A stretch of 47,939 bases of DNA from Phormidium ambiguum IAM M-71 (GTDB lineage: Bacteria > Cyanobacteriota > Cyanobacteriia > Cyanobacteriales > Aerosakkonemataceae), in assembly GCF_001904725.1 (NCBI RefSeq), contig NZ_MRCE01000049.1:1-47939 (forward strand). Reading direction: 5' to 3'. Positions 1 through 47,939 of this stretch are shown here, in pieces (position 1 is the first letter of the stretch; each line of letters begins with the position of its first letter). A program made the position numbers and the translations under genes. The notes beneath the pieces are model-generated. The model ran no database searches, was not told where the DNA came from, and was given only the letters and a program-made list of their open reading frames with translations.

Positions 1-86
1 TCTGCCTTCTGCCTTCTGCCTTCTGCCTTCTGCCTTCTGCCTTCTACCTTCTGCCTTCTGCCTTCTGCCTTCTGCCTTCTGCCTTC
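1..86. repeat. CTGCCTT heptamer tandem array (STRR type)
   Basis: About twelve head-to-tail copies of CTGCCTT run from the window edge, with one CTACCTT variant near base 44. Heptanucleotide short tandem repeats of this kind are common between cyanobacterial genes. The array stops just after the end of the leftward nucleotidyltransferase gene. Shorter copies of the same unit occur at about 2279-2298, between icd and the CHAT gene. Confidence 0.9.
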
Positions 87-92
87 TTACCT

Positions 93-590
93 TCACAAAG
101 TCTTTGCTTGTAAAATGCGATTAATTATACCTGTGGTGGAAGTGGGAATTTCAATTTGAATTAATTCTATGTGTCCACCGTAAGCTTGAACTACGGTTGC
201 TTCTGGCAGAGTTTCTAAACTATAGTCGCCTCCTTTAATATAGATATCAGGTTTTAGGGCGGTTATTAGTTGAGAGGCTGTAGTTTCGGAAAAAATGACG
301 ACAGCATCTACGGGTTTTAGGGCGGTGAGTAGTTCGGCTCTTTGAATTTCTGGTATTATTGGTCGCTGTGGCATACCAGGGCGGTTTGGTTTAATGGTTT
401 GTACAGATCGATCGCTGTTTAACCCAACTACTAACGATCGTCCCAAGGATTTGGCTGCCTGTAAGTAACGAATGTGACCTACATGGAGTAAATCAAAACA
501 ACCGTTGGTAAATACCAATGGTCGCCATCGATCTGGGGTGGAGGCGATCGCTTCTTGTAACTGGGCTAAACTGTAAAGACCTGAAATCAT
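93..590 (-). CDS. rfaE2: RfaE2-like nucleotidyltransferase (D-glycero-beta-D-manno-heptose 1-phosphate adenylyltransferase family)
   Basis: A 165-residue protein of the cytidylyltransferase-like fold. The N-terminal [17 protein letters not shown] segment carries the HxGH nucleotide-binding motif (here HVGH), and [12 protein letters not shown] near the C-terminus is the conserved end of this family. RfaE2/HldE-C proteins transfer AMP to heptose-1-phosphate in the ADP-heptose pathway for outer-membrane polysaccharide. The kinase half (RfaE1) is not fused and not nearby. I chose the ATG at 590 ([10 protein letters not shown]), which matches the usual family start. An ATG at 611 is also in frame, and a TTG at 638 would run into the NtcA box of icd and is unlikely. 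It is divergent from icd. The exact sugar substrate in cyanobacteria is inferred. Confidence 0.85.
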
Positions 591-621
591 TATTAAATAT
601 TTGCCCTTCATCAAGGACAGT

Positions 622-663
622 GTACTTGACAATACCAAACAGTGCGTTTGCGAAGCGTACCGT
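622..663 (+). promoter_or_regulatory. NtcA-activated promoter of icd
   Basis: GTA-N8-TAC lies at 622-635, followed by exactly 22 bases and TACCGT (TAN3T) at 658-663. This is the full consensus of a class II NtcA-activated cyanobacterial promoter. Transcription should start near 670, about 50 bases before the icd ATG. NtcA control of icd is established in other cyanobacteria; here it is predicted from the site alone. Confidence 0.8.
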
Positions 664-720
664 TAGGTGTATTGTCTGAGCTTTTCTAATATTGTGCTAT
701 CTCAGATGTATTAGTGGATT

Positions 721-2142
721 ATGTACGAAAAAATTACTCCCCCAACTACAGGTGAACGCATTACTTTCAAAAACGGTGAACCCCAAGTTCCCGATAACCC
801 CATCATTCCCTTCATTCGTGGCGATGGTACAGGCGTGGATATTTGGCCAGCTGCCCAAAAAGTATTTGATGCAGCGGTAGAAGCTGCCTACGGTGGCAAA
901 CGCAAAATCAGCTGGTTTAAAGTTTACGCTGGCGACGAAGCTTGCGAACTCTACGGAACTTACCAGTATTTACCCGAAGATACGCTAACCGCAATCAAAG
1001 AATATGGTGTCGCCATTAAAGGCCCTTTGACAACACCTGTAGGCGGTGGGATTCGTTCTTTAAATGTGGCATTACGGCAAATTTTCGACCTTTATGCTTG
1101 TATTCGTCCCTGTTGCTATTACGCTGGTACGCCTTCTCCACACAAAACCCCCGAAAAGTTAGATGTAATTGTTTATCGGGAAAATACGGAAGATATTTAC
1201 TTAGGTATTGAATGGCGACAAGGTGCAGAAATTGCGGAAAAGTTAATTAATATCCTGAACAATGAGTTGATTCCCGCTACTCCTGAACATGGGAAAAAAC
1301 AAATTCGCCTTGACTCTGGTATTGGTATTAAACCTATTAGTAAAACTGGTTCCCAACGCCTAGTTCGTCGCGCCATTCAACACGCTTTGCGCTTACCAAA
1401 AGCTAAGCAACAAGTGACTTTAGTGCATAAGGGCAATATTATGAAATACACTGAAGGCGCTTTCCGTGATTGGGGTTACGAGTTAGCGACTAGTGAGTTT
1501 CGCGCCGAATGCGTGACGGAACGGGAATCTTGGATTCTGAGCAATAAAGAAAAAAATCCCGATATTTCTATTGAAGATAATGCCCGTCAAATCGATCCTG
1601 GTTATGATGCTTTAACTGAGGAAAAGAAAGCCAAAATTTGCCAAGAAGTTGAACAAGTTTTAAATTCGATTTGGGAAACTCACGGTGACGGAAAGTGGAA
1701 AGATAAGATCATGGTTAACGATCGCATCGCTGATAGTATTTTCCAACAAATTCAAACCCGTCCCGATGAATATTCCATTTTGGCAACCATGAACCTTAAT
1801 GGAGATTATCTCTCGGATGCTGCTGCTGCGATCGTTGGTGGTTTAGGCATGGGGCCTGGTGCTAATATTGGTGATGTATGCGCGATTTTTGAAGCAACTC
1901 ACGGTACAGCACCAAAACACGCAGGTTTAGACCGCATTAACCCTGGTTCTGTGATTCTTTCCGGGGTAATGATGTTGGAATTTTTAGGTTGGCAAGAAGC
2001 TGCTGATTTAATTAAAAAAGGTATTGCTGGCGCAATTTCTAATCGTCAAGTTACTTACGATTTAGCAAGGTTAATGGAACCACCTGTAGAACCACCTTTG
2101 AAGTGTTCGGAATTTGCTCAAGCAGTGATCGATCGATTTTAA
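721..2142 (+). CDS. icd: NADP-dependent isocitrate dehydrogenase
   Basis: A 473-residue enzyme converting isocitrate to 2-oxoglutarate and CO2 with NADP+. In cyanobacteria the 2-oxoglutarate is the carbon skeleton for ammonium assimilation and the signal read by NtcA and PII. Visible family features are the substrate-binding [13 protein letters not shown] and [13 protein letters not shown] segments, a catalytic-region [19 protein letters not shown], and [11 protein letters not shown] near the cofactor site. It is longer than the roughly 416-residue E. coli enzyme because of an insertion around residues 260-320, seen in cyanobacterial forms. The ATG is preceded by an NtcA-type promoter, so induction under nitrogen limitation is expected. 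No operon partner: the next gene is convergent. Confidence 0.97.
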
Positions 2143-2278
2143 TTATAGGAGAAGGCAGAAGGTAAGACCCGCAAAAAAATCAATCATTTGAGCATGATTT
2201 GGGCAGTTAATAATAGCTTAATTGCCTTGGCGGTTAAGGCGAGATGAAAAGCCAGAACCCTTGTTTTATAAGGTTTTT

Positions 2279-2400
2279 CCTTCTGCCTTCTGCCTTCTGC
2301 TATATCTCTGTACCCTGCGAAAAGGCTACGCCTACATCTGTGTACCCCTTCGGGGAAGCAAGCTACATCTGTGTTCATCTGTGGATATCTGTGGTAGAAA
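2279..2400. repeat. Intergenic patchwork of dispersed repeats
   Basis: The icd-CHAT spacer holds three CTGCCTT-type heptamers (about 2279-2298). It then has two degenerate copies of a CTACATCTGTGT-type tract (about 2331 and 2364) running into TCATCTGTGGATATCTGTGG. The small hairpin ACCCCTTCGGGG lies between the two copies. All are repeat families common between cyanobacterial genes. I see no coding sequence here. Confidence 0.6.
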
Positions 2401-2416
2401 AAATCCTAAATTTCCG

Positions 2417-5050
2417 CTACAACCAATTCCCCACAAGAATAAAAGCAGCCCAATGAAAAGGGTGTTTATAACCAGAATTTGAATCATTAGTTAAAAAAGC
2501 AATTTGTGCATTTCGTAATGCCTCAGCTTTACTAAGTTTACGATTACTCAATTGTTGATAAAAAAGAGTCATAAACTCCGCAGTAGAAGCATCATCTATT
2601 TGCCACAAAGTTGCTAATGTACTACTTGCTCCCGCACGAATCGCCACGCCTGCGAGTCCTAAAGCGGCTCGTTTGTCACCCGTTGCTGTTTCACAAGCAC
2701 TTAAAGTTAATAAATCAATAGAATTGGCTTTATTTGTGCCATTACTTCGCAATAAATTATCTAAATCATTAACATTAATGCGTTTTTGCCAATCCAAAAT
2801 AAATGTTTCTTGTAAATTAGAACTAAATTTACCATGAGTAGCAATATGAACTATATTAAACGGATTTGAATAAATGTGATTTTGAATATTTTCCACAACA
2901 AAAGATTGGTTTTCAAGTTTCGTTGTTTGCTTAATTTCTTTTTCAATCGCTGCTAACTCTAATTTTACATTATCTATAGAAGCTAGTCCTTCTGCTTGAA
3001 AACTCGGAGCATTATTAGTTCCAGCAACAATCGCTCGCAAATTTTCCCGGCTTAGAGGTTTTGGATTAATTAATTGTAATCCGGGCGTAACCACAACAGC
3101 ATATTTTTCGATTAAATATTGTTTGCCATCATAAAGCGCCGCTGGAGGAATATTTCGCAAGGAACTATCGAGAACAAACACTAAAGTTTTAATCTGATTG
3201 TTGTTAGTATTATTTACTAAATCAGCTTCTAATGGCTTAATTAACCAATTATAAAGTTTTTGCGAGGTTTCTTGAGCTTGGCTTAATCTGGTAATTGGTT
3301 GATTTATAGCCAGCACAAGATTTTGTACTACTTCATCAACTTGGTTTTCAGTAACTCCTATTTGAGTATAATGACGTAAGTTGTCTTTTCCGGGAAGTTT
3401 AATAATTACTTCTAAACGGTCTTTTAAAATGATTGGATAAATAATTGCAGCTTGTTTGTCTAATTCATCAATATTTACAGGTTCTAATCGAGCGCAAGCA
3501 TTGCGGAAAAAGTTGTCTAATTCAGCAATTTGCAATGATTCGATGACGTTTCTAGCTTGAATTAAATTTTCAATATTATTTGCGGGATTTTGTAAGAGTA
3601 AATCAACTAATTCTCGATAAACAGGTTCGACATTTTCACGAAAAGAAAACTGAATTTCAGGATTTAGTGCTACTAATTCACTACGTAAATTGTTCAAAGT
3701 ATTATATGCTTCTTTGTAATAATTAATCGCTTGGGGATTTCGCTGATTTTGCAGGATTCTTCCAAGTTGCCATTGCCATTGATAAGCGATATCTGGAGCA
3801 TTGATTTGTTGAGCAATTAAAAGTGCTTCTTTGCTCAGTTTTTCGGCTTTTTCCCAATTATTAATTTTTTCGGACAACTTACCTAAAGTACCAATCGCAT
3901 AAGATTCGGCTCTTTTATCTGTTAAAGTTTTTGCTTGTGTAATAGCAGTTTCTAAGATTTCTGTAATAATTTCTGGTTCTTGAGCAGGAATTTTGATTAA
4001 ATTTTCAGCTAAATTAACGTAAGCATGGACAGAATCTCGACTAGTGGGTAAACTAGCAATATGGGTGAGAATTTGCGATCGCAATTTTTCCACATCTTCT
4101 ATTTGATTTAATTCAGTCAACAAACTTAATTGATTTAGTTCTGATTGAATCCGAATTAAAGGTAATGTAGTTGCTGATGCTTTTTGATAATATTCTAATG
4201 CAGCTTGATTATGGTTTTGAGCAATTTTTTTATCTTCTAAACTGGCGGCTCTTTTAGCTAAAGTACGTTCTGTATTTCCTAAACTTAATAATGTTTCACT
4301 TCCCGCAGTGGAAGATAAGCCTAAACGTTTAGCTACGGCTAAACTTTCTGTTAAAATTTGCACAGATTCTTCTAAATCTCCTCCTAATCTTAAGAGATTA
4401 CCAAGATTACGTAAACCAGTAACTTTTAAAGAAGAATCTGGTAAGTTAGTTAACTGTTCTTTGATTTGGGCAAATAGTTTTTCGCCACGTCGGTAAAGTC
4501 CCAAAATTTGCATTGCTTCAGCTTGATTAATTTTGCTCCCTAGTACGCCAATTTCATCTCCAGCTTGAGCATATAATGTTGTTGCTTTTTGCCAAGTTTC
4601 TAAAGCTGCTGCGGTTTTTCCTGTTAGTAATTGTAAATGTCCTTGCGCGTTTAATACTTGAGCATAAATTTGTTCGTTTTTACCATTTTGGGAATTTAGT
4701 AACGCCAAACTATTATTGATTGCAGTTTCGGCGGCTTGCCATTGTCCAAGTTTTTGATACGCTAATGAAAGCAATCCTAAAATTTGTGCTTGCTTCAGGT
4801 TGTCACCTGTTTTTCGGTAGTTTTCAACGGCTTGTTTTAAGGATTCTACTGATTCGGAATATTGTCCTGCATCGTATTTTGTTTTGCCTGTTTGTACTAA
4901 GGTTAAAGTTATATTTTGATTGGCAAGGGATGATTGGGTTGTAAGGGGTAGGATATGAATAGTTAGAGTTAAAATTAATCCTAAGATAGCTAGTACGATT
5001 AGGTTGGATTTGATGTATATTGTATTTTGCGATCGCCAAATCTGCTTCAT
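2417..5050 (-). CDS. TPR-repeat CHAT-domain protein (caspase-like peptidase fold)
   Basis: An 877-residue protein. An N-terminal hydrophobic stretch (about residues 15-37) should act as a membrane anchor or signal. It is followed by TPR repeats (about 45-430), such as QAQILGLLSLAYQKLGQWQAAE, and a C-terminal CHAT domain (about 590-877). The predicted catalytic dyad is intact: His739 in VHIATHGKF and Cys786 in LLTLSACETATG. CHAT domains are caspase-family peptidases; some, such as those in gasdermin and type III-E CRISPR systems, are activated by partner proteins. In cyanobacteria they are often encoded beside haemagglutinin-type secreted proteins, as here (100 bases downstream of the haemagglutinin gene, same strand). 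Substrate unknown. Confidence 0.9.
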   Translation of the reverse strand: MKQIWRSQNTIYIKSNLIVLAILGLILTLTIHILPLTTQSSLANQNITLTLVQTGKTKYDAGQYSESVESLKQAVENYRKTGDNLKQAQILGLLSLAYQKLGQWQAAETAINNSLALLNSQNGKNEQIYAQVLNAQGHLQLLTGKTAAALETWQKATTLYAQAGDEIGVLGSKINQAEAMQILGLYRRGEKLFAQIKEQLTNLPDSSLKVTGLRNLGNLLRLGGDLEESVQILTESLAVAKRLGLSSTAGSETLLSLGNTERTLAKRAASLEDKKIAQNHNQAALEYYQKASATTLPLIRIQSELNQLSLLTELNQIEDVEKLRSQILTHIASLPTSRDSVHAYVNLAENLIKIPAQEPEIITEILETAITQAKTLTDKRAESYAIGTLGKLSEKINNWEKAEKLSKEALLIAQQINAPDIAYQWQWQLGRILQNQRNPQAINYYKEAYNTLNNLRSELVALNPEIQFSFRENVEPVYRELVDLLLQNPANNIENLIQARNVIESLQIAELDNFFRNACARLEPVNIDELDKQAAIIYPIILKDRLEVIIKLPGKDNLRHYTQIGVTENQVDEVVQNLVLAINQPITRLSQAQETSQKLYNWLIKPLEADLVNNTNNNQIKTLVFVLDSSLRNIPPAALYDGKQYLIEKYAVVVTPGLQLINPKPLSRENLRAIVAGTNNAPSFQAEGLASIDNVKLELAAIEKEIKQTTKLENQSFVVENIQNHIYSNPFNIVHIATHGKFSSNLQETFILDWQKRINVNDLDNLLRSNGTNKANSIDLLTLSACETATGDKRAALGLAGVAIRAGASSTLATLWQIDDASTAEFMTLFYQQLSNRKLSKAEALRNAQIAFLTNDSNSGYKHPFHWAAFILVGNWL

Positions 5051-5082
5051 TTCTTCACTACCCCAGTTTTTTATTTTTTTAC

Positions 5083-5142
5083 CGCAAAGAACGCAATAGC
5101 GCAGCGAAACGCGATAGCGTTTTAGAACGCGAAGGAAGAGAA
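5083..5142. repeat. Cyanobacterial intergenic repeat with a nested insertion
   Basis: ACCGCAAAGAACGC ... GCGAAGGAAGAG is a common cyanobacterial intergenic phrase. Here it is split by about 30 bases rich in GCG/CGC (around 5096-5126, containing AGCGAAACGCGATAGCGTTT). The inserted piece resembles the small dispersed repeat found at 33823-33848. It lies between the haemagglutinin and CHAT genes. Confidence 0.5.
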
Positions 5143-5150
5143 AAAGAAGA

Positions 5151-7646
5151 TTAATTTCTTCTGATTTGCCGACAATTTGGGTTAATTAACCAATTGCTAT
5201 TCGGTGTTGCTGTTGTTGCTTCTGCAACTAAAACTATGTTGCCATTAGCATTTTTATACCATCCTTGAGCTTCTTTAATTTCTGGTAATTTACTTGTCAT
5301 TTGTCTGGGAGTTGAGTTTAATTCGACTCTGTTATTTCTAGTGTTATTTTGTTCTTCAATTCGCCAATCTTCCCATGTTGCGCGAGCATTTAAAGCTTCA
5401 TAAGGCGGTGTTGGTAAGCCTCCACGTCCGGTAATTGTAAATTCGCTACCTTGGGAAGCGGTGCAGAAATTTTGGTCAATTAGTCCGGTGACATCTACCA
5501 CTTCTGCGGGTAATTCTACCAAACCTTGAGCAGGGTCAATTCCTTGCAATACTACCAGAACTTCTCCGCTAAGTTGGGGAGAAGTTTGGGAAATAGCAGA
5601 AATGTCATTGCTAGACAATTGACTAGAATCAAATTTACTTAAATCAGTAGTACCAAGAGTTGCTTGTAAATCTTCTAAACTACGGAGTTGTAAACCAAAC
5701 AAACCTTGAGTAATAATATTAACTTGACCTCCTCTTCCCGAAAAAGCGTTAGCAGTAATATCGCTGTTTTCTCTAGGCATTGCGACAATTAAATCAGCAT
5801 TGATATTCACATTACCACCGTCTCCACCTTGTCGATTTGTCCCCGCAGAAGTGGAAATTTGTCCATTACGACGTAAGAGTAATAAATTAGCTACTTCTAA
5901 GCGAATGTTTCCCCCATTTCCTGATGTTGTGTTAGCGGTAATTGCGCCAGAATTTAACTCAATATTTGCCGCTTTAACTGACAATTCTCCTGCGTCTCCG
6001 GGATTTTTTTGCTCGCTCAAACTACTAACGCTAACTTTTGCGCCATCTTGAACAATTAAGCGTTCAGTTGTAATAGTTAAATTTCCGCCGTTACCTGTAC
6101 CAATCACTGTTCCAGCATCATTTGTATCTAGAGGAACACCTGTTTCAGCAAAGATTTTACTGAATTGATTTCCATTTTCGGAAATACCGATCGCAATTAC
6201 TGCATCTGTCGCATTAATAATAATATTACCGCCTGCACCATCACCAAAAGTGGAAGCAGATAATTCTGCGCCATCTCTGACAATTAAACGTCTGGTATTA
6301 ATAGTTAAATTTCCTGCTTCTCCAATTCCTCTAGTTTGTACAGATATCCCACTTGAACGTTCTTCAGTGGGAGAAGTCCCAATTAATTCGACTAATTCGG
6401 AAGCATTAACAATAATACTACCTCCACCTGGACGATCGATTGTGGAAGCAGAAATTTTCGATCCATCTCGCACAATTAACTGTCGAGTATTAATGATTAA
6501 ATCTCCAGCTTTTCCTGCACCTTGAGCATCACTAGCTATTTTACTGGGTCGATCGTTATTTCTCGCACCACCGCCAGAGGAATTGTTAGAATTACCGCCT
6601 TGAGTAGTTCCCGTTCCTGATAGTTCAATCCTCTCGGCATTAACAACAATTCCGCCGCTATCTCCTTGACTATTTTCCCTCGCTGTTGCAGAAATCTGCG
6701 ACCCGTCACGAATCGTTAATTCTGATGTTTGAATAGAAATCCCTTGACCATTTTGTTCGCCTAATGTGTCAGCAGTAATGTCGGAAAGCTTTGCTAGAGA
6801 AAGGTTTGATGCTTGGATTTGAATAAATCCTCCGCCTTCGCCGTTAACATTTACTCTGGCATTATTAGTAAGTAAAACATTATTTTTAGCGACTGTATCG
6901 GGAACGCTTAAACTGAGTGTCTTACCATCAATATTCAATCCTATTGTTGCTTCTCCAGCGACAGATGCTAATTCTATTCTGCCATCTTTAGCATTTAGTC
7001 CACCTTGTTCTATCAAGATTTCTCCACCTAATAATAATAAGCTATTACCTTCTCGAACTTGTAACCCAAAGGTTCTTTCGGGTCGCCGGGAAAGTTCAAC
7101 TGTCGATCGATTTTCGATTTTTCCTATTGTTTGTTGATTAAATAAAAAGGCGGAAGGATTTACTGTTAGCAAAGGTGGTGTTGTGGGATTTGTAGCACTG
7201 AAAAATCCTCGATCGCCAAATTGAATACTATTAGCTGTACTCGCTACAAATGAGCTTCTTAAATCTAGGGTTGCGTTTTTACCAAATATAATTCCATTAG
7301 GATTAAGGAGAAATAAATTTGCTGTTCCCTCGACTCCCAAAGTGCCTAAAATATTTGATATATTATTGCCTGTAATTCGACTGAAAATGTTTTTTATTCC
7401 ATTGGGATTGGCAAAATAAACTCTTTGATTTTCTCCAATATTAAATTGTTCAAAACTGTGAAATAGATTACTCCCGCGAACTGCTCCACCATCAATGCGA
7501 TCGGCTAAATTATTATTAATAGTAACGTTCGGTGTCACAATTGAATTTTCTGTTCCCAAAGTGCGATCGGGCCTAATTTGAGCTAAACTAGAATTCGCAA
7601 GAAAAAATACAGAAAAAGCACCACAAGTTAAAGAAAAAATTTTCAT
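5151..7646 (-). CDS. Two-partner-secretion haemagglutinin-like exoprotein (TpsA type)
   Basis: An 831-residue secreted protein. It has a signal peptide (about residues 1-22, ending SLAQI), then a TPS/filamentous-haemagglutinin N-terminal domain (about 25-160) with the hallmark motifs FANPNGIKNIFSR and FLLNPNGIIFGKNA. A long beta-helix-like region of Gly/Asn-rich repeats follows (for example RLIVRDGAELSAST and RLIVQDGAKVSVSS). The C-terminal region has FTITGRGGLPTPP, the conserved end of cyanobacterial homologues. The mature part appears to have only two cysteines, both near the C-terminus (NFCTAS, NPNCRQ), as in HMW1-type adhesins anchored by a terminal Cys loop. The partner outer-membrane transporter (TpsB) is not in the window. 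Probably co-transcribed with the CHAT gene. Confidence 0.88.
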   Translation of the reverse strand: MKIFSLTCGAFSVFFLANSSLAQIRPDRTLGTENSIVTPNVTINNNLADRIDGGAVRGSNLFHSFEQFNIGENQRVYFANPNGIKNIFSRITGNNISNILGTLGVEGTANLFLLNPNGIIFGKNATLDLRSSFVASTANSIQFGDRGFFSATNPTTPPLLTVNPSAFLFNQQTIGKIENRSTVELSRRPERTFGLQVREGNSLLLLGGEILIEQGGLNAKDGRIELASVAGEATIGLNIDGKTLSLSVPDTVAKNNVLLTNNARVNVNGEGGGFIQIQASNLSLAKLSDITADTLGEQNGQGISIQTSELTIRDGSQISATARENSQGDSGGIVVNAERIELSGTGTTQGGNSNNSSGGGARNNDRPSKIASDAQGAGKAGDLIINTRQLIVRDGSKISASTIDRPGGGSIIVNASELVELIGTSPTEERSSGISVQTRGIGEAGNLTINTRRLIVRDGAELSASTFGDGAGGNIIINATDAVIAIGISENGNQFSKIFAETGVPLDTNDAGTVIGTGNGGNLTITTERLIVQDGAKVSVSSLSEQKNPGDAGELSVKAANIELNSGAITANTTSGNGGNIRLEVANLLLLRRNGQISTSAGTNRQGGDGGNVNINADLIVAMPRENSDITANAFSGRGGQVNIITQGLFGLQLRSLEDLQATLGTTDLSKFDSSQLSSNDISAISQTSPQLSGEVLVVLQGIDPAQGLVELPAEVVDVTGLIDQNFCTASQGSEFTITGRGGLPTPPYEALNARATWEDWRIEEQNNTRNNRVELNSTPRQMTSKLPEIKEAQGWYKNANGNIVLVAEATTATPNSNWLINPNCRQIRRN

Positions 7647-7835
7647 TTTTTCACCGCAATCAATACATCAGGCGAAACCTTACCTTTGGGTAAAACGCAA
7701 ATATATAATTTTAAAAAGAATATTCTACATCAAGTTCCATAATCCTGCAACAAAAAAGGAAAGAAGTACAATTTAAGTGAACTCCTTTCCCTGACAATTC
7801 TTTTCTTGATTTTGATTGCTTATGGATTGCCAAAT

Positions 7836-9092
7836 TTAAGGATTGGAAAAAGTATTAATTTGACCACCACCGATATTTCTTCCCGGAGGAGTTCTTGGAA
7901 CTGAAAAAGGTGCTGGTGCATTTTGCACTTGATTTGGTACTGTTTGAACTCCGGGATTAACTAAATTAGGGTTAGTTACGCCAGTAGTACTGGGTAAAGT
8001 TTGTGTGGTTGTTGGTACTATTGGTACTTGGGGTTGGTTGAGATAAGTGTAAGAATTAGGGACATAATTTGTCACCCCAAGATTAGCATCATAAGAGTTA
8101 GGTATACTGGCAGGAGGTATACCAGTTGGCGGAATTTGTGTTGGTAAAGTTGTGTTTCCAGGGATATTAGAATAAGGTGTGAGAGGAACTGTGCCTTGTA
8201 CGGGAACTCCTGTGTTAGGAATGGTTGTAGTTACGCCGGGATTGTTATAAGGAGTTGTGCCTAATAAAGGAGTGATTTGATTAGGCTGTGCGATTAAATT
8301 AATGTTATTTTGTACTCCTTGGTTAGCAGTAGTTGGAGAATTTCTATTGTTATTGGTAATGTTAGAGTTATTGGGGGAATTCGCTTGACGATCGATCGCT
8401 GCTTGTAATGGATTTTTTTCATTACCATTAGCATCGAGATTGGTCGAATTATTGTAACCATTAGCACGATCTAATGCTGTTTGCAAAGCATTTGTATTAT
8501 TCAAATTTGTTGGAGTTGTGCTATTAGTTGAATTTAAATTTGTAGAACTATTATTGGGTAGGTTAAAAAGGAAAGGATTAGTAGAAGTTGCTAGATTATT
8601 TCTTCCCGCATTATTCGCATTGGGAAATCTAATCAGAAATGGATTATCATCTGCGACTACATTAGCTGATTGTTGATTTCCTTGTGCTTCCGATGAATTA
8701 GCGGCTTTATCTCTCGCCTGTTTTTGCTTCATGTATTGATCGAATAGAGTTTCCCTGGGTTTTTCTGGTGCTGCTTCCAAGGTTTCATTATTTGCCGCTA
8801 AATCCTTTTCTAATACACTGGATACGTCAATATCAGCTGCGATCGCTCTATCTTCTGGACTTATATTTGATTCTGTAGCTTGCTCGTCATCAGAATTATT
8901 ATTGCTTGCGTCTGAAGTCGGAGTATCTCTATTTTCATCTGCCAGAAACTCCTCTAAATTCGCAAAGTAGAACCCAGCGACAGTACTCACCACTAACAAA
9001 AATATAATTGTTCCCCAAACTTGAGGACGAAGCAAAGGCCGTAGCCTTGCCTTCAGATAACGGAGATTGGCGGGGGGTTGATGAGATGACAT
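7836..9092 (-). CDS. Asn/Thr/Pro-rich single-pass membrane protein, unknown function
   Basis: A 418-residue protein with a basic N-terminus, one transmembrane segment (about residues 29-47, GTIIFLLVVSTVAGFYFA) and a long, apparently disordered periplasmic part. That part is very rich in Asn, Thr and Pro with recurring NPFLxxLPN, NPLQAAIDR and TTTIPNTG-type stretches. I do not recognise a named domain. It lies downstream of and on the same strand as the lpt cluster but has its own likely promoter, so it may be an envelope or cell-surface protein rather than part of that operon. Start is the ATG at 9092, giving MSSHQPPANLRYLK. Confidence 0.8.
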   Translation of the reverse strand: MSSHQPPANLRYLKARLRPLLRPQVWGTIIFLLVVSTVAGFYFANLEEFLADENRDTPTSDASNNNSDDEQATESNISPEDRAIAADIDVSSVLEKDLAANNETLEAAPEKPRETLFDQYMKQKQARDKAANSSEAQGNQQSANVVADDNPFLIRFPNANNAGRNNLATSTNPFLFNLPNNSSTNLNSTNSTTPTNLNNTNALQTALDRANGYNNSTNLDANGNEKNPLQAAIDRQANSPNNSNITNNNRNSPTTANQGVQNNINLIAQPNQITPLLGTTPYNNPGVTTTIPNTGVPVQGTVPLTPYSNIPGNTTLPTQIPPTGIPPASIPNSYDANLGVTNYVPNSYTYLNQPQVPIVPTTTQTLPSTTGVTNPNLVNPGVQTVPNQVQNAPAPFSVPRTPPGRNIGGGQINTFSNP

Positions 9093-9243
9093 GGCAGGAG
9101 ATCCAAATAAACTAGCGGTTAGTGATTTCGTGCCCAGTGGTACTTTGTTTTTGGTGATACTTTTCCGCCAGACATGATTTCACAAGAGTATCTATTCCCA
9201 GGATAACTTTATTCTTCTCTAGTTTGTTGCTTTTTTTATAAAG

Positions 9244-9274
9244 ATTATAACAAAAAAGCCAAAGTCAGACGCAA
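9244..9274 (-). promoter_or_regulatory. Possible promoter for the Asn-rich membrane protein
   Basis: On the minus strand a perfect TATAAT lies at 9249-9244, with TTGCGT 19 bases upstream (9274-9269). The spacing is slightly long. The position, about 150 bases before the start codon at 9092, fits a promoter for that gene independent of the lpt genes. Confidence 0.4.
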
Positions 9275-9354
9275 CAATTTAGGGTGAATCTTTCAATATT
9301 AAATGCAACAACGAATAGTTGGAAAATACACCCTCTTTCTCAGTCCCCAATTTA

Positions 9355-10518
9355 TCAACGAGCAAGTCTCCACAATAGCCAACTACCCATAGCTACACCA
9401 AATATATTTGGCAACCAAGCGGCAACTTCGGGAGGCAGAATACCACCTAAGCCAAAAACGTCACCTAAAGTCATTAATAAATAGTAGGCAAAAATAATTA
9501 AAACGCTAATTCCAAAACCTGTGGCTTTATTGGTGCGTTGGGGGCGAATTCCTAAAATTGAACCGACTAAACCAAAGATTAAACAAGAAAAAGGTAAGGC
9601 AATTTTTTGGTGAATTCGGATTTCCAGTTTCCGCACTTTTTTGGTGTCGTTACTTAATCGAATTAACTTTAGTTGTTCTACTGCTTGAACAATGTTCATT
9701 TCTGCATAGTCTCGCCCTTTTCTGGCAAAATCTAAGGGGGCGCGGGGTAATTGTAATTGTTGATGTTCAAAGCGCATAATGTGCTGATATGAACCATCAG
9801 GGGCGACTAGATAGGTAGTGCCATTGTAAAAGTCCCAAGTATTTTGGGTTTGATTCCAAACTGCTGATTCGGAAACAACAATGCCGTTAACTCCCGATCG
9901 AGAACGCTCTAAAACCGTTAACCCCTTCATCCTTTCCCCGTCGAAGTCTTCGGCATAAAATAGCCGAGTCATTACTTCTTTTCTTTGCCCATCTGGTTGA
10001 GTTACTTTGTTAAATTCAGGATAAATAATGTTACTTTCTTGGAAATCTTTTTTCGGTCTATTTAAGGCAACTTGTAAAGTTTGGGTTGCTTCATATTTAG
10101 CTGCTGGTACGACAAATTCATTCAACCAAAAACAAATTCCTGTTACTACTATTCCCAGAGAAATTGCTGGTACTAATAAGCGATAAATATGAATGCCAAA
10201 ACTGCGTAAAGCGATTAATTCACTATCACTACTCAGACGACTATAAGTAATTAAAGTAGCTAACAGCATTGATGCTGGTAAAGCAAAGGCAACAAAATAA
10301 GGTAATTGCAATAAAAATATTTTCATGGCGATCGCAGGTGATAATCCAGCGTCGCTAATTTTCCGCATTAAATCAAATAAGGTGCCAATGGTTACTGCTA
10401 CGGAGGAAAACAGCCCGACTCCAAACAAAAATGGGGGTAATAATTCGGTGGTCAAATAACGATCCATCACCGAAATTCCCATTGGAAAATTGAAGAATGC
10501 AGACTTAAATTTGGGCAT
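9355..10518 (-). CDS. LptF/LptG-family permease (YjgP/YjgQ)
   Basis: A 387-residue membrane protein of the lipopolysaccharide-export permease family. It has N-terminal membrane helices after MDRYLTTELLPPFLFGVGLF, a large periplasmic beta-jellyroll region (about residues 130-285), and C-terminal helices including IALPFSCLIFGLVGSILG. In E. coli LptF and LptG form the inner-membrane channel driven by LptB. Cyanobacteria commonly encode one such protein, so F or G cannot be told apart. The lptB-like gene starts the same leftward cluster 62 bases upstream, with an LptA-like gene beyond it, which supports an Lpt transporter. The start could also be an internal ATG (MGISVMDRY or MDRYLTTE). Confidence 0.93.
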   Translation of the reverse strand: MPKFKSAFFNFPMGISVMDRYLTTELLPPFLFGVGLFSSVAVTIGTLFDLMRKISDAGLSPAIAMKIFLLQLPYFVAFALPASMLLATLITYSRLSSDSELIALRSFGIHIYRLLVPAISLGIVVTGICFWLNEFVVPAAKYEATQTLQVALNRPKKDFQESNIIYPEFNKVTQPDGQRKEVMTRLFYAEDFDGERMKGLTVLERSRSGVNGIVVSESAVWNQTQNTWDFYNGTTYLVAPDGSYQHIMRFEHQQLQLPRAPLDFARKGRDYAEMNIVQAVEQLKLIRLSNDTKKVRKLEIRIHQKIALPFSCLIFGLVGSILGIRPQRTNKATGFGISVLIIFAYYLLMTLGDVFGLGGILPPEVAAWLPNIFGVAMGSWLLWRLAR

Positions 10519-10520
10519 TA

Positions 10521-10561
10521 GGCAGTTGGTAGTTGGTAGTTGTTAGTTGGTAATTGGTGTT
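10521..10561. repeat. TTGGTAG short tandem repeat
   Basis: Several degenerate tandem copies of TTGGTAG/TTGTTAG lie between lptB and the permease gene. A second run occurs at about 46108-46136, between the ABC ATPase and the HD gene. This is another cyanobacterial heptanucleotide repeat class. Confidence 0.6.
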
Positions 10562-10580
10562 TTTTAAAGAATAAAAGTAA

Positions 10581-11309
10581 TTATTTTTGGAAATTTTCTC
10601 CTAGATAGTACTGTCTCACTAAAGGATTATTGTAAAGTTCATCGGCGCTACCGGAAGCTAAAATTTGACCATCGCGCATAATGTAGGCTCGATCGGTAAT
10701 TGCTAATGTTTCTCTGACGTTATGATCGGTTATTAAGATGCCAATTTGTCGATCGCGCAATTTTTGGACAATTTCTTGAATTTCCGCTACTGCGATCGGA
10801 TCGACACCTGCAAAAGGTTCATCCAAAAATAAGAAATTTGGCCCTTCTCTCCCAGCAGCTAACGCCCTAGCTAACTCTGTTCTGCGTCTTTCTCCCCCAG
10901 AAACTTGAATGCCTTTAGTATAAGCAACTTTTTCTAAGCGAAACTCGCGTAATAAAGTTTCTAAACGTGCTTGTCTTTCCCAACGCGGAACTTGTGTTTG
11001 TTGTAAAACTAAGAGAATATTTTCTTGTACGCTAAGATGGCGAAAAATGCTAGCCTCTTGCGCTAGATATCCCAATCCTAACTTTGCCCTTTGGTGCATG
11101 GGTAAGTTAGTCACATCTCGATCGTCAAGCCAAACAGTACCAGAATCGGGACGTTCCAAACCCGTAGCAATATAAAAAGTAGTGGTTTTACCAGCGCCAT
11201 TTGGCCCCAGTAAACCCACAACTTCTCCCCGCCCAACGGAAAGATTTACCCGATTGACAATCTGCCGTTTGCCGTAAGACTTATGAATGTTCTGTAAAAC
11301 AATTTTCAC
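10581..11309 (-). CDS. lptB: Lipopolysaccharide export ABC transporter ATPase LptB
   Basis: A 242-residue ABC ATPase: Walker A in GLLGPNGAGKTTTF (about residues 33-46), signature VSGGERRRTELARAL (about 140-154), Walker B FLFLDEPFAGVDPIA (about 164-178) and the H-loop in ILITDHNVRETLAI. The FAGVDP and DHNVRETL segments are typical of LptB rather than of generic amino-acid ATPases. LptB powers extraction of lipopolysaccharide from the inner membrane with LptFGC and hands it to LptA. Its neighbours are an LptA-like protein (upstream) and an LptF/G permease (downstream), all leftward, consistent with one operon. Confidence 0.95.
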   Translation of the reverse strand: MKIVLQNIHKSYGKRQIVNRVNLSVGRGEVVGLLGPNGAGKTTTFYIATGLERPDSGTVWLDDRDVTNLPMHQRAKLGLGYLAQEASIFRHLSVQENILLVLQQTQVPRWERQARLETLLREFRLEKVAYTKGIQVSGGERRRTELARALAAGREGPNFLFLDEPFAGVDPIAVAEIQEIVQKLRDRQIGILITDHNVRETLAITDRAYIMRDGQILASGSADELYNNPLVRQYYLGENFQK

Positions 11310-11429
11310 GCCGCTTTCTCCGCTTGGTGCAAAAAGGTAAAAGGCAGAATTTTAACTAGCAAATTATTTCTACCAGACTGCACTATTAGCTATTTGTTTC
11401 TGGAAAATTGTGTTTGATTCTACCACTGG

Positions 11430-11954
11430 TTAGCGACCTCTGGGACGGGTATTAGATTGAGGTCGGGGAGTTGTGGGAACTTTAGGTGGTGGTGTGGCTT
11501 GAGTGTTTAAGTTGGGATCGGAAACCAAATAAATGGATTCTACCTGACGATTGGCTTGGGGTACGGCAATAAATCGTCCTTCATCAATTAAATAAAGCAC
11601 TTGTTCGCCACGAATGCTATTCCCATTTTGGAGAACGTAAACATTTCCCGTGAGAATAATCCGTCGTTCCCGACTAAAGTATTGGGCTTGGGCGGCGGTG
11701 GCTTGAATTTGGCGGGCTGGGTAGAATAATTGTACGTTACCCCTAGCGGTGATCACGCCAGTTTTTTGGTCAGCTTCTTGAATGTCAGAACGTACTGTCA
11801 ACGGGCGACTGTCAGCCGTTGGGGGCGATGTTTGGGCGATCGAAATTTTATTGTTGGTACTAATTGCGATCGCACCCATAAACAATGAGGGTAACATTAA
11901 CGTTAAACCCAGGCGACGCAGATTATATTGAGGAAATTTAATAGCAGGCATCAT
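11430..11954 (-). CDS. LptA/OstA-like periplasmic protein
   Basis: A 174-residue protein with a signal peptide or anchor (about residues 10-35) and an OstA-like beta-jellyroll domain, seen in VRSDIQEADQKTGVITARGNV and AQYFSRERRIILTGNVYVLQN. This pattern (unwanted-intermediate region, then a 'GNV' strand) is shared by LptA and the N-terminus of LptD. LptA forms the periplasmic bridge for lipopolysaccharide. The C-terminus is Pro/Thr/Arg-rich (PPPKVPTTPRPQ). I use ATG 11954; a GTG at 11963 is in frame, and neither has a strong ribosome-binding site. It heads the leftward lpt cluster, 120 bases before lptB. Confidence 0.82.
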   Translation of the reverse strand: MMPAIKFPQYNLRRLGLTLMLPSLFMGAIAISTNNKISIAQTSPPTADSRPLTVRSDIQEADQKTGVITARGNVQLFYPARQIQATAAQAQYFSRERRIILTGNVYVLQNGNSIRGEQVLYLIDEGRFIAVPQANRQVESIYLVSDPNLNTQATPPPKVPTTPRPQSNTRPRGR

Positions 11955-12035
11955 AAAATTCACGCAAGCTTATAAACATTAAGCTAGATGCTGGTTAATC
12001 ATAACATCCCTTTCCTGTTCCAGGCGATCTTAAAA

Positions 12036-12070
12036 GGCAGGGGGGCAGGGGGGCAGGGGGGCAGGAGGGC
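12036..12070. repeat. GGGGGCA short tandem repeat
   Basis: Four near-perfect GGGGGGCA/GGAGGGCA units in tandem, upstream of the LptA-like gene. The same class recurs after smpB (about 21901-21952). Confidence 0.65.
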
Positions 12071-12090
12071 AAGAAAATTCTGTAGTTCTA

Positions 12091-12192
12091 TTCATAGGGT
12101 GCGTTACTAACGCACCATTCCTTATTCGTAGGGTGCGTTACTAACGCACCATTCCACTTATTCGTAGGGTGCGTTACTAACGCACCATTCCA
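12091..12192. repeat. Three tandem copies of a GGTGCGTTA hairpin repeat
   Basis: Three head-to-tail copies of about 34 bases each contain TAGGGTGCGTTACTAACGCA followed by CCATTCC (first palindrome 12098-12116). Each can fold as an 8-bp stem with a 3-base loop. A fourth, diverged relative with a longer loop lies at 46786-46812. Families of this sort spread between cyanobacterial genes and behave like very small non-autonomous elements. The three copies differ by only a few bases, which points to recent tandem duplication. Confidence 0.8.
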
Positions 12193-12332
12193 CTACTGTC
12201 AGTGCGTAAGTCCTAAACTTCTCTTATTAGTTGAGAACTTCGATCGCATATTCGCAGTCATAAGTAACAGTAGTCTTGTTAGGGTATTTTTAATGCCTTA
12301 ACTTAAGTCGGAAATTCTGGGAAGTAGAAATC

Positions 12333-12524
12333 ATGCCCTTTGAACCGTTATTTTGTCCTTGTTGTACACCAGCTATCTTGCATACTTTGGCGCAATCCGA
12401 TTTAACTCGCGTCCCTCAACAAATGCTTTGGCTAGGAACTGGAGCACTGTCTGCCGTCATCAAGAGACATCAACCAGAAAAGGCGATCGACCTAGCCAAA
12501 CATCATACAAGCGATATTACTTAA
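12333..12524 (+). CDS. Small hypothetical protein with a CPCC motif
   Basis: A 63-residue reading frame starting at an ATG and encoding FCPCCTPAILHTLAQ near the N-terminus. The Cys-Pro-Cys-Cys cluster could bind metal or be redox-active, but I recognise no family. It is the only candidate gene in the 640-base gap between the leftward LptA-like gene and the leftward-ending kinase gene, and lies opposite to both. There is no strong ribosome-binding site before the ATG. It may be real or fortuitous. Confidence 0.35.
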   Translation: MPFEPLFCPCCTPAILHTLAQSDLTRVPQQMLWLGTGALSAVIKRHQPEKAIDLAKHHTSDIT

Positions 12525-12595
12525 ACACCTAACAGAGAGAGAAAATTTTTCACATAAATCATGAAAAAAATCTCCTCCCATAACTCCTCCCCAAA

Positions 12596-14236
12596 CTACT
12601 CCTGCTTAACACCATCAGGCATAATCGCGCCGTGTAAATCAGCACCTTGTAAATCAGCACCTTGTAAATCAGCACCACGCAGATTAGCATCTTGCAAATA
12701 AGCACCTTGTAAATCAGCGCCCTTTAAATAAGCACCTGACAACTTAGCGCCCTGTAAATCAGCATTAGCCAAATTCGCACCTTCCAAATTCGCATCCCAA
12801 AGTTTGGCATCCTGCAACTTAGCATTTCGCAAATTCGCACCCACCAAACTAGAACTTTCTAAATTTGCCCCCCGCAAATTTGCCCCTGACAAATTCGCAT
12901 TTTCCAAATTCGCATCCCAAAGTTTGGCATCCCAAAGTTTGGCATCCCAAAGTTTGGCATTGCGTAAATTCGCCCCTCCCAAATCAGCCGCTTCCAAATT
13001 CGCATCTGCCAAACTTGCCCCTTCTAAATTCGCCCCTCCCAACTTAGCATCCCCTAAATTAGCACCTACCAAATTAGCGCCTTCCAAACTCGCACTTTCT
13101 AAATTAGTCCCCCACAAATTAGCACCACCCAAATAAGCACCTTCTAACTGTGCTTCCCGTAAATCAGCACCACCTAAATTTGCTCCCCGTAAATCAGCAC
13201 CACGCAAATCACACCTCCGACATTGCTTCGTAAAATGCAATCTTCGCACCGCATTTTGACTACTAGAAATTGCTTGATTACTATTATTCCTTAACCCTCT
13301 TTGCTCGTTAACATTCCCTAACCCAGCGTAAAGAAAACTAATAGTTCCTAAAGCAACTAAACCTAGTACAGGCGCTGTCACATATTTTTTGATTTTTCCG
13401 GGTAACTTTTGCAATTCAATGGCATAAACTGGTGGTTGCATACTCTTCTGCAAAGCTTTTAAAGCCAAACTTGCATCAGAGTAGCGAAATTTCAAATTTG
13501 GCTCCACCATTTTGGTTAACCATTGCCCAAAACGCAGCGGTAATTTGGGAAATAACCCTTGAAAATTAAACCGATAATTGTCATCAATTAACTTGCCAAC
13601 TTCTACAGAACGAGTACCTGTGACTAAGCAAATTAAAGTAGCTCCTAAACTATAAAGATCGGAAGCAGTAGTTAAAGCACGACCAAATTGTTCTTCAGGA
13701 GGCATAAAGCCAATTGTTCCGCCAGCCACACTACTTAAAGCTAATGCTCCATCCCTAATTCTGGCAAAACCAAAATCCACCAAATAAGCATTTAATTCTT
13801 CATCCACCAAAATATTTTCCGGTTTAATATCTCGATGAATTACTGGTGGAGTCCGTTGTTGCAAATAAACCAAAATTTCCAATACAGAAATCGCAATTTG
13901 CTGGATTTGTTCTAATGTAAAACTGTATCTTTCCGCTAAAGATGGCGCTTTTTTATACTCTTGGACTAAACAAAACCCGGATGGCGTTTCAAAAGAGTCT
14001 AAATAACGCGGAATGCGAGGATGATGCAGCTGTTGTAAAACTTCTATTTCTCTTTGGTAAGTTTTAAAGCCAGACCAATCAGCACCTGAATTAGCAAAAC
14101 GGAATTCTTTAATTACTACCTGTTGTTCTGAATTGAGGACGTTAGCCAAATAGGTAATACGTCCTGCTTCTCGATTAAGTCCTAGTTCTTGGATAACTTC
14201 ATAGTCGTGGCTGGAGAAGTTCGGAAAATTGCTCAT
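12596..14236 (-). CDS. Ser/Thr protein kinase with C-terminal pentapeptide-repeat domain
   Basis: A 546-residue protein. The kinase domain (about residues 10-270) has catalytic Lys43 (VVIKEF), HRDIKPEN with Asp136 and DFG Asp154. The glycine loop is atypical (GLNREAGRITYLA), as in a known cyanobacterial subfamily. A transmembrane helix (about 285-305) follows, then 39 uninterrupted A(D/N)LxG pentapeptides (about 340-540) forming a right-handed beta-helix. I chose the ATG at 14236 because GGGGAGA lies just upstream and the paralogue next door starts with the same MSNF; a TTG at 14251 is also in frame. Its kinase half is closely similar to the neighbouring gene at 14357-16384, so this is a tandem duplicate with a different C-terminus. 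Target unknown. Confidence 0.93.
   Translation of the reverse strand: MSNFPNFSSHDYEVIQELGLNREAGRITYLANVLNSEQQVVIKEFRFANSGADWSGFKTYQREIEVLQQLHHPRIPRYLDSFETPSGFCLVQEYKKAPSLAERYSFTLEQIQQIAISVLEILVYLQQRTPPVIHRDIKPENILVDEELNAYLVDFGFARIRDGALALSSVAGGTIGFMPPEEQFGRALTTASDLYSLGATLICLVTGTRSVEVGKLIDDNYRFNFQGLFPKLPLRFGQWLTKMVEPNLKFRYSDASLALKALQKSMQPPVYAIELQKLPGKIKKYVTAPVLGLVALGTISFLYAGLGNVNEQRGLRNNSNQAISSSQNAVRRLHFTKQCRRCDLRGADLRGANLGGADLREAQLEGAYLGGANLWGTNLESASLEGANLVGANLGDAKLGGANLEGASLADANLEAADLGGANLRNAKLWDAKLWDAKLWDANLENANLSGANLRGANLESSSLVGANLRNAKLQDAKLWDANLEGANLANADLQGAKLSGAYLKGADLQGAYLQDANLRGADLQGADLQGADLHGAIMPDGVKQE
12916..12960. repeat. Three perfect 15-bp tandem repeats inside the pentapeptide region
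   Basis: CCCAAAGTTTGGCAT occurs three times in a row (12916, 12931, 12946) and once alone at 12796. Each copy encodes one AKLWD pentapeptide on the minus strand. Exact nucleotide identity shows recent expansion of the beta-helix by slippage or unequal exchange. Confidence 0.9.
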
Positions 14237-14356
14237 AATTTCTCCCCGCAAGAGATTTGTGCAGAGTCACGGCATTTAGCTTGCTTGAAAGATCGTAACC
14301 GTTGTGGGGAATTTTGTCACAGATTGGTAATTTTGTTACAAAATATAATTAAATAA

Positions 14357-16384
14357 TTATTTTGTGTAACGAAATTCCCACCAGTTAGTTTTCAGACTTT
14401 CTTTGCCTTCTGAGTTTACTGCCCAAACGCGCCAGCGCCCTGGTTGGCCACCAACAAAATTGAAAGTATAGCGGTTTGTAGTGATGTTTCTGACAATTGC
14501 ATACTTACATTTATCCTGTTCGGAACACCATCCCAGATCGGGCATATAAAAATCTATCTCAACTGTGTAACTTTTGGCACCAAGAACATCTTCCCAAGCT
14601 AAAGTTGTTTCTCTTGGATAGTGATGAAATACAGTGTTATTCAAAGGACAAAGTAATCTAGGTGTATTGGGAATTCTGGTGTAATTTTTATTAGAATTAG
14701 CTGGTAAAGGTGGGGGAATTCTTGTTAAGCAAGAATCGAAATTATTATTATTTGCTGGCTTATCTAAGTTAAAGTTATCAGTTGACGTTATACCTAACTT
14801 TTGGCGTAATCTTTGGTGATTTACAATACTTCTAGAATAATGTGGCTGAAATCGTAATGCTTGGTCATAAGAATTAAGGGCTTCTTCGTTCCGTCCCAAA
14901 CCTTCTAGTGCTACGCCCTTGTTATGCCAAGCTGAATGTAATTGTGGGCGAATTTGCAGGGCTTTTTCGCAATTTGGTAAGGCTTGTTCATATTTTCTTA
15001 AAAAGTTTAAGGTATTGCAGCGACCACCCCAAGCATGACTATTGTTAGGATTAATTGCAATTGCGCGATCGTAAGAAGCAATTGATTCTTCATATTGCCC
15101 CATGCCAGCAAATACATGACCTCTTATTACCCAAACTCTAGTATTTCTGCTATTGGGGGAAATTTCTATAGCTTTGTTACAATCAACCAAAGCTTTTTCA
15201 TACTTAAGTATTTGATTAAATGTAGCACAGCGACTAACCAAAGCATTGTAGTAATTTGGATTAATGTTTATAGCTGCATTATAAGCTGAGAGAGCCTGGG
15301 AATAATAGCGACGACGAAATAAGTACTCACCTCTATTAAACCAATCAGTAGCATTCCACTTAACGTCTCTGTTTCGATAGTTTGTTTGAGGCGCACGATA
15401 AGTTTGATGATAGTTTCTCCTAGTATTATTTATTTGATTGGATGTTAATTCATTCATACTATATTCTACAAAACTCTGCATTAGATGCACAGTCAATCCA
15501 GGTACCGATACCCAAATCAGTCCATATAGTAGTAATAGTAATACTTTGAGAGCTACACCTTTTTGTTGTTTTGAAGTTTCCCATTTATTTGAATTAATCA
15601 ATACAAATAATGCCTGTTCCGCATTAGCAAATCGCTTTTTGACATTTGGTTCCACCATTTTAGCCAACCAAACCACAAATAAAGAACTAAGTTGCGGAAC
15701 TAAAGGTTCAACATTAAAGCGATATTCGTCATTAATTAACGTACCAATATTTACAGAACGAGTACCAGTAACTAAACACATTAAAGTTGCACCCAAACTG
15801 TAAAGGTCTGATGCTTCCGATAACGGACGACCAAATTGTTCTTCTGGTGGCATAAAACCGGGAGTTCCTGCGGCTACGCTGCTTAAAGCCATTTGTTCTC
15901 CACCAATTCTCGCCAAACCAAAATCCACTAAATAAGCATTCAATTGCTCATCAACTAAAATGTTTTCTGGTTTAATATCCCGATGAATTACTGGCGGAGT
16001 CCGCTTTTGTAAATAAACCAAAATCTCCAATACAGAAATAGCAATAGTTCTAATTTCTTCGGGAGTAAAACTTCGTCTTTCTGCCAAAGAAGGCGCATTT
16101 TTATACTCCTGTACTAAGCAAAAACCGAGCGGAGTTTCAAAAGAATTAAAGTAACGCGGAATTCTCGGATGGTCTAATTGTTGTAAGAGTTCAATTTCCC
16201 GTTGATATGCTTTAAATCCAGACCAACTAGTGCCTTCAGAAGCAAAGCGAAATTCTTTAATCGTAACTTTTTGGTCAAGATTTAAGTTAATAGCTAAGTA
16301 AGTAATTCTTCCTGCTTCTCGGTTACGTGCAAGTTCACGAATTACTTGATAACCGTGACTAGAAAAATCGGGAAAGTTGCTCAT
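14357..16384 (-). CDS. Ser/Thr protein kinase with TPR repeats and a C-terminal beta domain
   Basis: A 675-residue protein. The kinase domain (about residues 10-270) has Lys43 (VTIKEF), HRDIKPEN with Asp136 and DFG Asp154. A transmembrane helix lies at about 285-310. TPR repeats (about 345-515) include YNAAININPNYYNALVSR and YDRAIAINPNNSHAWGGR. A C-terminal domain (about 575-675) ends in VGGQPGRWRVWAVNSEGKES, which looks like a fibronectin-type or Ig-like beta sandwich. The extracytoplasmic TPR-beta part probably senses a protein or ligand. The start ATG is clear. It is the close paralogue of the adjacent pentapeptide kinase (about 105 bases downstream). Confidence 0.93.
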   Translation of the reverse strand: MSNFPDFSSHGYQVIRELARNREAGRITYLAINLNLDQKVTIKEFRFASEGTSWSGFKAYQREIELLQQLDHPRIPRYFNSFETPLGFCLVQEYKNAPSLAERRSFTPEEIRTIAISVLEILVYLQKRTPPVIHRDIKPENILVDEQLNAYLVDFGLARIGGEQMALSSVAAGTPGFMPPEEQFGRPLSEASDLYSLGATLMCLVTGTRSVNIGTLINDEYRFNVEPLVPQLSSLFVVWLAKMVEPNVKKRFANAEQALFVLINSNKWETSKQQKGVALKVLLLLLYGLIWVSVPGLTVHLMQSFVEYSMNELTSNQINNTRRNYHQTYRAPQTNYRNRDVKWNATDWFNRGEYLFRRRYYSQALSAYNAAININPNYYNALVSRCATFNQILKYEKALVDCNKAIEISPNSRNTRVWVIRGHVFAGMGQYEESIASYDRAIAINPNNSHAWGGRCNTLNFLRKYEQALPNCEKALQIRPQLHSAWHNKGVALEGLGRNEEALNSYDQALRFQPHYSRSIVNHQRLRQKLGITSTDNFNLDKPANNNNFDSCLTRIPPPLPANSNKNYTRIPNTPRLLCPLNNTVFHHYPRETTLAWEDVLGAKSYTVEIDFYMPDLGWCSEQDKCKYAIVRNITTNRYTFNFVGGQPGRWRVWAVNSEGKESLKTNWWEFRYTK

Positions 16385-16523
16385 CTCTTTGTCCGCACAA
16401 GCGGTTTTACAATGCTGTACTTGACATCAAGTTTGGCACAAAATTTTCCAAGTAGCCAGCAACAAATCTCGTAAAAGTATTGACTTATCTGGATTTCAGC
16501 AAATTAATAGCAGTTGAAAAACT

Positions 16524-17930
16524 TTACCAATTGTTACCAATCATTGTAAAACCTGACCAAAAGAAGGGATGTTTGAAATTACGATTTCCCAAAGCTACTA
16601 ATGAAGGTGGTAAATTGACACCAGCACCTAAATTAGGCCCGATTAATTTGCCTTTTTCTAATCGCACTTCTCCGCGTAACATTGCTACTTGTGCTTTTCG
16701 CAAAGCTTCGCTTCTGGTAGGTGCAGTTTTTAAGAAAGGGTAAAACTCGCTCATTAAAGCTAAAGTTCCCACGTCGCTAACATTCCATAAACTCGCTAAT
16801 GCTGACTTAGTTCCGCTTTGAATTGCTAATCCGGCAAATCCCATTTCGGCATCTTTGTCGCCAATGGCGGTGCGACAAGCACTTAAAACTAATAAATCTA
16901 CTGGTGGTTTATTCCATTGTAGTTGGCGCATTTTATCTAATGTTAGTCTGGTGTCCCAAAATTGGATGAAGGAATTTGCTGGTGCGCCGGAGTTAAATTG
17001 CGCGTGGGTAGCTAAGTGTACGATGCTAAAGGTTTGGGTGGTACGTTGCGATCGTAAATTGTTGATTGTAAACTCTTGATTTAAAAAATGTTTACGTTGT
17101 CGAGAAGCATTTGGAACTATAGTAGATAATTCTACAGGAACCGCAATCAAAGGAGGTAATTCTTTAAACTGTGATGCTCCCATTGCTAAAACTGGAGAAT
17201 TTTTCAGACTGCGGGCGTTAAAATCAGTCATATTAAAAGCTGGAATCAGCCCAATACTGTACTTTTCTACCAAAAACTTTTGCCCATCATGTAAACTTGC
17301 TAATGGCAAGCTGCGTAAAGTTGGCCCCATGCAAAAGATCAATGAATCAATCCGATTATTTTTTAATTCTGTTTCCAAAGGACTAATTATCCATTGATAC
17401 AACTTTTTCGCCGCAGGTAAGTAACTAGTAGTACTAAGTTTGGTAGCATCAGTAACTTCTTGCATTAGTTCCCTTGCCGTACTAACTAAGTTTTCCCTAG
17501 TTGCTGCTGGCACACTTTTCCGAATTGGTACTCTTTGTGGCAAAACTAACACTAACTCCAGTTTTTTTGGCGTTGGTACTGCATAAATTAAAGCAGTTCT
17601 TTTCCCGGTTTGACTTGCCAACTTCTGCAAAGTAGCTGCTATCTGTTGCGCCTTTAAAGAAGATTGTGATAAATCCGCCTTAAAATAAGTTTCGTAATCT
17701 GTTTCCCAACTTTTTTCAATTGTATTCACAGTATCAATTGGATTTAAATTTTGAATTCTTTCTCCCAGTGCTGGAGGATTAGCTTTAATTCCATCATTCA
17801 AAGTTACATTGCTAACATTTACAGTTCTAGTTTCCCGTACTGTAGCAACGCCCAATTGATTATTAATAACTGTGCTACTCAGTGCTAAGGCAAATCCCGT
17901 AACAAATATGACCAATGATGGGAATTTCAT
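16524..17930 (-). CDS. CHAT-domain protein with signal peptide
   Basis: A 468-residue protein with an N-terminal signal or anchor (about residues 1-22), a conserved DTVNTIEKSWETDYETYF segment (about 75-95), and a CHAT domain (about 195-468). The dyad is intact: His309 in VHLATHAQF and Cys352 in LLVLSACRTAIGD. Unlike the CHAT protein at 2417-5050 it has no TPR repeats. It lies 139 bases upstream of the TPR kinase on the same strand and divergent from a third kinase, so it sits in a signalling cluster. CHAT proteases are caspase-like; activator and substrate are not evident. Confidence 0.88.
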   Translation of the reverse strand: MKFPSLVIFVTGFALALSSTVINNQLGVATVRETRTVNVSNVTLNDGIKANPPALGERIQNLNPIDTVNTIEKSWETDYETYFKADLSQSSLKAQQIAATLQKLASQTGKRTALIYAVPTPKKLELVLVLPQRVPIRKSVPAATRENLVSTARELMQEVTDATKLSTTSYLPAAKKLYQWIISPLETELKNNRIDSLIFCMGPTLRSLPLASLHDGQKFLVEKYSIGLIPAFNMTDFNARSLKNSPVLAMGASQFKELPPLIAVPVELSTIVPNASRQRKHFLNQEFTINNLRSQRTTQTFSIVHLATHAQFNSGAPANSFIQFWDTRLTLDKMRQLQWNKPPVDLLVLSACRTAIGDKDAEMGFAGLAIQSGTKSALASLWNVSDVGTLALMSEFYPFLKTAPTRSEALRKAQVAMLRGEVRLEKGKLIGPNLGAGVNLPPSLVALGNRNFKHPFFWSGFTMIGNNW

Positions 17931-18299
17931 AGTAATGACTCTCCACCAAATTTAAACTACAATTATAGTAAATTCTTAACCTAAACATCTGTCAGAGGTA
18001 TTACTTACCACAGTTCGACTCTAATATTTTCCTGAAAAATTCATTAAATTAAGATATTTTGTATTTTTTAGCAAACTTAAGCATTAGCTAGTATTTTACT
18101 AAATAGTCAACATTTAACAACTTTTTTCAGTTTCATCCTGAACAACCAATAAAATGCTGAAAAACTCTCATAGAGAAGGCTATTTTCAATAGGCTCTTTA
18201 AATTAACTGTCAATTCAGAGTGGACTTTGTTAACAGATTATTCATGTAATTATTGTCCCTTTTCATTATTAACCTTTTACCATCAAGTTGTAGTTAGCT
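17931..18299. other. 369-bp AT-rich divergent promoter region
   Basis: This non-coding gap separates the leftward CHAT gene from the rightward kinase. A TATAAT lies on the minus strand at 17967-17962, about 32 bases before the CHAT start, without a convincing -35 partner. I see no repeats, RNA gene or recognisable operator. Confidence 0.5.
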
Positions 18300-19550
18300 A
18301 TGAATAGAGTCATATTAGATATTAAAGCAATTCGTCCGATCTTAGGTGATTTACTAGATAAGCGTTATCAAGTAGTTCAAGTTCTCAGCACAGGTGCTTT
18401 TGGCCGAACTTATATTGCTGAAGATACTTTATTGCCCGGTTCTCCAAAAAGAATTATTAGGCATTTAAAACCATCAGAAAACGATCCAAAATTATTAGTA
18501 TTTATCCAGCAACTTTTTAACAATGAATCCAAAATTTTAGAAGTTTTGGGACAGCACGATCGAATCCCCGAAATTTTGGCTTTTTTTACCGACAGTCAAG
18601 GATTTTACTTAGTTCAAGAATTTTTTGTCGGTCAGCTACTGAGTAATTTAGTAACTACTAATCATAATCGCAGTAAATATTGGACGGAAAACCAAGTTAT
18701 TCAATTATTAAAAGAAGTTTTGGATATCCTAGATTTCCTTCATAATCAAGGGATTATCCATTGTGACATTAAACCAAATAATTTAATTAAACGTGATGAT
18801 AACGGCAAAATATGTTTACTAGATTTTGGTGCTATTCAACCAATTTGTCGATCGGAAAATAATTCCAATGTAAACCAAATAAACTTTACCATTCAACCAG
18901 CAGGTTACATTCCAGTAGAACAGCTTGCATATCAACCCCAACCCAATAGTGATATTTATGCGCTGGGAACGATCGCCATTCAAGCATTAACAGGAATACA
19001 TCCCACGCAATTAACCATTGACCCAGATAGTCAGGAAATAAGCTGGCAACACTTAGCTTATGTAAGCGAAGAACTAGCTAATATTTTAAATCAAATGGTA
19101 CGCTATTCTTATCAAGAACGCTACCAAACTGCTGCTGAAGTTTTGCGATCGCTAAATAAACTAGTTAATCCAGAAACTTTACCTATTACTCCTCAACAAT
19201 TAAATTCTCCCGATCGTCCCATAGAAGATTTAGAAAATGTTTTAGAGTTTCCCGACAACTTCATAGAGGAAACCAAACTTTGTGTCAATCAAACAACTGA
19301 TAGCATTATTAATGCTATCAATCATCAGCAAGGTCGATTTTTCAAACTACCAGGAATATCTCCTTTAGTCGTAGTATTTATCATTGGCACAAGTATCAAT
19401 TCTTTGCTAATAACAACGGGAGTTTTTTATATTATTCAACCTGACCCAGCACAAATGCGTCAAATGGAACAAATGATTCAAGAACCTTTAGAACAACTTA
19501 GTAAAAAAGTTTGCCAAATTCCTTACATTTGTTTCTGGCTAGGTAAATAA
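18300..19550 (+). CDS. Ser/Thr kinase-like protein with an Arg in place of the catalytic Lys
   Basis: A 416-residue protein. The kinase domain (about residues 20-285) has a good glycine loop (STGAFGRTYIAED), HCDIKPNN with Asp156, DFG Asp175 and a PAGYIPVEQ activation-segment end. The position that is normally Lys (consensus VVKQLKP in related cyanobacterial kinases) reads IIRHLKP, so Arg54 replaces the ATP-binding Lys. A hydrophobic C-terminal segment (about 362-384) should anchor it in the membrane. It may be a pseudokinase, or use another Lys such as Lys57. It is divergent from the CHAT gene. Confidence 0.88.
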   Translation: MNRVILDIKAIRPILGDLLDKRYQVVQVLSTGAFGRTYIAEDTLLPGSPKRIIRHLKPSENDPKLLVFIQQLFNNESKILEVLGQHDRIPEILAFFTDSQGFYLVQEFFVGQLLSNLVTTNHNRSKYWTENQVIQLLKEVLDILDFLHNQGIIHCDIKPNNLIKRDDNGKICLLDFGAIQPICRSENNSNVNQINFTIQPAGYIPVEQLAYQPQPNSDIYALGTIAIQALTGIHPTQLTIDPDSQEISWQHLAYVSEELANILNQMVRYSYQERYQTAAEVLRSLNKLVNPETLPITPQQLNSPDRPIEDLENVLEFPDNFIEETKLCVNQTTDSIINAINHQQGRFFKLPGISPLVVVFIIGTSINSLLITTGVFYIIQPDPAQMRQMEQMIQEPLEQLSKKVCQIPYICFWLGK

Positions 19551-19630
19551 AAGTAAGGCGGAGTGTGGTGTAAGGAAAATCAGTATGAAAATTAGAGATA
19601 ATTCATGAACCGTCTCTACATTCAAATAGT

Positions 19631-20881
19631 TTAATTAATAACTCTCCTCCACTCAGTTTTTGGCGATTCTGTATACGCCAACAATTTGCCTTGAAAAATT
19701 ACATAAGAAACGTTTGATCTTTGGCGAATCGCATCATAACGACTTTCAGCATTTAAGACAATTAAATTAGCTGGTTTGCCAACGGAAATTCCATAACTAT
19801 CAGCTAAATTTAATGTTTTTGCTCCATTAACAGTAACCATATCATAGCAAGCATCTATTTCTGCCATTCCAGTCATCTGACAAACATGAACTGCTGTATG
19901 TGCCACATCTAGCATATTTCCCGTTCCCAAACTATACCAAGGGTCTTGAATACAATCATGTCCTAAACTTACATTTAATCCCGCTTGCCATAATTCTTTG
20001 ACTCGCGTTACACCTCGTCGTTTAGGGTAAGTATCCGTCCTGCCTTGCAAGGTAATATTAATTAAAGGATTAGCAATAAAATTGATTTTTGTTCGTTGCA
20101 AAAACCCCATTAATTTATTAGCATAAGCATTATTGTAAGAACCAAAAGCTGTTGTATGACTGGCAGTTACTTGGGAACCTAAACCACTATGAATTGCTTC
20201 AGCAACTACTACTTCTAAAAATCTTGATTGGTCATCATCTATTTCATCACAGTGGATATCAATTAAGCAATTATATTGTTGTGCTAATTCAAATATTCGC
20301 TGTACTGAACGCACGCCATCTTCTCTGGTTAGTTCATAATGGGGAATTCCTCCAACTGCATCAGCACCTAACTTTAGAGATTCTTCAATTAATGCGGCAT
20401 TTTTTGGGTTACTATAAATTCCATCTTGGGGAAATGCTACTACTTGCACTGTGATCCAATCTTTGACTTCTTCTCTGACTTCTAAAAGTGCTTTTAGTGC
20501 TGTTAATGTAGATTCGCTTACGTCGGCGTGAGTGCGAACAAATAATACTCCTTGAGATGCTTGTAATTTTAAGGTTTCTTTCGCTCTTTTTTTCACATCT
20601 TCTAAAGAGAGATTTTGTTTGCGTTCTCGCCAAATTTCAATTCCTTCAAATAGAGTACCGCTTTGATTCCACCTTGGTTCACCCGCTGTTAATGCTGAAT
20701 CTAAATGGATGTGGGATTCGACAAAAGGAGGACTAACGAGTTGATTGTGAATGTTTAGTTCTATTTGTCCTAATTCCTGAATTTCTGGAGAAATGTTGGT
20801 AATTAATCCGTTGTGTATTCCGATATCAACAATTTCGTTGCTGAGTAAACGACATTGGCGCAGGAGTAAATCGTATGGCAT
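19631..20881 (-). CDS. codA: CodA-family amidohydrolase (cytosine / probably 5-methylcytosine deaminase)
   Basis: A 416-residue amidohydrolase that aligns with E. coli cytosine deaminase along its whole length, at a constant offset of four residues at the catalytic positions. Metal and catalytic residues are present: His57 and His59 (HIH), Gln152, His210, Glu213 (HCDE), His242 (ASHTT) and Asp309. The next residue, equivalent to E. coli Asp314, is Cys310 (GHDCIQDPWY). CodA homologues that have lost this Asp have been shown to deaminate 5-methylcytosine and 5-fluorocytosine. The likely reaction is therefore 5-methylcytosine to thymine, or a broadened cytosine deaminase. The enzyme is cytosolic, with no permease (CodB) nearby. 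Confidence 0.9.
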   Translation of the reverse strand: MPYDLLLRQCRLLSNEIVDIGIHNGLITNISPEIQELGQIELNIHNQLVSPPFVESHIHLDSALTAGEPRWNQSGTLFEGIEIWRERKQNLSLEDVKKRAKETLKLQASQGVLFVRTHADVSESTLTALKALLEVREEVKDWITVQVVAFPQDGIYSNPKNAALIEESLKLGADAVGGIPHYELTREDGVRSVQRIFELAQQYNCLIDIHCDEIDDDQSRFLEVVVAEAIHSGLGSQVTASHTTAFGSYNNAYANKLMGFLQRTKINFIANPLINITLQGRTDTYPKRRGVTRVKELWQAGLNVSLGHDCIQDPWYSLGTGNMLDVAHTAVHVCQMTGMAEIDACYDMVTVNGAKTLNLADSYGISVGKPANLIVLNAESRYDAIRQRSNVSYVIFQGKLLAYTESPKTEWRRVIN

Positions 20882-20917
20882 TGTAACTCTTTGGGTGGCA
20901 ATCTTTTAAATTTAACT

Positions 20918-20948
20918 AAAAAATACACCCCTAACAATTAGAGGTGTA
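20918..20948 (-). terminator. Rho-independent terminator of the 52-residue gene
   Basis: TACACCCCT at 20924-20932 pairs with AGAGGTGTA at 20940-20948 around a 7-base loop. Read on the minus strand the stem closes with one G-U pair and is followed directly by six T residues (20923-20918). It lies 64 bases after the stop codon of the small gene at 21013-21171 and just before the codA start. Confidence 0.8.
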
Positions 20949-21012
20949 CTAATTATTTATTTAACTTAGCCTGCGACTGGCCTAAAAACTTTTCTAATCT
21001 GATTAACGCTCG

Positions 21013-21171
21013 TTATTCAGAAATTTCGCCGTTAAGACCGATTTCTGCTGCTGAACGGCTAAATACTGTTTGTTGACGGTTTCTGGCTGCACGTTGCTTG
21101 TTAACCATTAAGGAACGAGCTTTGTTTTCAACGGTGTCAGAGTTTTGGTTGATGTTATGGATATTTCTCAT
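21013..21171 (-). CDS. Small basic protein of 52 residues, unknown function
   Basis: An ATG-initiated frame encodes 52 residues starting MRNIHNINQN, with a basic middle part (SLMVNKQRAARNRQQ) and an ending FSRSAAEIGLNGEISE. A GAGG ribosome-binding site sits about 8 bases before the ATG, and a good terminator follows, so it looks like a complete monocistronic unit. The Arg/Lys/Gln-rich helix could bind nucleic acid or an acidic partner, but I do not recognise the family. It is divergent from smpB and upstream of codA on the same strand. Confidence 0.75.
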   Translation of the reverse strand: MRNIHNINQNSDTVENKARSLMVNKQRAARNRQQTVFSRSAAEIGLNGEISE

Positions 21172-21423
21172 GATTTTCGCCTCAAGGAGTAATAGTTTTG
21201 CAGTGTTGGAAATGAGGCGCGTTCCTTCGGGATTGCTCCCTACTTCCGTCTCTTTGTAGCTGTAAACTGATTGACTCAGAGGCGTTAAAGAGATGAACGA
21301 TTTATTTCTGTATCTATTGTTACGGTTTTTCCAGAAAGTGTCAAGTTGGGGTTGGTTTTCTTAAACAAACTTCATCTTGGAGAGAGTACCAAAGTGTCTG
21401 GTTAACGCGCTAAAGTGGCAAAT

Positions 21424-21891
21424 ATGAATGAGAAAAGTGCAAGTGTAAAAGTTGTTAGCGATAATCGCCAAGCTCGGTTTCTCTATGAGATTCTGGAGAC
21501 GTATGAGGCGGGTATTGAGCTAAAGGGGACGGAGGTTAAGTCGATTCGTGAGGGGAGATGTAACCTGCGAGATGGTTATGTCTTGATTCGCAATGGAGAG
21601 GCTTGGCTGTTGAATGTCCATGTTTCCCCTTATCAGGGAAGTGGGGCTTATTTCAACCATGACCCACTTCGCACGCGCAAGTTGCTGCTGCACAAGCAGG
21701 AAATTCGCAAGTTAATTGGCAAGGTGGAACAGAAGGGTTTAACTTTGGTGCCTTTGAAGATGTATCTCAAGAAAGGTTTGGTTAAACTTACTGTGGGTCT
21801 TGGTAGAGGGAAGAAACTGCATGATAAGCGGGATGATTTGAAGAAACGCCAAGATAAGCGGGAGATGGAACGGGCGATGAAGAATTATTAA
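21424..21891 (+). CDS. smpB: SsrA-binding protein SmpB
   Basis: A 155-residue RNA-binding protein that delivers tmRNA to stalled ribosomes for trans-translation. Family landmarks are DNRQARFLYEILETYEAGI, LKGTEVKSIREGRCNLRDGY, the LLLHKQEIRKLIGKVEQKG segment, and the basic C-terminal tail GKKLHDKRDDLKKR that enters the decoding site. I prefer the ATG at 21424 (MNEKSASVKVV), which fits homologue lengths; a GTG at 21415 adds three residues. It stands alone, and ssrA itself is not in the window. Confidence 0.97.
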   Translation: MNEKSASVKVVSDNRQARFLYEILETYEAGIELKGTEVKSIREGRCNLRDGYVLIRNGEAWLLNVHVSPYQGSGAYFNHDPLRTRKLLLHKQEIRKLIGKVEQKGLTLVPLKMYLKKGLVKLTVGLGRGKKLHDKRDDLKKRQDKREMERAMKNY

Positions 21892-21897
21892 GTTTGG

Positions 21898-22008
21898 GAC
21901 TGGGAGCAGGGGAGCAGGGGAGCAGGGGAGCAGAGGAGCAGGGGGGCAGGGGAAAGAACCCAAAAATTTCCCTAGTCCCCAGTCCCCAGTCCCCAATACC
22001 CAGTCCCA
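21898..22008. repeat. GGAGCAGG and AGTCCCC short tandem repeats
   Basis: About six GGAGCAGG-type units (21904-21952) are followed by an AGTCCCC array (about 21973-22006). The two tracts are G-rich and C-rich respectively and could pair. They lie between smpB and ftrC. Proline-rich frames on the minus strand across them are artefacts of the repeats. Confidence 0.7.
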
Positions 22009-22122
22009 ATGATTACGATATAAATTCTTTATGATGAGTAACTAATTTTCCTTGGGTGCAAGCCCTACGATAAAATCAAACAGTCTTGATGACGGAAAAG
22101 TAAGGTAAATTTAAGCGATCGC

Positions 22123-22491
22123 ATGAACACTCCAACTGAAAACGAAACTAAATCCAGTGACAATAGCTTAGAAGCAATGCGGCATTTTTCGGAACAATAT
22201 GCCAAACGTACTGGGACTTACTTCTGTGTTGACCCTTCTGTTACTGCTGTTGTCATCGAAGGACTAGCTAAGCACAAAGATGAATATGGTTCTCCTCTTT
22301 GTCCTTGTCGTCACTACGAAGATAAGGAAGCTGAAGTTAGTGCAACTTTCTGGAACTGTCCTTGCGTCCCGATGCGCGAACGCAAAGAGTGCCACTGTAT
22401 GCTGTTTTTAACTCCAGATAATGATTTTGCTGGGGATAAACAAGAGATTTCTTTAGAAGAAATCAAATCGGTGCGAGATAGTATGGCATGA
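22123..22491 (+). CDS. ftrC: Ferredoxin:thioredoxin reductase catalytic beta chain
   Basis: A 122-residue protein with the family's [4Fe-4S]/disulfide cysteine pattern: CPCR, CPC and CHC motifs in LCPCRHYEDK, FWNCPCVPMRERKECHCML. FTR takes electrons from photosystem I-reduced ferredoxin and reduces thioredoxins, which switch carbon-fixation enzymes on in the light. The start ATG directly follows a HIP1 octamer. Its stop codon overlaps the start of the next gene (ATGA), so the two are translationally coupled. The variable chain (ftrV) is not in the window. Confidence 0.97.
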   Translation: MNTPTENETKSSDNSLEAMRHFSEQYAKRTGTYFCVDPSVTAVVIEGLAKHKDEYGSPLCPCRHYEDKEAEVSATFWNCPCVPMRERKECHCMLFLTPDNDFAGDKQEISLEEIKSVRDSMA

Positions 22492-22904
22492 CCCAATTCA
22501 TCCCTGATGAATTTTGGCAAGGTGTAGCACAATTTAATTCTGGAGATTACTACACCTGTCATGATACTTTGGAGGCTCTGTGGATGGATGCAACAGAGCC
22601 TCAAAAAACTTTTTATCAAGGTATTTTACAAATTGCGGTTGGTCTTTATCATTTGAGTAATCACAATTGGCGTGGTGCTGTGATTTTGTTGGGTGAAGGT
22701 ACTAACAGGTTAGGTTACTATCAGCCAGATTATGCTGAAATTAATGTGGAACAATTAATTGCTGAAAGTAGGGAATTGTTAGTGGCTTTGCAAGAGGCTG
22801 GAACAGAAAGAATTGGGGAGTTTGCAGAAAGCATTAAAAATACAGGTACTTATTTTGTAGATGGTGAGAGTTTGTCTGCGCCGAAAATTGTAAAAGTAGT
22901 CTGA
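22488..22904 (+). CDS. DUF309 domain protein
   Basis: A 138-residue protein with the DUF309 signature: FNSGDYYTCHDTLEALWM, then FYQGILQIAVGLYHLSNHNW and LLGEGTNRL. The conserved HxxxE (His-Asp-Thr-Leu-Glu) and following helices suggest a small all-alpha fold with a possible metal or active site; no biochemical function is established that I know of. It overlaps ftrC by four bases, so co-expression with the light-driven reductase is likely. Confidence 0.9.
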   Translation: MTQFIPDEFWQGVAQFNSGDYYTCHDTLEALWMDATEPQKTFYQGILQIAVGLYHLSNHNWRGAVILLGEGTNRLGYYQPDYAEINVEQLIAESRELLVALQEAGTERIGEFAESIKNTGTYFVDGESLSAPKIVKVV

Positions 22905-22996
22905 GTATTTAATATTAGGGATGATTATAAGAGAGTTGACTGGAATTCTTTCCTAACAGAAAGAATTGACCTTGGAATATCTTGGCTTTGTCAATT

Positions 22997-23851
22997 TTAT
23001 TGACTATTTTTAGTAGTTGAATCGGGTAATAGTAATCTAGGATTAGTGGGTAATTTCCTAGTAATTGGTTTATACATCTCTGGTAGATTTTGACGGATAG
23101 CAACTTCTCTAAAATAATTAATGCTCAAACTAATTGTCATTCCCAAGATGGAAAATCCTGCTAATCGCCCTATTGTACCTCCACCAAGTTGAATTAATAT
23201 ACTTAACGGATCGAAAAAGAAACCACCGATCGCTCCACCAATAGACCCACCAATTAAGCCATATTTTAGATCTCCTAAAGTGTTTTCTTTAATTCCGTAA
23301 GCAACTCCTAATAAAAGTCCCAAAATACACCACCCAATAGTACGAGCAAACATAACAACACTCAGGGAAGGCACGCTTTGAACTGCGAATGCTGAAAGAA
23401 TAGAACTGTAAATAATTTGGGCAATAAAGCCTGAGATAACACCACTAATTAAACCTAAAATTGCTCCTACTTTCAGACCATAATATAATCGGGTTTTATT
23501 TTTTCTGAAAAATCCTTCTGCGCTTCCCATCACTGCACCGAAACAGATTCCGAATGCTCCAATTGTTATCATTGTAGCAATCAAAGGATTTGTAGTAGCT
23601 AAGGCTCGGTTAAAGTTGACGATTTCCACTAGAACAAATCCGATTAAACTACCCACTAAACCAACTAGAAGCGGCTTTTTGTTGTTCGAGGAGAAGCCAA
23701 ATAGATAAGGTTTGTAGTTAAATTCATGTCTACAAGTAGGACAGGTGACTCGGAGTTTTTTCTTACTTTTGGGAATACGTAGTTTTTGCGAGCATTTTTC
23801 ACACAAAATGATCGTTTTGGTTTCGTTTTTTGCAGATTTGGGTTGATTCAT
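22997..23851 (-). CDS. Membrane protein with N-terminal zinc ribbon, unknown function
   Basis: A 284-residue protein. Residues 18-46 contain two Cys pairs (CEKCSQKLRIPKSKKKLRVTC starts the ribbon, then CPTC), a zinc-ribbon or MJ0042-type finger. About six hydrophobic segments rich in Gly follow (about 60-250), such as GGSIGGAIGGFFFD and GLVGSLIGFVLVEIV. The tail is short and polar. The layout suggests a membrane protein with a cytoplasmic zinc-binding head. No family is recognised beyond this. Start ATG at 23851; convergent with the DUF309 gene. Confidence 0.8.
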   Translation of the reverse strand: MNQPKSAKNETKTIILCEKCSQKLRIPKSKKKLRVTCPTCRHEFNYKPYLFGFSSNNKKPLLVGLVGSLIGFVLVEIVNFNRALATTNPLIATMITIGAFGICFGAVMGSAEGFFRKNKTRLYYGLKVGAILGLISGVISGFIAQIIYSSILSAFAVQSVPSLSVVMFARTIGWCILGLLLGVAYGIKENTLGDLKYGLIGGSIGGAIGGFFFDPLSILIQLGGGTIGRLAGFSILGMTISLSINYFREVAIRQNLPEMYKPITRKLPTNPRLLLPDSTTKNSQ

Positions 23852-24070
23852 GTTATGGTTTTTTATAATCGAATTACTCGAAAGATTTGCACGAGATTGG
23901 TGATATGCCTACGGCACGCAGCGATGGAAGCGATCGCATTTTTCAAGCGAGTAAAATGTGTCCGATTCAGTATCATGATAATAGCTGTTTCCACTATCAG
24001 TCGAGCTTGTGCAATTAGAGCAACGTCAAAAATTGCTTAACCTCAAAAAATTTTGGATAGCCTTAAACTT

Positions 24071-24682
24071 TTATTTTGATTGAATTGAAACATTACGAAA
24101 TTGGGCAGTTGAACCAGAGAAATTAGTTGAAATTGTACCTGGATCTAGCACGCCAAATCCAATTTCTACTAGTGATAATTGAGTCGTTTGGGATGTAACA
24201 TCATTAAAAGTAAATTTTGCTTTCATTGGTACGTCAGGAACTAACGTTTTTCTGACTCGCCAACTGGAAGTGGTTCTCTCATTACCTAATTCATAAATTG
24301 TAGTAGAAAATTCGTCGCCAGAATTAGAAATGGCTCTTGAGGGCGATCTTCCTGTACCACTGGCTTGACTACTATAAAGCTTCAAATCCCGATTTTTTTG
24401 CCCAATATTTGTGATTAGTAGATTACAATCAACTGCATCTCCATTTCTGACACAATTGAGCAATTCAAATCTTAATCCATTTTTCTCAACTCGTTGTCGT
24501 TGGATTGAGGAATCTTGGCTAGCGGATTTTGGCATTATTGTGCCACAAACTACATTACCTGTAGTTGTCCTGACACAGGCTTGTTCTGCGATCGCTGAAG
24601 AAACAAAGCTAGATGTCAGTAATCCGGTAAGGGTGACAATAATCAAATTCGACGGATGCCAAGTTTTTCCAAATTTCACCAC
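24071..24682 (-). CDS. Secreted hypothetical protein
   Basis: A 203-residue protein with a signal peptide (about residues 10-33, ending SSAIAEQ), so probably exported. The mature start ACVRTTTGNVVCGTIMP has a Cys pair that may form a disulfide; a second pair occurs in NCVRNGDAVDCNLL. The rest is beta-rich, with FELLNCVRNGDAVDCNLLIT-type strands. I recognise no named family. Translation starts at GTG (24682 or the next codon 24679), since no ATG is available before the signal peptide. Confidence 0.75.
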   Translation of the reverse strand: MVKFGKTWHPSNLIIVTLTGLLTSSFVSSAIAEQACVRTTTGNVVCGTIMPKSASQDSSIQRQRVEKNGLRFELLNCVRNGDAVDCNLLITNIGQKNRDLKLYSSQASGTGRSPSRAISNSGDEFSTTIYELGNERTTSSWRVRKTLVPDVPMKAKFTFNDVTSQTTQLSLVEIGFGVLDPGTISTNFSGSTAQFRNVSIQSK

Positions 24683-24740
24683 AAAATACCTCTAAGCTTT
24701 AGGTTTCAGTCTTATATTACATTTTTCAGTAGTGTTTATG

Positions 24741-25262
24741 TCACTGACCATTTTCAATTAAGTCAAAAAATTGCGAAATCTGTTTGGTCGATCGCAGATG
24801 ATAAACATTTTTCTTACTTTGTGCTTGCTTGATATATTCACGATATCTTGGGGTTAATTTCTGGTGACATAGCCAAAGTACGCGATAGCTAGAAAGCGAA
24901 CTTTTCAACATTGGACTATTTTGTGGCCAGCCTTCTGGCGGTTTAAAGTAACCCGTGATGAATCGTTTAGTTACCCACCAGAAATGCACATATAGGGGTA
25001 GATCGATATAAACTAGACTATCTGCCGCATCAAGTCTTTGCCAGAGGGTTTCCATGCAACCAAACCCGTCAATAATCCAGCGATCGCTATCTAAAATTTC
25101 CTGATGGACACGCTTATAATCTTCATGGGGAACTTCCTTACCCCCTGATTGAAATTTAATTTTGTCTAAGGGGTGAAGTGGTAAACCAGTGATTTGAGAT
25201 AATCTTTTGCTGAGAGTGGATTTACCGCCTCCAGCATTACCAAACACCGCTACTTTTTTCAT
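24741..25262 (-). CDS. Small P-loop nucleotide kinase (topology-modulation/FlaR-like, adenylate-kinase-related)
   Basis: A 173-residue P-loop protein with Walker A GNAGGGKSTLSKRL at the N-terminus, DRWIIDGFG as the family's substrate-side motif, and LVYIDLPLYVHFWWVTKR. Proteins of this group are annotated as DNA topology modulation or adenylate-kinase-like; the substrate is unknown. I chose the ATG at 25262 because AGGAG sits about 8 bases before it, and because an upstream extension to a non-ATG start at 25376 adds 38 residues that do not resemble the family. Monocistronic. Confidence 0.85.
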   Translation of the reverse strand: MKKVAVFGNAGGGKSTLSKRLSQITGLPLHPLDKIKFQSGGKEVPHEDYKRVHQEILDSDRWIIDGFGCMETLWQRLDAADSLVYIDLPLYVHFWWVTKRFITGYFKPPEGWPQNSPMLKSSLSSYRVLWLCHQKLTPRYREYIKQAQSKKNVYHLRSTKQISQFFDLIENGQ

Positions 25263-25514
25263 TTGCCACTCTCCTTTTAGTGCTTTTCTGTCACCTTGTA
25301 AGGTAGATTTTGGGTGACGAAGCATTGTTGTATTATGTTTTGTAGCATAAAATTGACTTGTGTAGCAATCAAACAACCTAAAATATTAACATTCACCCTG
25401 CCGAGGAGAGCGGTATACTGCTTGATGAATCTGTCAAAAAACTATGATTAAATCGTTAATGGAATGCTCTGTTGAGTTAAAGGCAGAAGCTCAAAGCCGA
25501 AAAGGATAATAAAA

Positions 25515-25769
25515 ATGAAATCTATTAGATTAACTAATCACGCTCAAGAGCAAGCGATTGAAAGAGGTACAAATGAAGCTGAAATTATTGATACCATTAT
25601 TACAGGTAATCGCCAAAATGCGAAAAATGGTAGATATAAATATCAAGCGACTTTTCAGTATAATAATGATTGGCAGGGTCAGTTCTACTCTCTCAAGAAG
25701 GTAGTACCGATTGTTGCTGAGACTGATACTGAGTTGGTTGTTATCACAGTTTATACTTTTTACTTTTGA
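25515..25769 (+). CDS. DUF4258-family protein (toxin-like)
   Basis: An 84-residue protein starting MKSIRLTNHAQEQAIERG, the DUF4258 opening (H-x-x-x-R-x-x-E/R type), followed by VVPIVAETDTELVVITVYTFYF. The family has a RelE/BrnT-like small fold and is often found in toxin-antitoxin-like gene pairs. It has a GGATAATAAAA leader before the ATG and is followed after 7 bases by a DUF2283 gene, a pairing seen widely in cyanobacteria. Toxicity is inferred from context only. Confidence 0.8.
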   Translation: MKSIRLTNHAQEQAIERGTNEAEIIDTIITGNRQNAKNGRYKYQATFQYNNDWQGQFYSLKKVVPIVAETDTELVVITVYTFYF

Positions 25770-25776
25770 GGGATTT

Positions 25777-25995
25777 ATGAAAATTAGTTATGATTCTGAA
25801 ATTGATGCTCTCTACATTAGACTTGTAGAAGGTAAGCATGAGTGCCGCACTTTACAGTTAACGGAAGAAATAGCTTTAAATATTGGTGAAAATGAGTTAT
25901 TAGTAGGAATAGAAATTTTGGACGCTAGAGAAGTTTTAGGTGCAGGAAATGTCCCTAATGTAGTGTTAGAAAATATATCTTTTACTGTGGCTTGA
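25777..25995 (+). CDS. DUF2283-family protein (likely partner of the DUF4258 protein)
   Basis: A 72-residue protein with the DUF2283 pattern: MKISYDSEIDALYIRL at the N-terminus and VGIEILDARE in the middle. The start ATG at 25777 has GAGG upstream, and the frame reaching further back overlaps the preceding gene and is not needed. It is read with the DUF4258 gene 7 bases before it. It probably acts as an antitoxin or regulator in a two-gene cassette, which is inference. Confidence 0.82.
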   Translation: MKISYDSEIDALYIRLVEGKHECRTLQLTEEIALNIGENELLVGIEILDAREVLGAGNVPNVVLENISFTVA

Positions 25996-26131
25996 GGGAA
26001 TGAAAGCGAGCTAATTTGAGCAGTCAATAATTGGCGATAATGCTACGCATCGCTGACGCGATCACACTAGATTTAAGTTCGATGTAGAGCGATCGCATTT
26101 CTAACCAAAACGGAGGTATCAAATAAGACTT

Positions 26132-26490
26132 TCATAAAGCCTTATGATCCTGAATACGTTCTTCTCTTAACTCATCTATGAAAGAATTAAGATCGAAGCT
26201 TTCTGGTAATTCTGCATTTACTACTAAAATTCCTTCTTTTCGATAGATTTTAGTATTGTTGGATTGACTTGTATTTGTTAATTCTGACTGTTCTTCTAAC
26301 ATTGCAGCTACTTCTTCATCTGTCGGTGCTCGCTGGTCTGTTTTTAACAAACCTCGCATTCTTTTAATCGCAGCTGAACGATCGCTTTGAGAAATTGGTG
26401 TGTCTTGCAAGGATTCAATAATTGTGGTTAGTAGTGCAAGGCGATCGGCGATAGCTTATAGATTTGCTCTTTCAATTCTTGTAGCAACAT
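26132..26490 (-). pseudogene. Frameshifted antitoxin-type gene
   Basis: An ATG at 26490 with GGAG upstream opens MLLQELKEQIYKLS, then the frame runs into a stop. About 35 bases further, a second frame continues as IADRLALLTTIIESLQDTPI and on to KRMRGLLKTDQRAPTDEEV, ending at 26132. Together the pieces read as one cyanobacterial antitoxin-family protein. A one-base gain or two-base loss near 26450 separates them. Without the first piece the second has only a TTG start (26410) and no ribosome-binding site. The C-terminus (TKIYRKEGILVVNAELPES) is still intact. Confidence 0.65.
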
Positions 26491-26526
26491 AGATAGCTCC
26501 AATGCTCGAAGGTATTTATTTTAATA

Positions 26527-26727
26527 TTAGCGATCGAATGCACCGATAATATCTTCCGGCAAAGGAGCATCAAAATCATCTGTAACGGTAAATTCGCCTG
26601 CACACAAACCGAAAGGTCATAATTGTTTACTACTGGCAATAGGTTTAAGTTTGGCGATCGCTTTATCCGCTCTAACAATCACAACAGTTTCACCAGTCTC
26701 TACTTGACGAAGATATTTCAGATTATT
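26527..26727 (-). pseudogene. Remnant of a Phd/YefM-family antitoxin
   Basis: The minus strand reads NNLKYLRQVETGETVVIVRA, then DKAIAKLKPIASSKQL, a TGA stop (26614-26616 on the plus strand as TCA), then PFGLCAGEFTVTDDFDAPLP and EDIIGAFDR to the TAA at 26527. Intact relatives have Arg where the stop is, and about twelve more N-terminal residues. Both the missing start and the nonsense codon show it is dead. No toxin follows it. Confidence 0.75.
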
Positions 26728-26732
26728 TTACA

Positions 26733-27179
26733 TTACTCATCCCGAATTAACATTCCTGTTCCACAAACTATTATATGCTTATGCTGATAGAATTCTTCAG
26801 AAAGCTTGCAAGACTCAGCATGAATTTGCTCAATTTTTTTGCGGAGAAGCTGAATTAGCGGTTGACTTTCTTTAACGAAGTTTACCACATCTGAATAAGT
26901 ATAAACATGACCGTTAATTAGATGCCATCTCCGAGTTTTATAAAGTCGATCGTAAAATCGCTGAATCTGCGATCGGATGAAGATATTGATAAAGTTATTG
27001 AGTTCAGCATCTAACGCACCCAAAGCATGAAGTTTAGCGAGAGCTTCATAAAAAAGACCGTCTACATCTCCGGCGCGAATTTCATTCAAAACATTTCGCC
27101 AAAATATATCCCAATTGGAGCCAGAGTAAAGCAAAGCTTCAATTTCGTTCAGAAGACAACGAGCTTGTTCAATATTCAT
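26733..27179 (-). CDS. Hypothetical protein, possible partner of the next upstream gene
   Basis: A 148-residue, mostly helical protein beginning MNIEQARCLLNEIEALLYSG, with aromatic-rich segments SNWDIFWRNVLNEIRAGDVD and FYDRLYKTRRWHLINGHVYT. I recognise no family. It starts at an ATG 53 bases after the stop of the 306-residue gene on the same strand, so the two probably form a transcription unit. The small, charged, soluble character next to a nuclease-like membrane-tail protein is what an immunity or accessory protein would look like, but this is inference. Confidence 0.65.
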   Translation of the reverse strand: MNIEQARCLLNEIEALLYSGSNWDIFWRNVLNEIRAGDVDGLFYEALAKLHALGALDAELNNFINIFIRSQIQRFYDRLYKTRRWHLINGHVYTYSDVVNFVKESQPLIQLLRKKIEQIHAESCKLSEEFYQHKHIIVCGTGMLIRDE

Positions 27180-27232
27180 CGCAAGGCACCTAATAATTTA
27201 AAGATTGTTTATTTCAGAACTAAAACAGAAAG

Positions 27233-28153
27233 CTAACTTTGGAGATATGCCATAACTTGCTGGTCAAAACTCTCAAAGAATGCAGCATCTTGTCGATGAA
27301 CTTCTTCAAGCCGTGCATTACGTTTTGCAAATGTATGACGATCAATAATTTCACCAACCTGATTAACAAGTTGGAATGCACCAACAGTTAAAAGAGGTAC
27401 TGAAATAATATTTAAGACAGGAATTAAAGCAGGAATAAATGCAGGAATAGCGGCAAACAATCCGCCACTCGCCGATCCTATAACAGCGCCTTCAATAGTA
27501 TTTAGAAAAACTGCTGCAATGGCATCATCGATTTCCATTTCACCACGTTCAACCGCCAAAAAATGCGCTAAACTTGACATCAGCGTGGCAGCAACAGCGC
27601 CAGTGATTGCACCTATAGCAGCAGCATTAGCAATTTCAGCCATTGCAGCTTTAAACTGATAGTTGCTATTTGCTTGATGAGGATTTTTAGCCCCTTTACT
27701 AACTTCAGAAGTGGAAACGTTGGATTCTTTAACTTTGGAATTTGTTGGGTTTCTGGCTTGTTCTTTCGGAGTTCTAATTTCCTGTTTTCCGTAAGATCCA
27801 CTGTTAGCAGCGTTATCTGCTGTCCGCGAATTAAGTTTTAGTTGTTGTTCTTTGACTACATTGCCTGAACTTCTAGACTTAATTAGAATATCAGGTGAGT
27901 TTTTGCCGTTAATATCAGGAACATCAACCTTGTATCTGCCTCCTAAGTTTATTTGCTGATCGATCGCGTCAAGGTACTCAAAAGCAAATCCCTCTCTAGA
28001 AGAAGCTGGAGAATTTGCCATCCGAGACATTTTTGCTTGGAATTGAGAACCTATATCTCGAACATTTTGCGATACGAATCGAGCATCCCCATTGGCTTGA
28101 AAACTAACACCAGCAGAGAATTGAGAATTAGCAGATTTTTCCTTATTTTTCAT
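27233..28153 (-). CDS. Unrecognised protein with PD...QxK nuclease-like motif and hydrophobic Gly/Ala-rich tail
   Basis: A 306-residue protein. The N-terminal third has Glu59 in FAFEYLDAID, then Pro87-Asp88 (NSPDILIK) and Gln104-Leu-Lys106 (EQQLKLN), arranged like the E...PD...(D/E/Q)xK core of restriction-endonuclease-fold enzymes. A polar Ser/Asn/Lys-rich linker (about 107-165) follows. Next comes a hydrophobic region (about 170-265) rich in Ala, Gly and Ile (IGAITGAVAATLMSSL, GGLFAAIPAFIPALIP) that could insert in membranes. No signal peptide is seen. I cannot assign a family. It lies among toxin-antitoxin genes and just upstream of a 148-residue gene, so a toxin, effector or defence role is possible. 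Confidence 0.7.
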   Translation of the reverse strand: MKNKEKSANSQFSAGVSFQANGDARFVSQNVRDIGSQFQAKMSRMANSPASSREGFAFEYLDAIDQQINLGGRYKVDVPDINGKNSPDILIKSRSSGNVVKEQQLKLNSRTADNAANSGSYGKQEIRTPKEQARNPTNSKVKESNVSTSEVSKGAKNPHQANSNYQFKAAMAEIANAAAIGAITGAVAATLMSSLAHFLAVERGEMEIDDAIAAVFLNTIEGAVIGSASGGLFAAIPAFIPALIPVLNIISVPLLTVGAFQLVNQVGEIIDRHTFAKRNARLEEVHRQDAAFFESFDQQVMAYLQS

Positions 28154-28267
28154 TTAAGTATTGGCTGTAAGAGGAGGTAGCTATTAGCACATTATAGACA
28201 AGCTACTTTGCTAGTGTCTAGTTAGTTAAAATGAAATCTAGGCTTATAGAAAAACAAATTTTCCTCT

Positions 28268-28489
28268 ATGAACGCTTTGCCAGAAATTGAAGCAGCTATT
28301 AAACAACTTCCAGAAAATGATGTTCGTCAATTAGCTGGGTGGATTCAGAACTATTTAAATGAAAAGTGGGATAGACAAATGCAAGAGGATTTTGCAGCAG
28401 GTAAATTAGATGCTCTGATTGCGAAAGCAGAAGCAGATATAGCAGAAAATAACGTGAGGGATCTTGATGAAATCCTTGACAACTTCTGA
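28268..28489 (+). CDS. Antitoxin of a type II toxin-antitoxin pair
   Basis: A 73-residue protein starting MNALPEIEAAIKQLPENDVR, rich in charged residues toward the C-terminus (DLDEILDNF). Proteins of this type are encoded immediately before RelE/ParE-like toxins. Here the toxin gene starts inside it, with a 23-base overlap. Its first 33 residues are nearly the same as the broken antitoxin at 33716-33930, which was paired with a different toxin. Self-regulation of the pair is expected by analogy. Confidence 0.85.
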   Translation: MNALPEIEAAIKQLPENDVRQLAGWIQNYLNEKWDRQMQEDFAAGKLDALIAKAEADIAENNVRDLDEILDNF

Positions 28490-28724
28490 TTTTTGGAAAG
28501 CTTATGCAGCCTTATCTCCTGAAATGAAACAGCAAGCTCGAAAAGTATATCAGCTTTGGAAACAGAACCAATTTCATCCATCTTTGCACTTCAAAAAGGT
28601 GGGCAAAAACTTATGGTCAGTTCGGATTACCGAAGACTACCGGGCATTAGCTTTAAAAAAAGGGGACGATTATTACTGGCTGTGGATTGGCTCTCACGAT
28701 GAATATGATGCTTTGCTGAATTGA
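28467..28724 (+). CDS. RelE/ParE-superfamily toxin
   Basis: An 85-residue protein with the RelE/ParE fold pattern: basic helical N-terminal part, then HPSLHFKKVGKNLWSVRIT and DYRALALKKGDDYYWLWIGS, ending HDEYDALLN. RelE-type toxins cleave mRNA on the ribosome, whereas ParE types poison gyrase; the sequence does not say which. I chose the ATG at 28467 over a TTG three bases earlier. It overlaps the antitoxin gene by 23 bases, typical of coupled translation. Confidence 0.88.
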   Translation: MKSLTTSDFWKAYAALSPEMKQQARKVYQLWKQNQFHPSLHFKKVGKNLWSVRITEDYRALALKKGDDYYWLWIGSHDEYDALLN

Positions 28725-28794
28725 TTGAGAAGGGCCTGCACCCAAAAATCCCGACAGCGTTAAAATCGTTAAGCAACTTTACGCTTTGTCTCTC

Positions 28795-31770
28795 ATGTCC
28801 CACGCTGCCAACACCCAAAACGGTCATCTTTCTGCGGGAATAAATCTGAATAATCTGAGTTCGATTCGCATTCGGGGTGCGAGGCAGCACAATCTGAAAA
28901 ATATCGATTTGGAGTTGCCGCGCGATCGCCTAATTGTCTTCACTGGTGTTTCCGGTTCCGGTAAATCTTCCCTGGCTTTCGATACTATTTTCGCGGAAGG
29001 GCAACGGCGTTATGTGGAATCTCTCAGTGCTTATGCGCGTCAATTTTTGGGACAGTTGGATAAGCCGGATGTGGATGCGATCGAAGGTCTTAGTCCCGCA
29101 ATCTCTATCGACCAAAAATCGACTTCGCACAACCCGCGTTCGACGGTGGGAACGGTGACGGAGATTTATGATTATCTGCGGTTGTTGTTTGGTCGGGCGG
29201 GTGAACCTCATTGTCCAATTTGCGATCGATCTATTTCCCCTCAGACGATCGATCAGATGTGCGATCGTATTCTCGACCTTCCCGATGGCACTCGTTTTCA
29301 AATTCTCGCGCCTGTTGTGCGGGGAAAAAAGGGTACTCACCGCAAGCTACTTTCTAGTTTAATTTCCGAAGGATTTGCGCGAGTTCGGGTAAATAATGAG
29401 GTCAGACAGCTTGATGAAAATATCGAATTAGATAAAAATTATACTCACACTATTGAAATCGTCGTTGACAGGTTAGTTAAAAAACCTGGTATTCAAGAGC
29501 GTTTAACCGATTCTTTGGCAACTTGCTTGCGTCATTCCAGTGGAATTGCGGTTATTGAAATATTAAATGATACATCGGGTAGGGTATCCGCGTCGCGGGA
29601 AAACAATATGTATACCCTAAATGATACCACAAACCCCGTCAATTCCTATCAGGAACAACCGCAAGAATTGGTATTTTCGGAAAACTTTGCTTGTCCCGAA
29701 CATGGGGCGGTGATGGAAGAATTATCGCCAAGATTGTTTTCTTTCAACTCGCCTTATGGCGCTTGTCCTCATTGTCATGGTTTGGGGAGTTTGCGAACTT
29801 TTGCGCCGGAGTTATTGATACCTGACCCGGAGGCGGATCTGATTTCGGCGATCGCACCTTGGGCGGATAAGGAAGATTCCTATTACACAGTTTTATTGCA
29901 GAGTGTCGCCAAAGCGCACGGGTTTAAAATTTATACTCCTTGGAATCAGTTAACGCCGGAACAACAACAAATTATTTTGTACGGTTCCGACAAGGCGATT
30001 TGGATGGAAAACCGCGATGATTTCCGCAGTTTTAAAGGGGTAATTCCGATTTTGCAAAGGCAGTACGATGAGACTGGTTCGGAATTGCAAAAGCAGAAGT
30101 TGGAACCTTATTTAATCGATCAACCTTGCGAAGTTTGTCAGGGAAAAAGGTTAAAACCGGAAGCTTTAGCGGTGAGGTTAGGGCAATATCGAATTTTGGA
30201 TTTAACCGGAGTGTCGATCGCCATCTGCAAAGAACGAATCCACAGTTTAAAGTTGAGCGAAAGACAAACTCAAATCGCGGACTTAGTTCTGAGAGAAATT
30301 CGCGCTCGGTTGCAATTTTTATTAGATGTGGGCTTAGATTATCTAACTTTAGATCGTCCAGCAATGACACTTTCGGGAGGAGAAGCGCAACGGATTCGCC
30401 TAGCAACTCAAATCGGTTCGGGATTAACCGGAGTTCTCTACGTTTTAGATGAACCAAGCATCGGTTTGCATCAAAGAGATAACAGCAGATTGTTGAAAAC
30501 TCTGATCAAACTCCGGGATTTGGGAAACACTTTAATTGTTGTCGAACATGACGAAGAAACGATTCGAGAAGCAGATCATATTATAGATATCGGTCCCGGT
30601 GCGGGAATTCATGGAGGGAGGATTGTTTCCCAAGGAAATTTAGAGACTTTGTTGGCAGCAGAAGAGTCTTTGACTGGCGCTTACTTGTCGGGAAAACAAG
30701 TTATTGAAACTCCCGCAACTCGCAGAGAAGGTAATGGGAAATCTTTAAGGTTGCAAAACTGCCATCGCAACAACCTTAAATATATAGATGTGGAAATTCC
30801 GTTAGGAAAACTCGTTTGCGTCACTGGTGTTTCTGGTTCGGGAAAATCTACTTTAATCAATGAGTTGCTTTATCCAAGTTTGCAACATCACCTCACCAAA
30901 AAAGTACCTTTGCCAAAAGAGATGGATGGAATTAAAGGGTTGAATGCGATCGATAAAGCAATCATCATCGACCAATCTCCGATCGGCAGAACTCCCCGTT
31001 CCAACCCCGCAACTTACACGGGAGTTTTCGATGCGATTCGGGAAATCTTTTCCCAAACAATTGAAGCCAAAGCCAGAGGTTATAAACCCGGACAATTTTC
31101 TTTCAATGTGAAAGGTGGCAGATGTGAAGCTTGCGGAGGTCAAGGGGTAAATGTGATCGAAATGAATTTTTTGCCGGATGTTTACGTGCAATGTGAGGTT
31201 TGCAAAGGCGATCGCTACAACCGAGAAACCTTGCAAGTTAAATATAAAGGTTATTCGATCGCAGATGTTCTGAATATGACGATCGAAGAAGCTTTAGAGG
31301 TATTTAAAAACATCCCGAAAGCGGTGACTCGCCTGCAAACTTTAGTCGATGTCGGTTTAGGTTACATCCGTTTAGGACAATCAGCCCCCACCCTTTCAGG
31401 AGGCGAAGCGCAAAGAGTCAAATTAGCTTCCGAACTTTCGCGCCGTGCAACTGGGAAAACTCTTTATTTAATCGATGAACCTACCACTGGTTTATCGTTT
31501 TATGACGTTCACAAATTGTTGGATGTTTTGCAAAGATTGGTAGATAAAGGTAATTCAATTTTGGTAATTGAACATAATTTAGACGTAATTCGTTGCGCCG
31601 ATTGGGTAATTGATTTAGGCCCGGAAGGTGGCGATAAAGGCGGAGAAATTATTGCAATGGGAACGCCAGAAGAGGTGGCATTGTGCGATCGGTCTTATAC
31701 AGGGCAGTATTTGAAGGAAGTGTTGTTGCAACATCCGCCAAAGGTAAGCGTTGAACTAGAATCAAATTAA
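28795..31770 (+). CDS. uvrA: Excinuclease ABC subunit A
   Basis: A 991-residue DNA-damage sensor of nucleotide-excision repair. It has two ABC ATPase modules: N-terminal Walker A GVSGSGKSSLAFDTI and signature LSGGEAQRIRLATQ; C-terminal GVSGSGKSTLINELL and LSGGEAQRVKLASEL. Zinc-binding Cys pairs are present (HCPICDRSI; CPHCHGLG; the C-terminal CEACGGQG ... CEVCKGD). UvrA2 loads UvrB at lesions. Start is the ATG at 28795 (MSHAANTQNGH); a TTG at 28786 is in frame but less likely. It sits inside an island of toxin-antitoxin and defence-like genes; its own sequence and length are normal. Confidence 0.98.
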   Translation: MSHAANTQNGHLSAGINLNNLSSIRIRGARQHNLKNIDLELPRDRLIVFTGVSGSGKSSLAFDTIFAEGQRRYVESLSAYARQFLGQLDKPDVDAIEGLSPAISIDQKSTSHNPRSTVGTVTEIYDYLRLLFGRAGEPHCPICDRSISPQTIDQMCDRILDLPDGTRFQILAPVVRGKKGTHRKLLSSLISEGFARVRVNNEVRQLDENIELDKNYTHTIEIVVDRLVKKPGIQERLTDSLATCLRHSSGIAVIEILNDTSGRVSASRENNMYTLNDTTNPVNSYQEQPQELVFSENFACPEHGAVMEELSPRLFSFNSPYGACPHCHGLGSLRTFAPELLIPDPEADLISAIAPWADKEDSYYTVLLQSVAKAHGFKIYTPWNQLTPEQQQIILYGSDKAIWMENRDDFRSFKGVIPILQRQYDETGSELQKQKLEPYLIDQPCEVCQGKRLKPEALAVRLGQYRILDLTGVSIAICKERIHSLKLSERQTQIADLVLREIRARLQFLLDVGLDYLTLDRPAMTLSGGEAQRIRLATQIGSGLTGVLYVLDEPSIGLHQRDNSRLLKTLIKLRDLGNTLIVVEHDEETIREADHIIDIGPGAGIHGGRIVSQGNLETLLAAEESLTGAYLSGKQVIETPATRREGNGKSLRLQNCHRNNLKYIDVEIPLGKLVCVTGVSGSGKSTLINELLYPSLQHHLTKKVPLPKEMDGIKGLNAIDKAIIIDQSPIGRTPRSNPATYTGVFDAIREIFSQTIEAKARGYKPGQFSFNVKGGRCEACGGQGVNVIEMNFLPDVYVQCEVCKGDRYNRETLQVKYKGYSIADVLNMTIEEALEVFKNIPKAVTRLQTLVDVGLGYIRLGQSAPTLSGGEAQRVKLASELSRRATGKTLYLIDEPTTGLSFYDVHKLLDVLQRLVDKGNSILVIEHNLDVIRCADWVIDLGPEGGDKGGEIIAMGTPEEVALCDRSYTGQYLKEVLLQHPPKVSVELESN

Positions 31771-31803
31771 GAAAAAAGGCAAAAGCTAGTATAGGAGAAA
31801 GTC

Positions 31804-33498
31804 ATGGAAAATGCAAAAGTGTCGATTAGAAAAATAGTCAGTTATCTGAATAATGAGTCAGAAGCAGCAAACGGAGGTGGGTTTTGGTTGCCAAATATCC
31901 AAAGAAATTTCGTATGGAATCAAGAACAAATAGAAAAACTGTTTGATTCAATAATGCGGGGTTATCCAATTAGTACTCTTTTAACATGGAAAACAAAAAG
32001 TAAGATTCGTCGTAGAGAATTTATAAAAAATTATCGAACCAGTTTGAGAATGACAGATTTTTATTTACCTGAAGACGAAAAGGTAAAAACTCTAGTATTA
32101 GATGGGCAACAACGACTCCAAAGTATTTTTATCGCTCTTAAAGGAAGTTATGAAGGCAAAGAACTATATTTTGATGTATTAAGTGGAGAGGTAAATTTAC
32201 CAGAAGATATCAAGTATAAATTTAAGTTTATGGAAAGTGCGAAACTCCCTTGGGTAAAATTAAAGGATATTGTTTTCAATCCAGAGCAGTTTGATGAAAT
32301 CAGCGAAAGCTTAATTGAAAAATTTGAAGAATCTGCGACATTTGAGAGAGATTTAACTAAAGAAGAAAAGAAAAGGATCAGAGCGAATATTTCACGAATT
32401 GTTAAAGTATTCCAAGTAGAAGATAATATAGTCTATCAAGAAATAGACAGCGTTGATCGTCCAGAAATGTATACTGAAGAAGATATTGTAGAAATTTTTA
32501 TCAGAGCAAATTCAGGTGGTACAGTTTTAGGAAAATCAGATCTTTTGTTTTCACTGTTAACCGTTTCCTGGGATGAAGCTGAGGAAAAATTACAAGAAAT
32601 ATTAGATGATGTGAATAGGTCTGGATATAAATTTAATCGTGATTTTATCCTCAAAACCTGTTTAACATTATTAGGTAAAGGAGCTAGCTACGATGTTAAT
32701 AAGTTTCGAGATGAATCAACCAGAGAAAATATCATATCAAACTGGGATAAAATTGCTAATGCAATCAAAAGTGTAAAAGACTACCTTTATGAAAAAACCT
32801 TTATTAGGTCTGATAAAGCTTTACCATCATATCTTTGTTTAATTCCATTAATTTATTTTAGATATCACTATCAAGATAAATGGAAAAAAGCCGAAGGTAT
32901 TGATGATTATATTCTGAGGACATTACTTGCTGGCTCTTTTAGTGGAACACCAGATAATTTGATTAACCAATGCACTAAATCTATTGATGCAAACCAAAAC
33001 TTCTCCGTGAAAGATATATACGATATCATCAGAGAAAACGGCAGGAATTTAGAGATTACTAAGGAAACAATTTTAGAACAATACTACGGAGCAAAGAATA
33101 TTCATTTAATTTTTAATCTGTGGTACAAGGGATTCAATTACCATCCATCTTTTGCAGGCAACGAGCCTCAAGTAGATCACATTTTCCCCCAAAGTTTACT
33201 GAAATCAGTCAAAGAACCTAATCCTAATACTAAAATTATGAATATTTTGAAATATAAACAATGGGAACGAGATCAGATTGCTAACTTGATGTTACTTACT
33301 CAAGAGGAAAATTCATTTGTAGGTAAGTGCGACACCCCTCCTGAAAAATGGTTTGCAGATAAACCTGATGAATACCTTGAATTACATCTAATTCCTAAAA
33401 ATAAGGAATTATGGAAACTGGAAAACTTTAGAGATTTTATAGAAGAACGCAAAAAACTGATAGAACAGAAATTTGATTACTTGATTTTGAAAAAATAA
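31804..33498 (+). CDS. DUF262/DUF1524 protein (GmrSD-like restriction or defence protein)
   Basis: A 564-residue protein. The N-terminal DUF262 domain (about residues 1-250, ParB/Srx-like) has NIQRNFVWNQEQIEKLFDSI and the nucleotide-handling motif LDGQQRLQS near residue 100. The C-terminal part (about 440-530) is a DUF1524 HNH nuclease with QVDHIFPQSLL (Asp458, His459) and IANLMLLTQEEN (Asn494). This is the fused S+D layout of GmrSD-type type IV restriction enzymes, which cut modified phage DNA, and of several other defence proteins. AGGAG lies 6 bases before the ATG. It stands alone 33 bases after uvrA. Confidence 0.88.
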   Translation: MENAKVSIRKIVSYLNNESEAANGGGFWLPNIQRNFVWNQEQIEKLFDSIMRGYPISTLLTWKTKSKIRRREFIKNYRTSLRMTDFYLPEDEKVKTLVLDGQQRLQSIFIALKGSYEGKELYFDVLSGEVNLPEDIKYKFKFMESAKLPWVKLKDIVFNPEQFDEISESLIEKFEESATFERDLTKEEKKRIRANISRIVKVFQVEDNIVYQEIDSVDRPEMYTEEDIVEIFIRANSGGTVLGKSDLLFSLLTVSWDEAEEKLQEILDDVNRSGYKFNRDFILKTCLTLLGKGASYDVNKFRDESTRENIISNWDKIANAIKSVKDYLYEKTFIRSDKALPSYLCLIPLIYFRYHYQDKWKKAEGIDDYILRTLLAGSFSGTPDNLINQCTKSIDANQNFSVKDIYDIIRENGRNLEITKETILEQYYGAKNIHLIFNLWYKGFNYHPSFAGNEPQVDHIFPQSLLKSVKEPNPNTKIMNILKYKQWERDQIANLMLLTQEENSFVGKCDTPPEKWFADKPDEYLELHLIPKNKELWKLENFRDFIEERKKLIEQKFDYLILKK

Positions 33499-33505
33499 CT
33501 ACACT

Positions 33506-33655
33506 TTGCAATTAGAAGCTGAAGGGCGCTTAACTATTCCTGATTCGGTGCGCCAAAGGTTAGAGTGGGAAAAGAGCGATCTTTATCTTCTTTGGCTTCT
33601 TTCTTCTTCTTTCTTCGTGTTCTTCGTGTCTTCGTGGTTCAAAAACAAGGAGTAA
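33506..33655 (+). pseudogene. Fragment of an AbrB/MazE-like antitoxin
   Basis: The plus strand reads LQLEAEGRLTIPDSVRQRLE and WEKSDLY, the start of a cyanobacterial AbrB-like antitoxin. It then turns into low-complexity LLWLLSSSFFVFFVSSW, encoded by a CTTCGTG-type intergenic repeat. There is no ATG and no C-terminal half. The remnant starts 7 bases after the DUF262 gene's stop. Confidence 0.6.
33601..33648. repeat. TTCTTCGTG intergenic repeat
   Basis: TTCTTCTTTCTTCGTGTTCT followed by TCGTGTCTTCGTGGTTC and a poly-A run. This is a very common cyanobacterial intergenic phrase. It has replaced the C-terminal part of the antitoxin fragment above. A related CTGCG/TCTCTG-type phrase is found inside the ABC ATPase gene at 45191-45234. 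Confidence 0.6.
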
Positions 33656-33715
33656 TCAACCCGTTTTTAGTATTAAACTCAATTACAGAACTGTTTCCCA
33701 AGCATATTTGTATTT

Positions 33716-33930
33716 ATGACCAACTTACTAGAAATTGAAGCAGCAATTAAACAACTTCCAGAAAACGATGTTCGCCAATTGGCAACTTGGCTGCAAAACT
33801 ATTTAAATGAAAAGTGCGATCGCGTAGCGTGTGCGTTAGCACGTATCGACAAATCGAATCAGATTTAGCATCAGGCAAATTAGTTGATGAGCTAATTCAA
33901 GAACCCAGAGAGGAAGCAGCAAGTGAGTAA
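33716..33930 (+). pseudogene. vapB-type antitoxin gene broken by a 26-bp insertion
   Basis: The ATG frame encodes MTNLLEIEAAIKQLPENDVR and then QLATWLQNYLNEKCDR before entering inserted DNA and stopping at 33866-33868. If bases 33823-33848 are removed, translation continues as QIESDLASGKLVDELIQEPR to a stop at 33928-33930. The protein would be a 62-residue antitoxin that overlaps the VapC start by a few bases. It is a close relative of the intact antitoxin at 28268-28489. Confidence 0.8.
33823..33848. repeat. 26-bp insertion nested in a HIP1 site
   Basis: CGTAGCGTGTGCGTTAGCAC followed by GTATCG interrupts the antitoxin frame. It starts right after GCGATCG and ends with ATCG, so ATCG flanks both sides like a target duplication. 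It contains the hairpin GTGCGTTAGCAC. It resembles small dispersed repeats built on HIP1-rich sequence; a related GCG/CGC-rich insert lies at about 5096-5126. Confidence 0.65.
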
Positions 33931-33973
33931 ATTTGTTTTGGATGCTTCTGCTTTGTTAGTGCGATCGCCTTAG
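33923..33973 (+). pseudogene. vapC: VapC (PIN-domain toxin) N-terminal fragment
   Basis: From a GTG overlapping the restored antitoxin end, the frame reads MSKFVLDASALLVRSP and stops. VLDASALL is the classic PIN-domain N-terminus with the first acidic active-site residue. The remaining roughly 110 residues are missing, cut at a HIP1 octamer (33961-33968). Confidence 0.8.
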
Positions 33974-34022
33974 CCTCAACGTTATATAATCATAATTGAT
34001 ATTGTTTTCTTAAAAGTCAAAA

Positions 34023-34439
34023 ATGCCAGCCAAAGACATTTACCACCAAGCCGTAAAAAATGCCTTAATTAAAGATGGTTGGACAATTACAGCCGATCCT
34101 TATAAAATTCAATATGAAGATGCTGAACTATATGCAGATTTAGCTGCTGAAAAACCTATAGCAGCAGAACGAAATGGACGCAAAATAATTGTCGAAATCA
34201 AAAGTTTTATTAGTCCTTCACCGATGAGAGATTTTGAAAATGCTTTAGGGCAATATATTTTATATCGGAATTTACTAAAGTTAAACAATCAGGATTATGA
34301 AATTTATCTAGCAGTAAGAGACAGTATATTTGATACGTTTTTTCAAAGAAAGTCTATCCAAGCAGTTGTTAAACTTAATGAAATTGCTTTGCTTGTTTTC
34401 AATAATGAAAGAGAGGAGATTATCCAATGGATAAACTAA
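34023..34439 (+). CDS. xisH: XisH family protein (fdxN element excision controlling factor)
   Basis: A 138-residue protein with the XisH pattern: [20 protein letters not shown], the [19 protein letters not shown] core and [12 protein letters not shown]. The VEIKSF motif resembles the ExK part of a restriction-endonuclease-like fold. In Anabaena XisH works with XisI and XisF in excision of the fdxN element during heterocyst formation. Most xisHI pairs, as here, are not next to such an element, so the role is probably different. It overlaps xisI by 13 bases. Confidence 0.93.
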
Positions 34440-34768
34440 CCCACTATCGCAATTTAATCAAACAAGTTCTCACGGAATACGATAATTTATCTCATCAATC
34501 GTCTACTCAAAATTCCGAAACTTGCTTAGTATTTGATGAAAACTACGATCATTATTTGTGGTTAACAGTTGATTGGCAAGGAAGTAAACGGCTGAAATAT
34601 ACTCACGTTCATATTAGAATTAAAAACGACAAAATTTATATAGAAGAAGATTTCACAGAGGAAGGAATAGCAACTGAATTAATGCGTTTGGGTATTTCTC
34701 CTAGTGAAATTGTTTTGGCTTTTCAACCGCCAGATGTGCGAAAGTTTACAGAGTTTGCTACTGCTTAA
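34427..34768 (+). CDS. xisI: XisI family protein
   Basis: A 113-residue XisI protein: [20 protein letters not shown], the [20 protein letters not shown] beta region and [20 protein letters not shown] near the end. It follows and overlaps xisH, the standard arrangement. A GAGGAGA lies upstream of its ATG. The two products are inferred to form a complex; biochemical function outside the fdxN system is unknown. Confidence 0.93.
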
Positions 34769-34780
34769 GGAGTCTTCAGA

Positions 34781-35005
34781 ATGAAATTACCTTATACTAT
34801 TGTCATTCAATGGAGTGATGAAGATGGATGTTATTTAGTCCATTTACCTGAATTTCCTACTCAAAAATTTCATACTCATGGGGAAACCTATCAAGAAGCA
34901 TTAAGCAATGCTCAAGAAGTTTTAGAATTACTCGTTGAAGAATATCAACAAGATGGTAAACCTTTACCTCAACCTAAACCTTTAGTTATTTCTCAAGTTG
35001 CTTAG
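34781..35005 (+). CDS. HicB-family antitoxin-like protein
   Basis: A 74-residue protein with the HicB core: YTIVIQWSDEDGCYLVHLPE, FHTHGETYQEALSNAQEVLE and LLVEEYQQDGKPLPQP. HicB normally neutralises the HicA mRNA interferase, but no HicA gene is adjacent; orphan HicB-like genes are frequent in cyanobacteria. It lies 12 bases after xisI with its own GGAG site and is probably in the same transcript. Confidence 0.88.
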   Translation: MKLPYTIVIQWSDEDGCYLVHLPEFPTQKFHTHGETYQEALSNAQEVLELLVEEYQQDGKPLPQPKPLVISQVA

Positions 35006-35027
35006 GGTGGGGGAAAGAACGATCGCA

Positions 35028-38000
35028 TTATAAATCTTTTCCCGATCGCGGAATTGTAAAATAAAAAATACTACCTTTTCCTAACTCGCTTTCTACCCAA
35101 ATCTCGCCTCTGTGTTTTTGGACAATTGTTTTACAAATAGCTAAACCTAAACCAGTACCACCTTTTTGACGAGAATCAGAAGCATCAACTTGTTGAAAAC
35201 GCTCAAAAATGGTTTCTAACTTTTCCGGTGGAATACCCCTACCTTCGTCTTGTACTGAGAAGCAGACATAGGAAGTAGATAAAGAGTAATCTGCTTCACT
35301 TTCTGTACTATCGTAATTGACTAAATCTGCTTTTAACCAGATAGTACTGCCAGAGGGAGAAAATTTAATAGCGTTGCTGAGTAAATTCGTAATTACTTGC
35401 ACGATCGCACCAGGACTCACCAACAAATTTACCGAAATTGGTACAATTTTAATACTGATTGCAGCTTGGCTAGCCAGAGTCTGAACAGCCTCAACTGCTT
35501 GTTTCATCAACTCACTAGTTTCAGATTCTTCTATTAGTAGTTCGACGGAACCTGATTCTAAACGTTCTAAGTCTAAAATATCATTGAGTAACCGTACCAA
35601 GCGAATGCTATTATTTACTGCCATTTGTAAAAAATGTTGGAACTTCTCTGATTGATTGTCAAATTTTCCCGATTGCAGAATTCCTAAAGCACCGCAAATT
35701 GAAGTCATTGGCGTGCGGAGTTCATGACTAACGATGGAAATAAATTCATCTTTTATTCGTTCAGCTACTTGGCGATCGCTAATATCTTGAATTTGGGAAA
35801 CACAATATAACGGAACACCATTTTGATCTCGAATGAGCGATGTACTTTGAATCGTCCAAATTACCTTTCCTTGCTTATGGATGCTGCGTTTTTTGATTTG
35901 AAAAGAACGCTGTTCGCCCGATAGCAATTTCTGGACATTTTCCTCAATCGGTTGGAAATCTTCCGGGTGAGTAATCCCCCAACAAGTTTTTTGCAATAAT
36001 TCTGTTTCACTATAACCAACCATTGCACAAAGTACTTGATTAACCTCTAGAAATTGTCCATCCAAAGCAACTAAAGCCATGCCAATTGCGGCATCATCAA
36101 ATGCCAGGCGAAATCGAATTTCACTTTCGCGCAAAGCTGCTTCGGCGCGTTTGCTTTCGCTAATATCCTGCACAATTCCATGCCCAACGATATCTCCATT
36201 GTCTCGTTTTTCCAGCACAGAACGCTTAGCAATTAACCACTTCAACTTGCCAGAAGGAGTAATAACTCGCCATTCATAAGAGAAAGGTTCAAAAGTGGTA
36301 AGATTTTGTTGCAAAGCTAAACTATAAGCTGCCACATCTTCTGGATGCCAGAGATTAGAAATTAGCGAAAAATCTGCTATTGCTTGTTCCGGTTTAATTT
36401 CTAATATTTCTTCCACAGCAGCACTGATATATTCTAACCGCGTAGATCCATCTGGTGCATGAACAATCGTATAAATAATTCCCGGTACATTAGCCGCTAA
36501 CTGTTGAAATCGAGCTTCACTTTCGCGCAAAGCTGCTTCTGTACGTTTGCGTTCGCTAATATCTGTAATTAGTGCATAATATCCTTGCACAACTTGATGT
36601 TCATTCGTATCTGGAACTAAAATTGCAGAGATATCACGAATATGATTATCTTGATAAGGAACTTCCGCTTCATAAGTAACAATTTTTCCCGCCAAAACTT
36701 GGGTAATGTAGGGAAGTACTCTTTGATAAGCTTCTAAACCTATTACTTCTTGAATAGTTTTGCCTAAAATGTCTTCTTTTTGACAATCAAACCAAATTTC
36801 ATAGGTTTTATTCACAAAACGGTAGTGTTGGGAAGCATCAATATAAGAAATGCAACCCGGAACGGAATCAGTAATCAATTCTAATTGAGTTTTGCTTTCT
36901 CTGACTGCCTTGGTTTGTTCGGCAACTTGACGTTCTAATTCTCGTTGATAGTTAGCTAGCAATAGTTCACTTTGCACTCGTTGGGTAATATCTTGAAAAG
37001 CATTGATTGCATAAAGGACATTTCCATTTTTATCAAAAACTGGAATGGTGCTAACTTCGATCGGCACTCGTCGTTCGCCGATATCAATTTCCATATCATC
37101 TATGTAAACCGATTCCCCTTTCAATCCCCGAATGGCTGGGAGTTTTTCTGTTGGGTATAATTCATTAGTGCCTGCTATGTAAAGCTGGTAAGTTGCGGAA
37201 ATTTCTTCTGCTATCGCTGATGTTACTCCCAGAGTTAAAATTTCTTTGCCTTGATTATTGATAAATATGACTTGTCCAGAAGGCGCATGAATACTCACTC
37301 CAACTGGAACGCTATCTAAAAAGGTTTCCAGGGTTTGCTGATTCTCTTGAAGTGCTTGGAAAGAAGCGTTAAGCTGAGTCATCATTTGATTAAAGCCATC
37401 TCTTAGGGCATCAACTTCTCGAATCCCAGTGAGAGAGAGTGGCGATACGGGTTTTCCGGCAGAAAATGCCTGGGTGCAAAGGTTCAGCGTTTGAATCGGT
37501 TGAGTAATTTTCCGTGCCGTCCACAACCCTAGTAAAATGGAAATTGTCAAAGCTAAACCGCACAGTAGGGCGGTGCGATAATTATTTGCCTGGATTTCGG
37601 CGGTAAAGTCTGATTCGGGAACGACAATGATGATTAACCAGTTGATTCCTGATCGATCGCTATATGGTATAACTTGGACAAATTGTTTTCCGGCGGGTTG
37701 TTCCAATTCAAACTTTTGAATATTCTGAATTTGGGTTAAGTTGCGGAAGCGTTTGGTTAATTGTGCAGTTGTTTCTCGGATGATAGAATTTTTGCTTTCT
37801 ACAGCTTTAGTACGCTGCAATTTTCCGTTTGGTAATTTGAAGAGAGGGTAGTTGATAGAACTAGCAATGAGCAATCCCGATCGCTCTATCATAAAAATCT
37901 GTCCTGATTTACTGATTTTTAAGCTTGATAGAAATTGATTTAAATGATCGAGTGTAATATCAGTTGCTAGAACTCCCTGAAATTTGCCGGAACGGTTGTA

Positions 38001-38642
38001 AATGGGTAATCCAGCGGAAATTCCTAATACTTTTGTCCGGCTAATAAATTCATAGATGGGACTCCATGTTGCTTGGCGTGCTTGCTTGGGAGTTTTGTAC
38101 CAAGGTCTGATTCTGGCATCATAATTCCAAGAAATTACCTGAGTTCGGATTTTATTACCTTGAGAATTAATATCAGAAATAGAATATTTGCCTTTGGTAA
38201 AGCGTTCAGTGCGATAAACAGTTGCTAAAGAGGGCGGATTTTTTTGCCCAGAACCGATCATTCCTCCACGTTCGTTGGCGATCGCTATTGTACTAACTGA
38301 AGGAAAGCGCAAAATTTGTCGCCCAAAAAATTTTTCTAAAGTTTCTGTATTTTCTGTTTGGAAATTAGGGAGGGTGCCTAAACTAATGGCATCGGCGTTG
38401 AGTTGGTTGATCAGATGGGGTACTTCTAAGGTTTTTTCTAAGTAAAGTGTGGTGCGATTTCCCACTTCTGCGATCAACTGATGGGCTAGACTTTCGATTA
38501 CCCGCTGCCCGCTACGAAAGGATAAATAGCCTACAAGTGTGACTGCGCCTACGGTTTGCAGCACAAAGGGAACCACTAATACCCATCGCAACGGGATATT
38601 TAATTTTGGGTGCAAAAACTGCTGCGGGGGAGCGATCGGCAT
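35028..38642 (-). CDS. Multi-PAS sensor histidine kinase with Cache domain
   Basis: A 1204-residue sensor. Order: transmembrane helix (about 18-40), periplasmic dCache sensor (about 45-345, with GVLATDITLDHLNQFL), second helix (about 355-375), HAMP (about 378-430), then about four PAS/PAC domains (about 445-955). HisKA follows, with His973 in SIVSHELRTP, then HATPase (N box LLSNAIKF with Asn1090, DEGRGIP, GGTGLGLAICK). It should autophosphorylate on His973 in response to an extracellular ligand plus PAS inputs. No response regulator or receiver domain is attached or adjacent, so its partner is elsewhere. Confidence 0.95.
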   Translation of the reverse strand: MPIAPPQQFLHPKLNIPLRWVLVVPFVLQTVGAVTLVGYLSFRSGQRVIESLAHQLIAEVGNRTTLYLEKTLEVPHLINQLNADAISLGTLPNFQTENTETLEKFFGRQILRFPSVSTIAIANERGGMIGSGQKNPPSLATVYRTERFTKGKYSISDINSQGNKIRTQVISWNYDARIRPWYKTPKQARQATWSPIYEFISRTKVLGISAGLPIYNRSGKFQGVLATDITLDHLNQFLSSLKISKSGQIFMIERSGLLIASSINYPLFKLPNGKLQRTKAVESKNSIIRETTAQLTKRFRNLTQIQNIQKFELEQPAGKQFVQVIPYSDRSGINWLIIIVVPESDFTAEIQANNYRTALLCGLALTISILLGLWTARKITQPIQTLNLCTQAFSAGKPVSPLSLTGIREVDALRDGFNQMMTQLNASFQALQENQQTLETFLDSVPVGVSIHAPSGQVIFINNQGKEILTLGVTSAIAEEISATYQLYIAGTNELYPTEKLPAIRGLKGESVYIDDMEIDIGERRVPIEVSTIPVFDKNGNVLYAINAFQDITQRVQSELLLANYQRELERQVAEQTKAVRESKTQLELITDSVPGCISYIDASQHYRFVNKTYEIWFDCQKEDILGKTIQEVIGLEAYQRVLPYITQVLAGKIVTYEAEVPYQDNHIRDISAILVPDTNEHQVVQGYYALITDISERKRTEAALRESEARFQQLAANVPGIIYTIVHAPDGSTRLEYISAAVEEILEIKPEQAIADFSLISNLWHPEDVAAYSLALQQNLTTFEPFSYEWRVITPSGKLKWLIAKRSVLEKRDNGDIVGHGIVQDISESKRAEAALRESEIRFRLAFDDAAIGMALVALDGQFLEVNQVLCAMVGYSETELLQKTCWGITHPEDFQPIEENVQKLLSGEQRSFQIKKRSIHKQGKVIWTIQSTSLIRDQNGVPLYCVSQIQDISDRQVAERIKDEFISIVSHELRTPMTSICGALGILQSGKFDNQSEKFQHFLQMAVNNSIRLVRLLNDILDLERLESGSVELLIEESETSELMKQAVEAVQTLASQAAISIKIVPISVNLLVSPGAIVQVITNLLSNAIKFSPSGSTIWLKADLVNYDSTESEADYSLSTSYVCFSVQDEGRGIPPEKLETIFERFQQVDASDSRQKGGTGLGLAICKTIVQKHRGEIWVESELGKGSIFYFTIPRSGKDL

Positions 38643-38871
38643 AAAGGTTAAATCAAGAAAGACAAATAATAGAAACCCTAATAATTCCGATTATTCCGCA
38701 TACTTTTCTTTTGTTCAAGTTTAATCGCAGAGGGCAGAATGTAAAAGAAATGGTTTCATACAATGTAAGACAGTTCATCAAACTTCGAGCATACCCCTAC
38801 AATAAAATTTTCCTTTCTTTATTATGTGTAACAATTAGGTTCAAACTAGTTCAGAATGAGTGTTTACTGTC

Positions 38872-39933
38872 ATGACTTCTACAGTGTCTCAAGTTTATCC
38901 GGTCATTTGGCAAGAAGATCGTATTTTACTAATTGACCAAAATCGCTTACCTGCTGAGTATACTTTGGTAGAAATTAGTAATTCTGATGATATGGCATTG
39001 GCCATTAAAACGATGATTGTCAGAGGTGCGCCTGCGATCGGAGTTGCGGCTGCTTATGGAATGTATTTAGGGGCGCAAGAAATTAAAACGGAAAACCGTG
39101 AATTGTTTTTAACTCAATTGGAAAAAGTTGCCGAAAAATTACGCGCCACGCGACCAACAGCGGTAAATTTATTCTGGGCAATTCAAAGAATGTTGAATAC
39201 GGCTCGGCGGACTTTAGGGCCTGTAGAATATCTGAAAGAAACCTTACTAGAAACGGCTAAAAATATTAATTTAGAAGATTTACAAACTTGTCGATCGATC
39301 GGCGATTATGGTTTAGAAGTTCTGCCCAAAACTCCCGAAAAATTAACAATTTTAACTCATTGTAATGCTGGCGCTTTAGCAACTGCTGGTTATGGTACAG
39401 CCTTGGGTGTAGTGCGTTCTGCTTGGCGAGAAGGACGTTTAGCAAGGGTTTTTGCGGATGAAACTCGCCCCCGTTTACAAGGTGCTAAATTAACTGCTTG
39501 GGAATGCGTGCAAGATCAAATTCCAATTACTTTAATTACTGATAATATGGCAGCCCATTGTATGAAACAAGGTTTAATTCATGCGGTGGTTGTTGGTGCG
39601 GATAGAATTGCTGCTAATGGGGATACTGCAAATAAGATTGGGACTTATAGTGTAGCAATTTGTGCCAAAGCACATAATATTCCGTTCTTTGTGGCTGCAC
39701 CGCTTTCGACAATTGATTTTAGCTTAATTGATGGTAATCAAATTCCCATTGAAGAACGCGATCCTGCGGAGATTTACCAAATCGGAAAAACCTTAATTAC
39801 GCCAGAAGGTGTGGATTTTTATAATCCAGCTTTTGATGTGACTCCCGCTAATTTAATTACGGCAATTATTACCGAATATGGTGCGGTTGCACCTAGCGAA
39901 TTGAAAAATTTTGAGGAAAAGCAAGCAGTTTAA
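38872..39933 (+). CDS. mtnA: S-methyl-5-thioribose-1-phosphate isomerase
   Basis: A 353-residue enzyme of the methionine salvage pathway, converting methylthioribose-1-phosphate to methylthioribulose-1-phosphate. Landmarks are [39 protein letters not shown], the [19 protein letters not shown] segment and [20 protein letters not shown], whose Asp is catalytic in the family. The start at ATG 38872 ([10 protein letters not shown]) is preferred over a GTG at 38860. It appears monocistronic. The related eIF2B-like proteins differ in these motifs. Confidence 0.96.
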
Positions 39934-39954
39934 TTGAATGGAGATTCTCGTAGT

Positions 39955-39972
39955 TTTTGTCCGACTACTTAG
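39955..39972. repeat. 18-bp dispersed repeat, copy 1 (inverted relative to copy 2)
   Basis: TTTTGTCCGACTACTTAG here is repeated exactly, in inverted orientation, at 47884-47901; both are also linked to a CTCGT flank. An 8-bp inverted repeat (TACTTAGC at 39966, GCTAAGTA at 39987) overlaps it after the mtnA stop and could act as a weak transcript-end hairpin. Confidence 0.6.
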
Positions 39973-40059
39973 CAAAACATCATTTAGCTAAGTACTGATT
40001 CGTACAATATTTAGATGCTATGCTTCTACTGTTGATTTAAACTAGAGAACTTCCAGTCT

Positions 40060-40392
40060 GTGATATTAGAAGTAGCCATTCTTGATGTTAAACCTGGTTT
40101 AGCTCAGGAGTTTGAAATTGCTTTCAAAACTGCCTCAGCTATCATAGCTTCTATGCCAGGTTACATTTCTCATGAACTGCAACGTTGTGTAGAAACTGCG
40201 AATCGATATATTCTGCTTGTACATTGGCAAAAGTTAGAAGATCATACAGTTGGTTTCCGACAATCAGCGGAGTATCAAGAATGGCGTTCTCTACTGCATC
40301 ATTTTTATGAACCTTTCCCAACGGTTGAACATTACGAAATTGTTTTTCATTACCCCAATGTTAAACCTGGAACAGCAGAACAGTTAACTTAA
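40060..40392 (+). CDS. ABM-domain protein (antibiotic biosynthesis monooxygenase-like)
   Basis: A 110-residue ferredoxin-like alpha/beta protein. It has EVAILDVKPGLAQEFEIAFK, SMPGYISHELQRCVETANRY, ILLVHWQKLEDHTVGFRQSA and EYQEWRSLLHHFYEPFPTVE, the ABM/YgiN pattern. Members include small quinone or heme monooxygenases; the substrate here is unknown. Translation starts at GTG 40060 (no upstream ATG). It lies after mtnA, separated by 126 bases. Confidence 0.88.
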   Translation: MILEVAILDVKPGLAQEFEIAFKTASAIIASMPGYISHELQRCVETANRYILLVHWQKLEDHTVGFRQSAEYQEWRSLLHHFYEPFPTVEHYEIVFHYPNVKPGTAEQLT

Positions 40393-40549
40393 TTAAAAAT
40401 ACTCTATTTCGCCAATTGACCGAGGAGTTCACGCTTTTGCCAATGCTACTCAAATAGATCAAGAATTACGAATAGTTTTCCCATGATCAATTTAAGGCTA
40501 CTCCCAACCAGTAGCGATCGAGATCACAAAACTATATGATTTAGATCTC

Positions 40550-40587
40550 TTTACATTTATTTACAATTTGTTACATTTATTTACATA
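40550..40587 (+). promoter_or_regulatory. Four phased TTACA boxes: doubled HLR1 (RpaB) site
   Basis: TTACA starts at 40551, 40561, 40571 and 40581, exactly 10 bases apart. Each neighbouring pair fits the HLR1 consensus (G/T)TTACA(T/A)(T/A)NN(G/T)TTACA(T/A)(T/A) bound by the response regulator RpaB, so the unit is two HLR1 motifs side by side. The array ends 43 bases before the ATG of the 72-residue protein and probably overlaps its core promoter. Light or redox control by RpaB is the natural inference. Confidence 0.85.
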
Positions 40588-40629
40588 GATGAGAAACAAA
40601 GAAAAAATCAGAAATTTAGGAGATTAAAC

Positions 40630-40848
40630 ATGAAAGCTAACTATTCTTATGCCTCTGCTGTTTTCAACGCTGACTTCAACAACTTTGCACCCATCACAGC
40701 TAATCAAGCTTGGTCATTGTTCTTTACTCTAGGAAAAAATGATGCAGCATTGGGAGATAATCCAGAGGTTGGAAAGCTTTTCACTAATATAACGATCGCA
40801 TCAGTTGTTACTTTCATGTTAGGAGCTTGTATTTTCACCTCCATCTAA
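40630..40848 (+). CDS. Small membrane protein under predicted RpaB control
   Basis: A 72-residue protein: a polar, aromatic N-terminal half (MKANYSYASAVFNADFNNFA, ITANQAWSLFFTLGKND) and a C-terminal transmembrane segment (about residues 52-71, ITIASVVTFMLGACIFTS). It does not have the ExxNGRxAM motif of high-light-inducible proteins, and I know no family for it. AGGAG lies 8 bases before the ATG, four HLR1 half-sites are upstream and a strong terminator follows, so it is a complete, well-regulated gene. The position next to the iron-stress cluster suggests a thylakoid or photosystem role. Confidence 0.85.
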   Translation: MKANYSYASAVFNADFNNFAPITANQAWSLFFTLGKNDAALGDNPEVGKLFTNITIASVVTFMLGACIFTSI

Positions 40849-40881
40849 AGCATTTTATTAGCGAATTCTTCCAAAATAAAT

Positions 40882-40915
40882 CCCCGGTATGATTGAAATA
40901 CCGGGGAAATTTTTT
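40882..40915 (+). terminator. Rho-independent terminator of the 72-residue gene
   Basis: CCCCGGTAT (40882-40890) pairs perfectly with ATACCGGGG (40898-40906) around a 7-base loop, followed by AAATTTTTT. It lies 34 bases after the stop codon. It may also end transcripts of the convergent iron-stress cluster, although the minus-strand T-run is weak. Confidence 0.92.
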
Positions 40916-41001
40916 CATCAGCCAAACCTTAATCCAAAAATTAAAAATTACTTAATGTATTTGTTACCTGAGAGTTGCAGTCATAGTTAATTCCTCAAAA
41001 T

Positions 41002-41331
41002 TTAGCAATTACGTGATGAAGACATCCATTTTTTGCTTGAATTTTTCTGAAGTAAACAAATAGGCTGTGGTACTACGGGTTCATAATCTAAACAATTAAT
41101 TGCCTCTTCAGATAAAGCTTTACAGGGATGTACCGTACATTTCAAGCGATAATCTCCAGTAAAAAAAGCACAGTTAGTACAGGGAATTTGATGCAGTCGT
41201 TTTAATCTGATAATTCCATCATGTACCGCTAAACTAATTGCTAGGAAAAAGCCAACTAATACCAGCCAAATCAAAATCGGACAAAAGGGAATTACTGGAA
41301 AACAAACTGTTGTAGAAGTTGAATCAATCAT
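41002..41331 (-). CDS. Cys-rich single-pass membrane protein at the end of the isi cluster
   Basis: A 109-residue protein with one transmembrane segment (about residues 17-37, CPILIWLVLVGFFLAISLAV), then a Cys-rich soluble part. That part has CTNC, KCTVHPC and NCLDYEP between residues 51 and 83, spaced like a metal or cluster site. I recognise no named family. It starts 18 bases after the isiC stop, on the same strand, so it should be in the same iron-regulated transcript. Confidence 0.78.
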   Translation of the reverse strand: MIDSTSTTVCFPVIPFCPILIWLVLVGFFLAISLAVHDGIIRLKRLHQIPCTNCAFFTGDYRLKCTVHPCKALSEEAINCLDYEPVVPQPICLLQKNSSKKWMSSSRNC

Positions 41332-41349
41332 TATAAATCAATTACAAGT

Positions 41350-42102
41350 TTACAAACTAACTTTGAAATTTGCCAAACTAGCAGTTCTATCTTGAGATAA
41401 GGATGGTAAATCCCAAAAATCAACTATTTGTTCGCAGACTTTTTGCGGGTGGAAATAGTGAAAGAAATAACGCCCTTGGGGACATTGCCAAATTCGATCG
41501 CCTGACTTTAACCAAGACTGCCATCCTTCCAATGTATAAGGGTCAACAATAATATCATCTGCGCTGCCACAAACTAACATCGGAACCGATACTTTGCTGG
41601 GTGAAAAACTAACTCTTCTAAACAAAGTGTGAGGAGATAAAGAAGTCATGAGATCCTGTTCTAATATTTGCAGAATATCTCTAATAACTCCCGGATGTTG
41701 ATGTCCAAATAAGTTATTTACCATTTGATTTAACAGGACTTCACGGGAACAAGGAAGCTTTTGCAATTGGGCATAATAATGGCATTGCCAATCAACAGCA
41801 GGATAGGAACCGACGGAAAGAAGTGTGAGCGATCGCACTTTTTCTGGATGTTTATGTGCATAAAGTAATCCTAATAAACCGCTAGTACTATGTCCAATCA
41901 AATCTACTGGTTTAGTTTGATTCTTTAAATAATCATCTAGCAAATCTATTGCTATTTCTAAAGACATTGGTTCGTCGGGAGTTTGGCAATATTCCCATTG
42001 AGCGATCGCAACATGGTGAGATAAATGAATTAACAAAGGGCGATCGAATTGTTGTAGTGCTGGACTAACATTTAACCATAAAGCATTCGGTAATGAAGAC
42101 AT
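41350..42102 (-). CDS. isiC: Alpha/beta hydrolase IsiC
   Basis: A 250-residue alpha/beta hydrolase: nucleophile elbow GHSTSG, an acid region after PMLVCGSADDIIVDPYTLEG, and a His-containing C-terminal part (FHYFHPQKV). Together with isiA and isiB upstream this is the third gene of the iron-stress-inducible cluster. The substrate is unknown. I chose the ATG at 42102 (MSSLPNALWLN) because AGGAAA lies before it; a non-ATG start 42 bases further up is unlikely. The 109-residue gene follows closely. Confidence 0.88.
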   Translation of the reverse strand: MSSLPNALWLNVSPALQQFDRPLLIHLSHHVAIAQWEYCQTPDEPMSLEIAIDLLDDYLKNQTKPVDLIGHSTSGLLGLLYAHKHPEKVRSLTLLSVGSYPAVDWQCHYYAQLQKLPCSREVLLNQMVNNLFGHQHPGVIRDILQILEQDLMTSLSPHTLFRRVSFSPSKVSVPMLVCGSADDIIVDPYTLEGWQSWLKSGDRIWQCPQGRYFFHYFHPQKVCEQIVDFWDLPSLSQDRTASLANFKVSL

Positions 42103-42197
42103 AAGACATTTCCTTTTTGTTGACAATTTTTCTGAATTTACCAAGTAAGAAAACCGGGTTTATTGGCAGAGTTTTGGCAAAAAACCCGGATTTTAAT

Positions 42198-42710
42198 CTA
42201 TAAGCCAAACTCCCGCTTCAGTTGAGATACCCAAGTTTTAACTCGGCTATCTGTTAAATCTGATTGATTATCTTCGTCGATCGCTAATCCCACAAACTTA
42301 CCATTTTTGACTGCTTTCGACTCGTTAAAATCATATCCATCTGTAGACCAATAGCCAACGGTTTTACCGCCAAGGGAGGCAATTTTTTCCTCTAAAATCC
42401 CGATCGCATCTTGAAAGTTATCAGCATAACCAATTTGATCGCCAGCACCAAAATAGGCAACTTTCTTCCCATTAAAATCTATGTTTTCTAACTCATCAGA
42501 GAAGCCTTCCCAATCAGCTTGCAATTCTCCCACATTCCAGGTTGGGCAACCGATGATAATGCAGTCGTAATCATCAAAATCGCCAGCTTCACTACTAGAA
42601 ATATCATGTAAATCAACTACGCCATCGCCACCCAATTCTTTTTGAATTAATTCAGCGATCGTTTCTGTATTTCCGGTTTGAGTTCCGTAAAATAAACCAA
42701 CTTTTGCCAT
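42198..42710 (-). CDS. isiB: Flavodoxin
   Basis: A 170-residue FMN protein: KVGLFYGTQTGNTETIAELI binds the FMN phosphate, CPTWNVGELQADWEGF and FGAGDQIGYADNFQDAIGIL form the isoalloxazine loops. Flavodoxin replaces ferredoxin in photosynthetic electron transport when iron is scarce. It lies between the zinc-ribbon gene and isiC in the iron-stress cluster, all leftward. Confidence 0.97.
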   Translation of the reverse strand: MAKVGLFYGTQTGNTETIAELIQKELGGDGVVDLHDISSSEAGDFDDYDCIIIGCPTWNVGELQADWEGFSDELENIDFNGKKVAYFGAGDQIGYADNFQDAIGILEEKIASLGGKTVGYWSTDGYDFNESKAVKNGKFVGLAIDEDNQSDLTDSRVKTWVSQLKREFGL

Positions 42711-42761
42711 TTTCTTTCCTAGTTTAATTGAATGTTTCTGTCATCTCGGCAGAGCTAGAAA

Positions 42762-42962
42762 CTATGCAGCATTTTTAATTGGCTGCTCATGAATGTATAA
42801 CCAACTTTGAGGATTTGGTTTTGCAGAATTTTCTTGTTGCAACAATAGCTGATTGACATCTTCTGAAGCTGGCATTGTTTGACGACAAGAAGGACAATAC
42901 CAGTACAAACCTTTTCGATCGATATGGCGCAATAGTTTTCCAGAACAGCAAGGACAGTTCAT
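42762..42962 (-). CDS. Small zinc-ribbon protein between isiA and isiB
   Basis: A 66-residue protein with two CxxC pairs: MNCPCCSGKLLRHIDRKGLY and YCPSCRQTMPASEDVNQLL. The spacing fits a zinc ribbon that could bind zinc or iron. The tail (NPQSWLYIHEQPIKNAA) is polar. I recognise no named family. The gene lies 78 bases after isiA and 51 before isiB on the same strand, so it is probably co-expressed under iron stress. Confidence 0.8.
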   Translation of the reverse strand: MNCPCCSGKLLRHIDRKGLYWYCPSCRQTMPASEDVNQLLLQQENSAKPNPQSWLYIHEQPIKNAA

Positions 42963-43040
42963 AATTAAAAAAGTGTGAGGAGGATCGGCTAAGAAGTAGA
43001 CGAGTCAATAAATAACTCATCTATTGATTTTCAAAAGAAG

Positions 43041-44069
43041 TTAAACTTCTACAGAATTCAAAGCTTTTTCAACTCGCTTGAAATCAAATCCCATTGCTCT
43101 AAGTGCGTGCCACAAATGACCTTGCAAGAAGAAGAAAGCCAGGAAAAAGTGAGTATTTGCTAACCAAGCACGGGATGTATGATCGCCCAATGGTAAATTT
43201 ACTGTATCGGCAAAGTACGGCGTAATTCCCATTTTTACTGTCAAGGTTGGGCCATAAAATTCTACTGGATAAGCTAGGGTATTTACGGCACAGAAATAAG
43301 CCGCTACAAAACCAGCCAAAGCAATACCACCTAACGAGTAAGAAAGAATCGCTTCACCGGAAAAGATTAACACTTTCTTTGCCCATTTCAATGGTGGAAC
43401 TAAGATATGCCAAATCCCTCCAGCAATCAACATTACACCGACATAAATGTGACCGCCAACTAAGTCTTCTAAGTTATCAACGCTAGCAAAGTGAGTTTGA
43501 TAACCGTAGATTACAAATGGATCGAGTGTCGGTTCGGTGACGATGCGAACAGTTTGACTTGCTGCATCATAAAGTCCGCCCCAGTACATCGCTTTAGCAA
43601 CTAGCAATAAAGCGCCAACTCCCAAAAATAAGAGATGATGCCCCAAAATTATTCCTAATTGTTTGGGATCGTTCCAATCAAAATGGAATTTTTTAGCTTG
43701 ACCAGAGGCTGTTTTCAGGTCTTCTGGTGCTCTGAGAGTGTGGAATAACGCCCCTGCACCGAGTACGGCTGAAGAAATTAGGTGAACTGCACCAACGACA
43801 AAGAACGGATAAGTATCAACAACTTTTCCCCCATCACCAACACCTAAGCCAAGGGTAGCTAAGTGAGGTAAGAGAATCAGCCCTTGTTCGCCCATCGCAC
43901 GAGTTGGGTCAAACCAAGAAATTTCAAACAGTGTAAATGCTCCCGCCCAGAAGGTAATCAAAGCGGCTTGGGCAACGTGAGCCGCAATAAATAAGCCGCT
44001 GAGGTTGGCAAACCGGGCATTACCCGCCCACCAGTCATATTTCACAGTTGGATTTTCGTAAGTCTGCAT
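43041..44069 (-). CDS. isiA: Iron-stress-induced chlorophyll-binding protein IsiA (CP43')
   Basis: A 342-residue, six-helix chlorophyll protein of the CP43/Pcb family. It opens [20 protein letters not shown], has paired His in the helices ([49 protein letters not shown]), and ends [20 protein letters not shown]. It lacks the large lumenal loop of PsbC, hence the shorter length. IsiA forms antenna rings around photosystem I under iron limitation. I chose ATG 44069, which gives the usual start; an upstream non-ATG start adds 17 residues. It heads the leftward iron-stress cluster. Confidence 0.97.
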
Positions 44070-44210
44070 AGTGTTCAGGAATTGATAAACATTGGGCTTG
44101 TTGAATATCTTTCTCAACAAACTCTGAAATGTAGTTTAGAATCTTTCTCAATAAATAGAGGTTAAGTTTTGTTAAAAAATGGATTTTGGGGTAGCGATGA
44201 AAACAAAGGC

Positions 44211-44233
44211 GGGCAGGATGCCCACCCCACAAG
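44211..44233. repeat. CAGGATGCC(C/T)ACCC(C/T)ACAAG dispersed repeat, first copy
   Basis: GGGCAGGATGCCCACCCCAC then AAG here matches AGGCAGGATGCCTACCCTAC then AAG at 44502-44524. The two near-identical 23-base copies flank the isiA upstream region and the ABC ATPase fragment. This is another common cyanobacterial intergenic repeat. Confidence 0.7.
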
Positions 44234-44325
44234 AAAGTTGTAACTCCTGTGAGATGGGCATCTTGACCGCTTTGTTTATTGATTTTTCCGCAAAGCTTTA
44301 GGTCATGCGCGTGCATCGATCGCAC

Positions 44326-44403
44326 ATAGTATTGAGAAAGCTTCAAATTAATTAGGAATGAATATCAATACAGAGTTAGAAAATATTGCATTGTTGCAAT
44401 ATT
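44326..44403 (-). promoter_or_regulatory. Candidate isiA promoter with Fur-like box and an adjacent palindrome
   Basis: On the minus strand, 44372-44354 matches the Fur consensus at 12 of 19 positions, including TGATATTCATT against TGATAATCATT (10 of 11). A TACTAT -10-like hexamer lies downstream at 44331-44326. Just upstream, AATATTGCA (44382-44390) and TGCAATATT (44395-44403) form a perfect 9-bp inverted repeat around four bases. The leader to the isiA ATG would be about 250 bases, long as in other isiA genes. Site assignments are inference. Confidence 0.45.
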
Positions 44404-44418
44404 CCCTAATTCACCTTC

Positions 44419-44496
44419 AAGGATAGAGGGTATGACCAGTAGCGGAATCAAAAATAAACAGATGATTTAGATCGAATTGTACAGAAATACGATCGC
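44419..44496 (-). pseudogene. Duplicated C-terminal fragment of the ABC ATPase gene
   Basis: The minus strand encodes RISVQFDLNHLFIFDSATGH then TLYP and a stop, almost the same as the last 26 residues of the ATPase at 44981-46096 (RISVQFDLNHLFIFDSASGN TLYPLR). The DNA matches closely, ends in the same GCGATCG context and is bordered by a dispersed repeat copy at 44502. It is a partial duplication left upstream of isiA. Confidence 0.85.
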
Positions 44497-44542
44497 TAGG
44501 CAGGCAGGATGCCTACCCTACAAGAGTTATTGGAGAGGTCTA

Positions 44543-44923
44543 TTAGCAATTTGGCAATGGTGGAATTCTGGCTAAAATTCCCTTTTTCAAAACTTCAGGA
44601 CGCTCTTGGTAAGGTACTATTCCATCAGGGCTAGCATAATATTGTTCTGCTAATTGTAGAATCGCAGAGGCGCTTTCTAATGGTGGTAAGTCGCCAAACA
44701 TTAAGGTAGTTTTATTAGCAGCGGAAAAGGCGATCGCACAAGATCGGCTACAGCCACTTAAACAGGAGACTGGTTCAATTCTATACTGCGATCGCAAATT
44801 CCATTCTGCTTGCAAATCTAACAAGTTTTGCAGTAAATGATAACCGCCAGATTCCCCTAAATGTTCGCGCTGACTAGACGAAAAAGCGCAGGATTTACAG
44901 ACAAATAAAACGTGCTTAGTCAT
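44543..44923 (-). CDS. DUF1636 metal-binding protein
   Basis: A 126-residue protein: MTKHVLFVCKSCAFSSSQRE with Cys9 and Cys12, and VSCLSGCSRSCAIAFSAANK with further cysteines. This four-Cys arrangement on a thioredoxin-like ferredoxin fold is the DUF1636 pattern, which can hold a metal or Fe-S cluster. Function is unknown. It lies 57 bases after the ABC ATPase gene on the same strand, and the ATPase fragment follows. Confidence 0.88.
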   Translation of the reverse strand: MTKHVLFVCKSCAFSSSQREHLGESGGYHLLQNLLDLQAEWNLRSQYRIEPVSCLSGCSRSCAIAFSAANKTTLMFGDLPPLESASAILQLAEQYYASPDGIVPYQERPEVLKKGILARIPPLPNC

Positions 44924-44980
44924 GTTTCTTTACTTTGAACAACTCGCCTTAATATTAAACAACAAAGCCAGATTATCAAC

Positions 44981-46096
44981 TTATCTTAAAGGATAGAGAG
45001 TATTACCACTAGCAGAATCAAAAATAAACAAGTGGTTTAAATCAAATTGTACAGAAATGCGATCGCCAACTCTCCCACACCAATCACCAGAAGCTAACAC
45101 ATCCATCTGCAAATCTAACCCAAATAAACTAACCCGAACTAAAGTCTCTCTTCCCAAAGGTTCAATAACTTTCACCTCAACAAACAACTCTCCTTCTTCC
45201 TCTTCTCTGCGTTCTCTGTGTCTCTGCGGTTCAATTAAATTTATATGTTCAGGACGAATACCCAAATCTAAACCTTGCCCTTCCCTTAACTGCAACTTAT
45301 CCCGCACAAACCCTGGACAACCTAACACTTCTTCCCCGATTTTAAACACCTCACCCGTATAAATAGCAGGTAAAATATTCATCTTTGGATTACCCAAAAA
45401 AGTCGCCACCATGCGATTAACCGGATGAGCATAAATTTTCTGTGGTTCACCAATTTGTTGAATTTTCCCCCGATTTAAAACTATAATTTTATCAGCCAAA
45501 GTCATTGCCTCAGTTTGATCGTGAGTCACATAAATAGTAGTAACTCCCACTCTTTGATGTAATTGTTTTAATTCTGCTCTGGTATCATCGCGCAATTGAG
45601 CATCTAAATTCGACAAAGGTTCATCTAACAAAAATACTTTTGGTTCTCGCGCGATCGCTCTTCCCAAAGCAACTCTTTGTTGTTGTCCTCCCGACAATTG
45701 TTTTGGTTTGCGATCTAAAAGATGGGAAATATCGAGCGATCGGGCCACTTTTTCCACTCTTTCTTTAATTATTCTAGGTTCAACCTTTCGCATTTGTAAC
45801 CCAAAAGCCAAATTTTCCCTGACTGTTTTATGAGGATAAAGGGCATAATTTTGAAATACCATTGCCACATCCCGTTGACGTGCAGGGACATGATTTACTA
45901 AATCCTCGCCAATATAAACCCCACCACTAGTAGCAGATTCTAAACCTGCGATCGTTCTTAATATTGTAGACTTGCCGCAACCCGAAGGGCCAACTAATAC
46001 CCAAAATTCCCCATCAGGAACTTCAAAAGAAATGTCTTCAATAGCGGTAACATTATTAAATCTGCGGGTAACTTCTGTTAGTTTGACTTTTGCCAT
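44981..46096 (-). CDS. ugpC: UgpC/MalK-type ABC transporter ATPase
   Basis: A 371-residue importer ATPase: Walker A GPSGCGKST (about residues 37-45), signature LSGGQQQRVALGRA, Walker B FLLDEPLSNLDAQLR, H-loop in THDQTEAMTLAD, then a C-terminal TOBE/OB region (about 240-371). This class energises uptake of sugars, polyols or glycerol-3-phosphate. No permease or binding protein is near, so the substrate is unknown and the ATPase may be shared. Residues around 292-303 (EPQRHRERREEEEGE) are encoded by an intergenic-type repeat and are probably a tolerated insertion in a loop. Confidence 0.93.
   Translation of the reverse strand: MAKVKLTEVTRRFNNVTAIEDISFEVPDGEFWVLVGPSGCGKSTILRTIAGLESATSGGVYIGEDLVNHVPARQRDVAMVFQNYALYPHKTVRENLAFGLQMRKVEPRIIKERVEKVARSLDISHLLDRKPKQLSGGQQQRVALGRAIAREPKVFLLDEPLSNLDAQLRDDTRAELKQLHQRVGVTTIYVTHDQTEAMTLADKIIVLNRGKIQQIGEPQKIYAHPVNRMVATFLGNPKMNILPAIYTGEVFKIGEEVLGCPGFVRDKLQLREGQGLDLGIRPEHINLIEPQRHRERREEEEGELFVEVKVIEPLGRETLVRVSLFGLDLQMDVLASGDWCGRVGDRISVQFDLNHLFIFDSASGNTLYPLR
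45191..45234. repeat. Intergenic-type repeat inside the ATPase coding sequence
   Basis: TCCTTCTTCCTCTTCTCTGC followed by GTTCTCTGTGTCTCTGCGGT and TCAA is the common cyanobacterial CTCTGCGTTCTCTGTG intergenic phrase. Here it lies in frame in the ugpC gene and encodes EPQRHRERREEEEG. Confidence 0.75.
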
Positions 46097-46159
46097 AATC
46101 TTTTAGGTAATTGCTAGTTGGTAGTTGGTAGTTGATAATAGTCGATCGCCTAATACCCA

Positions 46160-46735
46160 TTACCGACTACCATTAACCAAACAATCTAATTCTGTGACAA
46201 CTCGTTCTAATTCGTCAACCAACGGTGAAAAATAAACTTGGCGATATGCCTTTACTAAACTTTTATAATACCAAATACTGCCCTCTTTCCCTCCTTTAAA
46301 GCGTTGCCAAACTGATTCGCCTAATTCTCGGTAATCTTTTAAGATCGATCGGGAATTATGTAACTTATCCGCCGCCGAAACTAACAAAACTGATAGCGAA
46401 GCACTAGCGATACTAGCAATAAAAATCTCTTTTCTTTCCCGCCAAGGCGGTTTAGGAATTGTTTCTGAATCTGTACAACCATCAACAATTGCTGTTACAT
46501 TATTGCCAAAACGTCGGCGAATTTCTTCTCTAGTTTTAGCACCTCCTTGATCTTCTATGGCATCATGCAAAAGAGCAGCAATAGCTTCATCTTCATTTGC
46601 CCCATATTCCAAAGCTATACTAGTAACACCAAGCAAATGTGTGATGTATGGAACACCACTTCCCTTCCTAACTTGGTTGGCGTGTAATTGAGTAGCAAAA
46701 ACTAGTGCTTCTGAGAACCGTTCCGAAAAAACCAT
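46160..46735 (-). CDS. HD-domain protein, small alarmone-hydrolase-like (SpoT HD type)
   Basis: A 191-residue HD phosphohydrolase. Motifs in order: RKGSGVPYITHLLGV, ALLHDAIEDQGG (the HD pair with ED), and SAADKLHNSRSI. These match the ppGpp-hydrolase domain of SpoT and the small MESH1/SAH enzymes, so removal of pyrophosphate from (p)ppGpp is likely. I chose the ATG at 46735 (MVFSERFSEAL); an earlier start at 46852 would pass through a hairpin repeat and overlap the Rieske gene. It is downstream of the Rieske gene on the same strand. Confidence 0.85.
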   Translation of the reverse strand: MVFSERFSEALVFATQLHANQVRKGSGVPYITHLLGVTSIALEYGANEDEAIAALLHDAIEDQGGAKTREEIRRRFGNNVTAIVDGCTDSETIPKPPWRERKEIFIASIASASLSVLLVSAADKLHNSRSILKDYRELGESVWQRFKGGKEGSIWYYKSLVKAYRQVYFSPLVDELERVVTELDCLVNGSR

Positions 46736-46785
46736 TGAAACTTTTAAACTACTTTTTCTTTTATTTCTAAAATTATAACTTGTAG

Positions 46786-46812
46786 GGTGCGTTAGGTTTT
46801 CCGTAACGCACC
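46786..46812. repeat. GGTGCGTTA hairpin repeat, single copy
   Basis: GGTGCGTTA (46786-46794) and TAACGCACC (46804-46812) form a perfect 9-bp inverted repeat with a 9-base spacer. It shares its arms with the three tandem copies at 12091-12192 and lies between the Rieske and HD genes. Confidence 0.75.
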
Positions 46813-46820
46813 ATTTTACC

Positions 46821-47774
46821 TTACCAATTGCGGTAAAGTTTTTCCGCATCATACATAATTTCTTCGTTCGGTAGTCGAAGTTTTGGCTTTTCTCTGGGAT
46901 ATAGATATTCTACTGCTTTGCTATCTTGTTCCACAATTTTCGCTCCGGTTTCTAACAAAGACTTTTTAAAGAAAAATTTAACCAAAGGATTTTTCAACTT
47001 GCCATAAAACAAAACAAAAGTTTTAGTTCTGTTTGTAGTTTCTGGATAAAGAATGTGAGTTTGCACAATATTACCAACAGGTGCAGTGGCAAAAAGCGCA
47101 GTGGTTGAAGGAAAAGTGTATTCCAGCGTATTATTGAGAAGCTTCGGAATGATTAATAAAGCAGGGTTTTGCAAAATTTCTTGCCAACTATTATCTGCTC
47201 TTTTTATTTCTTGTTGCACTTTGGCATAATACCCATTTGTTTCGTAACCTTTAACATCACAAGATGTAATTTGAAACATCTCTTTATGAGTACCATTTTG
47301 GTGATTATAGTCATAATTTACCATTAACGTACTCAAAAAATCTGCTTGAATACTTTTTTCTCCACAAACACCGATTAATTCATATTCTTGCTCAATTTTT
47401 GGGATTAAATCGGGAATTGGTAATTTTGGTACAAAACCACCATAAGTCCAAATGTAATCACCTTGCATAATTAAATCTAAACTTTTTGTCAATGGTTGAG
47501 TATTTGGTTTTCCCTCTTTATAGAGTCTGCCTTTGCCATCAAATTCGATCGCATGAAACGGACAAACGATCGTATTTCTTTCTTGACAAACCCAACCTTC
47601 TGATAAAGGTGCTTGCAAATGCGGACAAACATTATCAATGGCAGAAACTTCGCCTGTTTGATTTTGCCAAATTACATAATCTTGTCCATTTAAAGTAATC
47701 TTTTTTGGTTGATTAATTCCCAGCATAGATTTATGGGCAATTAACCAAGGTGCACCAGGTAAAATTACAGTCAT
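46821..47774 (-). CDS. Rieske non-heme iron oxygenase family protein
   Basis: A 317-residue protein. The N-terminal Rieske domain (about residues 5-110) has Cys50/His52 (CPH) and Cys71/His74 (CPFH) for the [2Fe-2S] cluster. In the C-terminal half NYDYNHQNGTHKEMF has the D-x-x-H-x4-H-like spacing of the mononuclear iron ligands. This is the alpha-subunit layout of aromatic-ring or chlorophyll-type oxygenases; the substrate is unknown. Start is the ATG at 47774. A palindrome at 47840-47857 upstream suggests TetR-type control. Confidence 0.9.
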   Translation of the reverse strand: MTVILPGAPWLIAHKSMLGINQPKKITLNGQDYVIWQNQTGEVSAIDNVCPHLQAPLSEGWVCQERNTIVCPFHAIEFDGKGRLYKEGKPNTQPLTKSLDLIMQGDYIWTYGGFVPKLPIPDLIPKIEQEYELIGVCGEKSIQADFLSTLMVNYDYNHQNGTHKEMFQITSCDVKGYETNGYYAKVQQEIKRADNSWQEILQNPALLIIPKLLNNTLEYTFPSTTALFATAPVGNIVQTHILYPETTNRTKTFVLFYGKLKNPLVKFFFKKSLLETGAKIVEQDSKAVEYLYPREKPKLRLPNEEIMYDAEKLYRNW

Positions 47775-47839
47775 TGTTCCTCCTATTTAGGCAAAATTCT
47801 CTGGCAGAGATAGTTTTACTTGCTCTCTGTTTTTAATTA

Positions 47840-47857
47840 ACTAACTTTTTAGTTAGT
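47840..47857. promoter_or_regulatory. Palindromic operator upstream of the Rieske gene
   Basis: ACTAACT (47840-47846) and AGTTAGT (47851-47857) are perfect inverted arms with a TTTT spacer. TAGTTAGT-type palindromes are typical operators of TetR-family repressors. It lies 65 bases before the Rieske start; a divergent regulator gene may begin just beyond the window, but that cannot be seen. Confidence 0.6.
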
Positions 47858-47883
47858 ATGACTGAGCAAAATAAATTTGTCAA

Positions 47884-47901
47884 CTAAGTAGTCGGACAAA
47901 A
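47884..47901. repeat. 18-bp dispersed repeat, copy 2
   Basis: CTAAGTAGTCGGACAAAA is the exact reverse complement of the copy at 39955-39972; an AACGAG flank here matches the CTCGT flank there. It may be the edge of a mobile element that continues past the window end. Confidence 0.6.
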
Positions 47902-47939
47902 GAAAACGAGACTGTGTTAAGTTCTATTGAGGCTGGGAT

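Follow-up and report, generated by a model that had tools for sequence, protein, structure and literature searches.

In Phormidium ambiguum IAM M-71 the gene lilA stands alone behind a promoter carrying four TTACA boxes in register; among its relatives, judged by gene order, it usually follows hli or psb34 as second cistron of an HLR1-controlled unit. It is probable that the hli cistron of such a unit has been deleted, leaving lilA directly behind the unit's four-box promoter, and that the gene is repressed by RpaB and released in high light. The window is the whole stretch of DNA analysed, 47,939 nucleotides of contig NZ_MRCE01000049.1. Its lilA unit is set out below, with G030 denoting the genome that holds the nearest relative, from the same order and another family.

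40512..40612, + strand: promoter and leader, 78% identical to their homologue upstream of hli-lilA in G030 (C71:44379-44478)
40550..40577, + strand: sigma-70-like hexamers TTTACA-16-TACATT, a putative core promoter overlapping boxes 1 and 3 (9 of 12, TG before the second hexamer)
40551..40585, + strand: HLR1 array of four TTACA boxes at an exact 10-bp period (40551, 40561, 40571, 40581), found in the sequence and conserved in the family
40605..40612, no strand: junction where the hli cistron of G030 (C71:44478-44708) is absent; the matching blocks overlap by 8 nt in the window and are 248 nt apart in G030
40618..40622, + strand: AGGAG ribosome-binding site, 7 nt before the ATG at 40630
40630..40848, + strand: lilA, an open reading frame of 72 aa with one predicted TM helix; family assigned by homology
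40881..40907, + strand: terminator-like hairpin closing the lilA unit, with its T-tract on the + strand; a similar sequence lies behind lilA in G030

The four boxes at 10-bp spacing, the AGGAG site and the 72-residue single-TM protein had been described in an earlier reading made without database searches (the sequence-only reading), and all are confirmed, the boxes on the + strand. The protein has one hydrophobic stretch; its 19-residue windows scoring above 1.2 all start at residues 46 to 54, with the maximum at 54-72. The terminator of that reading is better called terminator-like, with two such hairpins matched in the 1.4 kb scanned and 0.8 expected. Sigma-70-like hexamers are likewise matched near the chance rate (seven in 1.4 kb, where shuffles give 4.5), and the putative core promoter is therefore only consistent with the sequence.

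The array is exceptional in its genome. The window has three occurrences of TTACAN5TTACA, all within the array, where 0.14 would be expected from dinucleotide shuffles and three were reached in 0 of 100 shuffles. Across the 7.41-Mb genome (90 contigs), TTACAN5TTACAN5TTACA occurs at two overlapping positions, both in the array, and the reversed-pattern control at none; the array is unique as a triple-box site in its own genome. The HLR1 consensus KTTACAWW-N2-KTTACAWW, as printed in PMC13421787 (this and the other papers cited are represented by extracts), has 11 exact matches in the genome and none in the reversed control. Three of these are in the array (40550, 40560 and 40570), so the array is best described as three overlapping registers and not as two separate HLR1 elements, and the 'doubled' site of the sequence-only reading is not supported. 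The remaining eight matches comprise three before psb34 genes and five elsewhere, with none before an hli. There are four psb34 genes in the genome (L147-L150 on C45, C51, C46 and C4), and three of them carry the identical exact HLR1 GTTACATTTATTTACATA, its match starting 41, 44 and 53 bp before the ATG. On C11 there is also an HliA/B-type hli, whose TTACA boxes are 21 bp apart; the organism therefore still has Hlips.

No family had been known for the 72-aa protein in the sequence-only reading, but a scan of one-genome-per-species contigs identified 124 relatives and retained the best 80. The genome itself has one lilA copy; a second match, with an E value of 1.6 and an internal stop, was excluded from the count. 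Of 386 genomes sampled from the phylum, 49 have a LilA profile match, and a single-protein search found LilA in 46 of 195 genomes of the order and 5 of 10 of the family, the genome under study being included in each of these counts. The one other genome of the genus gave no LilA match. The comparison set consists of 117 distinct loci including the window, with duplicates removed and start codons chosen by script. All 117 genes are open to a stop and encode 68 to 91 aa, and a QAW[SA]LF core, as defined in the present comparison and not in print, is shared by 114 of the 117, the window protein among them.

Upstream of lilA there is an hli judged intact at 67 loci, an hli flagged as damaged at 15, psb34 at 10, a broken psb34 at one, and neither at 24, meaning no Hlip or Psb34 match (E 1e-4) within 600 bp. 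The 15 script-flagged loci overstate the damage, since unusual starts, truncated matches and one gene cut by a contig end (L051) are among them. An in-frame stop within the aligned hli, with lilA intact, is present at eight Nostoc loci (L013, L017, L020, L021, L030, L032, L036 and L059). All 27 of the upstream Hlips tested match PF00504 with E values of 0.01 or better, and seven upstream Psb34 sequences (one a fragment) score 75.7 to 94.3 bits against the NCBIfam Psb34 model, where the cut-off is 45. The sequences that precede lilA in Trichocoleus and others, first taken for a 'degenerate Hlip', are Psb34, and that reading was rejected. At two loci (L104 and L115) the order is reversed, with an hli-like match approximately 360 bp downstream of lilA and no hli upstream.

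The order of hli followed by this gene matches the hliB-lilA operon of Synechocystis sp. PCC 6803, reported as ssr2595-slr1544 (PMC7372957), and the family of the 72-aa protein is thus LilA by synteny. Synechocystis salina is among the loci with an hli upstream, and its homologue (L023), used as a stand-in for Slr1544, is 55% identical over residues 7-65. Membership of the family is backed by an hli at 82 of the 117 loci (15 of them flagged); the window gene, having no hli, joins through its 81% identity to the lilA of G030. The window protein is LilA, as named from gene order. No Pfam, NCBIfam or PHROGs model matches the window protein, the LilA family profile has no match among PDB sequences, and no phage record matches. 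Seven plasmid records do, all seven labelled 'hypothetical protein'. Scattered, single Pfam matches among 51 LilA members (E 0.085-0.3) were taken as chance. The AlphaFold model of the window LilA is poor (mean pLDDT 66, pTM 0.36), with predicted helices at residues 24-43 and 45-71, the second having a pLDDT of 66-88 by block.

The boxes are conserved with the gene at most loci. An exact TTACA pair at 10 or 20 bp is present within 450 bp upstream of lilA at 84 of the 117 loci, against a mean of 0.38 and a maximum of 3 in shuffles, while the downstream control gives 0 of 117 and the opposite strand 0. The spacing is 10 bp at 41 loci and 20 bp at 58, with no other value from 6 to 25 bp found at more than five. 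In a count of 104 loci, 72 have pairs; the control words TGTAA, AATGT, TTCAA and TTACC have none, and ACATT, which overlaps TTACATT, has 13 of 104 at 10 or 20 bp. The pair precedes the partner gene, 200 bp or more upstream, at 58 of the 67 loci with an intact hli, 7 of the 15 with a flagged hli and 7 of the 11 with psb34. At the 24 partnerless loci it is within 130 bp of lilA in 11, further up in one and absent in 12. In many homologues the boxes lie approximately 300 bp upstream, and for this reason a long leader or small RNA was first suspected; a structured leader or small RNA was rejected, the 'leader' being an hli gene, and the interval from boxes to gene gave no Rfam match in the window or in the 12 loci tested. 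The pair counts support the TTACA boxes before lilA as a conserved HLR1-type element. The sequence-only reading had named homologues that consistently lack such boxes as grounds for its refutation, and the loci do not show this, though 33 of the 117 have no exact pair, including the 12 partnerless loci already mentioned.

It is the comparison with G030 that points to a missing gene. There, four boxes at a 10-bp period and a leader precede a 76-codon hli, which is followed by lilA and by a gene with an OCP N-domain (PF09150) running off the contig. Four exact boxes in register are found only in the window and G030 among 104 distinct loci, with three boxes in 12. Beyond the promoter and leader block listed above, window positions 40605-40915 match 44727-45027 of the G030 contig at 77%. 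The hli open reading frame of G030 is C71:44478-44708; what the window lacks is therefore the hli cistron plus a few bases behind it. Window and G030 are sisters in the LilA tree (100/91), within a ten-row set (100/97) made up of these two, the partnerless L098, six psb34 rows and one broken psb34 row. This LilA tree, of 83 rows thinned from the 117 and 79 columns, leaves 29 of its 80 inner branches open, so its counts of change are rough.

Deletion of the hli cistron in the window lineage is the most likely history, as opposed to insertion of hli in G030. It is favoured because the window has kept the hli leader and because hli has decayed beside an intact lilA at the eight Nostoc loci, few of which are independent and to which the evidence for decay is limited. 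The tree alone leaves the direction undecided, the next row being the partnerless L098 and the rest of the clade psb34. It could be that a solitary lilA came first in this clade and that G030 gained an hli behind the shared promoter, which would leave the gene and its RpaB control the same. The states of the window, G030 and L098 (none, hli, none, with psb34 loci beside them) would suit this history, and boxes also stand directly before lilA in deeper rows, L193, L194 and L198 among them. Against it speak the extent of the missing DNA, precisely a single cistron whose hli leader the window retains, and the survival of lilA beside decayed hli genes elsewhere, and we regard it as unlikely, if worth keeping in mind. 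Further back, it is possible that lilA captured its promoter from a psb34 gene, since the window promoter resembles psb34 promoters of G006 (81%) and G030 (83%) over approximately 60 bp.

Control of lilA would rest with the array. By analogy with Synechocystis 6803, where hliB opens the hliB-lilA operon and RpaB is reported to bind the hliB HLR1 (PMC4361706, citing Kappell and van Waasbergen 2007), RpaB would in low light occupy the boxes overlapping the putative core promoter and block RNA polymerase. In high light, or with a reduced electron transport chain, it would leave, and a short lilA mRNA would be made. The light and redox response is likewise taken over from Synechocystis. There, scpB, scpD and lilA are described as the most up-regulated genes in one high-light, high-CO2 experiment (PMC6331805), and slr1544 as 17.8-fold up in an electron transport mutant at 70 umol photons, with an 'I' in an inhibitor column (PMC10743179). 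The light or redox control through HLR1 proposed in the sequence-only reading thus stands as regards a conserved element, while the response of lilA and the binding of RpaB at the hliB HLR1 are those reported for Synechocystis.

According to the extract of PMC13421787, the position of an HLR1 decides the sign of regulation, and the class overlapping the -35 and -10 is tied to repression. This leaves some room for RpaB as an activator: as in photosystem I genes, the array would then precede the true start, and expression would fall in high light. The start of the last box is 49 bp from the ATG, however, boxes 1 and 3 overlap the -35/-10-like hexamers (themselves near the chance rate), and both lilA and hliB are reported to be high-light-induced in Synechocystis (PMC6331805, PMC4361706). 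Activation is accordingly improbable, and repression by RpaB is the mode that we infer for this organism.

The single-TM LilA would be expected in the thylakoid, where it probably helps PSII assembly or repair. This role is suggested by its alternative neighbours, whose products, Hli and Psb34 proteins, are reported competitors for one CP47 site (PMC9458560), and by the association of LilA with HliB and HliC, as reported for Synechocystis (PMC7496141). One paper places LilA in the SCP family, with the reservation 'related to a lesser extent' (PMC6331805). PF00504 matches none of 51 LilA members, and the chlorophyll-binding motif ExxNGR (E..NGR) is present in 0 of 117; 101 of 117 have E.G[RK], with a spacing unlike that of ExxNGR. 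With hhalign, LilA scores 0.2% against Hlip and 0.6% against Psb34, and the positive control of Psb34 against Hlip 97.9%, although the LilA negatives carry limited weight, because the profiles are shallow (Neff about 2) as well as short. The control agrees with the N-terminal arm that Psb34 and Hlip are reported to share (PMC9458560). Since LilA has no Hlip signature, the name 'light-harvesting-like' may be questioned.

We tentatively raise, as a somewhat doubtful proposal, that LilA is unrelated to light-harvesting proteins and instead acts as a separate factor in PSII assembly or repair, at the site on CP47 that HliA/B and Psb34 presumably occupy by turns. If true, this would explain why the operon partner is now hli and now psb34, why lilA is intact where hli decays, and why it stands alone under a four-box HLR1. 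A PSII assembly intermediate described in PMC9458560 has an unassigned helix beside the Psb34 homologue, and LilA might be that helix. A whole-word search of a limited literature collection found no paper naming both Psb34 and LilA. In the literature surveyed, as represented by extracts, lilA is strongly high-light-induced in Synechocystis, yet no function is given for it. The exchange of hli and psb34 beside lilA, coupled with the reported competition at CP47, offers a concrete place to look for its role, and a genome in which lilA is under HLR1 without an hli neighbour lets the effects of both be separated.

The sequence-only reading had also tied the protein to isiA. The block 39934-44980 contains, by Pfam, genes for an ABM-domain protein, lilA, a 109-aa protein, an alpha/beta hydrolase, flavodoxin, a 66-aa protein, a PSII-antenna protein and DUF1636, among which are those we take to be isiA, isiB and isiC. 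The identity of isiA is supported by an IsrR match (RF01419, 127 bits, gathering 52) at 43499-43676 on the + strand, inside the PSII-antenna gene (43041-44120) and on the opposite strand to it, IsrR being the antisense RNA of isiA. G006, of the same genus (L131, C155), is 90-91% identical on both sides and has pilin-like and Uma2 genes in place of the 5-kb block. An 82-bp diverged direct repeat (44416-44497 and 44986-45067) holds a second copy of the 3' end of a MalK-like ABC gene, beyond the DUF1636 segment, and is perhaps a trace of how the block arose.

Within the flanks compared (3 kb for most of L003-L082 and about 1.5 kb for L091-L119), isiA, flavodoxin, isiC, ABM, 109-aa, 66-aa and mtnA genes are near lilA in 0 of 109 other loci, 6 of which are duplicates. 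DUF1636 is near lilA in 3 of the 109, and an OCP N-domain gene in 25. The latter is divergent and upstream in 24 Nostocales loci (L013 to L082) and downstream in G030 (L120:18964-19215). In two loci, lilA is followed after a few hundred bases by a cobalamin riboswitch (L048:3761-3903 and L064:3324-3469). The link between isiA and lilA is, on this gene order, local and not conserved, and a conserved iron partnership was rejected; the role that had been tied to isiA is not supported, given the 0 of 109 loci within these flanks and the lack of the block at this place in G006. That lilA belongs to an iron-controlled stress unit with isiA, which ends 2.2 kb away in the same block that G006 lacks at this place, seems highly improbable. 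An extract of an iron-regulator paper lists slr1544 in a gene table with a value of 2.07 (PMC11221513); against this, none of the 109 other loci has isiA, flavodoxin, isiC or ABM genes near lilA within the flanks compared, and in the window the isi genes lie on the opposite strand and beyond the terminator-like hairpin.

Among known systems, the lilA unit is closest to the hliB-lilA operon, with HLR1-type boxes and lilA in one unit, as in Synechocystis salina and its relatives, where boxes, hli and lilA follow one another. It differs in having no hli cistron, in lilA being first, and in having four boxes rather than two or three. As an HLR1/RpaB element, the array fits the exact consensus in three registers and is set apart by its four boxes in register. 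LilA resembles the Hlips/SCPs (PF00504) in being small, with one TM helix and HLR1 control, but has neither E..NGR nor profile similarity to them. With psb34 (ssl1498, a PSII assembly factor) the likeness is one of genes, psb34 preceding lilA at 11 of the 117 loci and carrying the box pair GTTACATTTATTTACATA in this genome, whereas the LilA protein has no Psb34 or Hlip N-terminal arm.
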